From positions 106,868 through 170,867 of the forward strand of contig JACCEN010000012.1 of assembly GCA_013416435.1 (NCBI GenBank): 64,000 nt of DNA, written 5' to 3'. The position numbers were made by a program, and so were the translations under genes. Positions 1-64,000 of the stretch are shown here, piece after piece. Position 1 is the stretch's first letter. Each line of letters starts with the position of its first letter. Below the pieces are notes generated by a model, which was given only the letters and a program-made list of their open reading frames with translations, had not been told where the DNA came from and did no database searches. The DNA comes from Alcaligenaceae bacterium. Its GTDB lineage: Bacteria > Pseudomonadota > Gammaproteobacteria > Burkholderiales > Burkholderiaceae_B.

Positions 1-929
1 ACTTCCGCCTTGATGAACCCCGCGAATTCGATGGGCGTGCTGGAAGCCGCTTCCACGCCCATGTTGACGAACTGCTCTTTGATGTGGGGCTGCGCGGCCG
101 CTTTTTCCACGGACTTGGCAAGCTTGTCGACGATCGCGGGCGGCGTGCCCGCCGGGGCGAGCAGACCCCACCACGTCGACACGTTGTAGTCCGGCACGCC
201 CGCTTCCTCGAGCGTGGGCACGTCGGGCAGCGCCGCGCTGCGGGTGTTTCCGGTGACAGCCAGGGCCCGGACCTTGCCGCCGCGGATATGGGGTACGGTG
301 GGCCCCATGGAGCCGAAGATCATGTTGACGTGGCCGGCCAGCACGGCGGTGTTGGCGTCGGCATCGCCACGGAACGGAATATGATGCAGCTTGGTGCCCG
401 TGCGCTCTTGAAACAGCACGCCGGCCAGGTGCGGAGGCGCGCCCACGCCCGAGGAAGCGAAGGTCATGGTTTCGGGGCTCGCCTTTGCCAGGTCGATCAG
501 CTCCTTGACGGATTTGGCCTTGACGTCGGGGTGCACGACCAGGACATAAGAACCGATGGCTGCGACGCTGACCGGCGCGAAATCGGTCACGATGTCATAG
601 GGCAAGGACTTGCGCACGCTGGGCGCCAAGGTGTGCGCGCCGGCGGCCATGAACAGCGTGTAGCCGTCGGGCGCCGCTCTGGCCGCGGACGCCGCGCCTA
701 TGGTGCCGGCAGCGCCGGATACGTTTTCGACGACCACTTGCTGGCCCAGGTCTTTGGACATTTCCTGGCCAATGGCGCGTGCGACAAGATCGTTCGCGCC
801 CCCGGCAGGATAGCCGACGATGACCTTGATGGGTTTGGATGGATAGGCGTCAGCGGCCATTGCCGCGCCCGCAACGACCAGACTCGAGACGCCTAGGCAG
901 GCACTCAATAAAAGTTTTGTGGTTTTCAT
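1..929 (-). CDS. TTT-family periplasmic receptor (Bug), 3' end cut by window
   Basis: A periplasmic solute-binding protein of the tripartite tricarboxylate transporter (TctC/Bug) family, which captures small carboxylates or other solutes. The start is the ATG at 927-929, preceded by GGAG. The protein opens with a hydrophobic signal peptide ending in AMAADAYPSKP and continues with the family hallmark VGYPAGGANDLVAR. About 309 residues are visible and the family is usually 320-330, so only the last few residues are missing. It follows the CMD-like gene in the same direction after 37 bases, and the M20 peptidase lies further upstream, so the three probably share a transcript. No TctA or TctB membrane gene is nearby. 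The ligand is unknown. Confidence 0.9.
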   Translation of the reverse strand, partial: MKTTKLLLSACLGVSSLVVAGAAMAADAYPSKPIKVIVGYPAGGANDLVARAIGQEMSKDLGQQVVVENVSGAAGTIGAASAARAAPDGYTLFMAAGAHTLAPSVRKSLPYDIVTDFAPVSVAAIGSYVLVVHPDVKAKSVKELIDLAKASPETMTFASSGVGAPPHLAGVLFQERTGTKLHHIPFRGDADANTAVLAGHVNMIFGSMGPTVPHIRGGKVRALAVTGNTRSAALPDVPTLEEAGVPDYNVSTWWGLLAPAGTPPAIVDKLAKSVEKAAAQPHIKEQFVNMGVEAASSTPIEFAGFIKAE

Positions 930-966
930 AACGGCTCCGTGCTTGTTTGATTGAACGATTCGAGGA

Positions 967-1533
967 TCACGACTGATCCGCCTTGAGCTGCCAGGCCAGC
1001 CCGGCCTGTACATACTCGGCCGAGTCGGGAGTGGGATCCATGGCGGCGAGCATCAAGGCAAACGCCACGTAATACGCCGCGTTGAAAGATACGTCCGTGA
1101 TCTCACGCGGGGACATGAACTGCTTGAGCTTGGAAAAAGTCTGGTCGCTGACCGATGACGGCGTGGAAAACTCCAGGGCGTACTGGGCGAGCGCTTGATC
1201 CGCTTCGCTGAACGTAGCGGGGACTTCGCCCTTGCGCATCGCCTCGATTTCCTTCGCATCGATACCTGCCTGCAGTGCCAGCGGCACGTGATGCAGCATG
1301 GCGTACTCGTAGCCGCGGCCGGTGATGACGATGACGATCTCGCGTTGACGGGCCGTCAGTGCAGAGTGGTAGCGGACATAGTCGCCCACCGATGCGAAGC
1401 GTTTGAGCGCTTCAGGCGCGTGCCCCATGGACCGCAACGCATTGGATGCCTTGCCGCGGCTTTTTTCCACATCGGCCAGTGCTTCGGCGAATTCGGGATC
1501 TTTGGCTTCATCAAGAAGTGGCAGGCGTGACAT
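967..1533 (-). CDS. Carboxymuconolactone decarboxylase (AhpD-like) family protein
   Basis: A 188-residue all-alpha protein of the CMD/AhpD superfamily. The recognisable core is SALTARQREIVIVI followed by YEYAMLHHVPLA, the usual helix pair; the CxxC redox pair of AhpD peroxidases is absent, so a disulfide reductase role is unlikely and a decarboxylase or lyase role is possible. The start MSRLPLLDEAK at 1531-1533 is chosen because it fits family length; a longer open frame upstream would overlap the peptidase gene and has unrelated composition. It lies between the M20 peptidase and a Bug receptor in one minus-strand operon. The substrate cannot be read from the sequence. Confidence 0.8.
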   Translation of the reverse strand: MSRLPLLDEAKDPEFAEALADVEKSRGKASNALRSMGHAPEALKRFASVGDYVRYHSALTARQREIVIVITGRGYEYAMLHHVPLALQAGIDAKEIEAMRKGEVPATFSEADQALAQYALEFSTPSSVSDQTFSKLKQFMSPREITDVSFNAAYYVAFALMLAAMDPTPDSAEYVQAGLAWQLKADQS

Positions 1534-1571
1534 TGGCTTCTCCAGGAAATTTAATGAATGGAATTCGTCTG

Positions 1572-2750
1572 TCAAGGCAGATACAGTGCGTCCCTGGCCA
1601 GAATCGTCATGGCACAGATCTCGGCGCGCGTGACCAGGGTGCGCAGGTCGCAATACTCTTTGCGGGTATGCACGTTGCCGCCGACGGGGCCTGTTGCGCA
1701 TAGCGTGGGCGCACCGGCCGCCGCTGTCAATCCGCTGTCCGCCGACCCGCCGGTGGATTCGCCCTTGACCGAAACGCCCAGTTGCTGCGCCGCCCGTGCG
1801 TAGTCATCCAGCAGCATGCGGCTTTCATCAGTCTGGAACAGCGGCAGGAAACGCCCCTCATGCGTGATGCGTCCACAGGTGCAGGCCGGCGCCGCTTCCT
1901 CGATGATGGATGCGATCTGCCGCTGCAAGCGGTCTTCGTCGATGCCCTTCGGATAGCGCACGTCGAGGCGGCCTCTGGCGAAGGGTGCCACCGTGTTGAC
2001 CGAGACTCCGCCCTCGATGGTGCCGACATTGGTCGTGACACCCGTGCTTCGGTCGGTCAGCGCGTGCAAGGCGACGACCTTTCTGGCAAGGGCTTCGATG
2101 GCGCTGGCGCCCTTTTCATGGGCGACCCCGGCGTGGGCCGCCACGCCTTCCACCTCGAAATCGACGAACATCGCGCCTTTGCGCTCGACCACGACATTGC
2201 CGGTGGGTCGGCCAGGCTCCGCATTGAGCACCGTGCCCGCGCCGCGCGCCATGTCGATCGTGAGGCTTCTTGACGAAGGCGATGCGATTTCTTCGTCGCC
2301 TGTGAAGAATACGCGTATGGGCGCGACGTTGCCGCCGCACTCGAAGAATGCCCTGGCGACGAAGGCATTCATCACCAGGCCCGCTTTCATGTCCGCGACA
2401 CCGGGGCCGTAGGCGATTCCGTCTTGTACGCGATAAGGCCATTGCGCCAATGTGCCTTCGGGAAAGACGGTGTCCATGTGCCCCAGCAGCAATACGTGGG
2501 GCGTCTGTTCGCCGCCGGAGCCCGGAATATCGGCCCTGAGGCAGTTGCCATGGGATTCCTGGCGGTACAAGGTGGTCTGGATGCCGGCTTCATCGAAGAA
2601 TGCGCGAAAGAGCTCGCCAACTTGATCGACGCCCTGCTTGTGGTAGCTGCCGCTCTCGGTATTCACGACCCGTTCGAGCAGATCGAACATTTCCTGTTCG
2701 TGCGACCGGAGCCAGGCAGCCAGCTTCTCGTACCCTGCAATTTGCTTCAT
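1572..2750 (-). CDS. M20-family metallopeptidase (glutamate carboxypeptidase-like)
   Basis: A 392-residue zinc-dependent amidohydrolase of the M20/ArgE/CPG2 group, which removes a C-terminal amino acid from N-acyl amino acids or folate-like substrates. Visible motifs are LLGHMDTVFPEG (first metal ligand and adjacent Asp), GVADMKAG (bridging Asp), FTGDEEI (general-base Glu and metal-binding Glu) and a dimerisation domain beginning near GVAAHAG. The ATG at 2748-2750 is preferred over an upstream TTG because a GGAGG-type site lies about 7 bases before it. It heads an operon with the CMD-like gene and a Bug receptor and is divergent from the RpiR regulator, which probably controls it. Confidence 0.88.
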   Translation of the reverse strand: MKQIAGYEKLAAWLRSHEQEMFDLLERVVNTESGSYHKQGVDQVGELFRAFFDEAGIQTTLYRQESHGNCLRADIPGSGGEQTPHVLLLGHMDTVFPEGTLAQWPYRVQDGIAYGPGVADMKAGLVMNAFVARAFFECGGNVAPIRVFFTGDEEIASPSSRSLTIDMARGAGTVLNAEPGRPTGNVVVERKGAMFVDFEVEGVAAHAGVAHEKGASAIEALARKVVALHALTDRSTGVTTNVGTIEGGVSVNTVAPFARGRLDVRYPKGIDEDRLQRQIASIIEEAAPACTCGRITHEGRFLPLFQTDESRMLLDDYARAAQQLGVSVKGESTGGSADSGLTAAAGAPTLCATGPVGGNVHTRKEYCDLRTLVTRAEICAMTILARDALYLP

Positions 2751-2812
2751 GCGTTGGACCTCCGTCAATCACCGCGGCTGTTAATGACTCATTATCATCA
2801 TAAACGATATTA

Positions 2813-2834
2813 TTTTGCAATGAAAATTGCAAAA
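2813..2834. promoter_or_regulatory. Inverted repeat, likely RpiR operator
   Basis: A perfect inverted repeat: arm TTTTGCAAT (2813-2821), four-base spacer, arm ATTGCAAAA (2826-2834). It lies 63 bases upstream of the M20 peptidase start and upstream of the divergent RpiR gene, the usual place for an operator serving both. Binding by this regulator is inference from position and symmetry. Confidence 0.5.
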
Positions 2835-2875
2835 CAAGGATTTGGCACAGCGACTTGGCGTAGAATCTCTCGCGT

Positions 2876-2948
2876 GGGGTCAGACCCCATGCGGGGTCTG
2901 ACCCCTTTCCATACCGATGGGGTCAGACCCCGTACGGGGTCTGACCCC
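2876..2948. repeat. Two palindromic GGGGTCAGACCCC elements
   Basis: Two 30-bp palindromes at 2876-2905 (centre ATGC) and 2919-2948 (centre GTAC). They lie between the putative operator and the RpiR start codon at 2969, so they would fall in the 5' untranslated region of that gene. This is one of few sites where the element precedes a gene rather than following one. Confidence 0.95.
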
Positions 2949-2968
2949 CACAAGGAGCCCTCCCCATT

Positions 2969-3832
2969 ATGAAGCTGTTCGACCGGATCGCGAACTATCC
3001 CCGCAAGCTGACGAAGCACGAGACCAAGCTGGCCGATTACATCTTGTCCGGCTATCCCCAGCATCTGCTGGAGTCGGCTACGGCCATCGCCAATAAAGTG
3101 GGGGTCAGCGCGTCGACGGTGGTGCGCTTCTTTGCCAAGCTCGATTACGCGTCGCTGGGGGAAGTGCAGGACGAAGCGCGGCTGGACCTGGCGTCCAAGC
3201 TGACCTCGCCATCGCAACGCGCCAAGCTGGCATCCAAGAACAAGCATTCTCTTTCCAATGTACTGGAGCGCAGCCTGGAGCTGGACCGCGAGAACCTCAG
3301 CGCCACCATAGAAACCATAGACCTGAAGGCGTTCGAGGCGCTCATCCGCAAGCTCACGCAGCCGGAGACGCGTCGCATCTATCTGGTGGCGGCGAAGAAC
3401 AGTTCAGCGGTCGTGCATTACCTGTACACCCACCTGAACATGTGCCTGCCCAATGTCCATGCCCTGCCCACGGGCACGGCCCTGGCCGACCAACTGCTGT
3501 GGTCGACCAGCGAAGACGTACTGCTGGCCATCACCATCCGGCGCTACTCCAGGACCGTGGTCCAGACCGCCCAGCATTTTCGCAATTTGGGGGCAACGGT
3601 CGCCTGCATCACCGACAGTCCCTTGGCGCCGGTCGCCAATTTATCCGATCACAGATTGCTCATCCATACATCGAGCACGTCGCCATTTGACTCCTATACC
3701 GCGGCCTTCAGCCTATGCAACGCCATCGTGGCCGCGGTGGCGATCGAACGCCAGAAGGAGGTCAAGCAAAGCCTGAAGTTGGGCGACGAACTATGGACCG
3801 AGTTCGGCGTGTTCACGGAATCGAACGCCTAG
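2969..3832 (+). CDS. MurR/RpiR-family transcriptional regulator
   Basis: A 287-residue regulator with an N-terminal HTH_6 domain (about residues 1-80; LTKHETKLADYIL, then ANKVGVSASTVVRFFAKL as the recognition region) and a C-terminal SIS sugar-phosphate-isomerase-fold domain (about 125-260; RRIYLVAAKNSS and LLAITIRRYSRTVVQ). Such proteins sense phosphorylated sugars or other small ligands. The ATG is preceded by AAGGAGC. It is divergent from the M20-CMD-Bug operon and is its likely regulator. The two palindromic elements just upstream of the start could affect its mRNA. Confidence 0.9.
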   Translation: MKLFDRIANYPRKLTKHETKLADYILSGYPQHLLESATAIANKVGVSASTVVRFFAKLDYASLGEVQDEARLDLASKLTSPSQRAKLASKNKHSLSNVLERSLELDRENLSATIETIDLKAFEALIRKLTQPETRRIYLVAAKNSSAVVHYLYTHLNMCLPNVHALPTGTALADQLLWSTSEDVLLAITIRRYSRTVVQTAQHFRNLGATVACITDSPLAPVANLSDHRLLIHTSSTSPFDSYTAAFSLCNAIVAAVAIERQKEVKQSLKLGDELWTEFGVFTESNA

Positions 3833-3858
3833 GGCCTGTTAACGCTATCAGGCCCTAG
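3829..3858. terminator. Bidirectional hairpin shared by two stop codons
   Basis: A perfect inverted repeat with arms CTAGGGCCTG (3829-3838) and CAGGCCCTAG (3849-3858) and a ten-base loop. The TAG stops of both convergent genes lie inside the arms. It is unrelated in sequence to the GGGGTCAGACCCC elements. A terminator function for both genes is inferred; there is no T-tract. Confidence 0.65.
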
Positions 3859-5441
3859 CGAACCGAGAATGTTTCGCGCAGCATACGCCGCGAAATCTTC
3901 CCCGACGCAGTTCTGGGCAGATCCTGCAGGAACTGGATCTGGCGGGGATATTTGTACGGAGCGATAACGCCCTTTACGTGGTCCTGAATGCTGGCGATCA
4001 GTTGCTGCGACGGCTGATGGCCCTGATGCAGCACGATATACGCCTTCACCACTTCTCCTCTCAGCGGATCCGGGGCTGAGGTCACCGCACACTCCTTTAC
4101 CGCCGGATAACCCATCAGAGCGTTCTCGACTTCCGTAGGGCCGATGCGATAGCCCGATGAACTGATGATGTCGTCGGTGCGCCCGATGAAGAAGAGATTG
4201 CCTTCCGCGTCGCTGCGCGCGGAATCCCCGGTCCGGTGCCAGCCCTCGTCGGAAAACGCGCTTTCGACCGCGCCGTCGACCCAGTAGCCCAGCATCAAGC
4301 CCGGGTTGTCTCCACGCACCGCCAGCTCGCCCACTTCGCCAGGCTCGCATAGCGCATCACGAGTGTCGATCACACCAACGACATTGCCCGGCATGGCGCG
4401 CCCGATGGATCCGTTCTGAGAAACTTCTTCCGCTGAAGTGATGGTGCACTGAGGCGTTTCGGTCTGGCCGAATGCCACCAGCAGCGGAGCGCCCGAAAAA
4501 TCCGCCCAACGCCGTGACAGGTCCACCGTCATGGCCTCGCCGGCCGACAGGGTGAATTTCAGCTTGGGCAACGAGGCTTTCGTCGCCGTGGAAATGATTT
4601 GCCGCAGCTCCGTCGCGACAGCGCTATACATGGTCACGGAATACTTGGCCAACATGTCGACTTTTTCCTGAGCCGACAAGTTCGGCTCGACGACCAGCGA
4701 CGTGGCGCCCCAGAACCAGGCGCCGTACAACAGGCAGGAGCCCGCCCGCGTCCATCCCGTGTCACTGGTCGTCCAGATCACGTCGCGCGTCGACGTGCCG
4801 AACATATGCCATGGCTGCCAGCTGCGTACGAAGACACCACGCGCGGCATGCACCACCGCCTTCGGCAAGCCCGAGGATCCGGAGGTGAAATACATCAAGG
4901 CCGGCGCATCGGCGGGCATCACGGCGGGTACGATGGCCGGGCGCGGCGTCGCAATGACTTCATCCAGGCTTTCCCATCCGTCGGCGGATCCCCGGCACAA
5001 TCGCAACGCAAGCAGGTCCAGAACTTCCGAGAAACGGTCCGCCAGCTCCGAGGACGTGATGGCCGCCCGGGCTCCGCTACGCTTGACTCGATAGCTCACT
5101 TCCGACACGCCGATCTGAGTGACGCTTGGTACGGGGATGGCGCCCACGTAATGGCACGCAGCCATCGCGACAAGCCAAAGCGCCGTTCTCGGCATGAAGA
5201 TCAGCACCCGGTCGCCCGGGTTTACACCGCGCTCGGCCAGCGCGGCGGCAAGGCGGCCGACAGTCTCGTGGACCCGGGAATAGCTCCAGACATCTTCCGA
5301 ACCTCCCTCGCCCACGCTGATGATCGCCGTATGTTCCGGATGCGCGCGAGCACGGCGTTCGAGCACGTCGGCCGCAAAATTGAAAGCCGCCGGTACGACA
5401 AGCTTGCCGTCGACAACGGCGTTCCATTCCTTTCCAAGCAT
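3855..5441 (-). CDS. AMP-forming acyl-CoA synthetase/ligase
   Basis: A 528-residue ANL-superfamily enzyme that activates a carboxylic acid to its CoA thioester through an acyl-adenylate. All core motifs are present: YFTSGSSGLPKAV (phosphate-binding loop), VAFGQTETP, WHRTGDSA, IGRTDDIISSSGYRIGP (hinge) and PRTASGKISRR with the catalytic lysine near the C-terminus. The pattern resembles acetyl/medium-chain or aryl-CoA synthetases; the acid cannot be named. It is divergent from the PobA-like hydroxylase, so an aromatic acid is an attractive guess. The start is ATG at 5439-5441; the stop lies in a hairpin shared with the RpiR gene. Confidence 0.88.
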   Translation of the reverse strand: MLGKEWNAVVDGKLVVPAAFNFAADVLERRARAHPEHTAIISVGEGGSEDVWSYSRVHETVGRLAAALAERGVNPGDRVLIFMPRTALWLVAMAACHYVGAIPVPSVTQIGVSEVSYRVKRSGARAAITSSELADRFSEVLDLLALRLCRGSADGWESLDEVIATPRPAIVPAVMPADAPALMYFTSGSSGLPKAVVHAARGVFVRSWQPWHMFGTSTRDVIWTTSDTGWTRAGSCLLYGAWFWGATSLVVEPNLSAQEKVDMLAKYSVTMYSAVATELRQIISTATKASLPKLKFTLSAGEAMTVDLSRRWADFSGAPLLVAFGQTETPQCTITSAEEVSQNGSIGRAMPGNVVGVIDTRDALCEPGEVGELAVRGDNPGLMLGYWVDGAVESAFSDEGWHRTGDSARSDAEGNLFFIGRTDDIISSSGYRIGPTEVENALMGYPAVKECAVTSAPDPLRGEVVKAYIVLHQGHQPSQQLIASIQDHVKGVIAPYKYPRQIQFLQDLPRTASGKISRRMLRETFSVR

Positions 5442-5524
5442 TGCTTACCCTCGATGGTTATGCGAGACAGAGACGAGTTTACCGTCGTACGCCGCGTGCA
5501 ATGCATGAGTTTTCCCCTTGAAAT

Positions 5525-5580
5525 CATAGAGAAAAATCTATGCGTCGCGCATGCCGAACCATAGGTTTTTTCCTATGGTT
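5525..5580. promoter_or_regulatory. Tandem inverted repeats between ligase and hydroxylase genes
   Basis: Two inverted repeats of the same design: CATAGA, six bases, TCTATG (5525-5542) and AACCATAGG, six bases, CCTATGGTT (5557-5580). Both contain CATAG and CTATG half sites with equal spacing, and their centres are 35 bp apart. They lie in the 222-bp divergent region, so they look like a double operator for a regulator that is not encoded next to it. Confidence 0.55.
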
Positions 5581-5663
5581 CGCACCGCTTTTTTAATTTG
5601 TTAAGCCCCGCCACGCTCGGTAGAGTCCTTACTTATTTTCCATTCAAGGACCAGGAGCAGAAC

Positions 5664-6887
5664 ATGCGCACACAGGTAGGCATCATCGGGGCGGGGCCAT
5701 CGGGATTGGTGCTTTCACATCTACTTTACCTACACGGCATCGACTCGGTGATTCTGGAGGCGCGCAGCCAGGCGTATGTGGAAGCCCGGATGAGAGCGGG
5801 CGTGCTCGATTCCGACGTGAGCGCCCTTTTCAGGGAAATCGGCGTCGGCGAACGAATGATGAAGGAAGGCCTGCCCCAGGAACAAATGGAGATCCGCTTC
5901 CTGGGCAAGCGGCGGTTCATCAACTGGAGGGAGCTCGCAGGTGGCCGCGTCAACATGGTCTATGGCCAGCAAGAGGTGGTCAAGGACTTCATACACCGGC
6001 GCCAGCAAGACAATGGCAAGCTTTTCTTTGAAGCGCAGGCGCTGCGCATCAGGGATCTGGATGGCCGGCCCGTCATTGAATACATCCATGAAGGGCAGGA
6101 GAAAGAACTGAAATGCGACCTGATCGCCGCTTGCGACGGCTACCACGGAATCGGCCGGCAGACCATTCCCGCCGACAAGCTGGAAGCGTATGAGCTGAAC
6201 TACTCCTTCGCCTGGCTGGGCATCGTCGCCCAGGCCAAGCCCTCGAGCAAATGGCTGGTGACTTCCGCTCACGAACGCGGCTATGCCATGCATAGCATGC
6301 GCTCCCCCAGTATCAGCCGGAACTACTTGCAGATCCCGCTGACGGACACCGTCGACGACTGGAGCGACGAGCGCATCTGGCAAGAGCTTCAAACGCGACT
6401 GGAAACGAATGCGGACTGGAAGCTTGAAGAGGGCAAGATACTGGAGAAGACCCGCTTCGACATACGCAGCTTCGTGTGCCACACCATGCAGTACAAGAAG
6501 ATGTTCCTGGCCGGAGATGCCGCTCATATGGTGCCGCCCACCGGCGGACGCGGACTGAACCAGGCGATTGCCGACGTATGCATCCTGGCGGACGGGATCG
6601 CCGAATACTTCAGGAAGTCATCGATAGAGTATCTGGAAAGCTATACCCAGCTGTGCCTGCAGCGCGTTTGGCATGCGCAGCAGTTCACCTGGAAGATGAC
6701 CTCGGTGCTACAAAGACTGGACTGGGACAACAAGAACGCATACCACCGCCAAGTCCAGCTCGCCCAACTGGAATACCTGACCAGCAACCGGGCCGCGGCC
6801 ACCAGCCTGGCCGAGTGCTATGCAGGCACGCCGCTGCAGACATCGTTTCTTCCCGCAGACCGGCCTCGCTATCCCCAGATTTGCTAA
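5664..6887 (+). CDS. 4-hydroxybenzoate 3-monooxygenase homologue (PobA-like) with altered active site
   Basis: A 407-residue class A flavoprotein aromatic hydroxylase. It aligns without gaps to the first 70 residues of Pseudomonas PobA as I remember it: GAGPSG FAD motif, RAGVLD, then GDAAHMVPPTGGRGLN. The substrate-carboxylate ligands match Ser212, Arg214, Arg220 and Tyr222, and Tyr385 is present (ECYAG). Two members of the PobA proton relay are changed: the Tyr201 position is Thr (WLVTSAHERG) and the His72 position is Gln (GLPQEQ). It may therefore use a different para-substituted benzoate or work with a different relay. The start is ATG 5664 with AGGAG upstream; a longer frame from 5598 lacks such a site. 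Confidence 0.85.
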   Translation: MRTQVGIIGAGPSGLVLSHLLYLHGIDSVILEARSQAYVEARMRAGVLDSDVSALFREIGVGERMMKEGLPQEQMEIRFLGKRRFINWRELAGGRVNMVYGQQEVVKDFIHRRQQDNGKLFFEAQALRIRDLDGRPVIEYIHEGQEKELKCDLIAACDGYHGIGRQTIPADKLEAYELNYSFAWLGIVAQAKPSSKWLVTSAHERGYAMHSMRSPSISRNYLQIPLTDTVDDWSDERIWQELQTRLETNADWKLEEGKILEKTRFDIRSFVCHTMQYKKMFLAGDAAHMVPPTGGRGLNQAIADVCILADGIAEYFRKSSIEYLESYTQLCLQRVWHAQQFTWKMTSVLQRLDWDNKNAYHRQVQLAQLEYLTSNRAAATSLAECYAGTPLQTSFLPADRPRYPQIC

Positions 6888-6940
6888 ATATTTATCTCAA
6901 TCCATAAATTTACTTAATGCGTCGAGCCAGAAATTTTATT

Positions 6941-6965
6941 GGATGCCCGACCGGACATCCTCTTT
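6941..6965 (+). terminator. Possible Rho-independent terminator after PobA-like gene
   Basis: An eight-base stem with one mismatch (GGATGCCC at 6941-6948 against GGACATCC at 6953-6960) and a four-base loop, followed by TCTTT. It lies 54 bases after the hydroxylase stop and before the next Bug gene. The stem is weak, so this is tentative. Confidence 0.35.
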
Positions 6966-7039
6966 AATTGCTGATAGCTGAGCACCCGCTGCCTTCATGC
7001 TGATAAGAACGCATATATGAACACCCGAGGAGCATTCCC

Positions 7040-8005
7040 ATGAAACACAGCTTGTTAGCCCGACCCATCCAGGCTATTGGTTTTTCATTACTGATTTCCT
7101 TCACGTCTTTCGCCGCTGCCCAGGGCGCCTCCAATGCGCCTGTCTCGCTGGTGGTGCCCTTCGCACCGGGAGGCAGCGTCGACCTGGTTGCCCGCGCGGT
7201 GTCAGAGCCGTTGGCCAAAGAACTGAAGTCCACCGTCGTCGTCGACAACCGGCCCGGGGCCTCGGGTTCGCTGGGCGCGTTGCACACGATACGCTCCACA
7301 CCCAACGGCAAGACCCTGCTTCTGGGCTCGACCAGCACGATCAGCGTACGTCCGCTGCTCGAGCCGCCACCCGGCTATGATCCCGCAAAAGACCTGACGC
7401 CGCTGAACCTGACCGCCGGCGTTCCCCATGTCATCGTGGCCAATCCATCCGTGCCCGCAAGCAACATCAAAGAGCTCATCGCGCTTGCCAAGTCAAGCAA
7501 AGACAGCCTTTCGTGGGGCGATTCGGGTCCGGGCACGCCCCATCACCTGGCCGGGCAGCTTCTTGCCCGCGAAGCCGGCATCGACCTGCTGTTCGTGGCA
7601 TACCGCGGCACATCAGCCGTCGTCACCGACCTGGTGGCGGGCCACGTACAGGTTTCCTCCGTTGAAATGGGCGTAGCCCTGCCCTATATCCAGAACGGTC
7701 GGCTCAAAGTGCTGGGCATATCTTCGCTGGAGCGCAACAAGGCCTTGCCCGATGTGCCCACCGTCAGCGAACAAGGCGTCGAGGGCTACAACATTCAATC
7801 GTGGTTCGGTTTCTTCGCGCCGTCGCAAACTCCGGCTGCACAAGTGAAAGAGCTCACCGACGCATTGAAGGCGGCGGTGTCCTCCGAACAGGCGATCCAG
7901 GCGCTGAACCAATCCGGCCTGGAGGCGATCAATCAAAGCGGGCCGGAGTTCCAAGAGTTCCTGAAGCGCGAGCACGCGAAGTGGTCGCGCGCCATAGGGA
8001 AGTAA
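7040..8005 (+). CDS. TTT-family periplasmic receptor (Bug)
   Basis: A 321-residue TctC/Bug solute receptor. A signal peptide ends near SFAAAQGASNAP, followed by VSLVVPFAPGGSVDLVAR and VVVDNRPGASGSLG, the family's ligand-loop motifs. The ATG at 7040 has AGGAG eight bases upstream. It is followed after three bases by a MaoC-type hydratase, so the two are co-transcribed and the ligand may be the acid that the hydratase pathway handles. No membrane components are encoded near it. Confidence 0.9.
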   Translation: MKHSLLARPIQAIGFSLLISFTSFAAAQGASNAPVSLVVPFAPGGSVDLVARAVSEPLAKELKSTVVVDNRPGASGSLGALHTIRSTPNGKTLLLGSTSTISVRPLLEPPPGYDPAKDLTPLNLTAGVPHVIVANPSVPASNIKELIALAKSSKDSLSWGDSGPGTPHHLAGQLLAREAGIDLLFVAYRGTSAVVTDLVAGHVQVSSVEMGVALPYIQNGRLKVLGISSLERNKALPDVPTVSEQGVEGYNIQSWFGFFAPSQTPAAQVKELTDALKAAVSSEQAIQALNQSGLEAINQSGPEFQEFLKREHAKWSRAIGK

Positions 8006-8008
8006 GCC

Positions 8009-8461
8009 GTGCGCGACCTGTACTTCGAGGACATCGTCGAGGGCTACCGGTTCGAAACCGGAGCCCGCAGCATCACGGAAGCCGACATCGTCAACTTTGC
8101 GGGCGTGTCGGGCGACTTCCACAAGCTGCACATGGACGCCGAGTATGCCGAAAAGCACACGCCTTACGGAAGGCGGATTGCGCACGGCATGCTGGTCGTT
8201 TCCATCACGACCGGCCTGATGGTCCGCAGCGACTTCATGCGCGCCATCGAAACCAGCACTTTGGGCGTGAAGGAAATCCGCTGCGCGTTCAAGAAGCCCG
8301 TATTCATAGGCGATACCATCCGGGTTCGCGCCGAAATCATCGGCCGGTCCGAAAGCAAGGCCGGCAACCGTGGAACGATTCAGATGCGAAGAGAGGTGTT
8401 GAACCAGAATGACGAAGTGGTCGTAGAGCTAAGCTGGTTCGCCACTTTGCTCAAGCGCTGA
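8009..8461 (+). CDS. MaoC-like (R)-specific enoyl-CoA hydratase/dehydratase
   Basis: A 150-residue single hot-dog-fold protein of the MaoC family, which usually hydrates enoyl-CoA or dehydrates 3-hydroxyacyl-CoA. The signature FAGVSGDFHKLHMDAEYA carries the Asp and His pair of R-hydratases, followed by the overhang helix and IAHGMLVVSITTGL. It begins with GTG at 8009, three bases after the Bug stop, and translation is probably coupled. Its 3' end overlaps the convergent LysR gene by 33 bases. The acyl substrate is unknown; some MaoC proteins act on mesaconyl-CoA type substrates. Confidence 0.85.
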   Translation: MRDLYFEDIVEGYRFETGARSITEADIVNFAGVSGDFHKLHMDAEYAEKHTPYGRRIAHGMLVVSITTGLMVRSDFMRAIETSTLGVKEIRCAFKKPVFIGDTIRVRAEIIGRSESKAGNRGTIQMRREVLNQNDEVVVELSWFATLLKR

Positions 8462-9388
8462 CTGGTAGCCAAAGTACGACTCGGTCACCGCCCTTCCTTC
8501 GGTCAGCAGGAAGTCGACAAAGCTTCTTGCAAGCGGCCGATGCTCGGCGCCTTTCTCGGTAATCACGCACCACTGCGGATGCGGCCAGCCTTGCAGCCGG
8601 CAGCTGCTGATGGGCACAATGAGATGGCGCTCTATCTCGACCTTGCAGGCATGCAGCGACACGAAGCCCACTGCCAGGTTCGCTTCGACCATCCGCTTGA
8701 TCGCGACATTGCTGGAAAACTCCGACTTGAACTGGAACGGCGTCCCGTGGGACTTGAATATTCCTTCGACCACCCTGCGCGTGCTGGCGCCGGTTTCCCG
8801 GACGATCAGCCCGGAGTTGACGACTTCCTTCAACGTGAATGAACCGTCGTGAGACAAGGCATGCTGTGGCGAAGCAATGAATGCCATGGGGTGGTCGGCG
8901 AACACCTGATAATCGAACTCGTCGTCGACCGTGTCGTCTTCCAGGATGATCATGTCGACGGACCGCTCTCGAAGCAGCTTCACCACCTCGTCCCTTTGGC
9001 CGATCCGTAGCTCGATCTTGGCGCTCGGGTCCTGTTCGGAAAAGGCGATCAGCAGCGGCGGCAGAAGGTATTCGACAGTCTGAATCGCCCCGATCCGCAG
9101 CGTCTGCTGGGCTTTCGTTCTTAACGCTTCCAGGTCCTGCGAGGCGTCGTGCCATTGGGCAATGATTCTCGACGCATGTTGAGTCAGGATCCGTCCGGCT
9201 TCGGTAAGCACGATCCCCCGACCCAGTTTTTCAAACAAAGGCAAACCCGCCGCCTCTTCCAATTGCTTGATCTGCAGTGTCACGGTGGGCTGCGTTACGT
9301 GCAGGATCTTTGCTGCCTCGGTCACGCTTCCCGCATTAGCCGTGATGTACAGCGCATTAAGCTGCTTTAGTGTGGCGAATCGCTGCAT
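8429..9388 (-). CDS. LysR-type transcriptional regulator
   Basis: A 319-residue LysR regulator. The N-terminal winged helix (about residues 1-60) reads ATLKQLNALYITANAGSVTEAAKILHVTQPTVTLQIKQLEEAAGLPLFEKLGR in family pattern; the effector-binding domain begins near LRIGAIQTVEYLL and is of the CbbR-like type. The start at 9386-9388 is chosen for family length over a longer frame. It is convergent with the MaoC gene and divergent from the operon at 9608, with a good inverted repeat between, so the 9608-15600 operon is its probable target. Confidence 0.9.
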   Translation of the reverse strand: MQRFATLKQLNALYITANAGSVTEAAKILHVTQPTVTLQIKQLEEAAGLPLFEKLGRGIVLTEAGRILTQHASRIIAQWHDASQDLEALRTKAQQTLRIGAIQTVEYLLPPLLIAFSEQDPSAKIELRIGQRDEVVKLLRERSVDMIILEDDTVDDEFDYQVFADHPMAFIASPQHALSHDGSFTLKEVVNSGLIVRETGASTRRVVEGIFKSHGTPFQFKSEFSSNVAIKRMVEANLAVGFVSLHACKVEIERHLIVPISSCRLQGWPHPQWCVITEKGAEHRPLARSFVDFLLTEGRAVTESYFGYQSALEQSGEPA

Positions 9389-9457
9389 GATGGGCCTCCG
9401 CAACAATAGAAATGGCACATTGCCATCATAAAGAATAATGCCTTGCAACGTATTGTC

Positions 9458-9477
9458 AGTGCAATACATATTGCACT
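9458..9477. promoter_or_regulatory. Inverted repeat, likely LysR binding site
   Basis: Arms AGTGCAATA (9458-9466) and TATTGCACT (9469-9477) form a perfect 9-bp inverted repeat with a two-base centre. It contains a T-N11-A arrangement, as known LysR-type sites do. It lies 70 bases upstream of the LysR start and 130 upstream of the divergent operon. The surrounding region repeats partial GTGCAAT/ATTGCA half sites. Confidence 0.6.
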
Positions 9478-9607
9478 GATTAATGCACAATGATTTTTTC
9501 ATTGCAAAATTTGACAGGCTGTGGTTTCATATTCCTATATGGATGCGTGTCCCATATGGGGGATGCGCGAGCATCCGGCGCCACTCAAAACCCTCCAGGA
9601 GACTGCA

Positions 9608-10582
9608 ATGAAAATCGGCCTTAAACTCATAGGCTCAATACTCGCCATGTCGGCCGCATTGATATCGGCGCCCAGCGCCGCCAAGGATTGGCCCGAACGT
9701 CCCATCCGCGTCATCGTTCCCTTCGCCCCCGGCGGCGGAACCGACATCTTTACCCGCGTCATGGCTCCACGGCTTGCCGACGTACTGGGCCAGCAGATCA
9801 TCGTCGACAACAAGCCGGGCGGCTCCAGCATCATCGGCACCCAGCAAGTGGCCCAGGCGGCACCCGACGGCTACACGCTGCTCATCGTCGACTCCACCTT
9901 CATGATCAATCCCAGCCTGCGCGACAACCTGCCGTACGACTCGGTCAAGGATTTCACCCCCGTCGTGCATCTGGCTTCCGGCCCGGTGATCCTGGTTGCC
10001 AACCCCAAGGTGCCGGCGAAGTCGCTCAAGGAACTCATCGACCTGGCCAAGAAGGAACCCGGACTGCTTTTCTACGGATCGGGCGGCAATGGCGCTTCCA
10101 CGCACCTGGCCGGCGAACTCTTCAACATGGTTGCCGATGTGGACATCGAGCACGTGCCGTTCAAAGGCACCGGCGAAGCGCTGACGGCGGTCATGTCCGG
10201 ACAGGTTCCGCTGACGTTCACCGGCATCAGCTCCGCTCGCGGCCCGGTCGAAGAAGGCCGCTTGCGCGCCCTGGCCGTCACCGGCGAAACGCGCAGCGAA
10301 GCCATGCCCGATGTGCCGACCTTCGATCAAGCCGGCCTGGCCAACGTGAACAGCAGCACCCAGTGGGGCGTGTACGGTCCCAAGAATCTTCCTGCGGACG
10401 TCGTCGCCAAGCTGAATCATGCGTTCAACGAAGCGCTGAAGGACCCGGCGGTCAAGGAACGCGTCGTGGGCCTGGGCTACGTACTGCGCGGCGGTACGCC
10501 CGCCGAATTCGAAGCGCTGACCAAATCCGAACTTGAAAAGTGGAACAAGCTGATTACCGCTGCGAAAATCTCGATCAACTAA
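9608..10582 (+). CDS. TTT-family periplasmic receptor (Bug)
   Basis: A 324-residue TctC/Bug receptor: signal peptide to SAPSAAKDWPERP, then IRVIVPFAPGGGTDIFTR and IIVDNKPGGSSIIG. The start is ATG 9608 with CAGGAG upstream; the longer frame from 9521 is rejected because it adds unrelated residues before the signal peptide. It is the first gene of a six-gene operon and probably imports or senses the compound that the following hydrolases degrade. No membrane partner is nearby. Confidence 0.92.
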   Translation: MKIGLKLIGSILAMSAALISAPSAAKDWPERPIRVIVPFAPGGGTDIFTRVMAPRLADVLGQQIIVDNKPGGSSIIGTQQVAQAAPDGYTLLIVDSTFMINPSLRDNLPYDSVKDFTPVVHLASGPVILVANPKVPAKSLKELIDLAKKEPGLLFYGSGGNGASTHLAGELFNMVADVDIEHVPFKGTGEALTAVMSGQVPLTFTGISSARGPVEEGRLRALAVTGETRSEAMPDVPTFDQAGLANVNSSTQWGVYGPKNLPADVVAKLNHAFNEALKDPAVKERVVGLGYVLRGGTPAEFEALTKSELEKWNKLITAAKISIN

Positions 10583-10602
10583 TCACGGATACTGGACGCG
10601 AC

Positions 10603-11406
10603 ATGCATTCGACCTTCACTTCACACGACGGCCTGGAAATCGCTTACCACGTCGATGACTTCACCCCGCCGTGGACCAAGGCTGAAACAATACTGCTTTT
10701 GCATCCCGCCATGGGAAACTCGACGCGCTGGTTCAGCTGGATGCCGACTTTGCTGCAAAAGTACCGGGTGATCAGAATGGATCTGCGCGGGCACGGCGAT
10801 TCCGGCATGCCCGCTGAAAGCGACCCTTTCTCGCTCGACCTGCTGGTACAGGACGCCGCCCAGCTGATCGACCTGGCCGGTGAAGGCCGCGTGCATGTGG
10901 TGGGCAATTCCGCCGGCGGCTATGTCGCCCAGCAGCTCGCCATACAGCATCCGGAAAAGGTCAAGACGCTGGCTACCTATGCCGCGACACCCGGCCTGAA
11001 GCATAGCCACGCCCCCACCTGGATTCCCAAGATCAAAGAGATCGGACTGAAGCCGTTTCTGGCCCAGACCATACACGAGCGCTTCGACGAAACCGCCGAC
11101 CCCGATCTCGTCAAATGGTTCATCGACCAGACCGGATCCAACGACCCGGCCTTCATTGCCCGCTTCGTGCTGCACATGTGCACGCATGACTTCATGGAAG
11201 AGCTGACGCAAATCAAGTGTCCAACGCTCATCGTTGCGGCGGGCAAGGAATCGATCGGACACGCCAATGCCTACGTCGACATGCAGCAACGCATTCCCAA
11301 TTCTCAGCTTCAATACATCGACACGGCAGCGCATAATATCTGCGACGGCTATCCGCAACGCTGTGTCCAGTACCTGCTGGACTTCCTGAGCAAGGCACAA
11401 TCATGA
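10603..11406 (+). CDS. Alpha/beta hydrolase (3-oxoadipate enol-lactonase-like)
   Basis: A 267-residue alpha/beta-hydrolase-fold enzyme. Visible are LLHPAMGNSTRW (oxyanion loop), RMDLRGHGDSG, the nucleophile elbow VVGNSAGGYVAQ, and a terminal DTAAHNICDGYP with the catalytic His. The layout resembles PcaD-type enol-lactonases, but the nucleophile elbow G-N-S-A-G is common to many esterases, so the bond cleaved is open. The start MHSTFTSHDG (10603) follows the Bug stop by 20 bases, and the stop overlaps the next gene by four (ATGA). Confidence 0.85.
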   Translation: MHSTFTSHDGLEIAYHVDDFTPPWTKAETILLLHPAMGNSTRWFSWMPTLLQKYRVIRMDLRGHGDSGMPAESDPFSLDLLVQDAAQLIDLAGEGRVHVVGNSAGGYVAQQLAIQHPEKVKTLATYAATPGLKHSHAPTWIPKIKEIGLKPFLAQTIHERFDETADPDLVKWFIDQTGSNDPAFIARFVLHMCTHDFMEELTQIKCPTLIVAAGKESIGHANAYVDMQQRIPNSQLQYIDTAAHNICDGYPQRCVQYLLDFLSKAQS

Positions 11407-12245
11407 GTCAGCACTATGCTTGCATCACTTTCGATTTCGACGCAATGTCGGGGCTGGTGGCGCGTGGCCTGACCACGCCCACCCCGGTTTCCCGGGGAGA
11501 ATTCGGCGCGGTCGCGCTGCCCCGGATTCTTGAGCTGTTGCAGCGCTACGGCATCAAGGCATCGTTCTTCATCCCCGGCGTCGTCATCGGCACCTACCCC
11601 AGGGAATGCGAACAGATTCTTGCCGCCGGCCACGAAATCGGCCATCACGGCTGGACACACGTGCCGCCCGCCAACCTGACGCCCGAGCAGGAAGAAGACG
11701 GTCTGGTGCGCGGCATCGACATCATCCGCAAGCTCACGGGCGACGCCCCGCGCGGCTATCGCTCTCCATCGTGGGACCTCAGCACGTCCACGGTAGAGCT
11801 CTTGCTGCGCCATGGTTTCCTGTACGAGAGCAGCATGATGGGCAACGACCATGAACCGTACCGCGTGCGCCAGGGCGACGTCGTTTCAGTCGACGAACCC
11901 ATGCAGTTCGGCAAGTCCACTCCTCTTATCGAATTGCCCATCAGCTGGACGCTCGACGACTTCCCGCACTTCGAGTACCTGCGGGTCGGCCAGTCGCTGG
12001 CGCCCGGACTGCAGAATGCCTCGGGCGTGCTGGAAAACTGGGTGAACGACTTCGAGTACATGCGCCGGACCTGCGACTGGGGCATCCTGACCTACACCTG
12101 TCATCCCTATGTCATCGGACGCGGCCACCGCATGATCATGCTGGAAAAACTGCTGAATTCCCTGCAGGAAAAGAACGCGCAGTTCATTACGCTGGAACAG
12201 GCCGCCCGCCTGTACGACGAACGCTCCCCCTTCATACCTGCCTGA
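11403..12245 (+). CDS. Polysaccharide-deacetylase-fold amidohydrolase
   Basis: A 280-residue NodB-homology (CE4-fold) protein. It has TFDFDAM with the catalytic and metal-binding Asp near residue 12, and HEIGHHGWTH with the two metal-binding His, then YRSPSWDLS. In its length and the HEIGHHGW motif it resembles the PuuE/cyclic-imidase-type group rather than secreted chitin deacetylases, and it has no signal peptide, so it probably opens a cyclic imide or deacylates a small cytosolic metabolite. It is translationally coupled to the preceding hydrolase through ATGA. Confidence 0.85.
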   Translation: MSQHYACITFDFDAMSGLVARGLTTPTPVSRGEFGAVALPRILELLQRYGIKASFFIPGVVIGTYPRECEQILAAGHEIGHHGWTHVPPANLTPEQEEDGLVRGIDIIRKLTGDAPRGYRSPSWDLSTSTVELLLRHGFLYESSMMGNDHEPYRVRQGDVVSVDEPMQFGKSTPLIELPISWTLDDFPHFEYLRVGQSLAPGLQNASGVLENWVNDFEYMRRTCDWGILTYTCHPYVIGRGHRMIMLEKLLNSLQEKNAQFITLEQAARLYDERSPFIPA

Positions 12246-12254
12246 GAAAACGAC

Positions 12255-13070
12255 ATGCCTTCCAATCAAGAAAACACCGTATCCAGGCCCGGCCGATTGG
12301 CGGGCAAAGTCGCGCTCATCATCGGCGCAGGTACCGGCATCGGCGAATGCGCCGCCAAGATGTTCGCCGCCGAAGGCGCGCGGGTTGCGCTGGCGGACAT
12401 CCAGTTCGATGCCGTGAAATCGGTTGCGCTATCCATCTGTCCCGACTCGGCAAGAGCCAGGGCGTTTGCGGTGGACGTGACCAGCGACGACAGTGTCCGG
12501 CAGTTGATGGAAGACGTGGTGGCCGGCTTCGGCGCGCTGCACTGCCTGTTCAACACCGCAGGCGGCTCGCTGCCGCAAGACTCGCTGGTCACCGACGTGC
12601 CGCTCGATATCTGGGACAAGACCATGAACCTGGACTTGCGAGGCACCCTGCTGGGCTGCCGCTACGCCATCCCGAAAATCGTGGCATCCGGCGGCGGCAG
12701 CGTCGTCAACATGTCGTCGGGCGCGGCGCTGCGCGGATCGGGCAAGGCGCATATCTATTCGGCGGCCAAGGGCGCGATCGTGTCCGTGACACGCAACCTG
12801 GCGGGCGCCTATGCCAAGGACGGCGTGCGGGCAAACGCGATCTGCTGCGGCCGCATCAATACACAGCGCATTCGCGACACCTATGGCATACCCGGACAAC
12901 CGGGCAAGAGCGAAGACGCCATGAAAGTCGACGACACCATCAAGGCCTACCCATATTGGTTCGGCGAACCTGAAGACGTCGCCGGCATCGCCTTGTTCCT
13001 GGCATCCGACGAATCCCGCATGATCACCGGCGCGTCCATCCCGGCGGACGGCGGCCGGTCGGCATATTGA
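12255..13070 (+). CDS. Short-chain dehydrogenase/reductase
   Basis: A 271-residue classical SDR that interconverts an alcohol and a ketone with NAD(P). It shows the cofactor motif IIGAGTGIGECAA, the acidic residue ALADIQ that favours NAD(H), FNTAGG in place of NNAG, NMSSGAAL with the catalytic Ser, and the YSAAK catalytic pair. It begins nine bases after the deacetylase-like gene in the same operon. Its substrate is presumably an intermediate of the operon's pathway; nothing in the sequence identifies it. Confidence 0.9.
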   Translation: MPSNQENTVSRPGRLAGKVALIIGAGTGIGECAAKMFAAEGARVALADIQFDAVKSVALSICPDSARARAFAVDVTSDDSVRQLMEDVVAGFGALHCLFNTAGGSLPQDSLVTDVPLDIWDKTMNLDLRGTLLGCRYAIPKIVASGGGSVVNMSSGAALRGSGKAHIYSAAKGAIVSVTRNLAGAYAKDGVRANAICCGRINTQRIRDTYGIPGQPGKSEDAMKVDDTIKAYPYWFGEPEDVAGIALFLASDESRMITGASIPADGGRSAY

Positions 13071-13092
13071 TCCGATTTCATCGTTCCGACGC

Positions 13093-14067
13093 ATGACGCC
13101 CATGCCGCACAATCGTCTACGCCAACAGATCCGCGATCGCTTCAAGCGCTACTTTACCGTTCTGTATACGCCGTTTCTGCCGAACGGCGAGATCGACCAG
13201 GCGGGTCTTCGGCATAACGTGGAAACCACGCTCCAGCTGCCCGGCGTGGGCGGCTTGTCGGTGCATTCCATCCACCAGGAATTCTGGACGCTCACCCAGC
13301 GCGAGCGCTGCCTTGTCACGGAAATCATCCTGGAAACGGTCGATGGCCGCGTGCCCACGATCGTGGGCGTGTCGGACACCAGTGTGCAGAACGTGATCGA
13401 CCAGGCCCGGCATGCCAGTCAGTGCGGCGCGGACGCCGTCATGATCTGGCCGCCCTACTACGGCCCCAAAACCGCCGACGGCATCCAGACGCTCTACGAA
13501 ACCGTCGCATCGAGCATCGACTGCGGCTTCTTCGTGTACAGCACCACGCTGACCGAGCTGGGTTTCTATCTGAACCCGTCCATGGTCAAGGCCCTGCTGC
13601 CCATCGATAATCTGGTGGGCGTGCATAACTCCACCATGGATTTCTCGGCGTATGCGTCGATGATGGAAAGCGTGGGCGACACCATTGCCGTCGCGACATC
13701 TCTGGAAGAGTATTTCCTGTTCGGCAAGATGGTCTACCCGGACACCGCGCCGGATTTCATGATGGGCTCCTCTCGTCCGCTCTTGGTGCAGAACGCAAAG
13801 TATCCGCGCTGCGGCGACTTTGTCGACAGCGCCCTGCAAGGCGACTTGCAGGGCGCCTGCGCAAAGCTGCGCGAGATCGTCTCGATCGCGCAAAAGTTGC
13901 AAAGCCGTTATTTCGCCCAAGGCTTCCATCACCTGGCCCTGTCGAAGGCACTTAGCACGCACTTGGGCCTGAAGGGCGGAGACGCCCGTCCGCCCGCCGG
14001 CGCGGCCAGCGAAGCGGAGCTGGAAGAATGCCGGCAGGTCATGCGCCAGGCGCGATTGATGACATAA
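13093..14067 (+). CDS. Dihydrodipicolinate synthase/NAL-family protein lacking the Schiff-base lysine
   Basis: A 324-residue TIM-barrel protein of the DapA/NanA family. The fold is clear (YTPFLPNGEIDQAGLRHNV at the start, GADAVMIWPPYYG, FFVYSTT with the conserved Tyr). However, the strand that normally reads GIKxS with the Schiff-base lysine is here LVGVHNSTMD, with His in the lysine position, and the usual GTTGE loop is replaced by VHSIHQEF. It cannot use the standard imine mechanism unless another residue substitutes. Two ATGs (13093, 13102) are possible starts and neither has a strong ribosome site. It lies between an SDR and the MlrC gene in the same operon. Confidence 0.85.
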   Translation: MTPMPHNRLRQQIRDRFKRYFTVLYTPFLPNGEIDQAGLRHNVETTLQLPGVGGLSVHSIHQEFWTLTQRERCLVTEIILETVDGRVPTIVGVSDTSVQNVIDQARHASQCGADAVMIWPPYYGPKTADGIQTLYETVASSIDCGFFVYSTTLTELGFYLNPSMVKALLPIDNLVGVHNSTMDFSAYASMMESVGDTIAVATSLEEYFLFGKMVYPDTAPDFMMGSSRPLLVQNAKYPRCGDFVDSALQGDLQGACAKLREIVSIAQKLQSRYFAQGFHHLALSKALSTHLGLKGGDARPPAGAASEAELEECRQVMRQARLMT

Positions 14068-14088
14068 CCATTTCCGTTGGAAAGCACC

Positions 14089-15600
14089 ATGCGCTTCGTC
14101 CTTGCCCTGTTCAAACACGAAACCAATACGTTCTCGACCCAGCCCACGGTTGTGCAGTCATTCAGCCGTGGATCCATGTACGAAGGCCCCTGTTACGGCG
14201 CCGACGCCGTCAAGGCCTGCGCGGGCACCAATAACGCGGTTGCCGCCTACCTGGACCTGGCCCGCGAACTGAATGCCGAAGTGGATTTCGTGATCTGCGC
14301 CAACGCCGTGCCGAGCGGCGTCGTGACACGCGAAGCCTTCGACGCCATTGCCCGCCCCATCGTGGAAAGCGCCGCCAAGGGCTGCGATGCCATCATGCTG
14401 GACCTGCACGGCGCCATGGTGGCAGACGGCTACCTGGACGCGGAAGGCGAACTGCTGCGCCGGCTGCGTGCCGTGCAGCCCCATACGCCGATCGCCGTTG
14501 CGCTGGACTTCCATGCCAACCTGAGCGCGGACTTCATACAGCACGCGGACATCGTCACCGGCTATTGCACCTATCCGCACATTGATGTCTATCAGACCGG
14601 TGAACGCGCCGCGAGAACGCTGCTCGCCATGCTGGAGAAACGCGTTGAGCCCACGCTGGTGTGGCGGCGCCTGCCCATGCTGACGCAGATCCTGAACCAG
14701 TCTCCATCGCGCCGGCCCATGAAGGACATCATGGATCTGGCCCTCGACGCCGAACGCAGCGGGCGCGTCCTGAATGCATCCGTCTTCGCCGGCTTTCCCT
14801 TGGCGGACACCCCGTATACCGGGCTTTCCATCGTTCTCGTCGCCGACAAGGAAAAAGAGGCGGACGCCATCGAGCTGCTGGATGAGCTGGCGGAGATGGC
14901 ATGGCAGCGCCGTGCCGACTTCATCACCGATTACGAACCCTTTGAGCAGACCTTGGCCAAGGCGGCCCGGCTTCCGGATGGGCCGGTGGTCCTGGCGGAC
15001 CATGGCGACAACTGCGCGTCGGGAGGCACGACCGATGAAATGAGCGTGCTGCGGGAAATGATGGCGCTGGGCATGACGGATGCCGTTGCCGGCCCTTATT
15101 GGGACCCCGCTTCGGTTGAGGCGCTGATCAGCGCAGGCATGGGCGCGCAGTGCACGATAGACCTGGGCGGCAAGACCGACATGCCCGCCATCAACCTGCG
15201 CGGCAAGCCATTGCGCCTCACCGGCACCGTCGTCAATATCACGGACGGCAGCTACACCGTGACCGGCCCCATGTTCACCGGCATGCGGATTTCGTTGGGA
15301 CGCACCGTGGTGCTGGACACCGGCGGCATCCTGATCCTGGTGTCGGAGAAGCCCCAAGAGCCTTTCGACACCGGCATCTTCACCCACGCCGGCATCCAGC
15401 CCGAAACCAAGAAATACATCCTGATCAAGTCCAAACAGCATTTCCTGGCTGGCTTCGGAAAGCTCGCCAAACACATCGTCATGGTGGCCGGCCCCGGAGT
15501 CTGCAGCTCCGACTTTTCGCAGTTCAACTACACGAAGCTCGAACGGCCGATATTCCCGCTGGATGAAGAGGGGTGGGGTCAGACCCCGTACGGGGTCTGA
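14089..15600 (+). CDS. M81-family metallopeptidase (MlrC/microcystinase C-like), tail from palindromic element
   Basis: A 503-residue MlrC-family metalloprotein. Likely metal ligands appear in LFKHETNTFS near the start, DLHGAMVADG, DFHANLS and DHGDNCASGG. Known MlrC degrades the linear tetrapeptide and Adda of microcystin, but most homologues lie in unrelated catabolic operons, as here. The start ATG 14089 is preceded by GGAAAG; an upstream TTG is rejected. The last residues, WGQTPYGV, and the stop come from a palindromic element at 15575-15604, so the native C-terminus has been replaced or extended. Last gene of the 9608-15600 operon. Confidence 0.87.
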   Translation: MRFVLALFKHETNTFSTQPTVVQSFSRGSMYEGPCYGADAVKACAGTNNAVAAYLDLARELNAEVDFVICANAVPSGVVTREAFDAIARPIVESAAKGCDAIMLDLHGAMVADGYLDAEGELLRRLRAVQPHTPIAVALDFHANLSADFIQHADIVTGYCTYPHIDVYQTGERAARTLLAMLEKRVEPTLVWRRLPMLTQILNQSPSRRPMKDIMDLALDAERSGRVLNASVFAGFPLADTPYTGLSIVLVADKEKEADAIELLDELAEMAWQRRADFITDYEPFEQTLAKAARLPDGPVVLADHGDNCASGGTTDEMSVLREMMALGMTDAVAGPYWDPASVEALISAGMGAQCTIDLGGKTDMPAINLRGKPLRLTGTVVNITDGSYTVTGPMFTGMRISLGRTVVLDTGGILILVSEKPQEPFDTGIFTHAGIQPETKKYILIKSKQHFLAGFGKLAKHIVMVAGPGVCSSDFSQFNYTKLERPIFPLDEEGWGQTPYGV

Positions 15601-15604
15601 CCCC
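15575..15604. repeat. Palindromic element supplying the MlrC stop codon
   Basis: One perfect 30-bp copy (centre GTAC) overlapping the end of the MlrC-like gene. It is read in the one frame that contains a stop (TGA at 15598-15600). It is followed by 112 bases without a gene before the next Bug receptor. Confidence 0.95.
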
Positions 15605-15716
15605 TGCATCAGAAGCTAGCTAAACCTTTGCATGATCCGCAAAATAGCTTCCCATTTGCTCGGCTGTCCATCATCGTGACCATCCTTTATGCTGAAACGC
15701 AAAAAGGAGACAAGCC

Positions 15717-16688
15717 ATGATGTTAAGCAAGAGCCTGGTTGCAATCGCATTATCGTGCAGCGCAGTATTCGCAGCTTCCGAGTCCATCGCCCAAGCATAT
15801 CCATCCCGGCCAATAAAGCTGGTTCTTGGTTTCGGCCCCGGTGGCGGAGCCGATGGTATCGCACGGCTATACGCTGCGGAGTTGCAGAAGCAACTGGATA
15901 CACCGGTATATGTCGAAAACAAGTCCGGAGCCTACGAACAAATAGCCGGCAGGACGATTCAAACGGCATCGCCTGATGGATATTCCCTATGGCTGGCCAC
16001 CACGGGAGGCGTGATCCAGGCGCCGCTCATGCGCGAAATGCCTTATGACCCGAAAAAAGATTTTACCCATATCGGAGTCATCGCCGAGGCAGATGCAGTA
16101 TTGGCGGTAAAAAACGACTTCCCCATCAAGACTATCGATGAACTCGTTAATTATGCGCGAGCCCATCCCAATACGATCAATTTCGGATCAGCGGGCACTG
16201 GAGCGCCGAGCCATCTTTTGGTCGAGTACATTCAAAGTCTGACCAATATCCAAATGACTCATATTCCCTACAAGAGCGCGGGAGACGTCGTACGCGAGCT
16301 CGTGGCGGGCAATATAGATTTTGCAGTAGCAGTGCCGGCATCGGCCGCCCCATTGATCAAGGCTGAAAGAATCAAAGGAATCGCCATAACGGCAAAGGAA
16401 CGACTGGCATCCCTACCCGAACTTCCAACCCTCGAAGAGGGTAGCATTCCCGAACTCAAGGGAATGAGCGTTTATGCGTTCTATGCGATCCTGGGGCCTG
16501 CGGGCATGCCTCCAGAGGTGACGGAAAAACTGAATAAAGCATTCAATCGCATTTCATCGCTCCCAGAAATACGGCAACGCGCGGTGGAGATGAATTTCCG
16601 CCCCGTTACTGGGACATCTCAGGAGTTCACATCACGTATCGACCAGGAGCTGATCACCTGGAGCGAAGTTGCCAAGCGCATAAAGTAA
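15717..16688 (+). CDS. TTT-family periplasmic receptor (Bug)
   Basis: A 323-residue TctC/Bug receptor: signal peptide to SESIAQAYPSRP, then IKLVLGFGPGGGADGIAR and VYVENKSGAYEQIAG, a slightly unusual ligand loop. AAAGGAG precedes the ATGATG start. Base use is visibly AT-richer than in the preceding operon (many AAA, ATA and ATT codons), which suggests a different origin for the block starting here. It is followed after 16 bases by an SDR. Confidence 0.9.
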   Translation: MMLSKSLVAIALSCSAVFAASESIAQAYPSRPIKLVLGFGPGGGADGIARLYAAELQKQLDTPVYVENKSGAYEQIAGRTIQTASPDGYSLWLATTGGVIQAPLMREMPYDPKKDFTHIGVIAEADAVLAVKNDFPIKTIDELVNYARAHPNTINFGSAGTGAPSHLLVEYIQSLTNIQMTHIPYKSAGDVVRELVAGNIDFAVAVPASAAPLIKAERIKGIAITAKERLASLPELPTLEEGSIPELKGMSVYAFYAILGPAGMPPEVTEKLNKAFNRISSLPEIRQRAVEMNFRPVTGTSQEFTSRIDQELITWSEVAKRIK

Positions 16689-16704
16689 AGCGGAATTTCC
16701 GGAT

Positions 16705-17472
16705 ATGACACGAACAGCCGTCGTAACGGGGGGGGCCTCGGGCATAGGACTGCAGATTGTGAAGCGCCTCCTGGCAGATGGTTGGAGAGCATGGTCTCTG
16801 GACATCAGCCCCGCCCTTTCCGATTCAACAGGGCCCTCATCCGAGCATGCGGAAATGTTCAACCATCTAGCCTGCGATGTGTCTGATGCTGCCAGCGTCC
16901 AGGCTGCATTTGAACAGATTGAGAACCAGTCAGAGAGAATCGACGCCTTGATATGCTCGGCCGGCGTCCTCCGCACGGGGCGGCTGATGGACCAGTTGCC
17001 AGAGCACATCGACATGATGATGGATGTCAACATAAAAGGCCCTTGGCTCGTCACTCGACGCGCCGTGCCTTTGCTCAAGAAGGGAAGCATACCTCGACAG
17101 CCCGCTAGAGTGGTCTTCATTGGCTCCATCAGCGGAATCCGGCCAAAAGTCGGCTCTGGGTTCTACGCTGCATCCAAGGCCGCGCTGCATGTGCTTGCCG
17201 GCGTTCTTGCCGTCGAGCTCGCCGATGCCGGCATACTGGTCAATACCGTAGCGCCGGGCTCCGTCGCGACGCCCATGCTTTCCGATCCATCCGGTCCGGC
17301 GGGAGCCGGCACCGGCTTTCAGCCGTCTGGCATGTCGCCGCTGGGCAGAATTGCGGAACCCGACGATGTGGCGGATGTGGTTTTATTCTTCCTGGGAGAA
17401 AGCTCCCGCTACGTGACCGGAACGGTACTGCCGGTAGATGGAGGAACGAGAGCCGCCTTTTCTTCGAAATAG
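16705..17472 (+). CDS. Short-chain dehydrogenase/reductase
   Basis: A 255-residue classical SDR. TGGASGIGLQI is the cofactor motif, SLDIS follows the second strand (acidic residue, NAD-type), CSAGV replaces NNAG, FIGSISG has the catalytic Ser, and YAASK the catalytic Tyr/Lys; the C-terminal VLPVDGGTRA is normal. It is in an operon with the preceding Bug receptor. Its 3' end overlaps the convergent LysR gene by 64 bases, which is longer than usual. Confidence 0.9.
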   Translation: MTRTAVVTGGASGIGLQIVKRLLADGWRAWSLDISPALSDSTGPSSEHAEMFNHLACDVSDAASVQAAFEQIENQSERIDALICSAGVLRTGRLMDQLPEHIDMMMDVNIKGPWLVTRRAVPLLKKGSIPRQPARVVFIGSISGIRPKVGSGFYAASKAALHVLAGVLAVELADAGILVNTVAPGSVATPMLSDPSGPAGAGTGFQPSGMSPLGRIAEPDDVADVVLFFLGESSRYVTGTVLPVDGGTRAAFSSK

Positions 17473-18407
17473 CTTCCTGGTTCCGCTTCCTCCACTCCTA
17501 TGGCGCCTAGATCCTGAGAACCGTTGAACAAGCTCAATAGATAATCGACAAATACCCTGACGTTCCGGGAAAGCCCGCGGCTGCTCGGGTAGACGACATA
17601 GAGCTCGGCTTCTTTGTCGATGGGCTTGACGGTGTAATCTTCGAGCACCCTCATCAAGAGCCCATTGGAAAGCAGAGGCCTGACCATCCATTCGTGCACC
17701 ACGATCAAGCCCAGGCCGGCAACCGCCGACGACCGCAGCACAATGGCGTTATCTGAACGAATGACACCATCGACTTCGACTTCCTGCTCTTTGCCATCCT
17801 TCGTAAAGGCCCAGATGTTTCCGTACTTCGGAGCGGTATAAACGATGCAATCATGGGAACGAATATCGTCCGGGGTCTTGGGCATTCCGCGGTTCTGAAT
17901 GTACGAAGGAGCGCCGCATACTATTCTTCTGCTTGGACTCAGGCGACGGGCGATAATCTCGGCATCCGGTATGGCTCCCATCCAGACCGCGACATCGATC
18001 TGGTTGGCAATGAGGTCGCAGCGCTCATCGTTCAAAGAAATGTCGAGCTTCAGATCAGGATACTGCCTGAAGAACGGAGCTAAAGCGGGAATGATCGCCG
18101 CGCCCGACGACACGCGAAGCGAAACGCGCAACACGCCCTTGACGCTATCCTGGAAAGACTTGGCCGCCAGCTTCGCATTGGCCAGGTCGCGCACGATCTG
18201 AGTCGCTCGTTCGTAATACAGGCGGCCGGGCTCGGTCAGAGAAAGGCTTCTCGTGCTGCGGTTGAGCAGCCTGACGCCCAACTCATCTTCCAGCGCCTTG
18301 ACTTGCCTTGCCACCGAACTGACTGAAGCTCCATGTCGAGCCACAGCTGAAAAGCTGCCTGTTTCGACAACCTTTATGAAAGTCTGCATGCTCGCCAATT
18401 CGTTCAT
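17409..18407 (-). CDS. LysR-type transcriptional regulator
   Basis: A 332-residue LysR regulator of the CrgA-like subgroup: MQTFIKVVETGSFSAVARH begins the winged helix, RQVKALEDELGVRLLNRSTR is the recognition region, and the effector domain starts near GVLRVSLRVSSG. The start MNELASMQTF (18405-18407) is chosen for family fit. The final 20 or so residues overlap the convergent SDR gene and are probably a non-conserved tail. The likely targets are the flanking SDR and Bug genes. Confidence 0.88.
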   Translation of the reverse strand: MNELASMQTFIKVVETGSFSAVARHGASVSSVARQVKALEDELGVRLLNRSTRSLSLTEPGRLYYERATQIVRDLANAKLAAKSFQDSVKGVLRVSLRVSSGAAIIPALAPFFRQYPDLKLDISLNDERCDLIANQIDVAVWMGAIPDAEIIARRLSPSRRIVCGAPSYIQNRGMPKTPDDIRSHDCIVYTAPKYGNIWAFTKDGKEQEVEVDGVIRSDNAIVLRSSAVAGLGLIVVHEWMVRPLLSNGLLMRVLEDYTVKPIDKEAELYVVYPSSRGLSRNVRVFVDYLLSLFNGSQDLGAIGVEEAEPGSYFEEKAALVPPSTGSTVPVT

Positions 18408-18479
18408 CAACGCTACCTTTCGGCCAAAGTCCCCGGCCATTCTAGCAAATGGCCCCAGGGCGAACGGAGCGCCTTCGGA

Positions 18480-19244
18480 CTAGGGCCTGGGGACACCGCC
18501 ATAAAGGCCCCATGTGCTGGCTGCCAGCCAGCCCGCATCGATCAGGAGGTCTACGCCCGTTATGGCGGAAGCCCTGTCCGACGCCAGGAACTCAACGCCC
18601 TCCGCAACCTCATTGGGCTGAACTCGCCGGCCCAGCGCCATGTGGTCACGAAAGTCAGAGGCGTAACGCCCAGGCGGCCGTTGCAATACACGAGCCACTT
18701 CAGTCGTCCCCGGAGACACGGAGTTCACCCTGACCCCGTAGCGGCCCCATTGGCTCGCGAAATTGCGCGTCAAATTGACGACGGCGGCCTTGCTCGGCCC
18801 ATATGCATGAAGCGGCGAGGAACCATGCGCCACAGTGGATGCGATATTGACGATGCTGCCCCTGCCCGCCTCGGCCATCCTGGCGCCAAATGCCCGGTTG
18901 GCATTGAAAGTGCCTTCCACATTGACTTCCATGACTGTCCGGAACAGATCCCGGGGAAAGTCGCCGGGAGCATGGCGTTCCTGGAATGCGGCGGCGGACA
19001 CTACGAGTGAGCTGACCGGCCCCACATCCTTTTCGATGGTGCAGGCAAGACTTTCCAGGGATTCCAGATCCCGTATGTCGGCACCCATCCCGACACCGCC
19101 TATGCTCTGCGCAAGCCGCCGGGCCAGTGCTTCGTCCAGATCGATCACCACGATCCGCCAACCCCTTTCGGCCATTAACTCGCAACAAGCCGCGCCTATG
19201 CCGTTGGCCCCACCGATCACCACACCAAGCTTAAAGTCGGACAT
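18480..19244 (-). CDS. Short-chain dehydrogenase/reductase
   Basis: A 254-residue classical SDR: IGGANGIGAAC cofactor motif, VIDLDEAL with acidic NAD-selecting residue, VSAAAF in place of NNAG, NIASTVAHG with catalytic Ser and YGPSK. The start MSDFKLG is chosen at 19242-19244, where GAGGA lies upstream; an in-frame TTG two codons earlier is rejected. It is divergent from the Bug receptor at 19444 and upstream of the LysR gene on the same strand. Confidence 0.88.
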   Translation of the reverse strand: MSDFKLGVVIGGANGIGAACCELMAERGWRIVVIDLDEALARRLAQSIGGVGMGADIRDLESLESLACTIEKDVGPVSSLVVSAAAFQERHAPGDFPRDLFRTVMEVNVEGTFNANRAFGARMAEAGRGSIVNIASTVAHGSSPLHAYGPSKAAVVNLTRNFASQWGRYGVRVNSVSPGTTEVARVLQRPPGRYASDFRDHMALGRRVQPNEVAEGVEFLASDRASAITGVDLLIDAGWLAASTWGLYGGVPRP

Positions 19245-19443
19245 CTGCAATCCTCAAGTCTTTCGCAGTACGAAGCAGTGGAACAATATACCGCCGTATC
19301 GAGGCGGATAGGGCGCGCTGTGCGCAAAGCTCCTTTCATTTTTTAGCATGGGAAGAATCCTTGTATGGCACAGTTCGCCACGGGATAATTGTGCAGCAGC
19401 CGACAGAGGCCCAAGAACAACGGCGAGAAGCACAGGAGACAAA

Positions 19444-20418
19444 ATGAAGAAATTGAGCATAGCTTTGGCGGGTTTATTTTCCATGGCCGCCGGCGTCATG
19501 AGCATCAGTCATGCAACCACGGACTACCCATCGAAGCCCATCTCGCTGATCGTGCCGCTGGGTGCGGGTGGCGCAACAGATGTGGTCGCACGCGTGATCG
19601 CCGAGAAGCTCAGCGAAAAACTTGGACAACAAGTCGTCATTGAAAATCGCCCCGGCGCGGAAGGCGCCATAGGCGTGCATGCGGCAGCCAAGGCGGCTCC
19701 AGACGGCTATACCTACGTGCTGGGGTCGAGTTCCACCATCGCCGCCAACTACTATTTGCGCAAGAATCTGCCCTTTCATCCCGTCAATGACCTTACTCCT
19801 GTATCCACAGCGTTAAAGGACTTCTTCAACGTACTGGTCATCAATCCCGATATCCCTGCCAAAAACCTGAAGGAATTCATCGCCCTCGCAAAGGCAAGCC
19901 CCGGGAAGTACAACTATGGCGCGGCCACCAGCGGCGCCAAGATCTGCATGGAAAGCTTCAAGACCATGGCAGGCATCGACTTGCAAATGATCAACTATAA
20001 AAGTTCGCCGCAAGCTCTCAATGACTTGATCGGCGGCCGCCTGGATATCATCTGCGAGCCGGTAGCGACCGCTCTGCCCAACATCGCCGCGGGCAGGCTC
20101 AAAGCCATTGGCGTGACCAGCCCGGAACGAGTTGAAAATGCACCCGAATTGCCTACAGTGGCCGAATCGGGCCTGCCTGGCTTCAGCTTTTCCGCATGGG
20201 TCGCGGTGTTTGGGCCAGCGAGTACACCCAAAACGGCAATCGACAAGTTTTCGAGCGCGCTCGCAGTCGTGCTGAAAGACCCTGAAACCGAGCAAAGAAT
20301 CAAAGCGATCAATGCCGCGCCCATGGTCGGCAACGCCGAAGATTTGAGGCAACTGCTTCATGCAGAAATGCAAAGAGCCGAGAAAATTGTCCGTGATGCA
20401 AACATACAGCCGGAATAA
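19444..20418 (+). CDS. TTT-family periplasmic receptor (Bug)
   Basis: A 324-residue TctC/Bug receptor. The signal peptide runs to SISHATTDYPSKP, followed by ISLIVPLGAGGATDVVAR and VVIENRPGAEGAIG. The start at 19444 follows CAGGAGACAAA; the longer frame from 19348 has no family support. It is followed after 12 bases by an SDR, then a CMD-family gene and an amidohydrolase, all on the plus strand. The ligand is probably the substrate of that set. Confidence 0.92.
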   Translation: MKKLSIALAGLFSMAAGVMSISHATTDYPSKPISLIVPLGAGGATDVVARVIAEKLSEKLGQQVVIENRPGAEGAIGVHAAAKAAPDGYTYVLGSSSTIAANYYLRKNLPFHPVNDLTPVSTALKDFFNVLVINPDIPAKNLKEFIALAKASPGKYNYGAATSGAKICMESFKTMAGIDLQMINYKSSPQALNDLIGGRLDIICEPVATALPNIAAGRLKAIGVTSPERVENAPELPTVAESGLPGFSFSAWVAVFGPASTPKTAIDKFSSALAVVLKDPETEQRIKAINAAPMVGNAEDLRQLLHAEMQRAEKIVRDANIQPE

Positions 20419-20430
20419 GGGCGCAGACGA

Positions 20431-21258
20431 ATGTTGAGCATGGCTGGAAAAGTGGCTTTCGTCACCGGGGCCGGGTCGGTTGGCAATGGATGGGGAAACG
20501 GCAAGGCCGCTGCGGTTTTGCTGGCGCGCCAGGGGGCCGACGTATTCGGGGTCGATATCAACGACGAGGCGCTTGCAGCAACGAAACAGGCGTTTCACGA
20601 TGAAGGGCTTGCGCATTGGGGCGGACGTCGCTGCGATGTGACGGACAGCGCTTCCGTCCGGGATGCCGTCGAGGAATGCGTGGCCAGATACGGTCGGATA
20701 GATGTCTTGGTCAACAACGTGGGCGGGAGCGCGCCCGGCGACCCGGTCACTATGTCGGAAGACACTTGGAGGACGCAGATAGACATCAACTTGACGTCCG
20801 CCTTTCTCGGTTGCAAGCATGTCCTTCCCATCATGGAACGCCAATTTGAAGCAGGCGGACGGGGCGGCGCAATTATCAATGTATCGAGCATCGGCTGCAT
20901 GACCTTCCAAGTCGACGGAAGAGTCAGCAGCGCCTATGCCGCTTCGAAGGCCGGTGTCCTCGCCTTCAGCCGCTCAACCGCTATTGCATACATCAAAAAA
21001 GGGATCCGGGTAAACACGGTCGTTCCCGGTGTCATGCATACGCCACTGGTCGAGTACCGGCTCACCAGTCAATTGGGCGCGGCCAGCGCAGAAGAGCTGA
21101 TCGCCCGCAGGCATGCCAGCGTCCCAATGGGGAGAATGGGCGACGCCTGGGACGTCGCTCACGCCATATTGTTTCTCGCGAGCGACGAGGCGCGTTATAT
21201 CACGGCCACGGAACTGGTGGTAGATGGCGGCATGACGGCAGCACGGCCGGCCTCTTGA
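20431..21258 (+). CDS. Short-chain dehydrogenase/reductase
   Basis: A 275-residue SDR. The cofactor loop TGAGSVGNGWGNGKAAA is longer than the classical TGxxxGIG, a form seen in some SDRs of the 3-ketoacyl reductase type; GVDINDE carries the acidic NAD-type residue, NNVGGS stands for NNAG, NVSSIGC has the catalytic Ser and YAASK the catalytic pair. Operon with the Bug gene upstream and the CMD gene downstream. Confidence 0.88.
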   Translation: MLSMAGKVAFVTGAGSVGNGWGNGKAAAVLLARQGADVFGVDINDEALAATKQAFHDEGLAHWGGRRCDVTDSASVRDAVEECVARYGRIDVLVNNVGGSAPGDPVTMSEDTWRTQIDINLTSAFLGCKHVLPIMERQFEAGGRGGAIINVSSIGCMTFQVDGRVSSAYAASKAGVLAFSRSTAIAYIKKGIRVNTVVPGVMHTPLVEYRLTSQLGAASAEELIARRHASVPMGRMGDAWDVAHAILFLASDEARYITATELVVDGGMTAARPAS

Positions 21259-21286
21259 CCATAACCGACTTTACTATAGGCGCCTC

Positions 21287-21775
21287 ATGGCACGAATGAC
21301 GCTCTCTTCCTCCGATCAGCTCACACCAGAACAACAGGCCGTATTCGATATGACTGCCTCGGGATTGCGTGGAAAAGTTCCTACGCCAATGATCGCATGG
21401 CTGCACAATCCTGAACTCGCATATTGCGCCAGGCATTGGACGTCTCACCATGAGTGGACCGCACATAAAGCACTGGCATTGAAGGCGGGTCTCGATCCTG
21501 AGATCATTCAATGCATTGCATCCCACCGCCTGCCCAATTTTCGGCAGGATAATGAATCGTTGATCTACGAAATCTCCATGTCGCTGCTCACGATACAACG
21601 GCTGCCCTCATCGCTGTATACGCTCGCCGTCTCAAGCCTGGGAGAAAAGACCGTGGTCGAACTGGTTGCCGTTCTGGGCTATTACTGCATGGTTTCTCTC
21701 ACCCTCAATGCGTTCGAGCTGGGGCTGCCCGATAATATCGCTTCCGAGCTGGACGATGCCGGCGTATCTGTTTGA
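21287..21775 (+). CDS. Carboxymuconolactone decarboxylase family protein
   Basis: A 162-residue single-domain CMD/AhpD-superfamily protein. PTPMIAWLHNPELAYCARH and HHEWTAHKALALKAGL match the family helices, with EWTAH in the position where AhpD has CxxC; a thiol redox role is therefore unlikely. The C-terminal part, LGYYCMVSLTLNAFEL, is also typical. It overlaps the start proposed for the amidohydrolase by 20 bases. Its exact reaction is unknown. Confidence 0.82.
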   Translation: MARMTLSSSDQLTPEQQAVFDMTASGLRGKVPTPMIAWLHNPELAYCARHWTSHHEWTAHKALALKAGLDPEIIQCIASHRLPNFRQDNESLIYEISMSLLTIQRLPSSLYTLAVSSLGEKTVVELVAVLGYYCMVSLTLNAFELGLPDNIASELDDAGVSV

Positions 21776-22880
21776 CCCTTGTACGGACTCGCTAGTGCCC
21801 ATATCGAAACGTACCGCCCAGCGCTCCTCCCTTAGGGAAGAAGCCCTGGATCCGAATCAGATGATCATCGATGCGCATCATCATCTTTATGTGCGGCCCG
21901 GTTTGGCCTACCTTCTGGGCGATCTGATTTTCGACATACGCCACAGCGGCCACGACATTCGTGCCACTGTCTACATGCAAGCGCGATCCATGTACCGAGG
22001 CCATGGCCCCAGTGCATTCCGCCCTGTGGGCGAAACCGAGTTCGCCAATGGCGTGGCGGCCATGAGCGCCAGTGGAATCTATGGCGGCGAACATGTATGC
22101 TCGGGCATCGTTGGTTTTGCCGACCTCATGCTGGGAGACGCGGTTCGCCCAGTGCTGGAAGCCCATATCGGGGCATGCGGCGGGAAGACGTCGTCGGGCG
22201 GCCGCTTTTGCGGCATACGCCATCCCACCGCCTGGGATATCGATGCACGACTGTTCAATCCGGCATATCCATCCAGTGACGGCATGATGCAATCAAAAGC
22301 CTTTCGCGCCGGCTTCCAGCATCTGGATCAATTGGGGCTGACCTTCGACGCATGGCTGTATTTTCATCAGCTCCCACATATAGCGGCCCTAGCCGATGCC
22401 TTTCCCAATGTCCCCATCGTCTTGAACCACTGCGGAGGCGTGTTGGGAACAGGAGGCTACACGAATCGCCGCCAGGAGGTCTTTGATTACTGGAGCAAAC
22501 AGCTGCGCTCCTTGTCTCACCGTCCCAATGTGATGATGAAGCTGGGTGGCCTGGGCATGGAAATATCCGGCTTCGGCTTTGACTCCTTCGCCAAGGCCCC
22601 GGATTCCCTGGCGCTTGCACAGGCCTGGCGGCCCTGGATCGAAACCTGCATCGAACTTTTCGGGTCCAAGCGGTGCATGTTCGAAAGCAACTTCCCGGCC
22701 GACAAGGCAAGCTATGGATACGGCACCGGCTGGAATGCGTTCAAGCGCATCGTTTCAACGGCTGCCCCAGACGAGAAAAACGACCTATTCTGGCGTACTG
22801 CCCTTGGCTTTTACCGCCTGCCCCTCGACGAATCCCTCCAGCCTCTCGGCGCCGATGATGTAACCCTCCAGACCCAATAA
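21756..22880 (+). CDS. Amidohydrolase 2 family (lactonase/decarboxylase-like)
   Basis: A 374-residue TIM-barrel metal hydrolase of the amidohydrolase-related family (PF04909 type). Motifs are IIDAHHHLYVR near the start (HxH), the central FCGIRHPTAWD, LNHCGGVLG and MFESNFPADKAS with the terminal Asp region. Relatives hydrolyse lactones such as 2-pyrone-4,6-dicarboxylate or decarboxylate aromatic acids. The start is uncertain: ATG 21756 fits the usual 35-40 residues before the HxH motif, while GTG 21795 is also possible. Its 3' end overlaps the convergent CMD gene by 96 bases. Confidence 0.82.
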   Translation: MPAYLFDPCTDSLVPISKRTAQRSSLREEALDPNQMIIDAHHHLYVRPGLAYLLGDLIFDIRHSGHDIRATVYMQARSMYRGHGPSAFRPVGETEFANGVAAMSASGIYGGEHVCSGIVGFADLMLGDAVRPVLEAHIGACGGKTSSGGRFCGIRHPTAWDIDARLFNPAYPSSDGMMQSKAFRAGFQHLDQLGLTFDAWLYFHQLPHIAALADAFPNVPIVLNHCGGVLGTGGYTNRRQEVFDYWSKQLRSLSHRPNVMMKLGGLGMEISGFGFDSFAKAPDSLALAQAWRPWIETCIELFGSKRCMFESNFPADKASYGYGTGWNAFKRIVSTAAPDEKNDLFWRTALGFYRLPLDESLQPLGADDVTLQTQ

Positions 22881-23549
22881 CGCAGACAGCTGGAATATGG
22901 CAAGGATTTCCTCCGTGGTTGCTCCGTGTCCCAATGCGTTCCGGATATGCATGGCCAAGCCCGGTGCGTACATATGCGTCACTGAACAGTCGATGGCTAT
23001 ATAGATGAACTCGCGCTCTTTCGGAGCCAGCGATCCGGCTTTCCAAGGCGCCATGGAAATCTCGGACAACGCGATGAAGTAATCGGGGAGAAGTCGTGCA
23101 ATCAATTCTCTTTCCTGATTCCAGAACCCGCGGGTTTCCAGGAATCTTGCCTTGACGGACTCGACATCCGCTCGCAAAGGAGCACAGTCCTCCTCTTTGA
23201 CCGCGGCACGGCGTAGCTCTTCCACTAAAACGGGCACGGCAAAATACAACGCATGATTGGCGGCGCCAACGACCGAAATGAGGACGTCGATTACGTCCGT
23301 CTCGCTTGCGCCCGCAGCGATAGCCCGTCTTACATGCCGAGCTATCGCCTTTTCATTGAGGGACGTGGCCGTTGCGTGCAAGGCCAGGAGCAACAGCTCT
23401 TTCATGCGGGGAGTCAGGGACTCGTCCGCGGTCGCCACGCGCCAGAAATTCTGCGCCACCTCATGCATGGGCCCCGCTACCTGGCTCAGGCGCTCTGGAA
23501 AATCCGGTCTGGAAAATATCTCATCCAGCTCTGTTAGCTTGTCGTTCAT
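22785..23549 (-). CDS. Two-domain CMD-family protein
   Basis: A 254-residue protein with two CMD/AhpD-like repeats: the first around TPRMKELLLLALHATATSLNEK (about residues 46-68), the second around APKEREFIYIAIDCSVTHMYAP (about 170-190). The second has a single Cys (CSVTHMY) and neither has CxxC. A duplicated CMD fold of this kind occurs in gamma-CMD-like lyases. It starts 25 bases after the stop of the flavin monooxygenase on the same strand. Its C-terminal 30 residues lie antisense to the amidohydrolase end. Confidence 0.8.
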   Translation of the reverse strand: MNDKLTELDEIFSRPDFPERLSQVAGPMHEVAQNFWRVATADESLTPRMKELLLLALHATATSLNEKAIARHVRRAIAAGASETDVIDVLISVVGAANHALYFAVPVLVEELRRAAVKEEDCAPLRADVESVKARFLETRGFWNQERELIARLLPDYFIALSEISMAPWKAGSLAPKEREFIYIAIDCSVTHMYAPGLAMHIRNALGHGATTEEILAIFQLSALLGLEGYIIGAERLEGFVEGQAVKAKGSTPE

Positions 23550-23574
23550 GCCGGTACCCCGGGTGGTCTACTCA

Positions 23575-25359
23575 TCACTCTTCAACAAGCCCCAGCTCGC
23601 GCGCCTTGATCTGGAGGGCCAGATAATGACTGTAAACACGACTCTGAGATAGCCCGCCACCCAGGAACCACAGGCCACGCTGTGGGGTAGGCCCGAACAT
23701 GTTGCGCAATTCCCCGTTATTGGCTAGGCCCCATATGGGCCCGACCTTCTGGGCGATTTCTTCGCTCAAGAGCTGTCTGACGACCTCTTCTTGAGGCTGA
23801 TAGCCGGTAGCGGCCACCACGACATCAGCCTTCTCGATGTGACCATCCTTCATCAGTAGTCCATCATTTACGAATCGCTGTGCTTCCTCCCACTGCAAAA
23901 GGCCTATCTCGCCGTTCACGATCAACTCCGAACATCCACAATTTAGGTAATAACCGCCATGGCGCGAGCGTAGTTTCATTTGATGGCCGGCCTCGTCGGG
24001 ACCGAAGTCCAGTTTGAAGCCCCGTTCACGCAGGCCATCAAGAAGCGCTTTATCATGCTCCTTCATCTTCTGCACATTCAATTGATAGCCTCGTTGCAAA
24101 AGCTGGAACGTCGCTGCTGTACCGATCAGATCAGCATCCTCGGTCGGAATGTTTTCCTGATAATGGACCGTATTATTAAACGCTGCCGCCTCGACACTTA
24201 CCACGGTCGTGGAGCCACGCTGAATGATTCCGACTTTCGCGTCGTGGCCATGAAGATCCTGCGCGCAATCATGCCCGCTAGTACCAGTACCAACGACAAG
24301 CACGCGTTTGCCCTTGTATTTGGCGCCTGAGTAGTAGTCGTCAGTGTGAAGGACTTCTCCCTCAAAATCCGCAAGCCCCGGGAGGTCGGGTATTTTCTTT
24401 CCACCCGCCACACCATTGGCAAAGACCAAGTGTCGCGGATGCAGAATGCGCGTCGTCCCGTCACTCCGGCCGACAGTCGCGCTCCAAGTCGCCTGTTCCT
24501 CATCGTAATCGCCGGTAATGAACGTTGTACTCGTCCACACATTGCACTCCATGGCCCAGGCATAGAACTCAAGGAATTTCGCCAACATGTCCTTCGGAAG
24601 ATACTTCGGCCAGTTCGGCGGAAAAGGAATATAGGGAAGGTGGTTTATCGCCACTTGATTATGCAGTGCGAGGGAATGATAACGATCACTCCATACCTGC
24701 CCCACACGCGCTTTTCTTTCAATCACCAGCGTGTCAACGCCCAATAAGCGCAGCCGCGCAGCCAAGGTGATACCGGCCTGGCCACCGCCTATGATCAGCA
24801 CCGTCGGCTCCCTATCTGCGAACGCTTGCTCCACCGAGCGCAAATCCGACCAATTGGCGCCACCGAAATTGCGCGAGTACGCAATGCCTGTCGGTCTACG
24901 CTGCAGAATTGGCTCTTCGTGTCCTTTCAGCTCTGTGATGGAGCTGGAGAACACCCAAGCTCTGTCTGGGTCGCCTATCGGCAGACGCAATACGCCGTCG
25001 CAGCGCGCCGCATCGGTTTCAAAAGAAAAGATCGCCTCGATGACTTCATTGCCTAGCCGGCGGACGCGGCGAGGTGGTGTACGGCCATACGCCACTTGAA
25101 AACTTCGCGCGTTGACTCGCGGCTGATACTTGATCAAGTCATCGACAATGGATTGCTGGTCATCGTGCGGAGCAATATCCCAACTGAAGGCAAGCATGTC
25201 GCGCCAATGGCACTCGGCGCCGAAACAAGCCATCAACGCCTCTCGGTTGCACGCTCGCAAAGCATCTTCAAAACTTCGCAACCATTTACTCGCAGTTGCG
25301 TGCTCCGACATCTCCGCAGGCTTCTCGGAACTCCTTTCAACGCCATGATCGACAAACAT
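23575..25359 (-). CDS. Flavin-containing monooxygenase with N-terminal NTF2-like domain
   Basis: A 594-residue flavoprotein. Residues about 15-150 look like a SnoaL/NTF2-like domain, and the rest is a two-dinucleotide-fold monooxygenase: LIIGGGQAGITLAARL (FAD), the fingerprint FEGEVLHTDDYY, and VVGTGTSGHDCAQDL (NADPH). The fingerprint has the FxGxxxHxxxY form of FMO/YUCCA-type enzymes rather than the W of classical Baeyer-Villiger enzymes. It may oxygenate a ketone or a heteroatom. ATG 25359 has GGGAG upstream and is preferred over 25311. It heads a two-gene operon with the CMD protein. Confidence 0.85.
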   Translation of the reverse strand: MFVDHGVERSSEKPAEMSEHATASKWLRSFEDALRACNREALMACFGAECHWRDMLAFSWDIAPHDDQQSIVDDLIKYQPRVNARSFQVAYGRTPPRRVRRLGNEVIEAIFSFETDAARCDGVLRLPIGDPDRAWVFSSSITELKGHEEPILQRRPTGIAYSRNFGGANWSDLRSVEQAFADREPTVLIIGGGQAGITLAARLRLLGVDTLVIERKARVGQVWSDRYHSLALHNQVAINHLPYIPFPPNWPKYLPKDMLAKFLEFYAWAMECNVWTSTTFITGDYDEEQATWSATVGRSDGTTRILHPRHLVFANGVAGGKKIPDLPGLADFEGEVLHTDDYYSGAKYKGKRVLVVGTGTSGHDCAQDLHGHDAKVGIIQRGSTTVVSVEAAAFNNTVHYQENIPTEDADLIGTAATFQLLQRGYQLNVQKMKEHDKALLDGLRERGFKLDFGPDEAGHQMKLRSRHGGYYLNCGCSELIVNGEIGLLQWEEAQRFVNDGLLMKDGHIEKADVVVAATGYQPQEEVVRQLLSEEIAQKVGPIWGLANNGELRNMFGPTPQRGLWFLGGGLSQSRVYSHYLALQIKARELGLVEE

Positions 25360-25500
25360 TGCTGCTCCCGCTTTTGGTATCTCGATGCAACTTCATTGCG
25401 CAGCGATTTATATGTCAAGGATTCTATAGCAGCACAATCGGGGCAATAAGCAGCATGAGCGGTAAGCAGCCTTGCAGAAGATGCAAAAGCGCAGCGCGGT

Positions 25501-25530
25501 GGGGTCAGACCCCGTACGGGGTCTGACCCC
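25501..25530. repeat. Palindromic element abutting the DadA-like stop
   Basis: One perfect 30-bp copy (centre GTAC). Its last base is the final base of the TAG stop codon of the oxidoreductase on the minus strand. It is about 140 bases upstream of the flavin monooxygenase start, where I see no other feature. Confidence 0.95.
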
Positions 25531-26771
25531 TAATCAAACCGCGCAGGCGAGAACGGGTTTGCGTCAAAGCCAGGGTCCGTCCCGGTCATCAGGTCCGCCA
25601 TCAGGCGGCCGGTCACGGGTCCCAGGGTGAAACCGTGGTGGCAATGTCCGAAAGCCATCCACAGGCCGGCATGGCGGGCGGCGGGTCCGATGACGGGGCG
25701 CATGTCGGGCAGGCAGGGCCTGGAACCCATCCATGGGTCGGATTCGACAGGCGGTCCCAAAGGAAGCAGTTGCCTGGCCATGGCGGTCGCGCGTTCGAGC
25801 TGAACGGGCGTTGGGGACGCATCGCGATGCGCGAACTCCACGCCCGTGGTCAGCCTGACGCCCTGCGCCATGGGCGCCAGCACATAGCCGTGTTCGACGT
25901 CGACGATGGGGTGCTCCAGGACTGCGCCGTCCGACAAGGAGAAATGCCGGTGATAGCCGCGTTTCACGGCCAGCGGAATGCGGTATCCCAATGGACGCAG
26001 CAAGCCGCAGGACCATGGGCCCAGGGCCACCACCGCCTCGGGGGCGTGAACGGCACCTCCGTCCGTACGCACGACCCACGCGCTCCCGTCCTGGCTCAGG
26101 GTCGCGGCATCTCCAAAGAGAAATTCTCCGCCCCTGTCACGGTACAGGTTCGCATAGGCTTGCGTCACGGCGCCCGGATCGCTGACCGTCACAGGATCCT
26201 GCCAATGAATGGCTCCTGCCAGCACGCGGCCGAGCGACGGCTCTTCCTTGTGCAGCGCCTCGGCGTCCAGCACTCGGTGCCGCAAGCCGTAAGGCGCCAG
26301 ATTCTCGGCTTCGGCAATCGCGCGCTGGAAAGACTTTTCGTCGCGCATGCATTCGATCCAGCCAGTGCGCCGGAAATAGCGGTGGGCGCCCGAGGCATCG
26401 GCCAGCGCATCGTGCTCCAGCACGCTGCGCTCGATGAGCGGCAGCATTTGCGCTGCGATGGCGGCGACGCGGCGCGGAGAGGAATCCCGCCAATAATGGG
26501 CGAGCCATCGCGCCACGCGCGGCAGCTGCCGCAGATGGTAGCGGACTTCGGTGCGCCGGTTGAGGGCATAGGGCAGCAGCAGGCGCAGGTCCCGTGGAAA
26601 CGGGTAGGGAATGACGCTGGACCGCTCGATCAGGCCCGCGTTGCCGTAGCTGGTTTCCCTGCCCGGCGGCTTGCGGTCGATGAGCGCCACCTTGCGGCCC
26701 CGCGCCTGCAAATGCAGCGCGATGCTCACGCCCACGATGCCGGCGCCCAGCACCAGTACGTCCGCTTTCAT
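25530..26771 (-). CDS. FAD-dependent D-amino-acid dehydrogenase-like oxidoreductase
   Basis: A 413-residue DadA/glycine-oxidase-fold flavoprotein that would oxidatively deaminate a D-amino acid or similar amine. It has VLVLGAGIVGVSIALHLQ (FAD motif), RETSYGNAGLIE as in DadA, and the C-terminal GPVTGRLMADLMTG of the family. There is no CxxC iron-sulfur motif. It starts one base after the stop of the ABC ATPase gene, so it belongs to the ABC/C45 operon. The palindromic element follows its stop directly. Confidence 0.87.
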   Translation of the reverse strand: MKADVLVLGAGIVGVSIALHLQARGRKVALIDRKPPGRETSYGNAGLIERSSVIPYPFPRDLRLLLPYALNRRTEVRYHLRQLPRVARWLAHYWRDSSPRRVAAIAAQMLPLIERSVLEHDALADASGAHRYFRRTGWIECMRDEKSFQRAIAEAENLAPYGLRHRVLDAEALHKEEPSLGRVLAGAIHWQDPVTVSDPGAVTQAYANLYRDRGGEFLFGDAATLSQDGSAWVVRTDGGAVHAPEAVVALGPWSCGLLRPLGYRIPLAVKRGYHRHFSLSDGAVLEHPIVDVEHGYVLAPMAQGVRLTTGVEFAHRDASPTPVQLERATAMARQLLPLGPPVESDPWMGSRPCLPDMRPVIGPAARHAGLWMAFGHCHHGFTLGPVTGRLMADLMTGTDPGFDANPFSPARFD

Positions 26772-26772
26772 G

Positions 26773-28419
26773 TCAGGGCTCCGCCTGCAGACGCCATTTC
26801 GTCTGTACGCCGCCCGACTCGGAGGGCTCCAGGAGCGGGATGGCAGACAACAAGCGCCGTGTATAGGGATGGCGTGGCTCGTCGAAGACCGTATCCCGCG
26901 CGCCCTCCTCGACGATCCTGCCCGTCTGCATCACGATGACGCGGTCGGCGACCTGCTCCACCACGGCCAGATCATGGCTGATGAAAAGGCAGGAAAAGCC
27001 ATAGTGGCTCTGCAGGTCGGCGAACAGCTTGAGGACCTGGGCGCGGACGGTGACGTCCAGCGCGGACACCGGCTCGTCGGCGATGACGAACTTCGGGCGC
27101 CGGGCGATCGCCCTGGCAATGGCGATGCGCTGCCGCTGGCCGCCCGACAAGGCATGCGGATAACGCTCCGCGTACTGGCCTGCGGGCAGGCCGACCTCGT
27201 CCAGGACTTCGTCTATGCGGCGCTGCCTGGCGGCCTGGTCAAGACGGGTCTCGGTGCGCAAGGATTCTTCGAGCAGCGTGCGCACCGTCATGCGCGGATC
27301 CAGCGATGAATACGGGTCCTGGAAAACCATCTGGCAATGATGCCGGTAATGGCTCCAGCTTTCGTTGGAGCGGCTCACCGGCTGGCCGTCAAAGCGCAGC
27401 TGTCCGCTCGTGGGCTTGAGCAATCCGGAAATCACGCGGCCCAGGGTGGTCTTGCCGGATCCCGATCCCCCCACCAGCGCCACCACTTCATTGGGATAGA
27501 TATCCAGGTCGATGCCTTGCAGCGCGCGCATGCCGCGGTCCTTGCGCAGCCAGCCTGGCCGGCCATAGTCGACGATGATGTCCTTGACCTGCACCACGGG
27601 CGTGACCGCGCGGTCGACATGCCGGGCCTCGCCACGCACGGGCAGGGAGGAAAGCAGCTTGCGCGTGTAGGGATGCCGGGGGCGGGCGATGATGTCCGCC
27701 GTTTCCCCCTGCTCGACCACACGGCCATGCTCCATCACGATGATCCGGTTCGTATAGCGCGCCACCATGGGAAGATCATGGCTGATCATCAGGACCGAGG
27801 TCTGATGCTCACGGGTAAGCTCCACCATCAGTTCGAGCACGTCGCGCTGCACGATGGCATCGAGCGCCGTGGTGGGTTCGTCGGCGATCAGCAATGCGGG
27901 CTTGACCAGCATGACGGCCGCCAGCATGATGCGTTGGCGCATGCCGCCGGAGAAGTGATGCGGGTAAGCGGTCAACGCCTTTTCGGGGTCCTGGATGCCG
28001 ACGCGCTCCAGCATGCGCAAGATCAATTCGCGCCGCTGGGCGGCGGAGTGCCTGCCATGCAGGGCCAGGCCTTCATCCAGCTGCTTGCCGATGAGCATGG
28101 ACGGATTCAAGGAGGTCATCGGTTCCTGGAACACCATGCCGATGCGGCCGCCCCGCAGCTTCAGCAGCGCCTTGCGCGGCATGGTCGTGATTTCCTGTCC
28201 TTCGAACTGGATCGACCCGGCCGTACGCTGGATGGCGGGCGGCTCCAGCCGCATGATGGCCCGCGCCGTCAGGCTTTTGCCGGAACCCGACTCACCCACG
28301 ATGCCGACGATGTCGCCACGGCCCACGCTAAAGCTTACGTCGTCCACGACGCACGCCGCGTCGCGCGTCGTCTCCAGCCGCAAATTGCTGACATTCAAGA
28401 GAGGTTCGGAGTTCATCAT
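26773..28419 (-). CDS. Oligopeptide ABC transporter, fused DppD-DppF ATPases
   Basis: A 548-residue protein with two complete ABC ATPase domains in one chain, as in E. coli GsiA. Domain 1 (about 5-250) has GESGSGKS, FSGGMRQR and LLIADEPTTALD; domain 2 (about 285-530) has GGSGSGKTT, LSGGQRQR and FVIADEPVSALD. It drives import of peptides or similar solutes through the adjacent permeases. The ATG at 28417-28419 overlaps the stop of the permease gene (ATGA), which fixes the start; a longer frame upstream is antisense-like noise. Confidence 0.93.
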   Translation of the reverse strand: MMNSEPLLNVSNLRLETTRDAACVVDDVSFSVGRGDIVGIVGESGSGKSLTARAIMRLEPPAIQRTAGSIQFEGQEITTMPRKALLKLRGGRIGMVFQEPMTSLNPSMLIGKQLDEGLALHGRHSAAQRRELILRMLERVGIQDPEKALTAYPHHFSGGMRQRIMLAAVMLVKPALLIADEPTTALDAIVQRDVLELMVELTREHQTSVLMISHDLPMVARYTNRIIVMEHGRVVEQGETADIIARPRHPYTRKLLSSLPVRGEARHVDRAVTPVVQVKDIIVDYGRPGWLRKDRGMRALQGIDLDIYPNEVVALVGGSGSGKTTLGRVISGLLKPTSGQLRFDGQPVSRSNESWSHYRHHCQMVFQDPYSSLDPRMTVRTLLEESLRTETRLDQAARQRRIDEVLDEVGLPAGQYAERYPHALSGGQRQRIAIARAIARRPKFVIADEPVSALDVTVRAQVLKLFADLQSHYGFSCLFISHDLAVVEQVADRVIVMQTGRIVEEGARDTVFDEPRHPYTRRLLSAIPLLEPSESGGVQTKWRLQAEP

Positions 28420-29234
28420 TTTCCTTTGGACTGCGGATCCAGCTTGTCCTGCAAAGCATCGCCCACCAGGTTCACGCCAAGCAGGGTCACCGAAATGCAC
28501 AGGCCCGGAAAGATGCCCAACCACGCCGCCTGCACCATGAACGGCCGGCTGCCGGCCAGCATGTTCCCCCAGGTGGGGCCGGGCGGCGGCACGCCCAGGC
28601 CGAGAAAGCTCAATGAGCTTTCCGCCAGCAGCACCCAGCCGAACATCGACGTGGCCAGGACCATCATCGGCCCGAAGCAATTGGGAAGAATGTGGCGGAA
28701 CAGAATGAATGCCTCCGAATTGCCCATCAGGCGCGAAGCCTGGACGAATTCACGCTCGCGCAGCGGCAGCACCGTGCCTCGCACCAGGCGCAGTACCGAA
28801 GGCATGTAGGCAATGCCCAGCGCGACGACGATGCCGTACTGGTTGGCACCGACGACGGCCAGCAGTCCCAGCGCCAGCAAGATGCCCGGGAAAGCGAGCA
28901 GCGCGTCGGTCAGGCACATCAGGATGCGGTCGATCCAGCCGCGCAGATAACCGGCGATCAGGCCCAGCAAAGTGCCGACCGACATGGCGATCAGCACCGT
29001 CAGAAAACTGATGCCCACGCTGGTGGTCGCCCCATAGAGGATGCGGCTGAGCGTGTCGCGCCCGAACTCGTCCGTGCCCAGCCAGTGCGCGGCACTGGGC
29101 GCGCTCAGGCGATGCGCGAAATTGGGAGCCAGCGGATCGTAAGGCGTCCAGAAGGCGCCGATGAGCGCCGCGGCCAGGATGAGTCCGCACAGCAGACTGC
29201 CCAGCCATAGATTGGTGGCCAACTTCTTTTTCAT
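28416..29234 (-). CDS. Oligopeptide ABC transporter permease (DppC-like)
   Basis: A 272-residue inner-membrane permease. An N-terminal membrane segment (LWLGSLLCGLILAAALIGAF) is followed by the DppC-type LGTDEFGRDTLSRI and four more hydrophobic segments; the ATPase-docking loop lies near EFVQASRLMGNSE. The start at 29232-29234 overlaps the DppB-like stop (ATGA), so the larger frame beginning at 29495 is rejected. Confidence 0.93.
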   Translation of the reverse strand: MKKKLATNLWLGSLLCGLILAAALIGAFWTPYDPLAPNFAHRLSAPSAAHWLGTDEFGRDTLSRILYGATTSVGISFLTVLIAMSVGTLLGLIAGYLRGWIDRILMCLTDALLAFPGILLALGLLAVVGANQYGIVVALGIAYMPSVLRLVRGTVLPLREREFVQASRLMGNSEAFILFRHILPNCFGPMMVLATSMFGWVLLAESSLSFLGLGVPPPGPTWGNMLAGSRPFMVQAAWLGIFPGLCISVTLLGVNLVGDALQDKLDPQSKGK

Positions 29235-30178
29235 GCAACAGTCACCCGCGGATCGAAAATGGGATAGCACAGGTCCACCAGCAGATTGACCAGCACATAG
29301 ATCAAGGCAATGAACAGCAGGCATCCCTGGATGACGGGATAATCGCGCGCGAAGATCGCATCCACCAGCAGCCTGCCCAGCCCGGGTATGGTGAACACCG
29401 TCTCGACGACCGCGATGCCGCCCAGCAGATTGCCGAGCACCAGGCCGATCAAGGTCCAAGTGGGGCCGAAGGCGTTCTTGAACGTGTGCCGCCACAGCAC
29501 CGCCGGCTCGGAAAGCCCTTTCGCCCGGGCGTGCGTCACGTAGTCCAGCCGCAAGACGTCCAGCGTGGACGCCCGCGCCATCCGGAGTATCACGCCTGTT
29601 TCATGGAGAAAGAGCGTCATGATGGGCATGACCAGATACATGATGCCGCTGCGCCAGTCTTCCGACAGGGACACATACCCCACCACCGGCAGCCAGCCCA
29701 TCTTCAACCCGAAGAAGAGAAGAAACAGCAGGCCCAGCCAGAAGGTCGGCACCGAAAGCAGCAGCGTGGCGGCGCTCACGAAGGCCGTATCGATCAGCTT
29801 GTCCTGGCGCCAGGCCGCGATGATGCCGCCCGGCACGGCGACCAGGCTTGCGAACAGCACCGCAACCAGCACGATGGGAGCGCTGACGGCGAAGCGTTCC
29901 AGCACGAGCGCCAGCACCGGCTGCCCGGAGGCGATCGACACGCCCAGGTCGCCTTGCAGCACGTGGCCGAACCAGATCAGCATCTGCTCCAGCAGACCGC
30001 GATCCAGGCCCAGGTGCGCGCGCAAGTCCGCCAGGCTTGCCGGGTCGGCCATGTCGCCCAGCATGAGGGCGGCCGGATCGCCGGGTATCAGGCGGATGAG
30101 CATGAAAACCACGACGGCCACTATGAGCAGCGTGGGCAAAGCCATGGCCACCCGAGTGGCCAGGAAGCGCAACATCAT
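29231..30178 (-). CDS. Oligopeptide ABC transporter permease (DppB-like)
   Basis: A 315-residue inner-membrane permease with an N-terminal segment (LPTLLIVAVVVFMLIRLIPGDP) typical of DppB/OppB, a periplasmic loop, and the ATPase-docking loop LRLDYVTHARAKGLSE. About six membrane segments can be seen. It starts 15 bases after the C45 amidase stop and ends in an ATGA overlap with the DppC-like gene. Confidence 0.93.
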   Translation of the reverse strand: MMLRFLATRVAMALPTLLIVAVVVFMLIRLIPGDPAALMLGDMADPASLADLRAHLGLDRGLLEQMLIWFGHVLQGDLGVSIASGQPVLALVLERFAVSAPIVLVAVLFASLVAVPGGIIAAWRQDKLIDTAFVSAATLLLSVPTFWLGLLFLLFFGLKMGWLPVVGYVSLSEDWRSGIMYLVMPIMTLFLHETGVILRMARASTLDVLRLDYVTHARAKGLSEPAVLWRHTFKNAFGPTWTLIGLVLGNLLGGIAVVETVFTIPGLGRLLVDAIFARDYPVIQGCLLFIALIYVLVNLLVDLCYPIFDPRVTVA

Positions 30179-30193
30179 GATGGTCGTCCGGGT

Positions 30194-31291
30194 TTAGATC
30201 TGAAGGGTGAAGCGCTGGAACACCGGCCTCACGGCCGGCAGGACGGCGACTTCCATGATGCCTTCGGCCGGCCGCATGAGGATGGTGGCGGCGGTTGCGC
30301 TCAGGTGGTCGCCGCTAGAAGATGCCTGCGGCGGACGGCACACCGCGTAGGGGTAGCCGAAACTGTCCAGAAACGCCTGGCGAAAATCCTCGAAACCTAC
30401 CTTTTCGCCGGCCTGCGTCAGATGGCGCAGCACGCGCCTGCCCCGATAGACGGAGTCCGGGCTGGGCAGGGATTCGCGCAGCTTCAGCAAGGCCACCTGG
30501 CTTTCCCAGTGATTGGCATGCACCAGCAAGCCGGCTTCGGGGTGCAGGAGAAAGCTTTCATCCGGCGCGCATTCGATGTCCAGCGCCTCGCCATCGCGAT
30601 GGCTCAGCATCATGTTGTTCGCCACCGCCTTGGGGCTGCGATAGACGGCGCGGATGGCGTGAGCGTAGTGCGGCGTCTCCAGCGCCTTGCGGCGTATGAA
30701 GGGAATGGGAACGCCGTTGCGCAAGGCGGCCCGGTCGGACTCCAGGTTGTTGCCCGTGATGGCGATGCCCGCGGCATTGAAGCCCGAACGCGCCAGTTGC
30801 CCTGCCTCGGTGAAGACCAGCATGTCCGGCCCTTGTTCCTGGCGGATCTTCATCACGATGCAAGTGTCGGCGCACTCGACCCGCCAGTCCCAGTTCTGCC
30901 CGTGCATCAGGACGCCATCCGCGCTTCTCTCGGGCAGCACGACGGCGGCGGTGCAGCCGTCGGGAGCCAGGTTGTCCGGCTGCATCTTGGCGTGCATGAG
31001 GAGTTCCCGGCGCGCATTGATGGCGACCACATGCTCGAAGGGAATGCCGGCGCCTTCCGCGATACCGCGCATTTCATCGACGTAGCTCGTGTCGAAGGCG
31101 TCGATCGCCGGCAGGAAAGCCGTGGTGAGGTCCCGCAGCCTGGCGTCGTCTATGCCGCGGCGCGCCACCAGGCCGACGTAGAAATCCGCCGCCTGGCGTA
31201 TCCGGTCGACGGCCTGCTCGCCGTGCTGCCTGCCGCGTTCGCGCGGCGACCCGGCAATCTCGATGTAGGGTAGAACAGAGGGGTTATGCAT
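30194..31291 (-). CDS. C45-family Ntn-hydrolase (acyltransferase/amidase)
   Basis: A 365-residue homologue of acyl-CoA:6-aminopenicillanate acyltransferase. These are Ntn-hydrolases that cleave themselves in front of a Cys, which then becomes the nucleophile. The candidate is Gly112-Cys113 in APDGCTAAVVL, followed by MHGQNWDWR and GFNAAGIAITGNNL as in the family. In bacteria such proteins usually hydrolyse amide bonds of acylated amines or peptides. No signal peptide is visible, so it acts in the cytosol. It sits between the ABC receptor and permease genes. Confidence 0.87.
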   Translation of the reverse strand: MHNPSVLPYIEIAGSPRERGRQHGEQAVDRIRQAADFYVGLVARRGIDDARLRDLTTAFLPAIDAFDTSYVDEMRGIAEGAGIPFEHVVAINARRELLMHAKMQPDNLAPDGCTAAVVLPERSADGVLMHGQNWDWRVECADTCIVMKIRQEQGPDMLVFTEAGQLARSGFNAAGIAITGNNLESDRAALRNGVPIPFIRRKALETPHYAHAIRAVYRSPKAVANNMMLSHRDGEALDIECAPDESFLLHPEAGLLVHANHWESQVALLKLRESLPSPDSVYRGRRVLRHLTQAGEKVGFEDFRQAFLDSFGYPYAVCRPPQASSSGDHLSATAATILMRPAEGIMEVAVLPAVRPVFQRFTLQI

Positions 31292-31328
31292 AAGAATTCG
31301 AATAGGTGAGATTAAGCTGCAGCCGGCC

Positions 31329-32867
31329 TTATTTCTTTTCTACCTGCCACAAGCGCGCCGCCGAGCCGGTCCAGCTCTTGTAGCCCTGCACTTTGTTGGA
31401 CGAGGCGTCGATCGTGATCCCGTTGTACAGCATGATCATCGGCACTTCGTTCAGGAACGCTTTGTGCAGTTGCTCGAACAGCGGTTGCCGGATGGCGGGA
31501 TCATTGGTGGCGAGCGCCGCGTCGAGCAGCTTCTGCGCTTCGGGGCTGTCCCACACCTTGCGTGTCTGGACCGACTTGTCGCCCATGAAGTGCTCGTACA
31601 GCAGCGCTTCGTCGAATCGCGGCGAGTACGAGAACGCCATCATCTGGAACTTGCCTGCGTTGTAGCGGTCCAGCTGCGTCGCCCAGTCCAGGACTTCCAG
31701 CTTCACGTTCATGCCGGCCTGCTGCAGCATGGCTTGCGCAAGAATCGCGCTGTCGTACATCGCGGGATAGTCCTTGTTGGTGTTCAAGGTAATCTGCTGG
31801 CCACGGTAGCCGGCCTCGCGCAGCAGGCGCTTGGCTTCCTCGACGTCGTATTTCCAGCGCGTCCTCATCGCGGGCGTGGAATAGGGCGAGGCTTCGGGAA
31901 TGATGGAGTTGTTCGGCTTGCCCAGGCCGCTGGTCACCATGCTCACCAGTGCGTCGCTGTCGATGGCGGCCGCGATCGCGCGGCGCAGCGGAGCCGTCAG
32001 CAGCGGGTCCGCCGTCTGGATCAGGATGGCGTTGCGGCGCGCCGTGAAGCTATGTGAAATATTGATGTTCGGCTGCGCCTTCAGCTCGGCATAGTCGGAG
32101 CTGCTGATGTCCGGAATCAAGTCGATGTCGCCGCGCAGCAAGGCGGCCTTGGCGGCCGACGCGTCGGGCACCACGATGAATCTCACGTGTTCGACCAGCG
32201 GCAGCTTGTTGCCCGTATAGCCGTCCACCTCGCCGCCGCGATTGGCGTAGCCATCGAAACGCAGCAGTTCGATCGACGTGCCGCGGCGCCAGGTCCCCAG
32301 CTTGAACGGGCCTGTGCCGATGGGGCTCTTCCAGCTTCCGTCGGGATTCACCGAGTCCTTGTGCAGAATGCCCGTCATGCCGCAATCCGGCCGTGCCAGC
32401 GAGCTCAGGAACAGAGGATTGGGACGATCCAGCCTCATGGTGACCGTCAAGGGGCCGGACGCCGACACGTCCACGACCTTGGGCCCCTGGCGGCCATCGA
32501 ATTCCGCCCGGCAGCGCCAGTTCGTCTTGGGATCCATATAGTGCGACCAGGTCCAGAGCACGTCGGCCGAGGTCAATGCCTCGCCATTATGGAAGGACAC
32601 TTTATCGCGCAGCTTGAACACGTAGCTCAGGCCGTCGTCCGATTGCTCCACGCTTTCGGCGAGCAAGGGCTTGACTTGGCCGCGCTCGTCGTAGGCAACC
32701 AAGCCTTCGACCAGGTGCATCACGATCATGTCGGCGGCGCTATCGCGATTGACGCCGGGGTGCGAACTGCGCCAATCGGCGGCAACCTGCACGTTCAAGG
32801 CCTGGGCCGTCGCGCAGGCCAGAAGCGAGCCCGTGAGCACGAGCGAGGAAAGCATGTGTTTACGCAT
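31329..32867 (-). CDS. ABC transporter peptide-binding protein (DppA/SBP family 5)
   Basis: A 512-residue extracytoplasmic solute-binding protein. A cleavable signal peptide (LTGSLLACATAQALNVQ) is followed by the SBP_bac_5 pattern: LVEGLVAYDERGQVKPLLAESVEQSDDG in family style, VSFHNGEALTSADV and the C-terminal VPMIMLYNGITID. It delivers its ligand, probably a peptide or acylated amine, to the permeases encoded downstream. The start has GGAGACTTTCC before ATG. Confidence 0.93.
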   Translation of the reverse strand: MRKHMLSSLVLTGSLLACATAQALNVQVAADWRSSHPGVNRDSAADMIVMHLVEGLVAYDERGQVKPLLAESVEQSDDGLSYVFKLRDKVSFHNGEALTSADVLWTWSHYMDPKTNWRCRAEFDGRQGPKVVDVSASGPLTVTMRLDRPNPLFLSSLARPDCGMTGILHKDSVNPDGSWKSPIGTGPFKLGTWRRGTSIELLRFDGYANRGGEVDGYTGNKLPLVEHVRFIVVPDASAAKAALLRGDIDLIPDISSSDYAELKAQPNINISHSFTARRNAILIQTADPLLTAPLRRAIAAAIDSDALVSMVTSGLGKPNNSIIPEASPYSTPAMRTRWKYDVEEAKRLLREAGYRGQQITLNTNKDYPAMYDSAILAQAMLQQAGMNVKLEVLDWATQLDRYNAGKFQMMAFSYSPRFDEALLYEHFMGDKSVQTRKVWDSPEAQKLLDAALATNDPAIRQPLFEQLHKAFLNEVPMIMLYNGITIDASSNKVQGYKSWTGSAARLWQVEKK

Positions 32868-32932
32868 GGAAAGTCTCCGTTATCTTTTATGGCGTAGCGC
32901 ACGCACCTGCGAACGGGTGCGCACGCCGTTGA

Positions 32933-33793
32933 TCAAAGGACGCGGGCCCGGCGTATTGCCAAGTTGTCCGCAAAAAATGTCCTAATGCGGTCGATGCAGT
33001 CTTCCCAGCAATGGGACACGCCCGGCACAAGGTCGAACCGTACTTTCACACCGGCGGATTCGAACGAGCGGCGCAGGGAATCAAGGCGCTCTGGCCGCGT
33101 CCTGCCCGGATCATTGGCGCCTTCCATCCAGTGCCGACCCCCGGGGGCATGGCTGATTTCCCAGGTTTCCTGGTCCGCGTCACCCACGATCATCTGGACC
33201 GGAACGCGCGACAAGGCATCCATGTCGAGTTCGATGCCGAAGCGCTGAGGCACGTCGCGCACACCCACCCACCAGTCCCTGTCGGGATCCAGCAAGGTGA
33301 CGGAGCCGGGCGCGCCCACCGATGCCGCCCAGACTCGTGAAGGATGCAGGATGGTGAAGCGGTGAGTGAAATGGCCGCCGCCCGAAAAGCCGAACAGGCC
33401 GAAATCCTGGAAGTTGAAACCGTAGCGCTCATTGATCTGCTCGACCATCGAGAGCACGACCAGGTCGTAGCGCACGTCGCCTTCCTGCATGTATTTGTAG
33501 CCGTCGCGGTTGTCGTCGCGCTGCACGCCGACCGGAAAAAGAGGACACAGGATAACGCAATTGTTCCAGCGCCCGAATTCGCTGAAGGCGTCCCGGTATT
33601 CCGTGAAGGTACGGCCGGTGCCGTGCACGGCCACGACCAGCTCTGGCGGATGAGCCGCAGTATGGACGTTGGGCGGAATATACAGGCAGAAACTGAATCG
33701 GGGATCGGCGTGGCAAGAGAAGACCGTGGTCTTGCCGAAATCGTACATCGCGACGCCGCGCGATGCCGGCGCCAGGGTTGAAATCACATCCAT
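32933..33793 (-). CDS. Alpha/beta hydrolase
   Basis: A 286-residue alpha/beta hydrolase. VVAVHGTGRTF is the oxyanion strand, FGLFGFSGGGHFTHRF the nucleophile elbow (Ser in G-F-S-G-G), and PGVSHCWED has the catalytic His near the C-terminus. The sequence resembles the poly(3-hydroxybutyrate)-depolymerase/feruloyl-esterase-like group, but it has no signal peptide. GGAG lies nine bases before ATG 33793. It is the first gene of the ABC/C45/DadA operon and is divergent from the GntR regulator. Confidence 0.82.
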   Translation of the reverse strand: MDVISTLAPASRGVAMYDFGKTTVFSCHADPRFSFCLYIPPNVHTAAHPPELVVAVHGTGRTFTEYRDAFSEFGRWNNCVILCPLFPVGVQRDDNRDGYKYMQEGDVRYDLVVLSMVEQINERYGFNFQDFGLFGFSGGGHFTHRFTILHPSRVWAASVGAPGSVTLLDPDRDWWVGVRDVPQRFGIELDMDALSRVPVQMIVGDADQETWEISHAPGGRHWMEGANDPGRTRPERLDSLRRSFESAGVKVRFDLVPGVSHCWEDCIDRIRTFFADNLAIRRARVL

Positions 33794-33815
33794 TTAAGTA
33801 CTCCGCACATTTATG

Positions 33816-33841
33816 CGCAAATCTTATCACACAAATTTGCG
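33816..33841. promoter_or_regulatory. Inverted repeat in the hydrolase/GntR divergent region
   Basis: Arms CGCAAAT (33816-33822) and ATTTGCG (33835-33841) with a 12-base spacer, between the divergent starts at 33793 and 33906. This could be the operator of the GntR regulator, although FadR-type sites usually have a shorter spacer. Confidence 0.35.
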
Positions 33842-33905
33842 GCCATGCAAGATACAATGAGGCGTGTTCTTGCGTATGGTGCGAGACGTGATGGAGGGAT
33901 GCCGT

Positions 33906-34529
33906 ATGGCTAAAGTTCGAGGAAAAGTGCCGCGCATGCTGGGCGATGAGATCGCAGCGGAGATCCGCAATGGCGGTTTCCGGCCCGGCGAGTGGATACG
34001 CCTGGGCGACATCGAAGAGCGTTTCCAGGCCACCCGCTTCGATGCGCGGCGGGCCTTGTCGGAACTCGTGCTCAGGCAAATACTGGAACATGCGCCCAAT
34101 CGCGGCTACCGCGTCTATGCGCCCGACCCGGAAACCATACGCCACGTGCGGGAAGCCCGGGCGTTATTGGAATCCGAGGCCATCCGCAGCGTTGCCCGGA
34201 ACATCGACGAGGAAAACCTGGCTGCGTTGCGCGCCCTGGCAGATGAATTCCGCCAGGCGGCCGACCATGGCACCCGCAGCGAACAGAACGACATCAACAA
34301 CCAGTTCCACCAGATACTGTACGCCTGTGCGGGCAACCCCGTGATCCAGGGCCTTATCGAAGACCTGCGCCAGCGCCTGGGCGGTTCATCGCACACCGTC
34401 TGGCAATCGCGCGACGCCCTGCTGCAAAGCGCGCTGGATCACGCCGACATCGTCAAGGCGCTGGAAGCGCACGACGCCGAGCTGGCGGTACGCCTGGTCC
34501 AGCGCCACATCAATCGCGAAAGCGAATAG
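33906..34529 (+). CDS. GntR-family (FadR subfamily) regulator
   Basis: A 207-residue regulator: winged helix in residues about 8-70 (IRLGDIEERFQATRFDARRALSEL) and an all-helical FCD ligand domain (about 75-200) with the metal- and acid-binding pattern NNQFHQILYACAGNP and ALDHADIVKAL. FCD domains usually bind carboxylic acids. ATG 33906 has GGAGGG upstream and is preferred to in-frame ATGs before it. It is divergent from, and probably represses, the operon 25530-33793. A palindromic element follows its stop by five bases. Confidence 0.9.
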   Translation: MAKVRGKVPRMLGDEIAAEIRNGGFRPGEWIRLGDIEERFQATRFDARRALSELVLRQILEHAPNRGYRVYAPDPETIRHVREARALLESEAIRSVARNIDEENLAALRALADEFRQAADHGTRSEQNDINNQFHQILYACAGNPVIQGLIEDLRQRLGGSSHTVWQSRDALLQSALDHADIVKALEAHDAELAVRLVQRHINRESE

Positions 34530-34534
34530 GTTGA

Positions 34535-34609
34535 GGGGTCAGACCCCGTACGGGGTCTGACCCCAATTCTCAGGCGCTGGGGGTCGGACCCCACATGGGG
34601 TCCGACCCC
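34535..34609. repeat. Two palindromic elements between GntR and PrpD ends
   Basis: Copies at 34535-34564 (standard, centre GTAC) and 34580-34609 (variant: arm GGGGTCGGACCCC with matching change in the other arm). The second lies inside the 3' end of the PrpD-like gene, where it encodes GSDPMWGPTP. Confidence 0.95.
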
Positions 34610-36057
34610 ACCACATAAAGGTCAACATATTCGTTGACCGGCATGGCTTCCAGTGCCTGCTGGTCAAGCGACACCTTCAGAATCCGTTCCTGCTGTGCGG
34701 CTGAAAAGCGCCGTGCGAGATTGCGTCGGAATTTTGCTTCCAGCAGCGGAATGCCCTCGGCGCGCCGGCGCCGGTGGCCGATCGGATATTCGCAAACCAC
34801 CTCGGGCAGGACGCTGCCGTCCGACAGTTGCAGCGTCAGGGCATTGGGAATCGACCGCTTCTCCGGGTCATGATAATCCGCGGTAAACAAAGGATCTTCC
34901 ACGCAGAAAATCCGGGCGCGCAATGCATCGATGCGAGGGTCCGCGGCGGCGCTGTCTTCATAATCGTCGGCCGTCAGGCGCCCGAACAACAGGCATACGG
35001 CAACGATGTACTGGATGCAGTGATCGCGGTCGGCAGGATTGTGCAGCGGTCCTTGCTTGTCTATGATGCGGATGCAGGCTTCGTGCGTGCGTATGGCGAT
35101 GCGCGCGATGTCCTCCGCGGTTTTTCCGGCCGCGCGCAACTGCGCATGCAGGGCCATCGCGCATTCCGCCGCCGTCTGCGCATGGAACTCCGCCGGAAAG
35201 GCGACCTTGAACAGGATGTTCTCCATGACGTAGCTGCCGTAGGCACGTTGGAACTTGAACGGCCGGCCCTTGAACAGCACGTCGTAGAAGCCCCAGCGCT
35301 TGGCGGTCAATGCCGACGGATAGCCCATTTCACCCGCGCGCGTGATAAGCGCCAGGCGCACGGCACGACTGGTTGCGTCTCCCGCGGCCCAGCTTTTCCG
35401 GCTGCCCGCATTGGGCGCATGCCTGTATGTGCGCAGGCTCTGCCCGTCCACCCATGCCTGGGACACGGCATCGATGATTTGATCGCGCGTCAGCCCCAGC
35501 AAATGCGACACGACGGCGGTAGAGGCCACCTTGACCAGCACCACGTGGTCCAGGCCCACTTGGTTGAACGAGTTCTCGAGCGCGATACACCCCTGGATCT
35601 CGTGCGCCTTGATCATCGCGGCAAGGACGTCGCGCATGGTCAGCGGGGCCTCGCCCCGGGCAACGGCATTGCGCGATAGCCAATCAGCCGTGGCCAGGAT
35701 ACCGCCAAGGTTGTCCGACGGATGTCCCCACTCTGCGGCCAGCCAGGTGTCGTTGAAATCCAGCCAGCGGATCATGGCACCAATGCTGAACGCCGCCTGC
35801 ACGGGATCGAGCTCGAACGGCGTGCCCGGCACCCTGGCACCGTGCGGCACCACCGTGCCGGGCACGACCGGCCCCAGCAGCTTGGCGCAGGCCGGGTATT
35901 CCAGCGCCTCCAGCCCGCAGCCCAGGGTATCGATCAGGCAATTGCGGGCGGTTTCATAAGCCAGGCTGCTTTCGATTTGATCGCCGAGCACATAGTCGGC
36001 GATATCGACCAGCACCTGGTCGGGGTCCGGGCGGACGTTGATGATGCCTGAGGACAT
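34570..36057 (-). CDS. prpD: MmgE/PrpD family, 2-methylcitrate dehydratase-like
   Basis: A 495-residue protein with the signature of true PrpD: AEWGHPSDNLGGILATADW, YRHAPNAGSRKSWAAGD and FPAEFHAQTAAECAM. PrpD dehydrates 2-methylcitrate in the methylcitrate cycle for propionate. No prpB or prpC is nearby, so it may serve another hydroxy-acid. The native end is probably MPVNEYVDLYVV; the remaining GSDPMWGPTPSA comes from a palindromic element. AGGAGG lies upstream of ATG 36057. It is the last gene of a minus-strand series. Confidence 0.85.
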   Translation of the reverse strand: MSSGIINVRPDPDQVLVDIADYVLGDQIESSLAYETARNCLIDTLGCGLEALEYPACAKLLGPVVPGTVVPHGARVPGTPFELDPVQAAFSIGAMIRWLDFNDTWLAAEWGHPSDNLGGILATADWLSRNAVARGEAPLTMRDVLAAMIKAHEIQGCIALENSFNQVGLDHVVLVKVASTAVVSHLLGLTRDQIIDAVSQAWVDGQSLRTYRHAPNAGSRKSWAAGDATSRAVRLALITRAGEMGYPSALTAKRWGFYDVLFKGRPFKFQRAYGSYVMENILFKVAFPAEFHAQTAAECAMALHAQLRAAGKTAEDIARIAIRTHEACIRIIDKQGPLHNPADRDHCIQYIVAVCLLFGRLTADDYEDSAAADPRIDALRARIFCVEDPLFTADYHDPEKRSIPNALTLQLSDGSVLPEVVCEYPIGHRRRRAEGIPLLEAKFRRNLARRFSAAQQERILKVSLDQQALEAMPVNEYVDLYVVGSDPMWGPTPSA

Positions 36058-36078
36058 AAGGCCTCCTGGGATGGTTGT

Positions 36079-36106
36079 GGGGTCAGACCCTATAGGGTCT
36101 GACCCC
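36079..36106. repeat. Short palindromic element between GGT and PrpD genes
   Basis: A 28-bp copy with arms shortened by one base on each side of a TATA centre. It starts seven bases after the gamma-glutamyltransferase stop and lies 21 bases before the PrpD start, between two genes that otherwise look like one operon. Confidence 0.95.
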
Positions 36107-36113
36107 CCACTCT

Positions 36114-37751
36114 TTATACGCCTTCCGCATACCCGTCCCGTTGCGGGTCGGCGCCGCCTCGGAGCTCTCCGTCAAAGCGGGTGATGCCGTGCACGGCGGC
36201 GAAGGCGTAGCTCAGGTGGCTGCGCCTTACTTCGTAGCCCAGCTGTTCGAGTCCTTTCTGCACCGGCATGGGAATGCGGTTGGAGATGTCTATGGCGTTG
36301 CTGGTGGAAACCATGCGGGGCGCGCTGATGGCTTCCTGAATGTCCATGCCCCATTCCAATACGTTCAGGATCACTTGCGCCACGGCCGGGCCTATCCATG
36401 ACGCGCCGGGAGCGCCCAGCGTCAGGACGGGCTCATTTCCGTCATAGATGATGCTGGGCGCCATCGAAGAGTATCTGCGCCGGCCGGGAACGATGGAGTT
36501 CGGGTTGCCCGGCATGGGATCGAAGGTGCTCATGGCCCCGTTCAGCATGAAGCCGGTGTCCTTCACGATGAAGCCCGAAGGATTTCCCAGGGTGTGGGTC
36601 ATGGTGGCGATCATGCCTCGTGCATCCACGACCGAGACGTGCGTAGTGTGGCGCGACTCCGCCAGCTTGGCGCGCTCGATATTCGCCTTTTCGCCCGAAC
36701 GTATGGCTTGCGCGCAGGTCCGGACATACTCATCGGAGAGCAGGCGGTCGACGGGGTTGTCGGAATACTTCGGATCGCCGATGAATTGCTCTTTGTCGCG
36801 CAGGGCAATTTTCATGGCTTCGGCCAGAACGCGGATGTATTCGGTGGAGTTGTGCCCCAGCGAGGCAAGGTCGAACTGTTCGGCGATGCGAAGGATCTGG
36901 CCGACGAGTATGCCGCCTCCTGGCGGCGAGGGAGCGTCGACGCGCCATCCGCGATAGCCGAAGGAGAGCGGACGGGTGATTTCCACGGCGATCTGCTCCA
37001 GGTCGGCGGCGGTAAGGATTCCCCCCTGGCTTCGCACGTCCTCAATGATGTGCGAAGCGATCGAGCCGGTATAAAAGCTTTCCGCGCCCTCGCGGGCGAG
37101 CACTTCCAGGGTGGCGGCCAAGTCCGGGTTGCGTATGGTCGAGCCGAGGCTCTTGTATGACCCGTCTTCATCCAAGTAGATGCGGCGGCCGTCGGGCGTC
37201 AGCCCGAGCTTGTCACCATAGTTCATACGCCCGTACTTACGCTCGTTCTGGTTGAACACGGTATGCACATGCGGTCGCATAAGCCAGCCGTCCTTCGCCC
37301 AGGAGATCGCCGGATCGAACAGCTCGGACCAGGACAGCTTGCCATGGTCCGCATGCGCCTTCGACAGCATCCGGAGCAGCCCGGGCGCGGTCACCGACTG
37401 GGCACCGGCTTCGTTGATGAAATCCTTGACGATGAAGCCGAAGCCGTCGGTGGTGACCCCCAGGGCGATGTCCTTCCACATATCCGGCCTGGATTCCAAA
37501 GGGCAGCCGCCAAAACCTTCATAGACCTTGCCTGTCTGCGTGGCGGGGTCGTACACATGCAACATGCCGAATCCGCCTATGCCGCACATCAAGGGGTCCA
37601 CCACCCCTTGCGTCATGGCGCAGGCTATCGCCGCGTCCACCGCCGTGCCGCCCGACCGCAGTACCTCGGCGCCGGCGGAAACCGCTTCGGGTTGCGGTGC
37701 GGTGATCATTGCATTTGCTTTGGGCACTTTGCGTTCAGGGCGACGGGCCAT
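36114..37751 (-). CDS. Gamma-glutamyltransferase-like Ntn-hydrolase, no signal peptide
   Basis: A 545-residue GGT-family protein, normally a proenzyme that cleaves itself before a Thr and then hydrolyses or transfers gamma-glutamyl groups. ESRHTTHVSVVDARG contains the catalytic Thr, and GGTAVDAAIA, PLMCGIGGFG and PSPPGGG are conserved. Unlike classic periplasmic GGT it has no signal peptide and would be cytosolic, like homologues that act on other amides (for example cephalosporin acylase-like proteins). ATG 37751 has GGAGC upstream. It follows the solute-binding-protein gene, separated by four palindromic elements. Confidence 0.88.
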   Translation of the reverse strand: MARRPERKVPKANAMITAPQPEAVSAGAEVLRSGGTAVDAAIACAMTQGVVDPLMCGIGGFGMLHVYDPATQTGKVYEGFGGCPLESRPDMWKDIALGVTTDGFGFIVKDFINEAGAQSVTAPGLLRMLSKAHADHGKLSWSELFDPAISWAKDGWLMRPHVHTVFNQNERKYGRMNYGDKLGLTPDGRRIYLDEDGSYKSLGSTIRNPDLAATLEVLAREGAESFYTGSIASHIIEDVRSQGGILTAADLEQIAVEITRPLSFGYRGWRVDAPSPPGGGILVGQILRIAEQFDLASLGHNSTEYIRVLAEAMKIALRDKEQFIGDPKYSDNPVDRLLSDEYVRTCAQAIRSGEKANIERAKLAESRHTTHVSVVDARGMIATMTHTLGNPSGFIVKDTGFMLNGAMSTFDPMPGNPNSIVPGRRRYSSMAPSIIYDGNEPVLTLGAPGASWIGPAVAQVILNVLEWGMDIQEAISAPRMVSTSNAIDISNRIPMPVQKGLEQLGYEVRRSHLSYAFAAVHGITRFDGELRGGADPQRDGYAEGV

Positions 37752-37777
37752 GTTTTGCTCCAGATGAAGTTGCCTGA

Positions 37778-37943
37778 GGGGTCGGACCCCGCATGGGGTC
37801 CGACCCCCTATAGCAGGTGTAAGGGACAGACCCCGTGCGGGGTCTGTCCCCAGCAGCTTATGGGGTCAGACCCATCGGGTCTGACCCCGCGATAACTGTT
37901 CGAAAAATCGCCTGGGGTCAGACCCCGTACGGGGTCTGACCCC
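37778..37943. repeat. Cluster of four palindromic elements
   Basis: Copies at 37778-37807 (GGGGTCGG variant), 37823-37850 (GGGACAGA variant), 37862-37888 (short) and 37914-37943 (standard), filling most of the 200 bases between the binding-protein stop and the GGT start. The variants carry matched changes in both arms. No other feature is seen in this gap. Confidence 0.95.
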
Positions 37944-37951
37944 TCACCGCT

Positions 37952-39007
37952 TTACAAGCCGGCCTTGAATTCCTTGTTCCAGAAGTCCAGGCTGGCGGCT
38001 CGCTGTTTGGCCAGGGCTTCCAGGTTGTAGGGGTGGATGCGGGCGAGTTCCTCTGGCGTGAATCCCACTCGCTTCTGCAGCTCGTCCGGCAGGGTCGCGT
38101 TCTTGACCGTCGGTGCGTAGCCCATGGTTTCGGCGAAGTGCAGTTGCCCGGCCGGCTCGAGCAAGGCGTTCATGTACTTCAACGCAGCTTCCTTGTTCCG
38201 GCTGTTCTTAGGCACGGCGGCCTCGAAGGTGACGGGGATGGCGCCCTCTTCGGGGATGATGAATTCGAGAGGCAGGCCGGCGTCGCGCCATTGCAGGGCA
38301 CGCGCCTTCCACATGCATGCGATCCAGATTTCCTCGGACTTGAATGCCGCCGCAACCGCTTCGTTGGAAGGAAACACCTTGGGCTGGTTTGCCTTCAGCT
38401 TGCGCAGGAAGCTGTATCCCGGCTCGAAGCTGTCGCCCTTGCCGCCTTCCGCCAGGCCCACGAACAGCGTGTTGAAGTTATAGAGGATGTCCGAGAACCC
38501 GACCCGCCCCTTGTATTTGGGGTCCAGGGTTTCCTTGAAGGACTTGGGCGGCGTGGGCAGCTTATCCTTGTTGTACACCAGGACCATCGCGCTGAAGATG
38601 TGCGGAATGGAATACGGCGTGCGGAATGTTTCAATGGTGTTGGCCAGGTTGGGCACATTGCCGGCCGACACCGGCTCCAGCACGCCTGCGGTGCTGGCGT
38701 CGTACATGTCCAGGTCGCCCAGCATGGCCACGTCCATCGACCCACGCCTGGAATTGCGCTCGGCCTTCAGCTTGGTGGTGCGGGCGGTCGCGTTGCCGGT
38801 ATCGTAGACGGGCTTTACGCCCATGGGTTCGACGATGGGCGCAATGAATTTCTGCAAAAGGTTCTGGTAGTCGCCACCCCAGGTGCCCACCACCACATCC
38901 GAGGTCTGCGCAAACGCAAGACCCGGGATCATGGGAAGTGAAGGCACCAGGGCCAGGCCTGCCGCCTGTTTCATGAAATTGCGTCGATTCAATTCTTTTT
39001 CTAGCAT
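37952..39007 (-). CDS. Spermidine/putrescine-type ABC solute-binding protein (Tat signal)
   Basis: A 351-residue PotD/AfuA-type periplasmic binding protein. The N-terminus NRRNFMKQAAGLALVP resembles a twin-arginine signal, with cleavage near LAFAQTSD. VVVGTWGGDYQNLL and the later AVPKNSRNKEAALKYMNAL are typical of the family. It is separated from the matching permease and ATPase genes (46875-49686) by PutA and the amidohydrolases, but lies on the same strand and is their probable receptor. Confidence 0.9.
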   Translation of the reverse strand: MLEKELNRRNFMKQAAGLALVPSLPMIPGLAFAQTSDVVVGTWGGDYQNLLQKFIAPIVEPMGVKPVYDTGNATARTTKLKAERNSRRGSMDVAMLGDLDMYDASTAGVLEPVSAGNVPNLANTIETFRTPYSIPHIFSAMVLVYNKDKLPTPPKSFKETLDPKYKGRVGFSDILYNFNTLFVGLAEGGKGDSFEPGYSFLRKLKANQPKVFPSNEAVAAAFKSEEIWIACMWKARALQWRDAGLPLEFIIPEEGAIPVTFEAAVPKNSRNKEAALKYMNALLEPAGQLHFAETMGYAPTVKNATLPDELQKRVGFTPEELARIHPYNLEALAKQRAASLDFWNKEFKAGL

Positions 39008-39048
39008 GGTTGCCTCTCGTAGTGAGAAAGTTAAATAATGCAGCAGAG

Positions 39049-40068
39049 TCAGGCAAAGACCTTACTGCTGCGTTGAGCTACGGCTGAATGACTTGAGCGG
39101 CTTAGCACGACGGGCGCCTGCGGCAGCGCCGCCTGGATTTCCTCGGCATCGATGTCGCGGGCAATCACCACGCATATGTCCTCATGGGCCTCGCGGCCCA
39201 TCAATCGGCGCGGCGCGCCAAACGTCGTGCCGACGCTTTGGATGTGGATGGGCTCGGGGCAGTCGATGACCTTGAAGATGGCTTTCACCCTGAGCAGCTT
39301 ATCGCCGCATATCGAAGACAGGTCATCCAGCCACATCGCCACGTCGTCCCATGAAGCGCCCGCACTCAGTGTGCCGGCCATCACATGGATGCGCGGATGC
39401 GCCTTGGCCACCGCACTGCCGAACAGGCCTTCCACGGCACTGTCGGTCGCGCCGGCCGGGCCGCTTTCGGCAAAGGCCTGGCGAATCGCCGCGCCGCGAT
39501 CCCGGTCCGCCACGATCTGAGCAAGGGGATTGACGCCCCGGATGACTTCGGCATGCAATTGCTCGGTGCCGGGATCGACCAAATCGAGCTTGGTCAGGAC
39601 GACACGCTGCGCGGCGCCCAATTGCGCCGCCGCTTCATCGAACTCATCGACATTCAACGCGCCGCGCACGCAGTCGTAGGTACTGATCACGGTGACCCGT
39701 ATGCCGCGCCGGGCAAGCTCCGGATCGGACAGAGAAGCCACGATGGGACCCGGGCGGGACAAGCCGCTGGTCTCGAGCACAATGCGCCGCAGCGGACGCG
39801 CGCCGGGCGGCCGCGGGGCGTCGAGCATGGCGCTGACCGTGAGCACGATGCCGCTGCGCAAGGAACAACATACGCAGCCGTTCGACAGCAGCGTCAGGGG
39901 AATGTCGTCGGCGCCGTCCTTCACCACCACGCCGTCCACGCCGATCTCTCCGGCCTCGTTGACGATGACGCCCGTCTCGCCCCTGCTGTCCGAGTTCAGC
40001 AGGTCGAGCAGCAGCGTGGTCTTGCCGCTGCCCAGGAAGCCGGCGAGTATGAAAAGCTCAACGGACAT
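39049..40068 (-). CDS. CobW/COG0523 (G3E) GTPase, putative metallochaperone
   Basis: A 339-residue G3E GTPase: Walker A GFLGSGKTT, NEAGEIGVD, the metal-binding SNGCVCCSL (CxCC), LTKLD base-recognition motif, and a C-terminal CobW domain. COG0523 proteins load metal into target enzymes. The start at 40066-40068 lies within the end of the amidohydrolase gene (11-base overlap), so translation is coupled; the amidohydrolase is a plausible client. The larger frame from 40137 is rejected as it lies inside that gene. Confidence 0.9.
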   Translation of the reverse strand: MSVELFILAGFLGSGKTTLLLDLLNSDSRGETGVIVNEAGEIGVDGVVVKDGADDIPLTLLSNGCVCCSLRSGIVLTVSAMLDAPRPPGARPLRRIVLETSGLSRPGPIVASLSDPELARRGIRVTVISTYDCVRGALNVDEFDEAAAQLGAAQRVVLTKLDLVDPGTEQLHAEVIRGVNPLAQIVADRDRGAAIRQAFAESGPAGATDSAVEGLFGSAVAKAHPRIHVMAGTLSAGASWDDVAMWLDDLSSICGDKLLRVKAIFKVIDCPEPIHIQSVGTTFGAPRRLMGREAHEDICVVIARDIDAEEIQAALPQAPVVLSRSSHSAVAQRSSKVFA

Positions 40069-41674
40069 GGGGAGGCCTTTCTTCGTCGTCGCCCCAGCTG
40101 TCGTTGGCCAGATTGCGCACGTCGGCAAGAAGTTCATCCACGTCGAAGATCAAGCCTGCCTTGATGGTGTAGCGTAGTGCTCGCACCCATTCCGGCTGGC
40201 CGGTCTGGTCATTCAGGCGCCACGCGCCGGTGCCATAGAGAAGCTTGAAATCTTCCAGCGGATTGTGATCCATGACCAGCAGGTCGGCGCGTTTCCCGAC
40301 ATCGACCGACCCGGTCTCGTGATCGATGCCCAGCAACTCTGCCCCGAGCGACGTAGCGGAGCGCAAGGCCTCCAACGGGTGGAATCCCGCCTCCTGCAGC
40401 AATTCGAGCTCGCGAATCAGGCCGAAGCCGAAGATCTGGAAGATGAAGCCGCTGTCGCTGCCCGCGCAGACGCGCCCGCCCAGGTTCTTGTATTCGTTAA
40501 TGAACTGCATCCAGAGACGGTAGTTCTCCTTCCATTCGATTTCGTTCGTGGTGCTCCAGCGATACCAGTATGAACCGTGGCCGCCGCGCTGTGGCTGGAA
40601 GTATTTCCAGATCGCCTTCCATGTGTAGTCGTCGTGCCAATCGGCACGACGCGCGCGCATCAGGTCGCGATTGGCGTCATAGATGTTGAAGGTGGGCACG
40701 AAGGTATGGCCAAGCTCCAGGAAGCGCTCCATGACCTCGTTCCATTTCGGGCTGCCGGGCTGGGCCGCCTGCTTGAAGGTCTGGCCGGCCAGCGCGAAGC
40801 GGAAGTATTCGTCGCTGTAGTTGTAATCGGTGGGAAACTGCTGCACGACTTGAGACTCGAACAGCGCTTCGGGGAGCCCATAGTAATGCTCCGAGCTGGT
40901 CAGCCCCCATCCCGCGGATTTCAAGGCATTTACCCGCGTCACCGCCATCTGCGCATGATGGCAGCCCGAGTGCAGGCCTTGCTGGGAAGCCTCGTCGAGC
41001 GCCGCTTGCATGATGGTCGGCGGCGCGCCGAAGAACTTGATGCCGTCCGCGCCGCGGTTCTTCAGCTTGCGCACCCAGTCGCGCGCCTGGTCCGGCGTGT
41101 AGATGGTCTTGACCCTGTCGTTGACCGCCGGGAAATAGGCATAGGACAGAATATTGGGCGCGGCGATGTCGTTCCGTGCGGAGGCCTCTTTCTGCTGCAT
41201 GGTATAGCCCAGGCCGTTCAGCCCTCCCATTTCGCGCACCGTCGTGACACCGTGGGCCAGCCACAATTTATAGATGTAGTCGGCGGGCGGCTCGACGCCG
41301 CACATCGAATGGTATGGCGTGCCGATATGCGCGTGCGAGTCGACCAGGCCCGGCATCACGAATTTGCCATGGCAATCCACTTCGAAATCGCCGGCGGCCG
41401 GCCGCCGGTCCGGGTTGATCGTGTCGAGCGACGCGCCCACGCCCACCAGCGCGGCAATGCGGTCGTTTTCGATCACGACGTCCACCGGGCCCCAGGGCGG
41501 TGCGCCGGTGCCATCGATGATGGTGGCGCCGCGCAGCACCATGCGCTTGAACGGCCCTTCGCCGCGATCCCGGCCGCTTGCCGGCACGGGCGGACGCCAT
41601 CCTTTGCTGGCGTTCAGGTCGCCCATTTCTTCGCCGGGCAATGAATTGATGTAGGGGTTGTCAGGTTTGCTCAT
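40058..41674 (-). CDS. Metal-dependent amidohydrolase (imidazolonepropionase/M38-like)
   Basis: A 538-residue amidohydrolase-superfamily enzyme. It has LVDSHAHIGTP (HxH metal ligands), GADGIKFFGAPP (Lys that may be carboxylated), SGCHHAQM and SSEHYYG (further His ligands) and VCAGSDSGF (metal Asp). The first 45 residues form an uncharacterised extension. Relatives hydrolyse cyclic amides or dipeptides. It lies between PutA and the CobW GTPase, overlapping the latter. Confidence 0.85.
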   Translation of the reverse strand: MSKPDNPYINSLPGEEMGDLNASKGWRPPVPASGRDRGEGPFKRMVLRGATIIDGTGAPPWGPVDVVIENDRIAALVGVGASLDTINPDRRPAAGDFEVDCHGKFVMPGLVDSHAHIGTPYHSMCGVEPPADYIYKLWLAHGVTTVREMGGLNGLGYTMQQKEASARNDIAAPNILSYAYFPAVNDRVKTIYTPDQARDWVRKLKNRGADGIKFFGAPPTIMQAALDEASQQGLHSGCHHAQMAVTRVNALKSAGWGLTSSEHYYGLPEALFESQVVQQFPTDYNYSDEYFRFALAGQTFKQAAQPGSPKWNEVMERFLELGHTFVPTFNIYDANRDLMRARRADWHDDYTWKAIWKYFQPQRGGHGSYWYRWSTTNEIEWKENYRLWMQFINEYKNLGGRVCAGSDSGFIFQIFGFGLIRELELLQEAGFHPLEALRSATSLGAELLGIDHETGSVDVGKRADLLVMDHNPLEDFKLLYGTGAWRLNDQTGQPEWVRALRYTIKAGLIFDVDELLADVRNLANDSWGDDEERPPHVR

Positions 41675-41696
41675 TTCGATTTCCAGTTTCGATGAT

Positions 41697-44600
41697 TCAG
41701 CCTATGGCCATCAGGCTAGCGTTCCCGCCCGCCGCCGTGGTGTTCACGCTCATGGAGCGCTCGCGCAGGAGCAGTTCCGGCTGGTAGCCGGCGCCGTCGC
41801 GGATCGCCTCCGACGTCAGCCCCTGCACGGCAAGAAGCGGCCCATCCCGCAAAGCCAGCCGCTGGTTCAGTTCCCGCAGGGCGTCGCTATCTCCTTCGAA
41901 CAGCACCGCATCGATGGGGGTTGTTTCGATGCGGCCGGCATCGACCCAGCTTATGCTGTCCGATTCGGCGCCGTGCGCCTGCAACGCCGCGCGGGCAATG
42001 CCGGTGTCCACAAAACAAGCCTTGTTGCCCGTCAGCCGGCATGCCTCCCACTGCCGCTGCGCGCCCTGCGAGCTGGCGGCCACGCACAGCACGATGCCAC
42101 GCGGAATGACCATGTAGGTATTGTGCTCCCCGGTCGGTCCGGGCAGGGGCAATGTGCAAGGCAACCCCGCCGCAAGGTCGATGCCGGCCGGCATATGCGC
42201 CGGCCGGCGCGACAGCAGCCGGTACAGATAGAGGGGGCCGCCCGCCTTGGGCCCCGTGCCGGACAGGCCTTCGCCGCCGAAGGGCTGCATGCCCACCACG
42301 GCGCCGACGATGTTCCGGTTCACATAGATATTGCCAGCCAGGATGCGCGAGCTGACGTACGCCACCATCTCGTCGATGCGCGTATGAACGCCGAACGTCA
42401 GCCCGTAGCCCGTGCCGTTGATGGCATCCATCACCGCGCCGATGTCCTCGCGCCGGTACCGAAGGACGTGCAGCACGGGGCCGAATACCTCTTGCTTCAA
42501 CATGTCCATGTTGTGCAACTCGATGAGCGTGGGCGGCACGAAGGTGCCATGGCGTGCCTCGGGCGGCAGGGACACCTGCTCCACGCTGCAGCCCGCCTCG
42601 CGCATCGCCTCGATATGCGCCTCGATGCGCAGCTTCGCGTCGGCATCGATGACGGGGCCCACATCGATCGACAGGCGATCGGGGTTGCCGACGGCAAGCT
42701 CCCGCATGGCGCCCCGCAACATGCCGAGCACCTTGTCGGCGCAGTCTTCCTGCACGAACAGCACGCGCAGCGCGGAGCAACGCTGCCCCGCCGAATCGAA
42801 CGCGGAGGTCAGGACATCGAGCACGACCTGTTCAGGCAGCGCCGAAGAATCGGCGACCATCGCGTTCTGTCCGCCCGTTTCCGCGATCAGCGGAATGACG
42901 CCCCCTTGGTCGGACAAGCGGGCGGATAGCGTTCGTGCGATATGCCGGGCCGCGCTGGTCGAACCGGTGAACGCCACGCCACCCACCAGGTTCGACGCCA
43001 CCAGCGCCTGCCCTATCGTCTCGCCGCCGCCCGGCAATAATTGCACCGCCGCTTCCGGGACTCCGGCGGCACGCAGCACGGACACTGCCTGGGCCGCAAC
43101 CAGGGGGGTTTGCTCGGCGGGCTTGGCAATGACGGTATTCCCCGCCGCCAGCGCCGCCCCCACCTGCCCCAGGAATATCGCCAGGGGGAAGTTCCAGGGA
43201 CTGATGCAGACGACGGTGCCCAGGGGCCGGTGCGTATCGTTGCTGAAGCCGCGCTCGATCTGATCCGCGTAGTAGCGCAGGAAATCCACAGCTTCGCGGA
43301 CTTCCGCGATGGCATTCGCCACGGACTTGCCCGCCTCGCGTACGATGAGCCCGATCAGCGATTGCATGTCGCCTTCAAGCATGTCCGAGGCGCGGCGCAG
43401 GCACTGGGCGCGCTCTTCGACGGGCGTGGCCTGCCAGACCGAGCCCGGCCCCACGGATTGCTCGAGCGCGCGTTCCACATCGGCCGGACTGGCTTCGACT
43501 GCATACCCGACGATATCCCGATGATCCGCCGGATTGGCGATGGGCACCGCCCGTTCCGGATCCCAGCCGTCGCCACCGCCTCCCAGCATGGGCGCCGCCC
43601 GCCATTGCCGGTTGACGCTGCCGGCCAGGGCAGCGGCCAGCGAGCCGAGCCGGTGTTCGTTGGTCAGGTCGATGCCTTGGGCGTTGAAGCGCGCGCGGGC
43701 GTCGCCGGCACGGTAGAGATCGCGCGGCAGGGGAATGCGCTCATGGGGCGCGCCCAGCGGCAATAGCGTCTTGGCCACGTCCACCGGATCGGCAATCAGC
43801 TGCTCCGTCGTGACGCCGTCCATTCCGATCAGGTTCACGAACGAGGTGTTCGCGCTGTTCTCCAGCAGGCGCCGCACCAGGTAAGGCAGCAGGATCTCGT
43901 GCGTGCCCACCGGCGCATAGATGCGGCAAGGGCGATTCAGCTTGGATTGCGATACCGGCCCGACCACCTCTTCATAGAGGGCCTCGCCCATGCCATGCAG
44001 GCACTGGAATTCATATTGCCCCGGATAGTAGTTCTCGCCCGCCATGTGATACACCGCCGCCAGGGTATAGGCGTTGTGCGTGGCGAACTGCGGGTAGATT
44101 TCGCCGGGTGCCGCCAACAGCCGGGCCGCGCAGGCAAGATAAGAGACATCGGTATACACCTTGCGGGTATACACGGGATAGCCTTCCAGCCCGGCCTCCT
44201 GGGCGCGCTTGATCTCCGTATCCCAATACGCGCCCTTGACCAGCCTCACCATCAGGCGGCGCCGGCTGCGCCTGGCCAGGTCGACCACGTAATCGATCAC
44301 GTAGGGAGCGCGCTTCTGGTAGGACTGGATGACGAACCCGATGCCGTTCCATCCCTTCAGGCATGGTTCGGCGCACAGCGCTTCGAGCAGATCGAGCGAT
44401 ATCTCGAGGGTGTCCGCCTCTTCCGCATCGATATTGATGCCGACGTCGTATTCGCGCGCCAGCTTTGTCAGCTCAAGCAAGCGCGGGTAGAGCTCGTCCA
44501 TGACGCGGTCGTGCTGCTGGCGGGAATAGCGGGGATGCAGCGCGGACAGCTTGATCGATATGCCTGGACCCTCGTAGATGCCGCGCCCCGCGCTGGCCTT

Positions 44601-45512
44601 GCCGATGGCATGAATGGCAAGCTCGTAGGCGCGATAATACCGCTCCGCATCCTGCGCGGTCGTCGCCGATTCCCCGAGCATATCGTAGGAATGGCGGAAG
44701 CCCTTGTTTTCCATTTTGCGGCTGTTGGCGATGGCTTCGGATATGGTCTGGCCCGATACGAATTGCTCGCCCATCATCCGCATCGCCATATTGACGCCCT
44801 GGCGTATCAAGGGCTCGCCGCCCTTTCCGATCATGTGCGACAGCGCCTTGGAGAGCCGCTGCTCGCTGTTGACGGACGCCAGTTTGCCGGTGATGAGCAA
44901 GCCCCATACGGCCGCATTGACGAACAGCGACGAGGATCCGCCGATATGCGCCTTCCAGTCTCCTTTGGAAATCTTGTCGCGGATCAGGGCGTCGCGCGTG
45001 GCGCGATCGGGTATCCGCAGCAAGGCTTCGGCCAGGCACATCAAGGCGATGCCCTCCTGGCTCGAAAGCGAAAATTCCTTGATGAGCCCTTCCACCCCTC
45101 GGCTGACGCGCTTCTTGCGCAAGGCCGTCACCAGACCGGCGGCCAGCTCGCGCACTTCGTCCTTTCTGGGAACCTGGGCCTGCTCCAGCAACAAAGGAAG
45201 GCATTCGGGTTCCGCCCGGCGGTAGGCGGATGTAATGGCTGCACGCAATACGGATTGCGGCCGGACATCCTGGCTGAACAGGAAAAAGGGCGGGGCGTTG
45301 TGCCATTCGGCGTCGTCCGCAAACACCGCGGGTCCGTCGTCCCCGCCTTCGCCCGGCAACTGCGGCAGATGGCCCCGCTCGATCTGTTCCAGGAAGGAAA
45401 TGAGCGCCTGCTTGTGCAGCCAATGGGGCGTACGCCCCATCAGTTCGGATGCACTCTTCAGCCGATTCCGGATCGAGCTGTCCACCTTCACGCCCAGATT
45501 AGTGCTTGCCAT
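41697..45512 (-). CDS. putA: Trifunctional proline utilisation protein PutA
   Basis: A 1271-residue enzyme that oxidises proline to glutamate: proline dehydrogenase (FAD) followed by pyrroline-5-carboxylate dehydrogenase (NAD). The N-terminal ribbon-helix-helix (VKVDSSIRNRLKSASELMGR, about residues 8-45) makes it also a DNA-binding autorepressor, as in E. coli. The PRODH part has RLVKGAYWDTEI and QCLHGMGEALYE, and the aldehyde dehydrogenase part has AGQRCSALR with the catalytic Cys. ATG 45512 is used. Its own promoter region is only 79 bases and holds one degenerate palindromic element. Confidence 0.97.
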   Translation of the reverse strand: MASTNLGVKVDSSIRNRLKSASELMGRTPHWLHKQALISFLEQIERGHLPQLPGEGGDDGPAVFADDAEWHNAPPFFLFSQDVRPQSVLRAAITSAYRRAEPECLPLLLEQAQVPRKDEVRELAAGLVTALRKKRVSRGVEGLIKEFSLSSQEGIALMCLAEALLRIPDRATRDALIRDKISKGDWKAHIGGSSSLFVNAAVWGLLITGKLASVNSEQRLSKALSHMIGKGGEPLIRQGVNMAMRMMGEQFVSGQTISEAIANSRKMENKGFRHSYDMLGESATTAQDAERYYRAYELAIHAIGKASAGRGIYEGPGISIKLSALHPRYSRQQHDRVMDELYPRLLELTKLAREYDVGINIDAEEADTLEISLDLLEALCAEPCLKGWNGIGFVIQSYQKRAPYVIDYVVDLARRSRRRLMVRLVKGAYWDTEIKRAQEAGLEGYPVYTRKVYTDVSYLACAARLLAAPGEIYPQFATHNAYTLAAVYHMAGENYYPGQYEFQCLHGMGEALYEEVVGPVSQSKLNRPCRIYAPVGTHEILLPYLVRRLLENSANTSFVNLIGMDGVTTEQLIADPVDVAKTLLPLGAPHERIPLPRDLYRAGDARARFNAQGIDLTNEHRLGSLAAALAGSVNRQWRAAPMLGGGGDGWDPERAVPIANPADHRDIVGYAVEASPADVERALEQSVGPGSVWQATPVEERAQCLRRASDMLEGDMQSLIGLIVREAGKSVANAIAEVREAVDFLRYYADQIERGFSNDTHRPLGTVVCISPWNFPLAIFLGQVGAALAAGNTVIAKPAEQTPLVAAQAVSVLRAAGVPEAAVQLLPGGGETIGQALVASNLVGGVAFTGSTSAARHIARTLSARLSDQGGVIPLIAETGGQNAMVADSSALPEQVVLDVLTSAFDSAGQRCSALRVLFVQEDCADKVLGMLRGAMRELAVGNPDRLSIDVGPVIDADAKLRIEAHIEAMREAGCSVEQVSLPPEARHGTFVPPTLIELHNMDMLKQEVFGPVLHVLRYRREDIGAVMDAINGTGYGLTFGVHTRIDEMVAYVSSRILAGNIYVNRNIVGAVVGMQPFGGEGLSGTGPKAGGPLYLYRLLSRRPAHMPAGIDLAAGLPCTLPLPGPTGEHNTYMVIPRGIVLCVAASSQGAQRQWEACRLTGNKACFVDTGIARAALQAHGAESDSISWVDAGRIETTPIDAVLFEGDSDALRELNQRLALRDGPLLAVQGLTSEAIRDGAGYQPELLLRERSMSVNTTAAGGNASLMAIG

Positions 45513-45543
45513 GGTCGTCCCTAAGATCCGTCAATGCCAGAGT

Positions 45544-45574
45544 GGGGTCAGACCCCCGTGCGGGGTCTGATCCC
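45544..45574. repeat. Degenerate palindromic element upstream of putA
   Basis: A 31-base imperfect copy with an extra C in the left arm and GATCCC instead of GACCCC in the right arm. It lies in the 79-base gap between the amidohydrolase stop (45592) and the putA start (45512), so the hairpin would interrupt an otherwise continuous series of genes. Confidence 0.85.
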
Positions 45575-45591
45575 TGCCTGACTCCTGGCTT

Positions 45592-46836
45592 CTAGGCCAG
45601 TTCATCGTGATAGATCTTTCCGCCTTTCATCACCAGGGGGATATGGTCGCCCTGGCCAAGCAGGCAGGCGATGTCTTTGTAGGGATTGCCGTCCACGACC
45701 AGTACGTCGGCGATGGCGCCCGCGCTCAGCTGCCCCAACTGCCCTTGCATGTTCAGGACTTCCGCGCCGATCAGCGTGGCGCTCTGGATGACTTCGAAAT
45801 TGGACAGGACCTCGGCCCGGATGCGGAACTCGTCGCTCTGCAAGCGCTGCGACGGCCCGAGCAGATCGCTTCCGAATCCCATCTTGACGCCTGCCCGCTT
45901 GTACAGCTGCAGCGATTCCAGGCCCGCCGTGCGCACCGTGGCGATCTTGTCGACGCTGTCCGCGGGAAGGCCGTAGGTTGCGCCTTCGTTGGCCAGGGCT
46001 TCGTAGGTGACCAGGGTCGGCACGACATAAGCGCCTTTCTCGGCCATCAGTTTCGCGACGCGTTCATCGATGAGGTTGCCGTGCTCGATGGTGCGCACGC
46101 CATTGCGCACGGCGCGCTCGATCGCATCGGCCGTATAGGAGTGCGCCATGACATAGGTCTGCCTGCTGCGCGCTTCGTCGACAATGGCGGCGATTTCGTC
46201 TTCGGAGTATCCGTAGGCCGCGATGGGGTCGGTGGGCGAAGCCACGCCGCCGGACGCCATGATCTTGATCTGGTCCGCGCCCATCTGGAATTCCTCGCGC
46301 ACGGCACGCCGCACGTTATCGACGCCGTCCACCACCCGGCCGATGTCGCCGGCGCGGAAGCAGCACCCGCAAAAGCTCATGGGGCGCAGCTGATCCGAGC
46401 GCTGGCGGGGATCGCCATGCCCGCCTGTCTGGCTCAAGGCCCGGCCTGAAATGAAGAGGCGCGGCCCGATGATGGTGTCTTCCTCGACCGCGCATTTCAG
46501 CCCCCATCCCGCGCCCCCGGCGTCGCGCAGCGTCGTGAACCCGCGGCGCAGCATGGCGGCCATGATGGGCACCGAGCGCATCATCACCAGCGCATCCGGC
46601 AAGAACCCCTGGGAGCTGAGGTTCAGTTGCGTCGCCATCACGTGGCCATGCAGGTCGATGAGGCCGGGCATGATGGTCTTGCCGGCGATATCGATCACCC
46701 GCGCGGTGCCCGAGGACAGCGGCTTGTCGGAGACTTCCTTGACCTTGCCGTCCTCAACCAGTATGTCATAGCCTTCCAGCAGCTCGGGCTGCGCCGGATC
46801 CAGCAAATTCCCATTCTTGAAAAGTACAGCACTCAC
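45592..46836 (-). CDS. Amidohydrolase, prolidase/Xaa-dipeptidase-like (imidazolonepropionase-related)
   Basis: A 414-residue amidohydrolase. GLIDLHGHV (HxH), IKIMASGGVASP (carboxylated Lys), VMAHSYT and IEHGN (His) and GFGSDLLG (Asp) give the full binuclear metal site; LSQTGGHGDPRQR is shared, as I recall, with bacterial amidohydrolases that act as Xaa-Pro or Xaa-Arg/Lys dipeptidases. The start is GTG 46836 with AAGGAGT upstream. It lies between the spermidine-type transporter and putA, which suits release of proline from a dipeptide. Confidence 0.85.
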   Translation of the reverse strand: MSAVLFKNGNLLDPAQPELLEGYDILVEDGKVKEVSDKPLSSGTARVIDIAGKTIMPGLIDLHGHVMATQLNLSSQGFLPDALVMMRSVPIMAAMLRRGFTTLRDAGGAGWGLKCAVEEDTIIGPRLFISGRALSQTGGHGDPRQRSDQLRPMSFCGCCFRAGDIGRVVDGVDNVRRAVREEFQMGADQIKIMASGGVASPTDPIAAYGYSEDEIAAIVDEARSRQTYVMAHSYTADAIERAVRNGVRTIEHGNLIDERVAKLMAEKGAYVVPTLVTYEALANEGATYGLPADSVDKIATVRTAGLESLQLYKRAGVKMGFGSDLLGPSQRLQSDEFRIRAEVLSNFEVIQSATLIGAEVLNMQGQLGQLSAGAIADVLVVDGNPYKDIACLLGQGDHIPLVMKGGKIYHDELA

Positions 46837-46874
46837 GACTCGACTCCTTGAGCTTCAGCAAAACCTTGGATTGA

Positions 46875-47768
46875 TCACGACACCATCGTCTTGACGTATC
46901 GACGGTGTATGAGCCAGTTGGAAAACAGCGCCATCAGCAAGGTGGCGACCACCAGCACCAGGGCCAGCGTCGCGCCGAACGGCCAGTTCGCCGCCTTGGT
47001 GATCTGATCGTAAAGCGCCGGCGCCATCATGGTGATGCCCGTGCCGCCCAGCAGCACCGGCGTGGCATAGGCATTCATGCAAAGAATGAACACGAGCAGC
47101 GTGCCCGCCGCCACGCCCGGGGCGGCAATCGGCAGTACCACGCGCCGGAACGCGGTGAAGAAGCTCGCGCCCAGGCTCTGCGCCGCTTCCTCGACGGAAA
47201 AGTCTATGCCTTCCAGCACGCTCTGGAGGGTAAGGATCAGATAAGGCAGCACCACGCCGGTCGTGCCGATGATGACCGCCAGCGGCGTATACATGATCTG
47301 CATGGGCGCATCCACCAAGCCCAGCTTCTGCGCGATGAAGTTCACGAACCCGGCATTGCCCAGGATCACCATCCAGCCCGCCGCACGCACGACGTTTCCG
47401 ACCATCAAGGGAAACACCAGCAGGATGATGAAAAGGCTTTTATAGCGGCTTTGCGTCTTGGCCAGGAAATAGGCCACCGGAAAGCCCAGCACCAGCGACA
47501 GGACCGTGCAGGTGGCCGCCACGTAGACCGTACTGAAGAATACGTCCCGGTAATACGAGTCCTGGAAGAACTTGACGTAGTTGTCCAGCGTGAAGCCTTC
47601 CACCATCATCGACGCGTCGAAATGGTTGAAGCTGTACCGGAACAGCATCAGGATCGGCACGATCATGATCACCAGCACCAGCACCGACGCGGGAAACGCC
47701 AGGCTGGCGCCGCGGCGTTTTTCGGAATTTCCCTTGATATCGACATCCATGATCGAACCCGGCCTCAT
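46875..47768 (-). CDS. ABC transporter permease (PotB-like)
   Basis: A 297-residue inner-membrane permease with six hydrophobic segments, the first at LAFPASVLVLVIMIVPILML, and the docking loop EEAAQSLGASFFTAFRRV of PotB/CysT-type permeases. ATG 47768 overlaps the ATPase stop in ATGA, so this start is taken; an ATG at 47750 is the alternative. It works with the ATPase and the second permease encoded upstream. Confidence 0.92.
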   Translation of the reverse strand: MRPGSIMDVDIKGNSEKRRGASLAFPASVLVLVIMIVPILMLFRYSFNHFDASMMVEGFTLDNYVKFFQDSYYRDVFFSTVYVAATCTVLSLVLGFPVAYFLAKTQSRYKSLFIILLVFPLMVGNVVRAAGWMVILGNAGFVNFIAQKLGLVDAPMQIMYTPLAVIIGTTGVVLPYLILTLQSVLEGIDFSVEEAAQSLGASFFTAFRRVVLPIAAPGVAAGTLLVFILCMNAYATPVLLGGTGITMMAPALYDQITKAANWPFGATLALVLVVATLLMALFSNWLIHRRYVKTMVS

Positions 47769-48814
47769 TCCGAAAAGACAACGCAGTCGTCAGGATGAAA
47801 ACATGCATGGATGCGCGTTCCGGGCGCATAGCCGCGCGTATGGCCGCCCGCATTGGAGAGCTGCGAACTGACGGCTTCGCCCGTGTCCAGCTTGATGCGG
47901 ACGTCCAGAATGGAGCCCAGGTAGACCGCCGAATCGATGACGCCCGGCAAGGCATTGGGCCCTTGCGGCTCGCCTTCGAGCCGGACTCTTTCCGGACGCA
48001 CGCCTATCTTGCGCGTGTTCGCGCCGGCGCTGGGCACGACGATCTGCTGGCTGGACGCCGTGGTGAAGCGGCCCGGTTCGCGGACCGATCCGTCGAAGAA
48101 ATTCATCTTGCCCAGGAAGTCGGCCACGAAAATGTTGCCTGGCCGCTCGTACAAGGCGTCAGGCGTGCCGATCTGCTGCACCTTGCCGTCGTACATGATG
48201 GCCATGCGGTCGGCAATGGCAAGCGCCTCTTCCTGGTCGTGCGTCACGAAGATCGTCGTCAGGCCGAGGTCGCGCTGCAGGCTGCGGATTTCCTCGCGCA
48301 CTTCCAGGCGCAGCTTGGCGTCCAGGTTGGACAAAGGCTCGTCAAGCAGGAAGACGCGCGGCTGGATGACCAGTGCGCGGGCAATGGCCACACGCTGCTG
48401 CTGCCCGCCCGACAACTGCCTGGGGTACCTGTCCCGATATTGCGTCATGCGCACCATGTCCAGCGCCCCGCTCACGCGCTTGTCGCGCTCCGCCACGGGG
48501 ATCTTGTGCATTTCCAGGCCGAACATGATGTTTTCGCTGACCGTCATGTGCGGAAACAGCGCGTAGCGCTGGAACACCATGCCCGTATTGCGTTTGTGCA
48601 CCGGCATGTGGGTGACGTCTTCGTCGCCGATATGGATGGTGCCCGCGGTCGGCTCGATGAAGCCCGCGATCATGCGCAAGGTGGTCGTCTTGCCGCAGCC
48701 GCTGGGCCCCAGGAACGCGACCAGCTCGCCGTCTTCGATTTCGAGTGAAAAATCGGCCACCGCGACGGAGGAGCCGAATTGCTTGCTCAAGCGATCGATA
48801 ATTACTTTTGCCAT
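47765..48814 (-). CDS. ABC transporter ATPase (PotA-like)
   Basis: A 349-residue ATPase: Walker A GPSGCGKTT at about residues 36-44, LSGGQQQRVAIARAL signature, VFLLDEPLSNLD Walker B, and a C-terminal TOBE domain (about 270-345) as in PotA/FbpC. The start ATG 48814 has AGGTGG upstream; a TTG two codons earlier is rejected. It follows the PotC-like gene by two bases. Confidence 0.93.
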   Translation of the reverse strand: MAKVIIDRLSKQFGSSVAVADFSLEIEDGELVAFLGPSGCGKTTTLRMIAGFIEPTAGTIHIGDEDVTHMPVHKRNTGMVFQRYALFPHMTVSENIMFGLEMHKIPVAERDKRVSGALDMVRMTQYRDRYPRQLSGGQQQRVAIARALVIQPRVFLLDEPLSNLDAKLRLEVREEIRSLQRDLGLTTIFVTHDQEEALAIADRMAIMYDGKVQQIGTPDALYERPGNIFVADFLGKMNFFDGSVREPGRFTTASSQQIVVPSAGANTRKIGVRPERVRLEGEPQGPNALPGVIDSAVYLGSILDVRIKLDTGEAVSSQLSNAGGHTRGYAPGTRIHACFHPDDCVVFSE

Positions 48815-48816
48815 GT

Positions 48817-49686
48817 TCAAACCACCTGACTGAGTTTTACGAACCGGTCAGTGACCAGCATGACCACCCCGAGCAACAGGATCTGTATGGCCGAAACGGC
48901 CGCAATCGTGGGGTCGAGATTGAATTCCAGATACTGCATGATGGCGATCGGCAGCGTGGTGCGTCCCGGGCCGACCAGCGACAGGGACAGCTCCAGGTTT
49001 TCGAACGACACCACAAAGCTGAAAAGAGAAGCCGCGACGATGGCGGGCCGGAGCATGGGCAGGGTGATCCGGCGAAACGCCACCCCCGGCGGAGCGCCCA
49101 GGTTCCGTGCCGCCTCGATGATGGAAGGATCCAGCCCGTGCATGCTGGCGGACACCAGGCGCACCGTCCAAGGAATGGTCAGGCAGATATGCGCGAGAAC
49201 CAGGCCCCCGTATGTACCGACCACGTCCATGTCCAGCACGTTTTCCACGCGCAGGTAAGCCAGGTAGATGGCCACGCCCGCCACGATGCCGGGAATCAGG
49301 AGCGGCGACAGCAACAGGGTGTTGACCGAGTCGCTGCCCCGGAAACGATAGCGGATGATGCCCAGCGCCGCCGCGACACCCAGGATCACGCCGCACACGG
49401 ACGCGATCGCAGCGACCTGGAAGCTCGTCAGGAAGCCATTGACGAAAGCCGAGTCGGTGATGGCCTTGGCATACCACGAAAAGGTATAACCCGACGGCGG
49501 GAAGTAAAGGATCGCATCCTTGAAGAAGCTGAGCCACAGCACGAAAATCAGCGGACTCAGCATGAATAAATACATCAGGACGACAAACGCCCGGTGCAGC
49601 AGACGTGACCAGGGCGTTCGCGCGCCTCGCCCCGCTTTGGTGGGCGCCGCCGTGCGCGCCTGTTTGGGGACAGCAGAAATGTCCAT
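48817..49686 (-). CDS. ABC transporter permease (PotC-like)
   Basis: A 289-residue inner-membrane permease with a basic N-terminal tail of about 30 residues, six hydrophobic segments (first FVVLMYLFMLSPLIFVLWLS) and the docking loop IIEAARNLGAPPGVAFRRI. It is the first gene of the minus-strand operon 49686 to 45592 and probably of the longer series through PutA. An inverted repeat lies 35 bases upstream. Confidence 0.92.
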   Translation of the reverse strand: MDISAVPKQARTAAPTKAGRGARTPWSRLLHRAFVVLMYLFMLSPLIFVLWLSFFKDAILYFPPSGYTFSWYAKAITDSAFVNGFLTSFQVAAIASVCGVILGVAAALGIIRYRFRGSDSVNTLLLSPLLIPGIVAGVAIYLAYLRVENVLDMDVVGTYGGLVLAHICLTIPWTVRLVSASMHGLDPSIIEAARNLGAPPGVAFRRITLPMLRPAIVAASLFSFVVSFENLELSLSLVGPGRTTLPIAIMQYLEFNLDPTIAAVSAIQILLLGVVMLVTDRFVKLSQVV

Positions 49687-49720
49687 GGACTACCCTCGAT
49701 TTCACTGGCTGGTATAACCA

Positions 49721-49751
49721 CCTAAGCATATAGGTTATACCGATGCGCCTT
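49721..49751. promoter_or_regulatory. Inverted repeat upstream of the Pot-type operon
   Basis: A perfect 9-bp inverted repeat GGTATAACC (49721-49729) and GGTTATACC (49743-49751) with a 13-base spacer. The spacer itself begins with ACCTA and the right half begins TAGGT, so a second nested symmetry exists. It lies 35-65 bases upstream of the PotC-like start, where an operator would be expected. No regulator gene is adjacent. Confidence 0.55.
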
Positions 49752-49808
49752 AAAGGTTGAACCGAATCGTAATCGCAGGTAGAACCGGTGATCAATAAGG
49801 GTTTCTCT

Positions 49809-49838
49809 GGGGTCAGACCCCGTACGGGGTCTGACCCC
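49809..49838. repeat. Palindromic element left of the FAD-dehydrogenase remnant
   Basis: One perfect 30-bp copy (centre GTAC). The homologous part of the dehydrogenase remnant begins within a few bases to the right. Confidence 0.95.
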
Positions 49839-49850
49839 TCAGCCCTGTAG

Positions 49851-50120
49851 CCCAGCGACCTGGAGACTTCCGCGGCGCAGTCCAGCAGCTTCCGAGCCAT
49901 CCGCCTGACCATCGGCGACATCGGAACCTTCGCCGGCCTCGTCACCGACGAACACACCCGCGTCCTGGACCGGGCAGGCACCCCGATCCAAGGCTTGTAT
50001 TCCGTCGGCAACGACGCCGCCAGCATCATGGGCGGCGGCTACCCCGCCGCCGGCATCACCCTGGGTCCTGCGCTGACGTTTGGATATATCGCCGGGATGG
50101 CGCTGGCCGGCCAGAAATGA
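49851..50120 (+). pseudogene. C-terminal remnant of an FAD-binding dehydrogenase (KstD/fumarate-reductase type)
   Basis: An open frame of 89 codons without a start signal. It translates to IGDIGTFAGLVTDEH, IQGLYSVGNDAASIMGG and GYPAAGITLGPALTFGY, which is the conserved C-terminal FAD-binding end of ketosteroid-dehydrogenase and fumarate-reductase flavoproteins, with the natural stop TGA at 50118-50120. The other 450 or more residues are missing. The reading frame is intact, so the loss may be recent. Palindromic elements flank it on both sides (ending 49838 and starting 50133). Confidence 0.85.
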
Positions 50121-50132
50121 TGGGGGGGCGTT

Positions 50133-50245
50133 GGGGTCAGACCCCGTACGGGGTCTGACCCCGGCATCAACTTTTTTGGGGTCGGACCCAGGGGGTCTGG
50201 CCCCAGCGTCGATTTTCAAGGGTCGGCCCCCCTGGGTCTGACCTC
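50133..50245. repeat. Three palindromic elements, two degenerate
   Basis: Copies at 50133-50162 (perfect), 50178-50204 (short, arms mismatched) and 50220-50245 (strongly degenerate). They fill the gap between the dehydrogenase remnant and the PAP2 gene at 50285. The last two look like decaying copies. Confidence 0.85.
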
Positions 50246-50284
50246 GGATTCTTTGAACGCTGCCATTGCAAGGGCGCCATTCCG

Positions 50285-50881
50285 ATGAACGACATAGACC
50301 GCGAACTTTTCCTGCTGATCAATTCGGCGGGCGACTCGAACAGCGCGCTGGCCTTGTTTGCGCTGATCGTGGCCAAATATGTGATCTACGCCGTGCCCGC
50401 AGGCATCGCCCCATTGTGGATCCTGGGCGGCGGTCAAGCGAGAAGAAAAGCGCTCGTTCTGTTCACCGCGGTCGACATCGCCATCTCCTTGAGTGCACTG
50501 ATCGGCCTGCTGTTGCCGCTCGATCGGCCGTTCCTCGTACCCATGGGCCACCAGTTGCTGGCTCATCGGGCCAGCCCGTCCTTTCCCAGCAACCATGGGC
50601 TCATCATGTTCACCTGCGCCTGGTCCTTGCTGCTGATGTCTCACAAGTGGCAGGCGGCCGTTGCCGGACTCGCCGGGCTGGCGGTTGCCTGGTCGCGCAT
50701 CTATCTGGGTGTTCATTGGCCATCCGACATGGCGGGAGCTGTCCTGCTTTCCCTGGCTTCCGCTTTGCTTGCCGGCGCCGCCGACCGTCTCTTCGGGGCA
50801 AGGGCTTTTTCAGTTGTGAGCGGCGTGTATGACGCTTGCGTGCTGGCGCCGATATCGCGTGTTTGGCGGCGGCTGGAGTGA
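50285..50881 (+). CDS. PAP2-family phosphatase (undecaprenyl-diphosphatase BcrC-like)
   Basis: A 198-residue membrane phosphatase. The three PAP2 motifs are visible: LDRPF (end of motif 1), SFPSNHG (motif 2, His) and SRIYLGVHWPSD (motif 3, nucleophilic His and Asp). Five or six hydrophobic segments are present. The size and PSNH/SRxYLGVHxPxD pattern suggest dephosphorylation of undecaprenyl diphosphate, recycling the lipid carrier of cell-wall synthesis. Its TGA stop touches the next palindromic element directly. It is unrelated to its catabolic neighbours. Confidence 0.88.
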   Translation: MNDIDRELFLLINSAGDSNSALALFALIVAKYVIYAVPAGIAPLWILGGGQARRKALVLFTAVDIAISLSALIGLLLPLDRPFLVPMGHQLLAHRASPSFPSNHGLIMFTCAWSLLLMSHKWQAAVAGLAGLAVAWSRIYLGVHWPSDMAGAVLLSLASALLAGAADRLFGARAFSVVSGVYDACVLAPISRVWRRLE

Positions 50882-50933
50882 GGGGTCAGACCCCGTACGG
50901 GGTCTGACCCCTGTAATTCCCGGGTCTGACCCC
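50882..50933. repeat. One palindromic element and a half copy
   Basis: A perfect copy at 50882-50911 starts at the base after the PAP2 stop, and a half element (GGGTCTGACCCC) lies at 50922-50933, three bases from the convergent nicX stop at 50937. It occupies the whole gap between the two genes. Confidence 0.95.
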
Positions 50934-50936
50934 AAG

Positions 50937-52004
50937 TCAAAACGCCGGCGGGTTGACGGCGCGGTCCACCCTGAGTTCGGGGTGGGCGATGTCGCCGTCG
51001 CGGACGATTTCGGTGCCGTCCAGGGTGAGGCTGCAGCCGCGCATGGGGATATCCATGTGGCAGGCGGTATCGTTGTCGCCGCCCAGCTCCACGTTGGGGC
51101 CGAGCGAGAAAAGCACGTTGCCATAGAACGAAAGCGCGTTCATGACGTGCTCCTCGTGCAGCCTGCGGGTGGCCTCGAAGTGATACCAGCGCGCGGCGTC
51201 GTTCATGCCCCAGCCTATGTGCGAAATGGCATAGGCGCGCGGGTCGTTGAAGCCGGCCACGTAGGTGCGCAGCAGGTCGGCGTCCATGCCGGAGCCTTCC
51301 ACCTTGGTGACGTAGCCGCGCTCGACGGTGAGGACGACATCGGACTGCAGATAGCGTTTGAACGCGGCCAGGATGTCGCCCTGGCGCAGCACGACGGTGC
51401 CGTTCACCTGACCGTCATTGCCCTGGGTGAATACGAAGCCCGAAGGGAAGTGGTCCCAGCGGCCGGGCTCGTCGGTATAGCCGTACTCGGACATGACCGG
51501 ATACTGGCCGAGTTCATAGGTGATGTCGGTGCCGAACCGCGACGTGATGTGCATGCGCCGGGACTGCATCAGGATCTCGCGCCCCCGCTCGACGCGCTTG
51601 GCCAGCTCGCGCGTGGGAAACATGGCACGCAGCACATTGGGCGGTTCCATGATGCGCAGTATGCGCACGCCCGCTTTCTGCATGTCCAGCTGCTCGCGCG
51701 AGAACAGCAAGCCCACCAGGTCGATGACCATGTCGCAGCGCTTGAGCATATCCAGCACCAGTTCCCTGCCGACGAACGGATGGCGTCCTTGCACGGCCGC
51801 CTTCAAGGTCTGGTCGCGCTGGACGGTCACATTGAAGGCCTGCGCGCCCAGGCGTTCCGCCGCCTTGAGCAGGGCCTGCACATAATCCGACCATTCCGTG
51901 CCGGCATTCAAGATGGCCACCTGCTCGCCTTCGCTTACCTTGCACAGCCGCAGTTCCTCAAGGAACAATTCGACCAGATCAAAATCCACTGTTGATGACG
52001 TCAT
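50937..52004 (-). CDS. nicX: 2,5-dihydroxypyridine 5,6-dioxygenase-like
   Basis: A 355-residue homologue of NicX, the non-extradiol iron dioxygenase that opens 2,5-dihydroxypyridine to N-formylmaleamate. As remembered from Pseudomonas NicX, the iron ligands lie in SHIGWG and CHxD; here they are AISHIGWGMND and TACHMDIPMRGC. EYGYTDEPGRWDHFPSGF is also conserved. ATG 52002-52004 overlaps the NicD stop (ATGA), so a longer frame from 52322 is rejected. Last gene of the pyridine operon. Confidence 0.87.
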   Translation of the reverse strand: MTSSTVDFDLVELFLEELRLCKVSEGEQVAILNAGTEWSDYVQALLKAAERLGAQAFNVTVQRDQTLKAAVQGRHPFVGRELVLDMLKRCDMVIDLVGLLFSREQLDMQKAGVRILRIMEPPNVLRAMFPTRELAKRVERGREILMQSRRMHITSRFGTDITYELGQYPVMSEYGYTDEPGRWDHFPSGFVFTQGNDGQVNGTVVLRQGDILAAFKRYLQSDVVLTVERGYVTKVEGSGMDADLLRTYVAGFNDPRAYAISHIGWGMNDAARWYHFEATRRLHEEHVMNALSFYGNVLFSLGPNVELGGDNDTACHMDIPMRGCSLTLDGTEIVRDGDIAHPELRVDRAVNPPAF

Positions 52005-52822
52005 GATGCTTGCCGCACTCCCTTCGGTAGAACCTGCCGCAACACGCGCAGGCATAAGTCTGTGTTCTCGGCCTGCAGCTGGTGCGCGGCGCCTTCGGCG
52101 CGCACCACCCGCAAATCCGGCCGGCTCTGTTGAAACCTGGTCAGCTCTTCCTGGTTGATGACGCCGCTGCCTGTTGCCACGATCAGCGTGGCCTCGCAGC
52201 GCGCGCGCGCCACATCGTCGTAGATGTCCTGCCCGTGGAAGTCGCGGTAGGCGGCTTCGATGACGCGCGGATCGCAGCTTGCCATCCATTGGGCGCGCTG
52301 CCGCAGCAAGGGTTCGGGCCATGGCGCAACGCCCGGTCGGCGCAGGTAGGCGTCGCCTTCACCGCGCCGTGCGGCCTCGACCATGGCGATGGTGCGCTCG
52401 GCGGGAATCGGATAGGGCCGTGTGCCGGGCGCGCTGGCGGGCGGGTCCAGCATGATCAGGGACCCGATGGCGGTGGATCGGGCCGCAAGACGCGCCCCGA
52501 TGCGGGCGCCCATCGAATGCCCGACGACCGCGGGGGACTGCAGGCCGGCAGCGGCCAGGAAAGCCTGCAGATCATCGGCGCAGGCATCCAGCCCATAATC
52601 CAATTGCGGCCCCTGCTCGCTGAGCCCTCGGCCGCGCACGTCCACCACCCAGACATCGTGCCCGTCGTCCACCAGGGCTTCCGCCACGTGCATCCATAAA
52701 GCCGCGGGGCTGACGATGCCCGGCACGATCACCACCGGTGCGCCCTGGCCCTTGCAGCGCAGGTAATGCTGCCGGATGCCATTGGCCCTGAAATGGCCGC
52801 CATCGATATGCTGATTAGACAT
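52001..52822 (-). CDS. nicD: N-formylmaleamate deformylase-like alpha/beta hydrolase
   Basis: A 273-residue alpha/beta hydrolase closely following NicD in pattern: ANGIRQHYLRC near the start, VPGIVSPA (oxyanion), DVRGRGLS, the elbow VVGHSMGARIG with Ser103, MLDPPASAPG with an acidic residue, and a His near GAAHQLQ. It would release formate from N-formylmaleamate. It starts four bases after the CoxLG-type stop and is coupled to nicX through ATGA. Confidence 0.87.
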   Translation of the reverse strand: MSNQHIDGGHFRANGIRQHYLRCKGQGAPVVIVPGIVSPAALWMHVAEALVDDGHDVWVVDVRGRGLSEQGPQLDYGLDACADDLQAFLAAAGLQSPAVVGHSMGARIGARLAARSTAIGSLIMLDPPASAPGTRPYPIPAERTIAMVEAARRGEGDAYLRRPGVAPWPEPLLRQRAQWMASCDPRVIEAAYRDFHGQDIYDDVARARCEATLIVATGSGVINQEELTRFQQSRPDLRVVRAEGAAHQLQAENTDLCLRVLRQVLPKGVRQAS

Positions 52823-52826
52823 CGCA

Positions 52827-55754
52827 TCAGCCTCGCATCGCGCACATGATCAAGGATGCCGCGGCCGCCCCCAGCGAAGCCGCCGCGATCAGCCAAGGCA
52901 CCATGGGCCAGGTCGGCCAGATCGACGGCTGCTGCGCCTGCGCACCGGCCGGCACAGCCATCGGCGCTGCGGCCGGCTCGCCAAGCCGCTTCTGGAAGTT
53001 CTGGAAGAACTGCGCCGTCATTTTCGCGACGACGCCCTCCACCAGGCGCGCGCCGACCTGCGCCAGTTTCCCGCCTATATCGCCGGAGGCCTCGTAGTCC
53101 AGACGTGTGCCGCCGGACTCGGCATCGCTGACGCGGATGCGGATTTCCCCCTTGGCGAACCCGGCCGGGCCGGCATTGCCCTGCACCACCAGGCGGTATG
53201 AGTTCTGCTCGACGATATCCAGCATCTGCATGACCGACTTCATGCGCACGCTGACCGGCCCGATGCTGGACTTGACCACCATCTCGTAAGTATGGGGAGC
53301 CGTCTCGGCCATGCTTTGGCATCCAGGTATGGACGCCTTCAAGACTTCCGGGTCCATCAAGGCCGCCCACACTCGGTCGCGGCCGGCGCTCAACAGGTAA
53401 TCGCCCTGCACCTTCATCTCTTCACCTTTTTCTTTGTTGCGTGCCTGCTCCAGCAGCGCCGCCAAGTTCTTCATGGATATGGGAAGCGCCGTGACCGACA
53501 CCCCTGCGCCGGCAAGCGCCGACGAGACCGCATTGGCAATGGCGGCGCCGGTGGCAATGATGCCGCCCTCGCCCGCACCCTTGACGCCCAGCGGATTGCT
53601 GGGTGAGCGGGCCAGCTCCAGCGTGTCGCCGCGCACCATGGGAAAATCGGTGCTCGTGGGCAGCAGGTAGTCGGCGAACGTGCCCGTCAGCAATTGTCCG
53701 CTGCCGTCGTAGATGAACTCGTCCAGCAACGTGCCGCCCAGCCCCTGCACCGCCGCGCCTATGGTCTGGCCATGCACGATCTCGGGATTGATGACGCGGC
53801 CAAGGTCCTCGACACAGTAGTAGTCCAGCACCTCGACCTGCGCCGTGCCGGGATCGACCGCCACCTCGGCCATCTGCACGCCGAAAGTGTAGGTAAGCTG
53901 ATCCGACATGAACTTGGCGTTGACCTCGACCTCGCCGCGCTCGGTTGCGTCGGCATGGCCGGGAATGCCTTCGGCCAGCTGCACCAGGGTCAGCAGCTTG
54001 GCCCCATCGCGGGCGTCCACCACGCAGCCGTTGCGCCACGCCAGCGAGTCTTCGTCTCGGCCCAGCCTTTGCGCGCCGCGAGAAATCAAGCGCGCGCGCA
54101 TCAGGCGGGCCGCCTCGTGCGTGGCGGCACCGCTCATGACCGCGCTGCGGCTATGGTAGGCGCCGAAGCCCGTGTCGAGCAGCGTGGTGGAACCGTGATG
54201 CACGCGCACGGCCTGCATGGGAACGTCCAGGCATTCGGCCAGTACCTGGGCCATGGACGTTTCATGTCCCTGCCCGGCGCTGGATGCGCCCAGCGCCAGG
54301 TCGAAGCAGCCGTCGTGGCGCAGCGTAAGGCGCGCGTGCTCGCCCGGCCCGCCGCCGGTGGACTCGACGAAGCAAGCCAGGCCCAGACCGATGTAGCGGC
54401 CATCTTGCAGCGTGCCCGATCGCCGGCTGCGCAGCGCCCAATCGAATGCCTTCAAGGCGTGATCCAGCACCTGCGGGTATTGTCCCGAATCGTAGACGGC
54501 GGGGCCCATGCCGGGCACCAGCGCACCCGCGTCATAAGGCATCTGATCGGGGGGAATCAGGTTGGCGGAACGGATCGCGACAGGATCCATGCCCAGCCTG
54601 GCCGCCGCGATGTCGATGAGCCGCTCGCGAAAGAAGGTCGATTCGTAGCGGCCCGGGCCGCGATACGTGCCGGCGGGCGTTTTATTGGTGCAGACCGAAC
54701 GGACCTGGAACGATGTTGCAGCAATGCGGTAGGGTCCGGGCAGGAACTGCGTGCCCTTACCCGCCATCACCCCCGTGTTCGTCCGAACATAGGCGCCGTT
54801 ATCGGCCACCATGGTGCCGCGCATGCCGAGCATCGTACCGTCGCTGTCGAAGGCCAGGGCCAGATCGCAATAGGTTTCGCGCGAATGGTTCAGCGCCATC
54901 AGGCTCTCGCGCCGGTCTTCTATCCACTTGACCGGCCGTCCGACCTGGCGCGCCAGGTACGGTATGAGGAAGTCTTCCGGATAGAAGTCGCCGCGCACGC
55001 CAAAGCTGCCTCCCACGTCGCATTCGAGCATGTCGACGCGCTCCAGGGGCAGCGCCAGCATGTCCGCCAGAATGCGCCGGTTCGCGAAAGGAACCTTGGC
55101 CGCGCCCCACACCGTCATGTGTTCCAGGGACGCGTCCCATTCGGCGACCAGCCCCCGGCATTCCAGCGGCGCGGCGCTGTGCCGGTGCACATAGAAGCGT
55201 TCCTGCACGACCAGGTGGGCCTGATCGAACGCCAGGTCGATGTCTCCGAAGCCCACCTGATAGGACGTCGAGCTATTGCTGCCTTGCTCGGGATGCAGCA
55301 GGGTCTCGTCGCGCAGCGCCACTTGGGCATCGACAACAGGGGGCAGGGACTCGATATCGGGTACGACCCGCTCGGCCGCATCCTCGGCCAGGTAGGCGTC
55401 TTCGGCCACGACCACGGCGATCGGCTCGCCCACGTAGCGCACCCGATCGACCGCCAGCGGCTTCTGCAGGAAATGCTCCATGCCCGGCAAAGGGCAGGTA
55501 CGCTGGGGAATGTCCTTGAGCAGATCGGCGATATCGGCGCCCGTCACCACCACCAGTACACCCGGCATCGATGCCGCTTCGGCCGTGTCGATGCCGCGTA
55601 TCAAACCATGGGCAACGGGCGAGCGCACGACGCGGGCGTAGACCATGCCCGGCCGACGCAAGTCGTCCACATAATGGCCACGGCCGCTGACAAAACGAGG
55701 CGCTTCGCGGCGGGGCACCGCCTGGCCGATCATCTCATTGCTATTCATCTTCAT
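52827..55754 (-). CDS. Molybdenum hydroxylase large subunit fused to a CoxG-like SRPBCC domain
   Basis: A 975-residue protein. Residues about 1-780 are a xanthine-oxidase-family large subunit: AGTYRGPGRYES (form II type, lacking the CO-dehydrogenase Cys loop) and GVKGAGEGGI with the catalytic Glu. After residue 780 there is an SRPBCC/CoxG domain (VQGDYLLSAGRDRVWAALMDPE), a Pro/Ala linker and a C-terminal hydrophobic segment (WLIAAASLGAAAASLIM) that may anchor it in the membrane. It would hydroxylate the pyridine ring with water. An internal ATG at 53415-53417 with AAGGTG upstream could also yield CoxG alone. ATG 55754 overlaps the CoxS stop. Confidence 0.88.
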   Translation of the reverse strand: MKMNSNEMIGQAVPRREAPRFVSGRGHYVDDLRRPGMVYARVVRSPVAHGLIRGIDTAEAASMPGVLVVVTGADIADLLKDIPQRTCPLPGMEHFLQKPLAVDRVRYVGEPIAVVVAEDAYLAEDAAERVVPDIESLPPVVDAQVALRDETLLHPEQGSNSSTSYQVGFGDIDLAFDQAHLVVQERFYVHRHSAAPLECRGLVAEWDASLEHMTVWGAAKVPFANRRILADMLALPLERVDMLECDVGGSFGVRGDFYPEDFLIPYLARQVGRPVKWIEDRRESLMALNHSRETYCDLALAFDSDGTMLGMRGTMVADNGAYVRTNTGVMAGKGTQFLPGPYRIAATSFQVRSVCTNKTPAGTYRGPGRYESTFFRERLIDIAAARLGMDPVAIRSANLIPPDQMPYDAGALVPGMGPAVYDSGQYPQVLDHALKAFDWALRSRRSGTLQDGRYIGLGLACFVESTGGGPGEHARLTLRHDGCFDLALGASSAGQGHETSMAQVLAECLDVPMQAVRVHHGSTTLLDTGFGAYHSRSAVMSGAATHEAARLMRARLISRGAQRLGRDEDSLAWRNGCVVDARDGAKLLTLVQLAEGIPGHADATERGEVEVNAKFMSDQLTYTFGVQMAEVAVDPGTAQVEVLDYYCVEDLGRVINPEIVHGQTIGAAVQGLGGTLLDEFIYDGSGQLLTGTFADYLLPTSTDFPMVRGDTLELARSPSNPLGVKGAGEGGIIATGAAIANAVSSALAGAGVSVTALPISMKNLAALLEQARNKEKGEEMKVQGDYLLSAGRDRVWAALMDPEVLKASIPGCQSMAETAPHTYEMVVKSSIGPVSVRMKSVMQMLDIVEQNSYRLVVQGNAGPAGFAKGEIRIRVSDAESGGTRLDYEASGDIGGKLAQVGARLVEGVVAKMTAQFFQNFQKRLGEPAAAPMAVPAGAQAQQPSIWPTWPMVPWLIAAASLGAAAASLIMCAMRG

Positions 55755-56263
55755 TTCGCGCCTGGCCTGTCGATGGCGCCAGATGATTCCAGGTTGCGGC
55801 GCCGGCCCTCTTCCATGACCGCCTCCACAATGGGCAGGTATCCCGTACATCGGCAGATGTTGCCGGACATGGCCTCCCGCACCGATTCCGCATCGACCGG
55901 TTCGCCGCGCGCCAGAAAGGCTTCGGCAGTCACGATCATTCCCGGCGTGCAGAAGCCGCATTGCATCGCATGGTGGCCGCAAAAGCTCTGTTGCAGCGGG
56001 GACAGCCCATCTTCCGGCGTCAGGCCCTCTATGGTCGTGAGCTCGCAACCCTGCGCCTGCACCGCGAACATCAGGCAGGCACGCGCGGTTTCCCCATTCA
56101 GCAATATCGTGCACGCGCCACAGACACCGTGCTCGCAACCGACGTGGGTTCCCGTCAAACCAAGATCCTGGCGCAGAAAATCCGCCAGCAGCAGGCGGGC
56201 CGGCACCTGGCGTGAGACCACCTGGCCGTTCACCACCAGGTCTATGCTGTGGGTTTCATTCAT
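55751..56263 (-). CDS. Molybdenum hydroxylase 2Fe-2S subunit (CoxS-like)
   Basis: A 170-residue small subunit with a plant-type ferredoxin domain (GCEHGVCGACTILLNG) and a second [2Fe-2S] helical domain (CGFCTPGMI and NICRCTGYLPI). All eight cluster cysteines are present. It passes electrons from the molybdenum centre to the FAD subunit. ATG 56263 has GGAGC upstream; an earlier TTG is rejected. Its start overlaps the CoxM stop and its stop overlaps the large-subunit start, both ATGA. Confidence 0.93.
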   Translation of the reverse strand: MNETHSIDLVVNGQVVSRQVPARLLLADFLRQDLGLTGTHVGCEHGVCGACTILLNGETARACLMFAVQAQGCELTTIEGLTPEDGLSPLQQSFCGHHAMQCGFCTPGMIVTAEAFLARGEPVDAESVREAMSGNICRCTGYLPIVEAVMEEGRRRNLESSGAIDRPGAK

Positions 56264-57261
56264 TGATTGCTCCAAGTGGGGGTCGAGGGGTAAGACCCCA
56301 TACGGGGTCTTACCCCGCTGCGAAAGGGGTCAGACCCGCCGGGTCTGACCCCAGCCGTTGCCTCGTTGGCGTGAAAGGAGGGGTCAGACCCCGTACGGGG
56401 TCTGACCCCAGCCCCGGCGAGTGCGCGGGTAACGCAGCTGTGCACCAGATGGCAGCGCTGGTCCGCGCTGGCATGCATGTCGGAGCGCGGGTCGACCGAT
56501 GCCGCGGCCGACAAGCCGATGAGCTCCGTGTCGATGTCGGCGACGCCGCGGCCGATCAGGGTGGACAGCGCCGCATCCAGGCGCCGCGCCCGGTCTTCCA
56601 CGGCAAACACGGCCAGTCTTCCCGCCTGCACCACGCCGTTCTCGTCGACGCTCAGCCCGACCAGGGCGCCCGCCAGGGCGAAGTCGCCTCGCCGGCGCGC
56701 GATTTCGTGAAAGCCCCAGCGCCACCCGCCCAGCGGGGCCGGAAAACGTATCCGGCTCAGTATTTCGCCGGGTTCGAGCGCCGTCTCGTAGACGCCCCTG
56801 ACAAAGTCGTCGGCCGCGACGACACGTTCGCCTTGCGGGCCGGCCAAAGACATTTCCGCATCCAGCAACAGACAGACAGCAGCCCACTCGGCGGCGGGAT
56901 CCGCATGGCACAGGCTGCCGCCGATGGTGCCCCGGTTGCGTATCTGTTCATGGGCGACATGCCGTACCGCCAGCCCGATCGCGGGCCAGCCCGATTTGAC
57001 ACGCTCATCGCGCAGGAATCGATTATGTGCGACCATGGCGCCGGCGACCAGCCTGCCATCACCGTCGAGCTCCAGCGCTGACAACTCCTTGACGCCGGCC
57101 AGGTCCACCAGCATGCCCGGCGTGGCCATGCGCAGATTCATGGCCGGCACCAGGCTCTGGCCGCCGGCAATGACCCGGGCGTCATCCGGATGCTGCCGCA
57201 GCAGTTCCAGTGCCTCTTCAATGCCGGCGGGACGCCGATAGACAAAAGCGCTTGGTTTCAC
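56260..57261 (-). CDS. Molybdenum hydroxylase FAD subunit (CoxM-like) with repeat-encoded tail
   Basis: A 333-residue protein. Residues 1-285 are a normal CoxM/FAD-binding subunit: VIAGGQSLVPAMNLR and RNRGTIGGSLCHADPA bind FAD, and PRSDMHASADQRCHL is the usual C-terminal motif. Residues about 286-333 are encoded by three palindromic elements and their spacers, giving three related ten-residue units of the form GVRPRTGSDP. The tail ends in an ATGA overlap with coxS, so the read-through keeps translational coupling. It starts two bases downstream of the Bug gene. Confidence 0.9.
   Translation of the reverse strand: MKPSAFVYRRPAGIEEALELLRQHPDDARVIAGGQSLVPAMNLRMATPGMLVDLAGVKELSALELDGDGRLVAGAMVAHNRFLRDERVKSGWPAIGLAVRHVAHEQIRNRGTIGGSLCHADPAAEWAAVCLLLDAEMSLAGPQGERVVAADDFVRGVYETALEPGEILSRIRFPAPLGGWRWGFHEIARRRGDFALAGALVGLSVDENGVVQAGRLAVFAVEDRARRLDAALSTLIGRGVADIDTELIGLSAAASVDPRSDMHASADQRCHLVHSCVTRALAGAGVRPRTGSDPSFHANEATAGVRPGGSDPFRSGVRPRMGSYPSTPTWSNQ
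56287..56409. repeat. Three palindromic elements inside the coxM 3' end
   Basis: Copies at 56287-56316 (GGGGTAAG variant with matching change), 56326-56352 (short) and 56380-56409 (standard), all read in the same frame on the minus strand. They encode the 48-residue tail of the CoxM-like protein. Confidence 0.95.
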
Positions 57262-57263
57262 GA

Positions 57264-58238
57264 TCAGTTGGCCTTGAGGCCCATCTTGTCGACGATGGGA
57301 CTGAACATTTCGACTTCACGCGCATAGCGCGCGGCGGCTTCGGCCGGCGGCATGCCTTCGGGCTTGATGCCCATGGTGCCCAGCTTCTCGGTGACTTCAG
57401 GAGAATGCAGGACCGCATGCAGCTCCTTCTGCAGGTAATCGGTGATCGCGGCCGGGGTTCCCTTGGGCGCCGCCACGGCGGAATACAGCGAGAAGTCAAA
57501 GCCCGGATAGCCGGACTCGGCAAGCGTGGGCACGTCGGGCAGGATCGGATTGCGTTCGGCGGACGTCACCGCCAGCGCCTTCGCCCGCCCCGAAGCAACC
57601 AGCGGCGCGCCGGGGCCGATGTCGGAGCTGAAAAGCTGCGTATTCCCCGCGAGCAATGCCTGCGCCGCTTCCGACGAACCCTTGTACGGAATCTGGGTCA
57701 GCTTGATGTCGGCAATCGATGCGAAGTATTCGGTGGGCACCTGCGAAGAATAGCCAAACGAGCCGTAATTGAGTTCACCCGGTTTTTCCTTGGCGTACTT
57801 GACCAGGTCCTTCACGGTATCGAACGGCTCTTTGACGCCCGCCAAGATAACCAGCGGATAGGAACCCAGGATGGTGACAGGCTCGAAATCCTTGACCGGG
57901 TCGTAGGGCAAATTGTTCTGCGTGATGGGGTTGAAGACCATGGGCCCGCTGCCGCCCACCAATAGCGTGTAGCCATCAGGCTTGGCGCGCGCAACGTACT
58001 GCGCGGCGATGATGCCGCTGGCGCCCGCCTTGTTCTCGACGACCACCGTCTGCCCGATACGCTTGGACAGCTCGGCCCCGACCAGGCGCGCAACGAGGTC
58101 CGTGCCCCCGCCCGGTGCGAACGACACAACGAAGCGCACGGGTTCGTTGGGATAGCCATCCGGGCCATTTCCCGCCAATGCGATGCCACCGACGGCGAGC
58201 AGGGTCGCCGCGACGATCGCTTTCTTCATCTTCTTCAT
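57264..58238 (-). CDS. TTT-family periplasmic receptor (Bug)
   Basis: A 324-residue TctC/Bug receptor with a signal peptide (MKKMKKAIVAATLLAVGGIALAG in pattern), VRFVVSFAPGGGTDLVAR and VVVENKAGASGIIA. AAGGG lies upstream of ATG 58238. It sits inside the pyridine operon between the FAD monooxygenase and coxM genes, so a pyridine carboxylate is its likely ligand. Confidence 0.92.
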   Translation of the reverse strand: MKKMKKAIVAATLLAVGGIALAGNGPDGYPNEPVRFVVSFAPGGGTDLVARLVGAELSKRIGQTVVVENKAGASGIIAAQYVARAKPDGYTLLVGGSGPMVFNPITQNNLPYDPVKDFEPVTILGSYPLVILAGVKEPFDTVKDLVKYAKEKPGELNYGSFGYSSQVPTEYFASIADIKLTQIPYKGSSEAAQALLAGNTQLFSSDIGPGAPLVASGRAKALAVTSAERNPILPDVPTLAESGYPGFDFSLYSAVAAPKGTPAAITDYLQKELHAVLHSPEVTEKLGTMGIKPEGMPPAEAAARYAREVEMFSPIVDKMGLKAN

Positions 58239-58297
58239 GATTTACCCTTCATTTCTAGTGGTTGATGCAAAACGTGGCCCGCACGCGGCGACGCGGG

Positions 58298-59503
58298 TCA
58301 ATCCAGCGGCACATTCACGGCGTCGTAAGACAGAATCCATTCGTAGCGATCCCGTATCTTTTCCGATGCCCATTCCGTATTGACGTAGTCGTCGGCCGTG
58401 TCGGGATCGAGCAGCGCATGATTGTGAAACCGGCCCAGATTCTCGGACGACTTCCTGACGATCTGCGTCGTGCGTTCCTTGCGCGCCTTTTCGTAGCGCC
58501 GCAGCGCTTCCGGCACGTCGTCGAACTGGCTCAGGGCGCGGGCCAGCACCATGCCGTCCTCGATGGCCATGTTGGCGCCTTGCGCCAGATAGGGCAGCGT
58601 GGCGTGGCAGGCGTCGCCCATCAGCGTGACGCGGCCCTTGGTCCATTGCGGCAGCGGTTCGCGCAGGAACAGCGCCCATTTGTACGGAATCTCTATCTGG
58701 CTGACGATGGTCTGGATATCATTGTGCCAGCCCGCATAGTCGGCCCGCAGTTCTTCTACGCTGCCTTCCTCCGTCCAGGATTCGCCCGCCCAGTCGTCAC
58801 GCTCGACGTGGCCCACGAAGTTCAGCAAACGCCCCGACCGCAGCGGATACAGAATGACGTGCCCATTGGGACCGATCCAATTGACGCCCACAGGCCGACG
58901 CAGATGTTCCGGCAAGCGTTCAATGTCGATGATGCCGCGCCAGCAGCACCCGCCCGTGAACTTGGGTTGATCGGGGCCGAACATGGCCTTGCGCGTGGCC
59001 GAATGCAGGCCGTCCGCGCCCACCAGCACGTCGCCCCGGATGCGTCTGCCGTCCTGCAAGATCAAGGTCACGCCATCCGCATCCTGCTCGAAACCGGCCA
59101 CCCGGCTGTTGACCATGCACGCATCGGGCTTGATTTCACGCACGGCCTCGAGCAGCATGGAATGCAGGTCGGCGCGGTGCATCATCAAATAAGGAACGCC
59201 ATAGCGGTCCATCGACTCTTTGCCCAGGTTGAACAGCGGCCAGGTCTTGCCCGTATTCCAGACGCGTACTTCTTTGGCCTGGGCATCCACACCCAGGCGC
59301 TTGGCCGGCTCTTCCAGCCCCAGCTCATACAGTACCCGCACCCCGTTGGGCCCCAGCTGGACCCCGGCGCCGATCTCTTTCAGTTCCTGAGCCTGCTCGA
59401 AGACGGACACATCGAAACCACGCCGCAGCAAGGCCAGCGCCGCCGTCAAGCCGCCGATGCCGCCACCGGCAATCAATACATGCTTTTTTTGCTGCATGGT
59501 CAT
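58298..59503 (-). CDS. FAD-dependent aromatic monooxygenase (salicylate/6-hydroxynicotinate hydroxylase-like)
   Basis: A 401-residue class A flavoprotein: LIAGGGIGGLTAAL (FAD), VGADGLHSATR (DG motif) and MGDACHATLPYLAQGANMAIED. By position in the operon it should make 2,5-dihydroxypyridine from a hydroxylated pyridine carboxylate, as NicC does. The segment corresponding to NicC GAGIHIGPN, with a catalytic His, is GAGVQLGPN here (Gln49), as in 3-hydroxybenzoate 6-hydroxylase-type enzymes, so orthology to NicC is doubtful. ATG 59503 overlaps the NicF-like stop (ATGA). Confidence 0.85.
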   Translation of the reverse strand: MTMQQKKHVLIAGGGIGGLTAALALLRRGFDVSVFEQAQELKEIGAGVQLGPNGVRVLYELGLEEPAKRLGVDAQAKEVRVWNTGKTWPLFNLGKESMDRYGVPYLMMHRADLHSMLLEAVREIKPDACMVNSRVAGFEQDADGVTLILQDGRRIRGDVLVGADGLHSATRKAMFGPDQPKFTGGCCWRGIIDIERLPEHLRRPVGVNWIGPNGHVILYPLRSGRLLNFVGHVERDDWAGESWTEEGSVEELRADYAGWHNDIQTIVSQIEIPYKWALFLREPLPQWTKGRVTLMGDACHATLPYLAQGANMAIEDGMVLARALSQFDDVPEALRRYEKARKERTTQIVRKSSENLGRFHNHALLDPDTADDYVNTEWASEKIRDRYEWILSYDAVNVPLD

Positions 59504-60216
59504 GCTCCCCGCCCCTGCGCGGCCGGTATCAAGGCCAGCATTTCGTCGGTGGACATCACGTCGGCATACTTGCTGTTCATGTCGAACAGATTGACCGCGT
59601 GAGAGGTTTGCGACCGGTCGAAAACGGCGTCATGCGGAACGATGACGTGATAGCCGTAAGACGAGGCATCGACCGCGGATGCGCGCACACAGCCGCTGGT
59701 GGTGGTGCCTGTGACCACAACGCAGTTGGCGTTCTGGGTGGTCAGGTAGCTGACCAGCGGCGTGCCGAAGAAGGCGCTGGCATGATGCTTGGGCAGCAGG
59801 ATATCGCCCGGTTGCGGCGCGCACTCCTTGACCATTTCATAGCCTTGCCGCGGTATGGACATGATGCCCGGCGCCTTGTCGGCAAAGCGCTGGCCGTCGT
59901 GGTTTTCCTTGAAAGCCACGTGCGGAAAAATGACCGGCAGCTTGTGCTGCCGGAAGGCCTGGATGAGCCGCGCGATATGCGGCACGGCGCGCCAGCCATA
60001 TTCGCCGCAGCTGGTCGGATACTCGCGCTTTATCGACTCCATGATGGGCAGTCGTTCGTGCCCGACCGAGCGGTATTGCACATCGATCACCAGCAAGGCC
60101 GGCCTGATTTCCCCCTGGAACCGCTTGCCGAACCCCGCCGCCTGATAAATCGACAGCTCTTCTTCCGTGACCACATCCTGCCATGGCAGTGTTCGACCTT
60201 CATTAAACGTATCCAT
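59500..60216 (-). CDS. nicF: Isochorismatase-family maleamate amidohydrolase-like
   Basis: A 238-residue cysteine hydrolase. The triad is visible as Asp45 (LLVIDVQ), Lys143 (LLPKHHASAF) and Cys176 (TGTTTSGCVRAS). In the nicotinate pathway NicF hydrolyses maleamate to maleate and ammonia; the adjacent nicX and nicD homologues support that role. N-carbamoylsarcosine amidase is the closest other possibility. It is the first gene of the minus-strand pyridine operon. Confidence 0.82.
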   Translation of the reverse strand: MDTFNEGRTLPWQDVVTEEELSIYQAAGFGKRFQGEIRPALLVIDVQYRSVGHERLPIMESIKREYPTSCGEYGWRAVPHIARLIQAFRQHKLPVIFPHVAFKENHDGQRFADKAPGIMSIPRQGYEMVKECAPQPGDILLPKHHASAFFGTPLVSYLTTQNANCVVVTGTTTSGCVRASAVDASSYGYHVIVPHDAVFDRSQTSHAVNLFDMNSKYADVMSTDEMLALIPAAQGRGA

Positions 60217-60285
60217 TTCACCCTCTAGTTACCCGTGGCGGCGCGCCACCACAATCGGCCTGCACGGCCTTGCAAAACATTTTGT

Positions 60286-60429
60286 TCACACATGAGAACA
60301 ATCATTCATACACAGGAATATTTTAAGAGCGCAGAAATCGACGCGTCAAGCTGTTTTTCGGCTTGACCCTGTTCCGTACAGCGGATTACTATATTCTCAC
60401 ATGAGAACAGTCATTCATGTGTATGAATA
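60286..60429. promoter_or_regulatory. Two 36-bp direct repeats with internal symmetry (putative IclR operators)
   Basis: The 317-base gap between nicF (60216) and the Bug gene (60534) holds two copies, 60286-60321 and 60394-60429, about 108 bp apart. Both contain CACATGAGAACA and TCATTCAT. Copy 2 has two inverted repeats: TTCTC, four bases, GAGAA and ATTCAT, four bases, ATGAAT. Copy 1 is a weaker match of the same arrangement. The place suggests an operator pair controlling both divergent operons. The rest of the gap holds two palindromic elements and nothing else visible. Confidence 0.6.
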
Positions 60430-60434
60430 AATAA

Positions 60435-60514
60435 GGGGTCAGACCCCGTACGGGGTCTGACCCCATTGCTGAATGATTAACGAAGGGGTCCGACCCTGAA
60501 TGGGGTCGGACCCC
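60435..60514. repeat. Two palindromic elements upstream of the Bug gene
   Basis: Copies at 60435-60464 (standard) and 60485-60514 (variant: arm GGGGTCCGACCC, other arm changed to match). They lie between the putative operator and the start of the Bug gene at 60534, so they would be in its 5' untranslated region. Confidence 0.95.
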
Positions 60515-60533
60515 TCTGCGATAGGAGATCTTG

Positions 60534-61547
60534 ATGTGGAAGAAAACAGGGAAGCGGCGCGCGCTGGTCAAGGCCTTGCCCGCGCTGGCCATCGGCATGC
60601 TGTGCGGAATGACGGCAACCCATGCCGCGAATCAGCCCGAAGGAAGCCATAGCGCCTATCCGTCGAAGACGGTGCGCATCGTCGTGCCCTTCCCCGTCGG
60701 CGGCAGCATGGACGGCCTGGCGCGCCAGGTGGCGCAAGAGCTGGGCGAACGCTGGGGGCATGCCGTAGTGGTCGACAATCGCGACGGCGCAAGCGGCATG
60801 ATCGGCCTCTCCGCGGTAGCCAAGTCGGCGCCCGACGGCTACACACTGGGTGTCGTCGCAAACAGCTTCGTCGCCAATCCACTGCTGCGCAATGACCTGC
60901 CTTACGACGCGTTCAACAGTTTCGAGCCCGTTTCACTGCTTGCGTCGGTGCCGTTCGTCCTGTCCGCCAAGGCCTCGCTGCCCGCTTCGCTGCCTGAATT
61001 CATCGCCCACGCCAAGGCGCAACCGGATGCGCTCGACTATTCTTCCGGCGGCAACGGCACCATGTCGCACCTGGGGGCCGAAATGCTGAAGCAGGCCATC
61101 GGCATCGATGCTACCCACATCCCATACCGCGGCCAGGCTCCGGCACTGACCGACGTGGTCTCGGGCCATGTGTCCTTCACCATGGGCAACCTGCCCGAAG
61201 TGGTGCCCCAGGCGCGCGTCGGCAAACTGCAGGCGCTGGCCATCATGTCCAATGCACGTTCGCCGCTCCTGCCCGATACGCCAACGCTGGCCGAAAGCGG
61301 CTTCACGCCTTTGAGCATCGGTTCCTGGTATGGCCTGGTGGCGCCGCAGGGCACGCCGCAGCCCGTGCTGGACCAGATTCAGAAGGCCATTTCCGACACC
61401 ATGGCGCAACCCGCCTTCCGTGGCAAGCTCGAGCAACAAGGCTTCGAAGTGATCGGCAGCACACCCGCGCAATTCGAGGCGTTCATGCATCACGAATCTG
61501 CTATATATGAGAAAGTGATCGACGCCGCCGGCATCAAGACCCAATAA
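60534..61547 (+). CDS. TTT-family periplasmic receptor (Bug)
   Basis: A 337-residue TctC/Bug receptor: basic N-terminus, signal peptide to TATHAANQPEG, then VRIVVPFPVGGSMDGLAR and VVVDNRDGASGMIG. ATG 60534 follows AGGAGATCTTG; the TTG just before it is rejected. It begins an operon with the IclR regulator and XdhC gene and is divergent from the pyridine operon, which contains its own Bug receptor, so the system may have two. Confidence 0.92.
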   Translation: MWKKTGKRRALVKALPALAIGMLCGMTATHAANQPEGSHSAYPSKTVRIVVPFPVGGSMDGLARQVAQELGERWGHAVVVDNRDGASGMIGLSAVAKSAPDGYTLGVVANSFVANPLLRNDLPYDAFNSFEPVSLLASVPFVLSAKASLPASLPEFIAHAKAQPDALDYSSGGNGTMSHLGAEMLKQAIGIDATHIPYRGQAPALTDVVSGHVSFTMGNLPEVVPQARVGKLQALAIMSNARSPLLPDTPTLAESGFTPLSIGSWYGLVAPQGTPQPVLDQIQKAISDTMAQPAFRGKLEQQGFEVIGSTPAQFEAFMHHESAIYEKVIDAAGIKTQ

Positions 61548-61588
61548 TCCCACGTGGGCGGCGCGTCGAATGAATGTTCAGGAGTGAA

Positions 61589-62350
61589 ATGAAACCACCT
61601 CAAGCCATGACGGAACGCGCGGCGGGCGTCAAAAGCGCAGTACGCGTGTTGGATGTGCTGGAGTTCTTTGCACGGACCATGGAACCGGCAACCCTGGCGC
61701 GCCTGTGTACCGAGCTGGACATGCCCAAGTCCAGCGGCCATGCGCTGATGGAAACGCTAAGGCAGCAAGGCTATCTTTATTGGCTGGGCAAGCATCACGG
61801 CTACTACCCCACGCGGCGCTGGCGCGATCAGGGCGAGGCCATTACGCGCCATGACCCCATTTTGTCGATGGCCTCCGAATCGCTGCATCACATCAGCAGC
61901 GAAACCGGCGAAACCGCCATCCTGGCCAAGCGCGAAGAAAACCACGTACTCTACCTGGAGGTCGTGGAACCCGACCGCACTCTGCGCTTCTCGGCGTATG
62001 CGGGCCAGATCAAGCCCATGCACAGCGCCGCCTCCGGCCGGGCGCTGCTTGCCCTCATCGACAGCGACGAGCGGAACAAAGTGCTGCGGCAACTGAAGCT
62101 GGTGGCCTACTCGGACCGCACCGTCACCGACATGAACCGCCTGAAGCAGGTCATCGAGGAAGGCGAAGCCGCCGGCTATCACGTCGCCATCGGCGAATAC
62201 CAATCGGACACGACGGCCATCGCCGTGGGGTTCCGGTTCGGCACCGAATGCTATGCCCTGCTGGTGGGCGGCCCCACCCAACGGCTGGAAGGCCACATCG
62301 ACGAGATCGGCCGCATGCTGATCGCGCGCACAGCGCAGCTGGCTGGTTAG
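61589..62350 (+). CDS. IclR-family transcriptional regulator
   Basis: A 253-residue IclR protein: winged helix (about 12-75; VKSAVRVLDVLEFF then LARLCTELDMPKSSGHALMETLR) and a C-terminal effector domain (about 90-245). AGGAG before ATG 61589 favours it over ATG 61574. IclR proteins control aromatic catabolism (PcaR, PobR), and this one is the probable regulator of the flanking pyridine operon through the direct repeats at 60286-60429. It differs from the MarR-type NicR/BpsR of known nicotinate clusters. Confidence 0.9.
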   Translation: MKPPQAMTERAAGVKSAVRVLDVLEFFARTMEPATLARLCTELDMPKSSGHALMETLRQQGYLYWLGKHHGYYPTRRWRDQGEAITRHDPILSMASESLHHISSETGETAILAKREENHVLYLEVVEPDRTLRFSAYAGQIKPMHSAASGRALLALIDSDERNKVLRQLKLVAYSDRTVTDMNRLKQVIEEGEAAGYHVAIGEYQSDTTAIAVGFRFGTECYALLVGGPTQRLEGHIDEIGRMLIARTAQLAG

Positions 62351-62357
62351 GGTTTGA

Positions 62358-62438
62358 GGGGTCAGACCCCATGCGGGGTCTGACCCCGGCTGCTTATTAT
62401 GAGAGAAGGGGGTCAGACCCCGTACGGGGTCTGACCCC
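62358..62438. repeat. Two palindromic elements between IclR and XdhC genes
   Basis: Copies at 62358-62387 (centre ATGC) and 62409-62438 (centre GTAC). The first starts seven bases after the IclR stop and the second ends 25 bases before the XdhC start. Confidence 0.95.
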
Positions 62439-62463
62439 AGAACCACGACAATGAAGACATCAA

Positions 62464-63450
62464 ATGGATAGCGCCGATTTCATGGTGCTGCGCCGCCTAT
62501 GCCAATGGCGCCAGGAAAACCGCCATGCCATGCTGGTCACCGTAGTACACACCTGGGGCTCGTCGCCGCGTCCTGTCGGGTCCATCATGGCGATGCGCGA
62601 CGACGGCGCCGTGGTCGGCTCCGTATCGGGCGGCTGCATCGAAGACGACCTCATACACCGGCATACGGGCACCCCGTGGCCCGGAACGCCGCAAGTCCTG
62701 ACCTACGGCGTCGACGCCGACGAAGCGCATCGCTTCGGCCTGCCCTGCGGTGGCACAGTGGAACTGGTTGCGGAATTCGACCCCGACCCGGCACTGCTGA
62801 CCGACTTGCTCGCGTCGATCGGCCAAGGGCGCCTGGTCAGTCGGGAACTGAGCATGACAGACGGACAAGTCCGGCTGCTGCCCGCCGACACCGCCCAGGC
62901 GCTGGTCCACACGGACTCCCTGATGAGCAGCGTATTCGGGCCGAGCTACCGGATGCTGATCATCGGCGCTGGGCAACTGTCCGAATACCTGGCGACCATG
63001 GCCGTGTTCAATGGATTCTCGGTGTCGGTATGCGACCCCCGGATCGAATACACCGGGCAATGGTCCGTGCCCGGCGTGGAAATACTGACCGGCATGCCCG
63101 ACGACGTCGTGAACGACTTCGCCCCCGACTCCCGAACCTGCATCATCGCCCTGACGCATGACCCGAAACTGGACGACCTCGCCCTGCTTTCCGCGCTGCA
63201 CAGCGCGGCCTTCTACGTAGGCGCCATCGGCTCCAGAAAAAACAGCGCCGCGCGCAGGCAAAGAATGATCGACTACCTGGACCAGCCGCCCGAACTGCTG
63301 CAAAAGCTGCGCAGCCCCGTCGGGCTCTTCATCGGCAGCAAGACACCCGCTGAGATTGCCGTGAGCATCATGGCAGAAGTGATAGCGGTGAAGAACGGAG
63401 TGGTGGGGGGGTCAGACCCTATAGGGTCTGACCCCGGGCGGCTTAGGTGA
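62464..63450 (+). CDS. XdhC/CoxI-family molybdenum hydroxylase maturation factor, repeat-encoded tail
   Basis: A 328-residue protein: N-terminal XdhC/CoxI domain (about 15-70; TWGSSPRPVGSIMAM and GSVSGGCIEDD) and C-terminal Rossmann domain (about 155-300; MLIIGAGQLSEYLA). XdhC proteins deliver sulfurated molybdenum cofactor to xanthine-oxidase-family enzymes; the CoxLMS-type hydroxylase of the divergent operon is the obvious client. The natural end is probably near AVKNGVV; the last part, GGSDPIGSDPGRLR, comes mostly from a palindromic element. Confidence 0.88.
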   Translation: MDSADFMVLRRLCQWRQENRHAMLVTVVHTWGSSPRPVGSIMAMRDDGAVVGSVSGGCIEDDLIHRHTGTPWPGTPQVLTYGVDADEAHRFGLPCGGTVELVAEFDPDPALLTDLLASIGQGRLVSRELSMTDGQVRLLPADTAQALVHTDSLMSSVFGPSYRMLIIGAGQLSEYLATMAVFNGFSVSVCDPRIEYTGQWSVPGVEILTGMPDDVVNDFAPDSRTCIIALTHDPKLDDLALLSALHSAAFYVGAIGSRKNSAARRQRMIDYLDQPPELLQKLRSPVGLFIGSKTPAEIAVSIMAEVIAVKNGVVGGSDPIGSDPGRLR

Positions 63451-63482
63451 AAGGGGTCAGACCCCGTACGGGGTCTGACCCC
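63408..63482. repeat. Two palindromic elements at the XdhC 3' end
   Basis: Copies at 63408-63435 (28 bp, TATA centre, inside the coding end of the XdhC gene) and 63453-63482 (standard, two bases after its stop). The following 150 bases to the transposase stop hold no gene that I can see. Confidence 0.95.
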
Positions 63483-63634
63483 TGCGATTAAGGACAGTCT
63501 GATCAATAAGCCGGCCGAACGGAATTGATCAAGCCGGAACGGCGAATTTCCAGGAAAACCGGAAATCCGTTTAAAAACCCGTTTTTTCGGCCCATTTACC
63601 CTAAAAGCGACCCTTTTCCGGGCTCTTGGGCGCC

Positions 63635-64000
63635 TTATGGGCGCACCTCTGCCATCAAATACCGACGCGCCATCCACAGATTGCTCAACGTAAACAGCGT
63701 CAGCAACTGCGCCGTGTTCTTCGCCAGCCCCCGATACCGCACCTTCGTATAGCCGAACTGTCGCTTGATCACTCGAAACGGATGCTCCACCTTGGCCCGC
63801 AGACTGGCCTTGGTGTGTTCATAGGCGTTTTGCAACGACTGCACTGTCTTGCTCAGCGTCTTGCGCAGACTCGGCCGTAGTGCAATATGCCATTGCACCT
63901 GGCGCCCCTGGTGTTCTGCACGTTTGCCCACACCCTGATAGCCTGCATCGCCCAAGACGAGTTCTTCCTCCCCGTGCAGCAGGCCATCGACCTGCGTGAC
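63635..64000 (-). mobile_element. IS5-family transposase, C-terminal part, cut by window edge
   Basis: The 3' end of an IS5-type DDE transposase. VLGDAGYQGV carries the second catalytic Asp, and RAKVEHPFRVIKRQFGYTKVRYRGLAKN has the Y/R-E-K signature with the catalytic Glu; the C-terminus LFTLSNLWMARRYL is typical. The frame is open to the window edge, so about 120 residues are seen and the start lies outside. I could not identify the terminal inverted repeat in 63483-63634, because the other end is not in view. Confidence 0.9.

Follow-up and report, generated by a model that had tools for sequence, protein, structure and literature searches.

A probable pyridine-acid operon whose first two enzymes differ in lineage from those of the textbook 2,5-dihydroxypyridine pathway

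RESULTS

The window analyzed here is a stretch of 64,000 nucleotides from a Parapusillimonas genome. On the minus strand, from 60216 down to 50937, eight genes read in one direction encode, in order, a NicF-like amidase, an FAD monooxygenase (FMO), a Bug receptor, CoxM, CoxS, CoxL, NicD and NicX (Table 1). Four junctions (NicF/FMO, M/S, S/L and NicD/NicX) are 4-nt ATGA overlaps and two are gaps of 2 to 4 nt; the only larger gap (59 nt) separates FMO from Bug. The operon proposed in the first-pass annotation is borne out, with nearly all genes overlapping or touching, and its gene families were confirmed: isochorismatase-fold amidase, FAD monooxygenase, TctC/Bug, CoxM, CoxS, CoxL, alpha/beta hydrolase and NicX. 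The operon Bug receptor resembles Bug27, BugD and the terephthalate-binding protein.

The IclR regulator assigned to the same interval (50937-60216) is present but lies beyond it, in a divergent block with a second Bug gene and an XdhC maturation gene that were absent from the earlier account. This Bug-IclR-XdhC block belongs with the operon. A 71% identical copy of XdhC adjoins a related operon (L051). Two candidate operator boxes are kept in P. granuli, and Rfam gave no matches within the window.

Table 1. Coordinates of the operon, the divergent block and associated features in the window
Feature	Start	End	Strand	Evidence or remark
NicX-like 2,5-dihydroxypyridine 5,6-dioxygenase, 355 aa	50937	52004	-	NicX 7CN3, 2.2e-82
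NicD-like N-formylmaleamate deformylase	52001	52822	-	NicD 4L0C
CoxG domain of CoxL-CoxG fusion	52827	53417	-	COXG E=1.4e-28; C-terminal hydrophobic helix about 52833-52901
Fused molybdopterin large subunit CoxL + CoxG/SRPBCC domain, 975 aa	52827	55754	-	MoCoBD_1 and MoCoBD_2 E<1e-67
CoxS-type 2Fe-2S subunit	55751	56263	-	Fer2_2 2.8e-30
CoxM-type FAD subunit	56260	57261	-	About 45 C-terminal residues from REP palindromes
Three REP palindromes translated as CoxM tail	56286	56409		Palindromic repeats
Bug/TctC periplasmic carboxylate-binding protein (operon gene)	57264	58238	-	TctC 4.2e-62
FAD monooxygenase, 401 aa, predicted decarboxylative para-hydroxylase yielding 2,5-dihydroxypyridine	58298	59503	-	Outside NicC clade
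NicF-like maleamate amidohydrolase, isochorismatase fold, 238 aa	59500	60216	-	Pfam Isochorismatase 1.6e-33; assigned mainly by context
Candidate operator box A, divergent promoter region	60285	60320		36-nt repeat shared with box B
Candidate operator box B, inverted repeat TTCTCA-TG-TGAGAA	60394	60429		36-nt repeat shared with box A
Second Bug/TctC receptor	60531	61547	+	Divergent from operon
IclR-family regulator	61574	62350	+	IclR_C 4.4e-26, HTH_IclR 2.8e-12
XdhC/CoxI molybdenum-enzyme maturation factor	62464	63450	+	XdhC_C 1.1e-33

The genome has one NicX gene, and NicX 7CN3 is the sole PDB match of its product, with homology over the full length. The 7CN3 iron ligands H265, H318 and D320, which form the iron triad of NicX, are kept here and in all 90 homologues compared; E177, H189 and S192 are kept as well. 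Since the iron ligands are retained, cleavage of 2,5-dihydroxypyridine by this protein is a well-supported prediction. Phenylalanine for histidine at position 105 was considered as a sign of an altered active site, a reading that was rejected because Phe is the commonest state (81/90).

NicX proteins of this operon type form their own supported clade (n = 13; SH-aLRT, 99), and the NicF-like enzyme and NicD are equally divergent from their classical counterparts. Both observations would fit ring cleavage of a carboxylated dihydroxypyridine in place of 2,5-dihydroxypyridine, with the lower pathway acting on modified intermediates. We regard this as very unlikely: every compared active-site position, the common Phe 105 (81/90) among them, agrees with ordinary NicX.

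The nearest solved relative of the NicD homologue is NicD itself (2.9e-49), followed by a runner-up at about 1e-12, and the Ser nucleophile motif GHSMGAR is present. The protein named earlier as a NicF homologue is indeed an isochorismatase-fold amidase, but its identity as NicF comes mainly from context, and its closest PDB entry is N-carbamoylsarcosine amidohydrolase. It is 57 to 65% identical to the NicF-position proteins of related operons and 30 to 41% identical to those at classical NicF positions; a 59% identical relative sits in a plasmid cluster without NicX. The maleate isomerase NicE was not found in the genome (best match, 28 to 30%).

The open reading frame annotated as the large subunit of the molybdenum hydroxylase contains CoxL and then, with no change of frame, a CoxG (SRPBCC) domain. 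This fusion is conserved in P. granuli, and single annotated plasmid proteins, e.g., from Cupriavidus necator, align across both parts. The idea that it is unique was rejected, as the same genome encodes a second fused CoxL-CoxG (G000:C2). The CoxG part of the AlphaFold model has low confidence and was not used to infer a fold; this low-confidence model places a putative C-terminal helix at residues 952-974.

The Mo subunit is closest to the nicotine enzyme Kdh and not to PicA or CO dehydrogenase. Its nearest solved relative, Kdh 7DQX (1.6e-152), hydroxylates a pyridine ring. The active-site Cys loop AYxCSFR of aerobic CO dehydrogenase is not found in CoxL, which reads TYRGPGR there, and the hydroxylase scores under the curated CODH cut-offs. 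No CXXCH haem motif was found in the hydroxylase subunits or the FMO, nor any haem motif across the operon. Judged by its sequence, the hydroxylase is not of the NicAB type: it is without cytochrome c CXXCH motifs and has an FAD subunit, CoxM. The first-pass annotation had set the FAD subunit and IclR regulator against known nicotinate clusters, a contrast that proved too sharp. FAD-subunit nicotinate hydroxylases have already been described from Bacillus DSM 2923 (20/34/85 kDa subunits) and E. barkeri (NdhFSLM) (PMC10331938), and related Variovorax operons are also accompanied by an IclR regulator and a Bug receptor.

The proximity to Kdh raises another reading, in which the lower pathway is the same and the substrate is a different 3-substituted pyridine (a 3-acylpyridine, nicotine-derived 3-succinoylpyridine or a nicotinate ester). 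The Mo enzyme would act at C6 and the FMO would strip the side chain. In the nicotine pyrrolidine pathway, Spm and HspB perform C6 hydroxylation and side-chain removal. We consider this reading fairly unlikely. For the FMO, HspB scores 4.5e-09, far behind NicC and the hydroxylases of 4-hydroxybenzoate and tropone. Neither the operon nor its immediate surroundings yielded further recognizable nicotine genes, and the Bug receptors suggest a simple carboxylate.

The nearest structures to the FMO are TrlE, NicC, the 4-hydroxybenzoate and vanillate decarboxylative hydroxylases, and 3-hydroxybenzoate 6-hydroxylase. Sequence and fold similarity place it in the class A decarboxylative/para-hydroxylases (NicC, 4HB1H, VanH, TrlE, 3HB6H group). 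It does not carry the NicC-clade signature at positions 47, 202, 213 and 302 (QGHIYVGHY versus HCHMYVTGH), and His47, Cys202 and His302 of NicC are Gln, Gly and Tyr. Gln at position 47 is also found in HxnX, a fungal 6-hydroxynicotinate monooxygenase. The FMO clade is separate from the NicC clade and includes enzymes from loci without NicX. The 6-hydroxynicotinate-binding residues H211 and Y215 of NicC are conserved as H215 and Y219, but these are kept in many other hydroxylases of the group and are not diagnostic of NicC. Besides the operon FMO, no NicC orthologue was found in the genome (best, 38%). The FMO of an ABC-transporter-linked Alcaligenaceae cluster (L055) was considered as a NicC and dropped; its signature reads QSHVYVAVF.

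The CoxG partner proposed for the 3-hydroxypyridine dehydrogenase HpdA (PMC11962113) and the top NCBIfam score of the FMO, to 3-hydroxybenzoate 6-monooxygenase (318.7 bits, under the cut-off of 459), would both suit a substrate without a carboxylate, namely pyridine or 3-hydroxypyridine. The direct product of the Mo enzyme would then be 2-hydroxypyridine or 2,5-dihydroxypyridine, with the FMO acting as a plain para-hydroxylase like 3-hydroxybenzoate 6-hydroxylase. This seems quite improbable, as the enzymes are flanked by two Bug carboxylate receptors; moreover, clusters with the two PEP-synthase-like genes of the 3-hydroxypyridine cluster have a Mo subunit of another clade.

DISCUSSION

There is good support for assigning this locus as a pyridine-acid operon feeding the 2,5-dihydroxypyridine-to-maleate pathway. 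Its final steps are familiar, and the first two enzymes are of another lineage than those of the textbook pathway. The simplest substrate would be nicotinate, degraded via 6-hydroxynicotinate, the upper steps being inferred. We give a probability of about one-half to the full scheme, in which a pyridine-3-carboxylate, most likely nicotinate, is degraded as follows. The Bug receptor would take the pyridine acid in the periplasm. CoxM (FAD), CoxS (2Fe-2S) and CoxL-CoxG (Mo), matured by XdhC, would place a water-derived OH on C6, giving 6-hydroxynicotinate. Electrons would pass from FeS to FAD and on to membrane quinone via the fused, membrane-tethered CoxG, which would replace the NicB cytochrome domains. 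The family and active-site residues of the FMO suggest that it replaces the carboxylate para to the OH, producing 2,5-dihydroxypyridine and CO2. NicX would open the ring to N-formylmaleamate, NicD would release formate, and the NicF-like enzyme would remove ammonia to leave maleate. IclR may govern the divergent promoters through the twin boxes.

Several findings count against this scheme. The FMO is without the NicC signature and in another clade, the genome has no NicE, and the Kdh substrate is a 6-hydroxypyridine, not nicotinate. The electron outlet is weakened by the low-confidence CoxG model and by Sulfolobus. In its favor, CoxG has been described as a quinone-binding partner or anchor (PMC13240472, PMC11962113). 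Sulfolobus CoxG serves as an anchor and takes no part in electron transfer. A tentative extension is that both upper enzymes were recruited apart from NicAB and NicC, as a Kdh-lineage Mo hydroxylase delivering to quinone via a fused, membrane-anchored CoxG and a decarboxylative hydroxylase of a benzoate-type lineage.

The earlier proposal was a new nicotinate route or the degradation of another pyridine acid such as picolinate. Its pyridine-acid core holds, and new enzymes for the same chemistry are plausible. With picolinate or 5-hydroxypicolinate as the substrate, the FMO would be an HpaM-like 5-hydroxypicolinate 2-monooxygenase; the OH of 5-hydroxypicolinate is likewise para to the COOH, and the same ipso chemistry would yield 2,5-dihydroxypyridine. 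C5 is, however, not a usual target of Mo hydroxylases, for which positions 2, 4 and 6 are given (PMC10331938). Picolinate is disfavored, and we rate it unlikely, because no PicC orthologue is encoded in the genome (best, 29%), the operon does not include a Rieske-type PicB, and the Mo subunit groups apart from the PicA clade. A literature search for HpaM or a published operon matching this one found nothing usable.

Among known systems, the nicotinate (nic) operon of the P. putida KT2440 type shares NicX, NicD and a NicF-like amidase, as well as a Mo hydroxylase and then an FAD monooxygenase supplying 2,5-dihydroxypyridine. It has NicA, a cytochrome-bearing NicB, NicC, the MarR-type NicR and NicE, whereas the operon here has an FAD subunit with CoxG, an FMO outside the NicC clade, IclR with Bug, and no NicE. 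The picolinate (pic) cluster of Alcaligenes faecalis JQ135 and Bordetella (PMC10142695) shares the three-gene PicA-type layout and the PicD/E/F lower pathway; its PicB oxygenase and PicC decarboxylase are missing here, and its Mo subunit is about 35% identical and of another clade. The nearest characterized Mo subunit, that of the multi-subunit 6-hydroxypseudooxynicotine dehydrogenase Kdh of Paenarthrobacter (7DQX), also serves a pyridine ring substrate but is about 37% identical, belongs to a nicotine pathway and is a 794-residue chain without the CoxG fusion. HpdA of Ensifer adhaerens HP1, likened by description and not by sequence, combines a Mo hydroxylase with a CoxG/SRPBCC partner (PMC11962113). 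Unlike the operon here, the HpdA route has no FMO step. It reportedly leads to 2,5-dihydroxypyridine, with a separate SRPBCC subunit.

Other genomes carry the gene set too. A Hydrogenophaga metagenome-assembled genome (L067) has it in conserved order. In Variovorax, Bradyrhizobium and Tardiphaga it occurs with a separate CoxG and a Mo hydroxylase that is not orthologous, and in Rhodospirillales it likewise comes with a different Mo hydroxylase plus CoxG. The uncharacterized Variovorax, Bradyrhizobium and Tardiphaga operons share the enzyme functions, a monophyletic NicX and a related FMO, and in Variovorax also IclR and Bug. Unlike the operon here, their order is coxL-coxG-coxM-coxS-FMO-nicF-nicD-nicX, their coxL is just 28 to 30% identical, and their FMO signature is WVHTYSGQY in the rows compared.

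If these readings are correct, one type of pyridine-catabolism operon retains its ring-opening half and exchanges its Mo hydroxylase. Taken with the Bradyrhizobium/Variovorax version, the Mo-hydroxylase slot would be a swappable cassette and CoxG the constant electron outlet, and electrons from N-heterocycle hydroxylation could reach quinone by CoxG rather than cytochrome c. They would also caution against labeling all NicX-linked FAD monooxygenases NicC and could offer new biocatalysts for regioselective pyridine hydroxylation. P. granuli LMG 24012, which is in culture, would allow the parts to be studied directly.

One correction to the first-pass annotation concerns CoxM, the last 40-odd residues of which are translated REP palindromes. 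REP palindromes number about 1,008 in this genome, which also encodes one REP-type transposase; the sister species has 1 and 0.

An eight-gene operon with a divergently transcribed regulator block

The first-pass annotation had claimed an eight-gene operon, and eight co-directional genes were found, joined by four ATGA overlaps, two gaps of 2-4 nt and one 59-nt gap. A divergent promoter region of 314 nt separates them from a second Bug gene, an IclR regulator gene and xdhC. Operon order and divergent block are identical in P. granuli LMG 24012, with proteins 87-99% identical, so the host is, judging from sequence, a close relative of that species. On either side of the divergent promoters is a 36-nt box; the two are 81% identical, lie 109 nt apart and are both kept in P. 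granuli, and box B holds TTCTCA-TG-TGAGAA. The boxes are candidate IclR operators.

Coordinates of the operon and other features (window positions unless a locus from the scan of relatives is named; FMO, FAD monooxygenase)
Feature	Position	Strand	Content
Operon	60216-50937	-	NicF-like amidase, FMO, Bug receptor, CoxM, CoxS, CoxL-CoxG fusion, NicD, NicX
CoxM C-terminal extension	56260-56420		~45 residues, REP palindromes translated in frame
XdhC end	~63400-63450		likewise REP-encoded in frame; tail VGGSDPIGSDPGRLR
Apparent IS5-like transposase end (by eye)	63635-64000		leaves the window just past xdhC
Palindrome GGGGTCAGACCCCGTACGGGGTCTGACCCC	e.g., 50882, 56380, 60435, 62358, 62409, 63453		16 full copies in the window
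Y1_Tnp gene (REP-associated tyrosine transposase-like)	L208:1264-1878 (G000:C7, about 166623-166949)		the genome's only one
Second, separate CoxL-CoxG fused Mo hydroxylase	L193:7944-10937 (G000:C2)		with CoxM and CoxS; neighbours a ligase-like gene and apparent UbiD/UbiX-like genes (by eye)
Actinobacterial 2,5-dihydroxypyridine cluster	L081:3343-14707		two PEP-synthase-like genes, a CoxG gene

The probable ring-opening half recurs in related operons

NicX, NicD and NicF homologues had been proposed; solved relatives bear out the first two, while the NicF-like amidase is less certain. The sole solved relative of NicX is P. putida NicX (7CN3, 2.2e-82), and solved NicD (4L0C) scores far above every other hydrolase. 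E177, H189 and S192 of NicX are retained. The iron ligands H265, H318 and D320 are invariant across 90 homologues including the operon protein. The amidase is a cysteine hydrolase of isochorismatase fold, closest among solved structures to an N-carbamoylsarcosine amidohydrolase, and a Methylobacterium cluster without NicX encodes a 59%-identical relative. Given the operon context, the substrate that fits is maleamate. A search of the operon's genome for a maleate isomerase gave no orthologue (best match, 28-30%); P. granuli has one (69%) elsewhere in its genome.

A Hydrogenophaga MAG carries the full set in matching order except for Bug (50-66% identity), with coxL unfused. A sister operon type, coxL-coxG-coxM-coxS-FMO-nicF-nicD-nicX, occurs in Bradyrhizobium, Tardiphaga, Rhodospirillales, Variovorax plasmids and another Alcaligenaceae-family genome (L051), with coxL only 28-30% identical to ours. 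Those of Variovorax SRS16 and V. boronicumulans also carry IclR and Bug; in L051, an unrelated alpha/beta hydrolase sits at the NicD place. In quick tree searches, with PDB sequences taken from printed alignments, NicX of the operon and related operons forms one clade of 13 (SH-aLRT 99), with L051 outside; counts of related operons are lower bounds. Because this clade is common to operons with differing coxL, the ring-opening half was passed on as a unit, whereas the Mo hydroxylase varies between them. Labelling of relatives' clusters as pic or nic follows gene content. A search of open-access papers, a set that lacks most subscription articles, turned up no experiments on operons of this kind.

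Two loci of family f12 (L047 and L050) encode IclR-coxM-coxS-coxL-amidohydrolase-coxG operons without NicX, their CoxL 50-52% identical to ours; they represent an uncharacterised Mo-hydroxylase system, probably one for another ring acid. L081 and similar actinobacterial 2,5-dihydroxypyridine clusters (L082, L089, L096, L099 and L114; full annotation covers L081) have no FMO close by. L081 resembles the 3-hydroxypyridine cluster of Ensifer HP1.

The molybdenum hydroxylase carries a CoxL-CoxG fusion

The proposed three-subunit CoxM-S-L hydroxylase is present, but the CoxL open reading frame continues without a stop or frame change as a CoxG domain (COXG profile match, 1.4e-28), and P. granuli has the same fusion. 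An AG-rich stretch precedes an internal ATG, at which re-initiation is conceivable, although nothing forces such a reading. The CoxG part terminates in a hydrophobic helix; the unfused CoxG proteins of Hydrogenophaga and a Mycobacterium cluster have it too, but the short Bradyrhizobium CoxG lacks it. The Mo subunit is not a CO dehydrogenase: the Cys loop is absent, with TYRGPGR in its place. Its closest characterised relative is Kdh, the nicotine-pathway 6-hydroxypseudooxynicotine dehydrogenase. The tree groups it with Kdh and with betaproteobacterial enzymes that are uncharacterised, while PicA and the Bradyrhizobium-type subunit branch elsewhere.

A motif search of the hydroxylase subunits found no haem motif, and electrons must exit by FAD or by CoxG. 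Delivery to quinone by CoxG can only be inferred, since one account describes CoxG as a membrane protein that binds quinone and serves CO dehydrogenase (PMC13240472), and another, on Sulfolobus, as a membrane anchor that takes no part in electron transfer (PMC11962113).

Nicotinate is the most economical candidate substrate

Ipso hydroxylation to 2,5-dihydroxypyridine requires an OH para to COOH, which both 6-hydroxynicotinate and 5-hydroxypicolinate provide. The ring positions open to Mo hydroxylases are 2, 4 and 6 (PMC10331938), so the operon enzyme could yield 6-hydroxynicotinate from nicotinate; 5-hydroxypicolinate from picolinate would not be expected. This, the lack of PicC in the genome (best match, 29%) and the separation of the Mo subunit from PicA argue against the suggested picolinate alternative. 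C6 hydroxylation fits, PicC is missing, no protein of the genome matches NicC better than the operon FMO does (38%), and NicX is present in a single copy; on these grounds nicotinate is the most economical choice, at roughly even odds. As for the new nicotinate route first proposed, the FAD subunit by itself has precedent, since three-subunit nicotinate hydroxylases with FAD are known (PMC10331938).

By sequence and by the fold of a fair predicted model (mean pLDDT 75), the FMO groups with NicC, 4-hydroxybenzoate 1-hydroxylase, vanillate 1-hydroxylase, tropone 2-monooxygenase and 3-hydroxybenzoate 6-hydroxylase. A quick tree without bootstrap places it apart from NicC (SH-aLRT 99), beside the FMOs of the Hydrogenophaga and Bradyrhizobium operons and several FMOs whose loci lack NicX. 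Nine NicC active-site positions read HCHMYVTGH in true NicC rows versus QGHIYVGHY here; both 6-hydroxynicotinate-binding residues, H211 and Y215, are retained, as in many members of the group. These differences do not exclude 6-hydroxynicotinate, because fungal HxnX, which acts on it, also carries Gln at position 47 (PMC9304392).

REP palindromes extend two reading frames

The 30-bp palindrome GGGGTCAGACCCCGTACGGGGTCTGACCCC has ~1,008 copies in the 4.4-Mb genome, 1 in P. granuli and 0 in 19 other relatives, which suggests a REP family that multiplied recently. At 333 aa, CoxM is longer than its counterparts in P. granuli (301 aa) and Hydrogenophaga (287 aa); translation of three palindromes accounts for the added tail, and ATGA coupling to CoxS is intact. 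A genome search found no Y1_Tnp gene in P. granuli; the one in our genome is bordered by GGGGTCAGACCCCGTACGGGGTCTGACCCC palindromes.

What the first reader, a model, noticed from the sequence alone, without database searches (positions are those of the whole stretch)
56260..56409. Three elements read in frame as a 48-residue tail of the CoxM-like subunit
All three copies and their spacers keep one open frame, giving three related units (GVRPRTGSDP and variants) and ending exactly in the ATGA overlap with coxS. Chance retention of the frame and of the overlap over about 140 bases is unlikely unless it is selected or the elements expanded in register.
Basis: partly seen in the sequence, partly recalled or inferred. 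Interest (0 to 1): 0.75.

Follow-up and report, generated by a model that had tools for sequence, protein, structure and literature searches.

The report
Mobile palindromes lengthen an enzyme tail
Three copies of a short selfish DNA palindrome, present about a thousand times in this bacterium's genome, sit in frame at the very end of an enzyme-subunit gene and add about 41 residues to the protein, most likely as a tolerated passenger and not as a new functional part.

Summary
The CoxM-like gene (56260-57261, minus) runs through three palindromic elements (56380-56409, 56326-56352, 56287-56316) and stops in the ATGA overlap with coxS. The tail is 49 residues, 41 of them from elements and spacers.

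The elements belong to a 30-bp family (GGGGTCAGACCCC-N4-GGGGTCTGACCCC). This genome holds about 970 copies and one REP-type HUH/Y1 transposase gene flanked by the same palindromes.

A congener, Parapusillimonas granuli, has exactly one such element in its genome. It lies at this coxM site, in frame, with the overlap kept. Two more distant relatives have none, so the coxM-coxS overlap predates the elements.

Keeping the frame is less surprising than claimed. Of real arrays from this genome dropped in silico at the site, 108/126 singles and 12/62 triples stay open to the native stop. Yet only 3 of 154 sampled clusters lie inside genes, all in the same open frame, so disruptive insertions are purged and in-frame ones survive. 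"Expansion in register" is not supported: the spacers are unrelated.

The tail has no counterpart in 33 homologues and is predicted disordered. Best reading: a tolerated in-frame insertion of a TIR/REP-type element. In-frame protein-coding palindromes are a known kind (Rickettsia, Thauera).

The parts
56260..57261 (-). CoxM-like FAD-binding medium subunit of a molybdenum hydroxylase, 333 aa; conserved body 1-284, tail 285-333
   Evidence: Pfam FAD_binding_5 and CO_deh_flav_C; best solved relative quinoline 2-oxidoreductase medium subunit 1t3q_C, matched over residues 1-282; alignment of 35 relatives
56380..56409 (-). Element 1 in coding order, 30 bp, GGGGTCAGACCCCGTACGGGGTCTGACCCC, read GVRPRTGSDP
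   Evidence: the commonest form in the genome sample
56353..56379 (-). 27-bp spacer, read SFHANEATA; unique in the genome at up to 3 mismatches
56326..56352 (-). Element 2, 27 bp, GGGGTCAGACCCGGCGGGTCTGACCCC, read GVRPGGSDP; differs by its central base from the single element of P. granuli at this site
56317..56325 (-). 9-bp spacer, read FRS
56287..56316 (-). Element 3, 30 bp, with paired changes in both arms (TCAG to TAAG, CTGA to CTTA), read GVRPRMGSYP
56260..56286 (-). Resumed 3' end of coxM (STPTWSNQ, stop) with the coxS ribosome-binding site GGAG (56270-56273) and the ATGA overlap (56260-56263)
   Evidence: the same end is present in P. granuli
55751..56263 (-). CoxS-like [2Fe-2S] small subunit, 170 aa
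   Evidence: Fer2 and Fer2_2
52827..55754 (-). CoxL-like molybdopterin subunit with a C-terminal CoxG domain, 975 aa
   Evidence: MoCoBD_1, MoCoBD_2, Ald_Xan_dh_C, COXG

Best explanation
A small array of non-autonomous palindromic mobile elements (TIR/REP type, probably moved in trans by the genome's single HUH/Y1 tyrosine transposase) lies in the last codons of a CoxM-like gene, upstream of a start-stop overlap with coxS that already existed. Because the elements are 30 or 27 bp long and open in two of three frames, the gene stays open and translation still ends at the overlap. Insertions that shift or close the frame would uncouple coxS and are purged. The 41 added residues form an unstructured C-terminal extension that is tolerated, not needed. 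Shown: element family, copy number, flanking of the transposase gene, 0/1/3-element states in relatives, frame and overlap kept, rarity inside genes. Inferred: movement by this transposase, translational coupling, dispensability of the tail.
For: Half-site GGGTCWGACCC occurs 2297 times in 4.40 Mb; 972 paired sites. One Y1_Tnp gene in the genome, with HVH (64-66) and YxxxN (Y124, N128), flanked by the palindromes on both sides. Homologues of that transposase in other genera are flanked by inverted repeats that begin with the same GGGGTCAGAC. Zero elements at this site in Verticiella and Candidimonas, one in P. granuli, three here, with an overlap in all four. Real arrays of the genome placed at the site in silico keep the frame in 108/126 (one element), 29/112 (two) and 12/62 (three) cases. 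Only 3 of 154 clusters lie inside genes in an 89%-coding sample. The conserved core ends at A284; no relative or solved structure has a matching tail. AlphaFold gives pLDDT of about 32-44 and no secondary structure for residues 292-333.
Against: Transposition by this gene is inferred from association alone. The transposase lacks roughly the last 30 residues of its homologues and could be inactive. No empty site shows a clean insertion, and the spacer sequences have no known source. Three elements all in one frame (12/62 under the null) leaves some room for selection on the tail itself.
Confidence: 0.82

Rival explanations
1. The hairpins act in the mRNA: three stable stem-loops just before the coxS start tune processing, stability or the CoxM:CoxS ratio, and the peptide is a by-product.
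For: The coding-strand RNA folds far better than shuffles (-104.7 kcal/mol, z = -7.2). 54 of 94 elements with a changed left arm carry the exact compensating change in the right arm, so the hairpin is kept somehow. Intercistronic REPs are known to affect mRNA (general knowledge).
Against: These elements are inside translated sequence, where ribosomes would unfold them. Predicted accessibility of the coxS start codon is similar with one and with three elements (0.71 and 0.76). Compensated arms are also expected if elements are copied as hairpins. Element-free relatives have the same operon.
Confidence: 0.1
2. The tail is a selected new part of the protein (binding or docking extension).
For: Open frame and same phase for all three elements; P. 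granuli keeps its one intact element exactly here.
Against: Length differs between congeners; absent from 33 other relatives; predicted disordered; the same peptide is read at the ends of many unrelated genes in this genome. The P. granuli copy lies in a segment with raised synonymous identity, so recent shared ancestry or exchange explains its survival.
Confidence: 0.05
3. A different history with the same mechanism: the array was once longer in both species and P. granuli lost two elements by recombination between identical arms; the spacers are remnants of the native tail.
For: Recombination between like arms would remove exactly 57 and 39 bp and leave the outer flanks seen in P. granuli. 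The longer spacer has no other source in the genome. This differs from the main reading in history, not in mechanism.
Against: Outgroup tails are only about 10 residues long, so a long native tail is not supported.
Confidence: 0.35

Closest known systems
TIRYT-associated palindromic TIR repeats (Di Nocera et al. 2013, PMC3733652)
   Same: HUH/Y1 transposase gene flanked by inverted repeats with the motif GGGGWSAS (here GGGGTCAG); repeats scattered singly, in dimers and in clusters, some self-complementary
   Different: Copy number here (about 970) is very high; this sequence family was not found named in the papers read; class signatures of the transposase were not tested
GTAG/CGTC REPs, including intragenic ones in Thauera and Rickettsia conorii (PMC3733652)
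   Same: Short palindromes, high copy, mostly extragenic and near gene 3' ends, sometimes read in frame; clusters that encode 43-82 residues are described
   Different: No GTAG or CGTC tag next to these elements
Rickettsia palindromic elements (RPE), as reviewed in PMC10969869
   Same: Palindromic mobile DNA that stays in frame inside protein genes
   Different: RPEs are about 150 bp and each encodes a longer conserved peptide; these are 27-30 bp and mostly outside genes
Quinoline 2-oxidoreductase / CO dehydrogenase medium subunit
   Same: Whole conserved body, residues 1-282
   Different: Known chains end about where the conserved body ends; none has the tail

Membership tests
TIRYT/TIR-type repeat with tyrosine transposase | Y1 transposase with HUH motif and catalytic tyrosine | tested here: met
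   Pfam Y1_Tnp 48.1 bits against cut-off 23; HVH at 64-66, Y124 in YIELN
TIRYT/TIR-type repeat with tyrosine transposase | Inverted repeats with GGGGWSAS flank the gene and recur in the genome | tested here: met
   GGGGTCAG palindromes at L001 1235-1264 and 1960-1989; genome-wide copies
TIRYT/TIR-type repeat with tyrosine transposase | TIRYT-specific amino-acid signatures and length class | not tested
   The published alignment was not available here
Canonical REP with RAYT | GTAG or CGTC tetranucleotide next to the palindrome | tested here: not met
   No flanking consensus in 600 flanks
Canonical REP with RAYT | Transposase is an NCBIfam REP-associated tyrosine transposase (NF047646) | tested here: not met
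   64.1 bits, cut-off 80
Canonical REP with RAYT | 20-40 bp palindrome in more than 100 copies, mostly extragenic | tested here: met
   27-30 bp, about 970 copies, 3 of 154 clusters inside genes
Protein-coding palindrome (RPE-like) | Element lies inside a gene and keeps its frame | tested here: met
   coxM and two further genes in the sample
Protein-coding palindrome (RPE-like) | About 150 bp element with one conserved ORF | tested here: not met
   30-bp elements read in different frames at gene ends
CoxM/FAD subunit of molybdenum hydroxylases | FAD_binding_5 and CO_deh_flav_C domains, AGGQS and TxGGS motifs | tested here: met
CoxM/FAD subunit of molybdenum hydroxylases | Substrate (CO or another) | not testable with these tools
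   No equivalog model reaches its cut-off

The most novel reading that the evidence does not exclude
Translated palindromes before an overlapping start codon act as a ribosome-dependent regulator: hairpins that ribosomes must melt set how many reach coxS, so that array length tunes subunit ratio, with the peptide tail as its trace.
Probability: 0.06. Interest if true: 0.6.

Novelty: new member of a known kind. Interest (0 to 1): 0.36.

Why it matters
It is a clean natural series (0, 1 and 3 elements at one site) of how selfish palindromes extend a conserved enzyme subunit without breaking a coupled operon. It also shows that about 6% of gene ends in the sampled part of this genome are written by such an element, which makes tolerance of random C-terminal tails testable. 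It warns against reading a conserved frame as evidence of function.

Tried and rejected
In-register tandem expansion: rejected, spacers unrelated and the longer one unique, spacer lengths genome-wide not biased to multiples of three. Sequencing or frameshift error: rejected by the independent P. granuli assembly. Canonical GTAG REP: tag absent. Strong selection on the P. granuli element, because it is the only intact one there: rejected as the first choice, since the segment (window about 50.9-62.3 kb) has fourfold-site identity of 79-91% against mostly 51-79% (one gene 84%) in the rest of the compared synteny, and a decayed element is also found in it. Literature search for the 13-mer found no paper. 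Degenerate elements in P. granuli elsewhere could not be told from chance.

Full report
Observation. The minus-strand ORF 56260-57261 encodes a CoxM-like subunit. After ...HLVHSCVTRALAGA it reads GVRPRTGSDP-SFHANEATA-GVRPGGSDP-FRS-GVRPRMGSYP-STPTWSNQ and stops in the ATGA overlap with coxS. The three GVRP units are exact inverted repeats of 30, 27 and 30 bp. The tail has 49 residues, not 48.

What the elements are. The half-site occurs 48 times in the window against 0.1 expected and 2297 times in the genome; 972 paired sites exist. In an 851-kb sample 242 of 300 elements are 30 bp and 16 are 27 bp; they lie singly or in arrays of two to five. The genome has one Y1 transposase gene, with palindromes at its stop codon and upstream of its start. 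It has an HVH motif and a YxxxN motif. It scores below the NCBIfam cut-off for REP-associated tyrosine transposase, and the elements lack the GTAG tag. They do fit the GGGGWSAS motif that Di Nocera et al. describe for inverted repeats of TIRYT genes (PMC3733652). Homologous transposases in other genera of the family (48-49% identical) are flanked by inverted repeats starting GGGGTCAGACACG. I therefore place the elements with TIR-type repeats and treat mobilisation by this gene as likely but unproven.

Distribution. Among 268 genomes of the family only this one (703 strict copies) and one other (3) carry the strict 30-bp form. In a sample of the order one more genome has 78. P. granuli has no Y1 transposase gene and exactly one paired element, inside coxM.

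The site in relatives. P. granuli (96% identical over the 284-residue body) reads ...ALAGA-GVRPAGSDP-STPTWSNQ with the ATGA overlap. Verticiella (80%) and Candidimonas (73%) read ...RALAAAMERLPGVRNE and ...RALVEAAGKPAGVRND with an 8-base overlap and no element. So the overlap is old and the elements are later. P. granuli's lone element is probably explained by shared recent ancestry or exchange of the cox segment: fourfold-site identity is 79-91% there and mostly 51-79% (one gene 84%) in the rest of the compared synteny, and an intergenic element in the same segment is decayed in P. granuli.

Is the open frame surprising? I placed real arrays of this genome at the coxM site in silico. The gene stayed open to the native stop in 108 of 126 single-element, 29 of 112 two-element and 12 of 62 three-element placements. 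So one element is nearly free, and three at about 19% is unremarkable for a case picked because it is open. Selection is still visible at genome level: 89% of the sample is coding, but only 3 of 154 clusters lie inside genes, all three read as GVRPxxGSDP. The simplest account is that disruptive insertions are removed and in-frame ones survive. Spacer lengths have no bias to multiples of three (52/41/49) and the 27-bp spacer is unique in the genome, which argues against expansion in register.

Does the tail do anything? The alignment of 35 relatives is conserved up to A284 and ragged after it. Solved relatives match only to about residue 294 at most. AlphaFold predicts the body well and gives pLDDT of about 32-44 with no secondary structure for 292-333. 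As RNA the region folds very stably (z = -7.2), but predicted accessibility of the coxS start codon is about the same with one and three elements. I favour a tolerated passenger; an RNA effect is the main functional rival.

History. Whether this lineage gained two elements or P. granuli lost two by recombination between identical arms cannot be decided with two congeners; the outer flanks fit both.

Known or new. In-frame palindromes inside bacterial genes are known: Rickettsia palindromic elements (PMC10969869) and intragenic REPs, including clusters that encode 43-82 residues in Thauera and R. conorii (PMC3733652). This is a new case of that kind in a new host gene with a different element. 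The genome sample adds that 47 of 784 gene ends lie within such elements, 28 of them in the phase where the element supplies its own TGA.

Noticed in passing
G000 sample (C1 1-400000, C4, C7 1-200000, parts of C2, C3, C5, C6): 47 of 784 called genes end inside the palindromic elements; 28 of 47 are in the one phase whose own TGA ends the gene (tails such as GQTPYGV), more than an even split would give.
   Followed up: partly
L001 1264-1878: The single Y1 transposase gene ends at an element (TAG overlaps its first base) and lacks about 30 C-terminal residues present in homologues of 237-243 aa; it may be a truncated or self-limited enzyme.
   Followed up: partly
window 50900-62350: The segment around the cox operon has much higher synonymous identity to P. 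granuli than its surroundings, which suggests exchange between lineages.
   Followed up: partly
G000:C7:135619-135648 and G000:C7:42288-42338: Two further in-frame insertions inside genes: one in a 260-aa ORF, one in a 1258-aa ORF with a DUF6531 domain (Rhs-like).
   Followed up: partly
window 52827-55754: The CoxL-like subunit carries a CoxG domain fused at its C-terminus.
   Followed up: no
window 57264-60174: Next to the operon lie a TctC-type receptor, an FAD monooxygenase and an isochorismatase-type hydrolase, which fits breakdown of an N-heteroaromatic compound better than CO oxidation.
   Followed up: no
G549 (another family of the order) and G075: The same 30-bp palindrome occurs 78 times in one genome of about 1.5 Mb of another family and 3 times in a genome of another genus, a patchy spread that suggests horizontal movement.
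   Followed up: no
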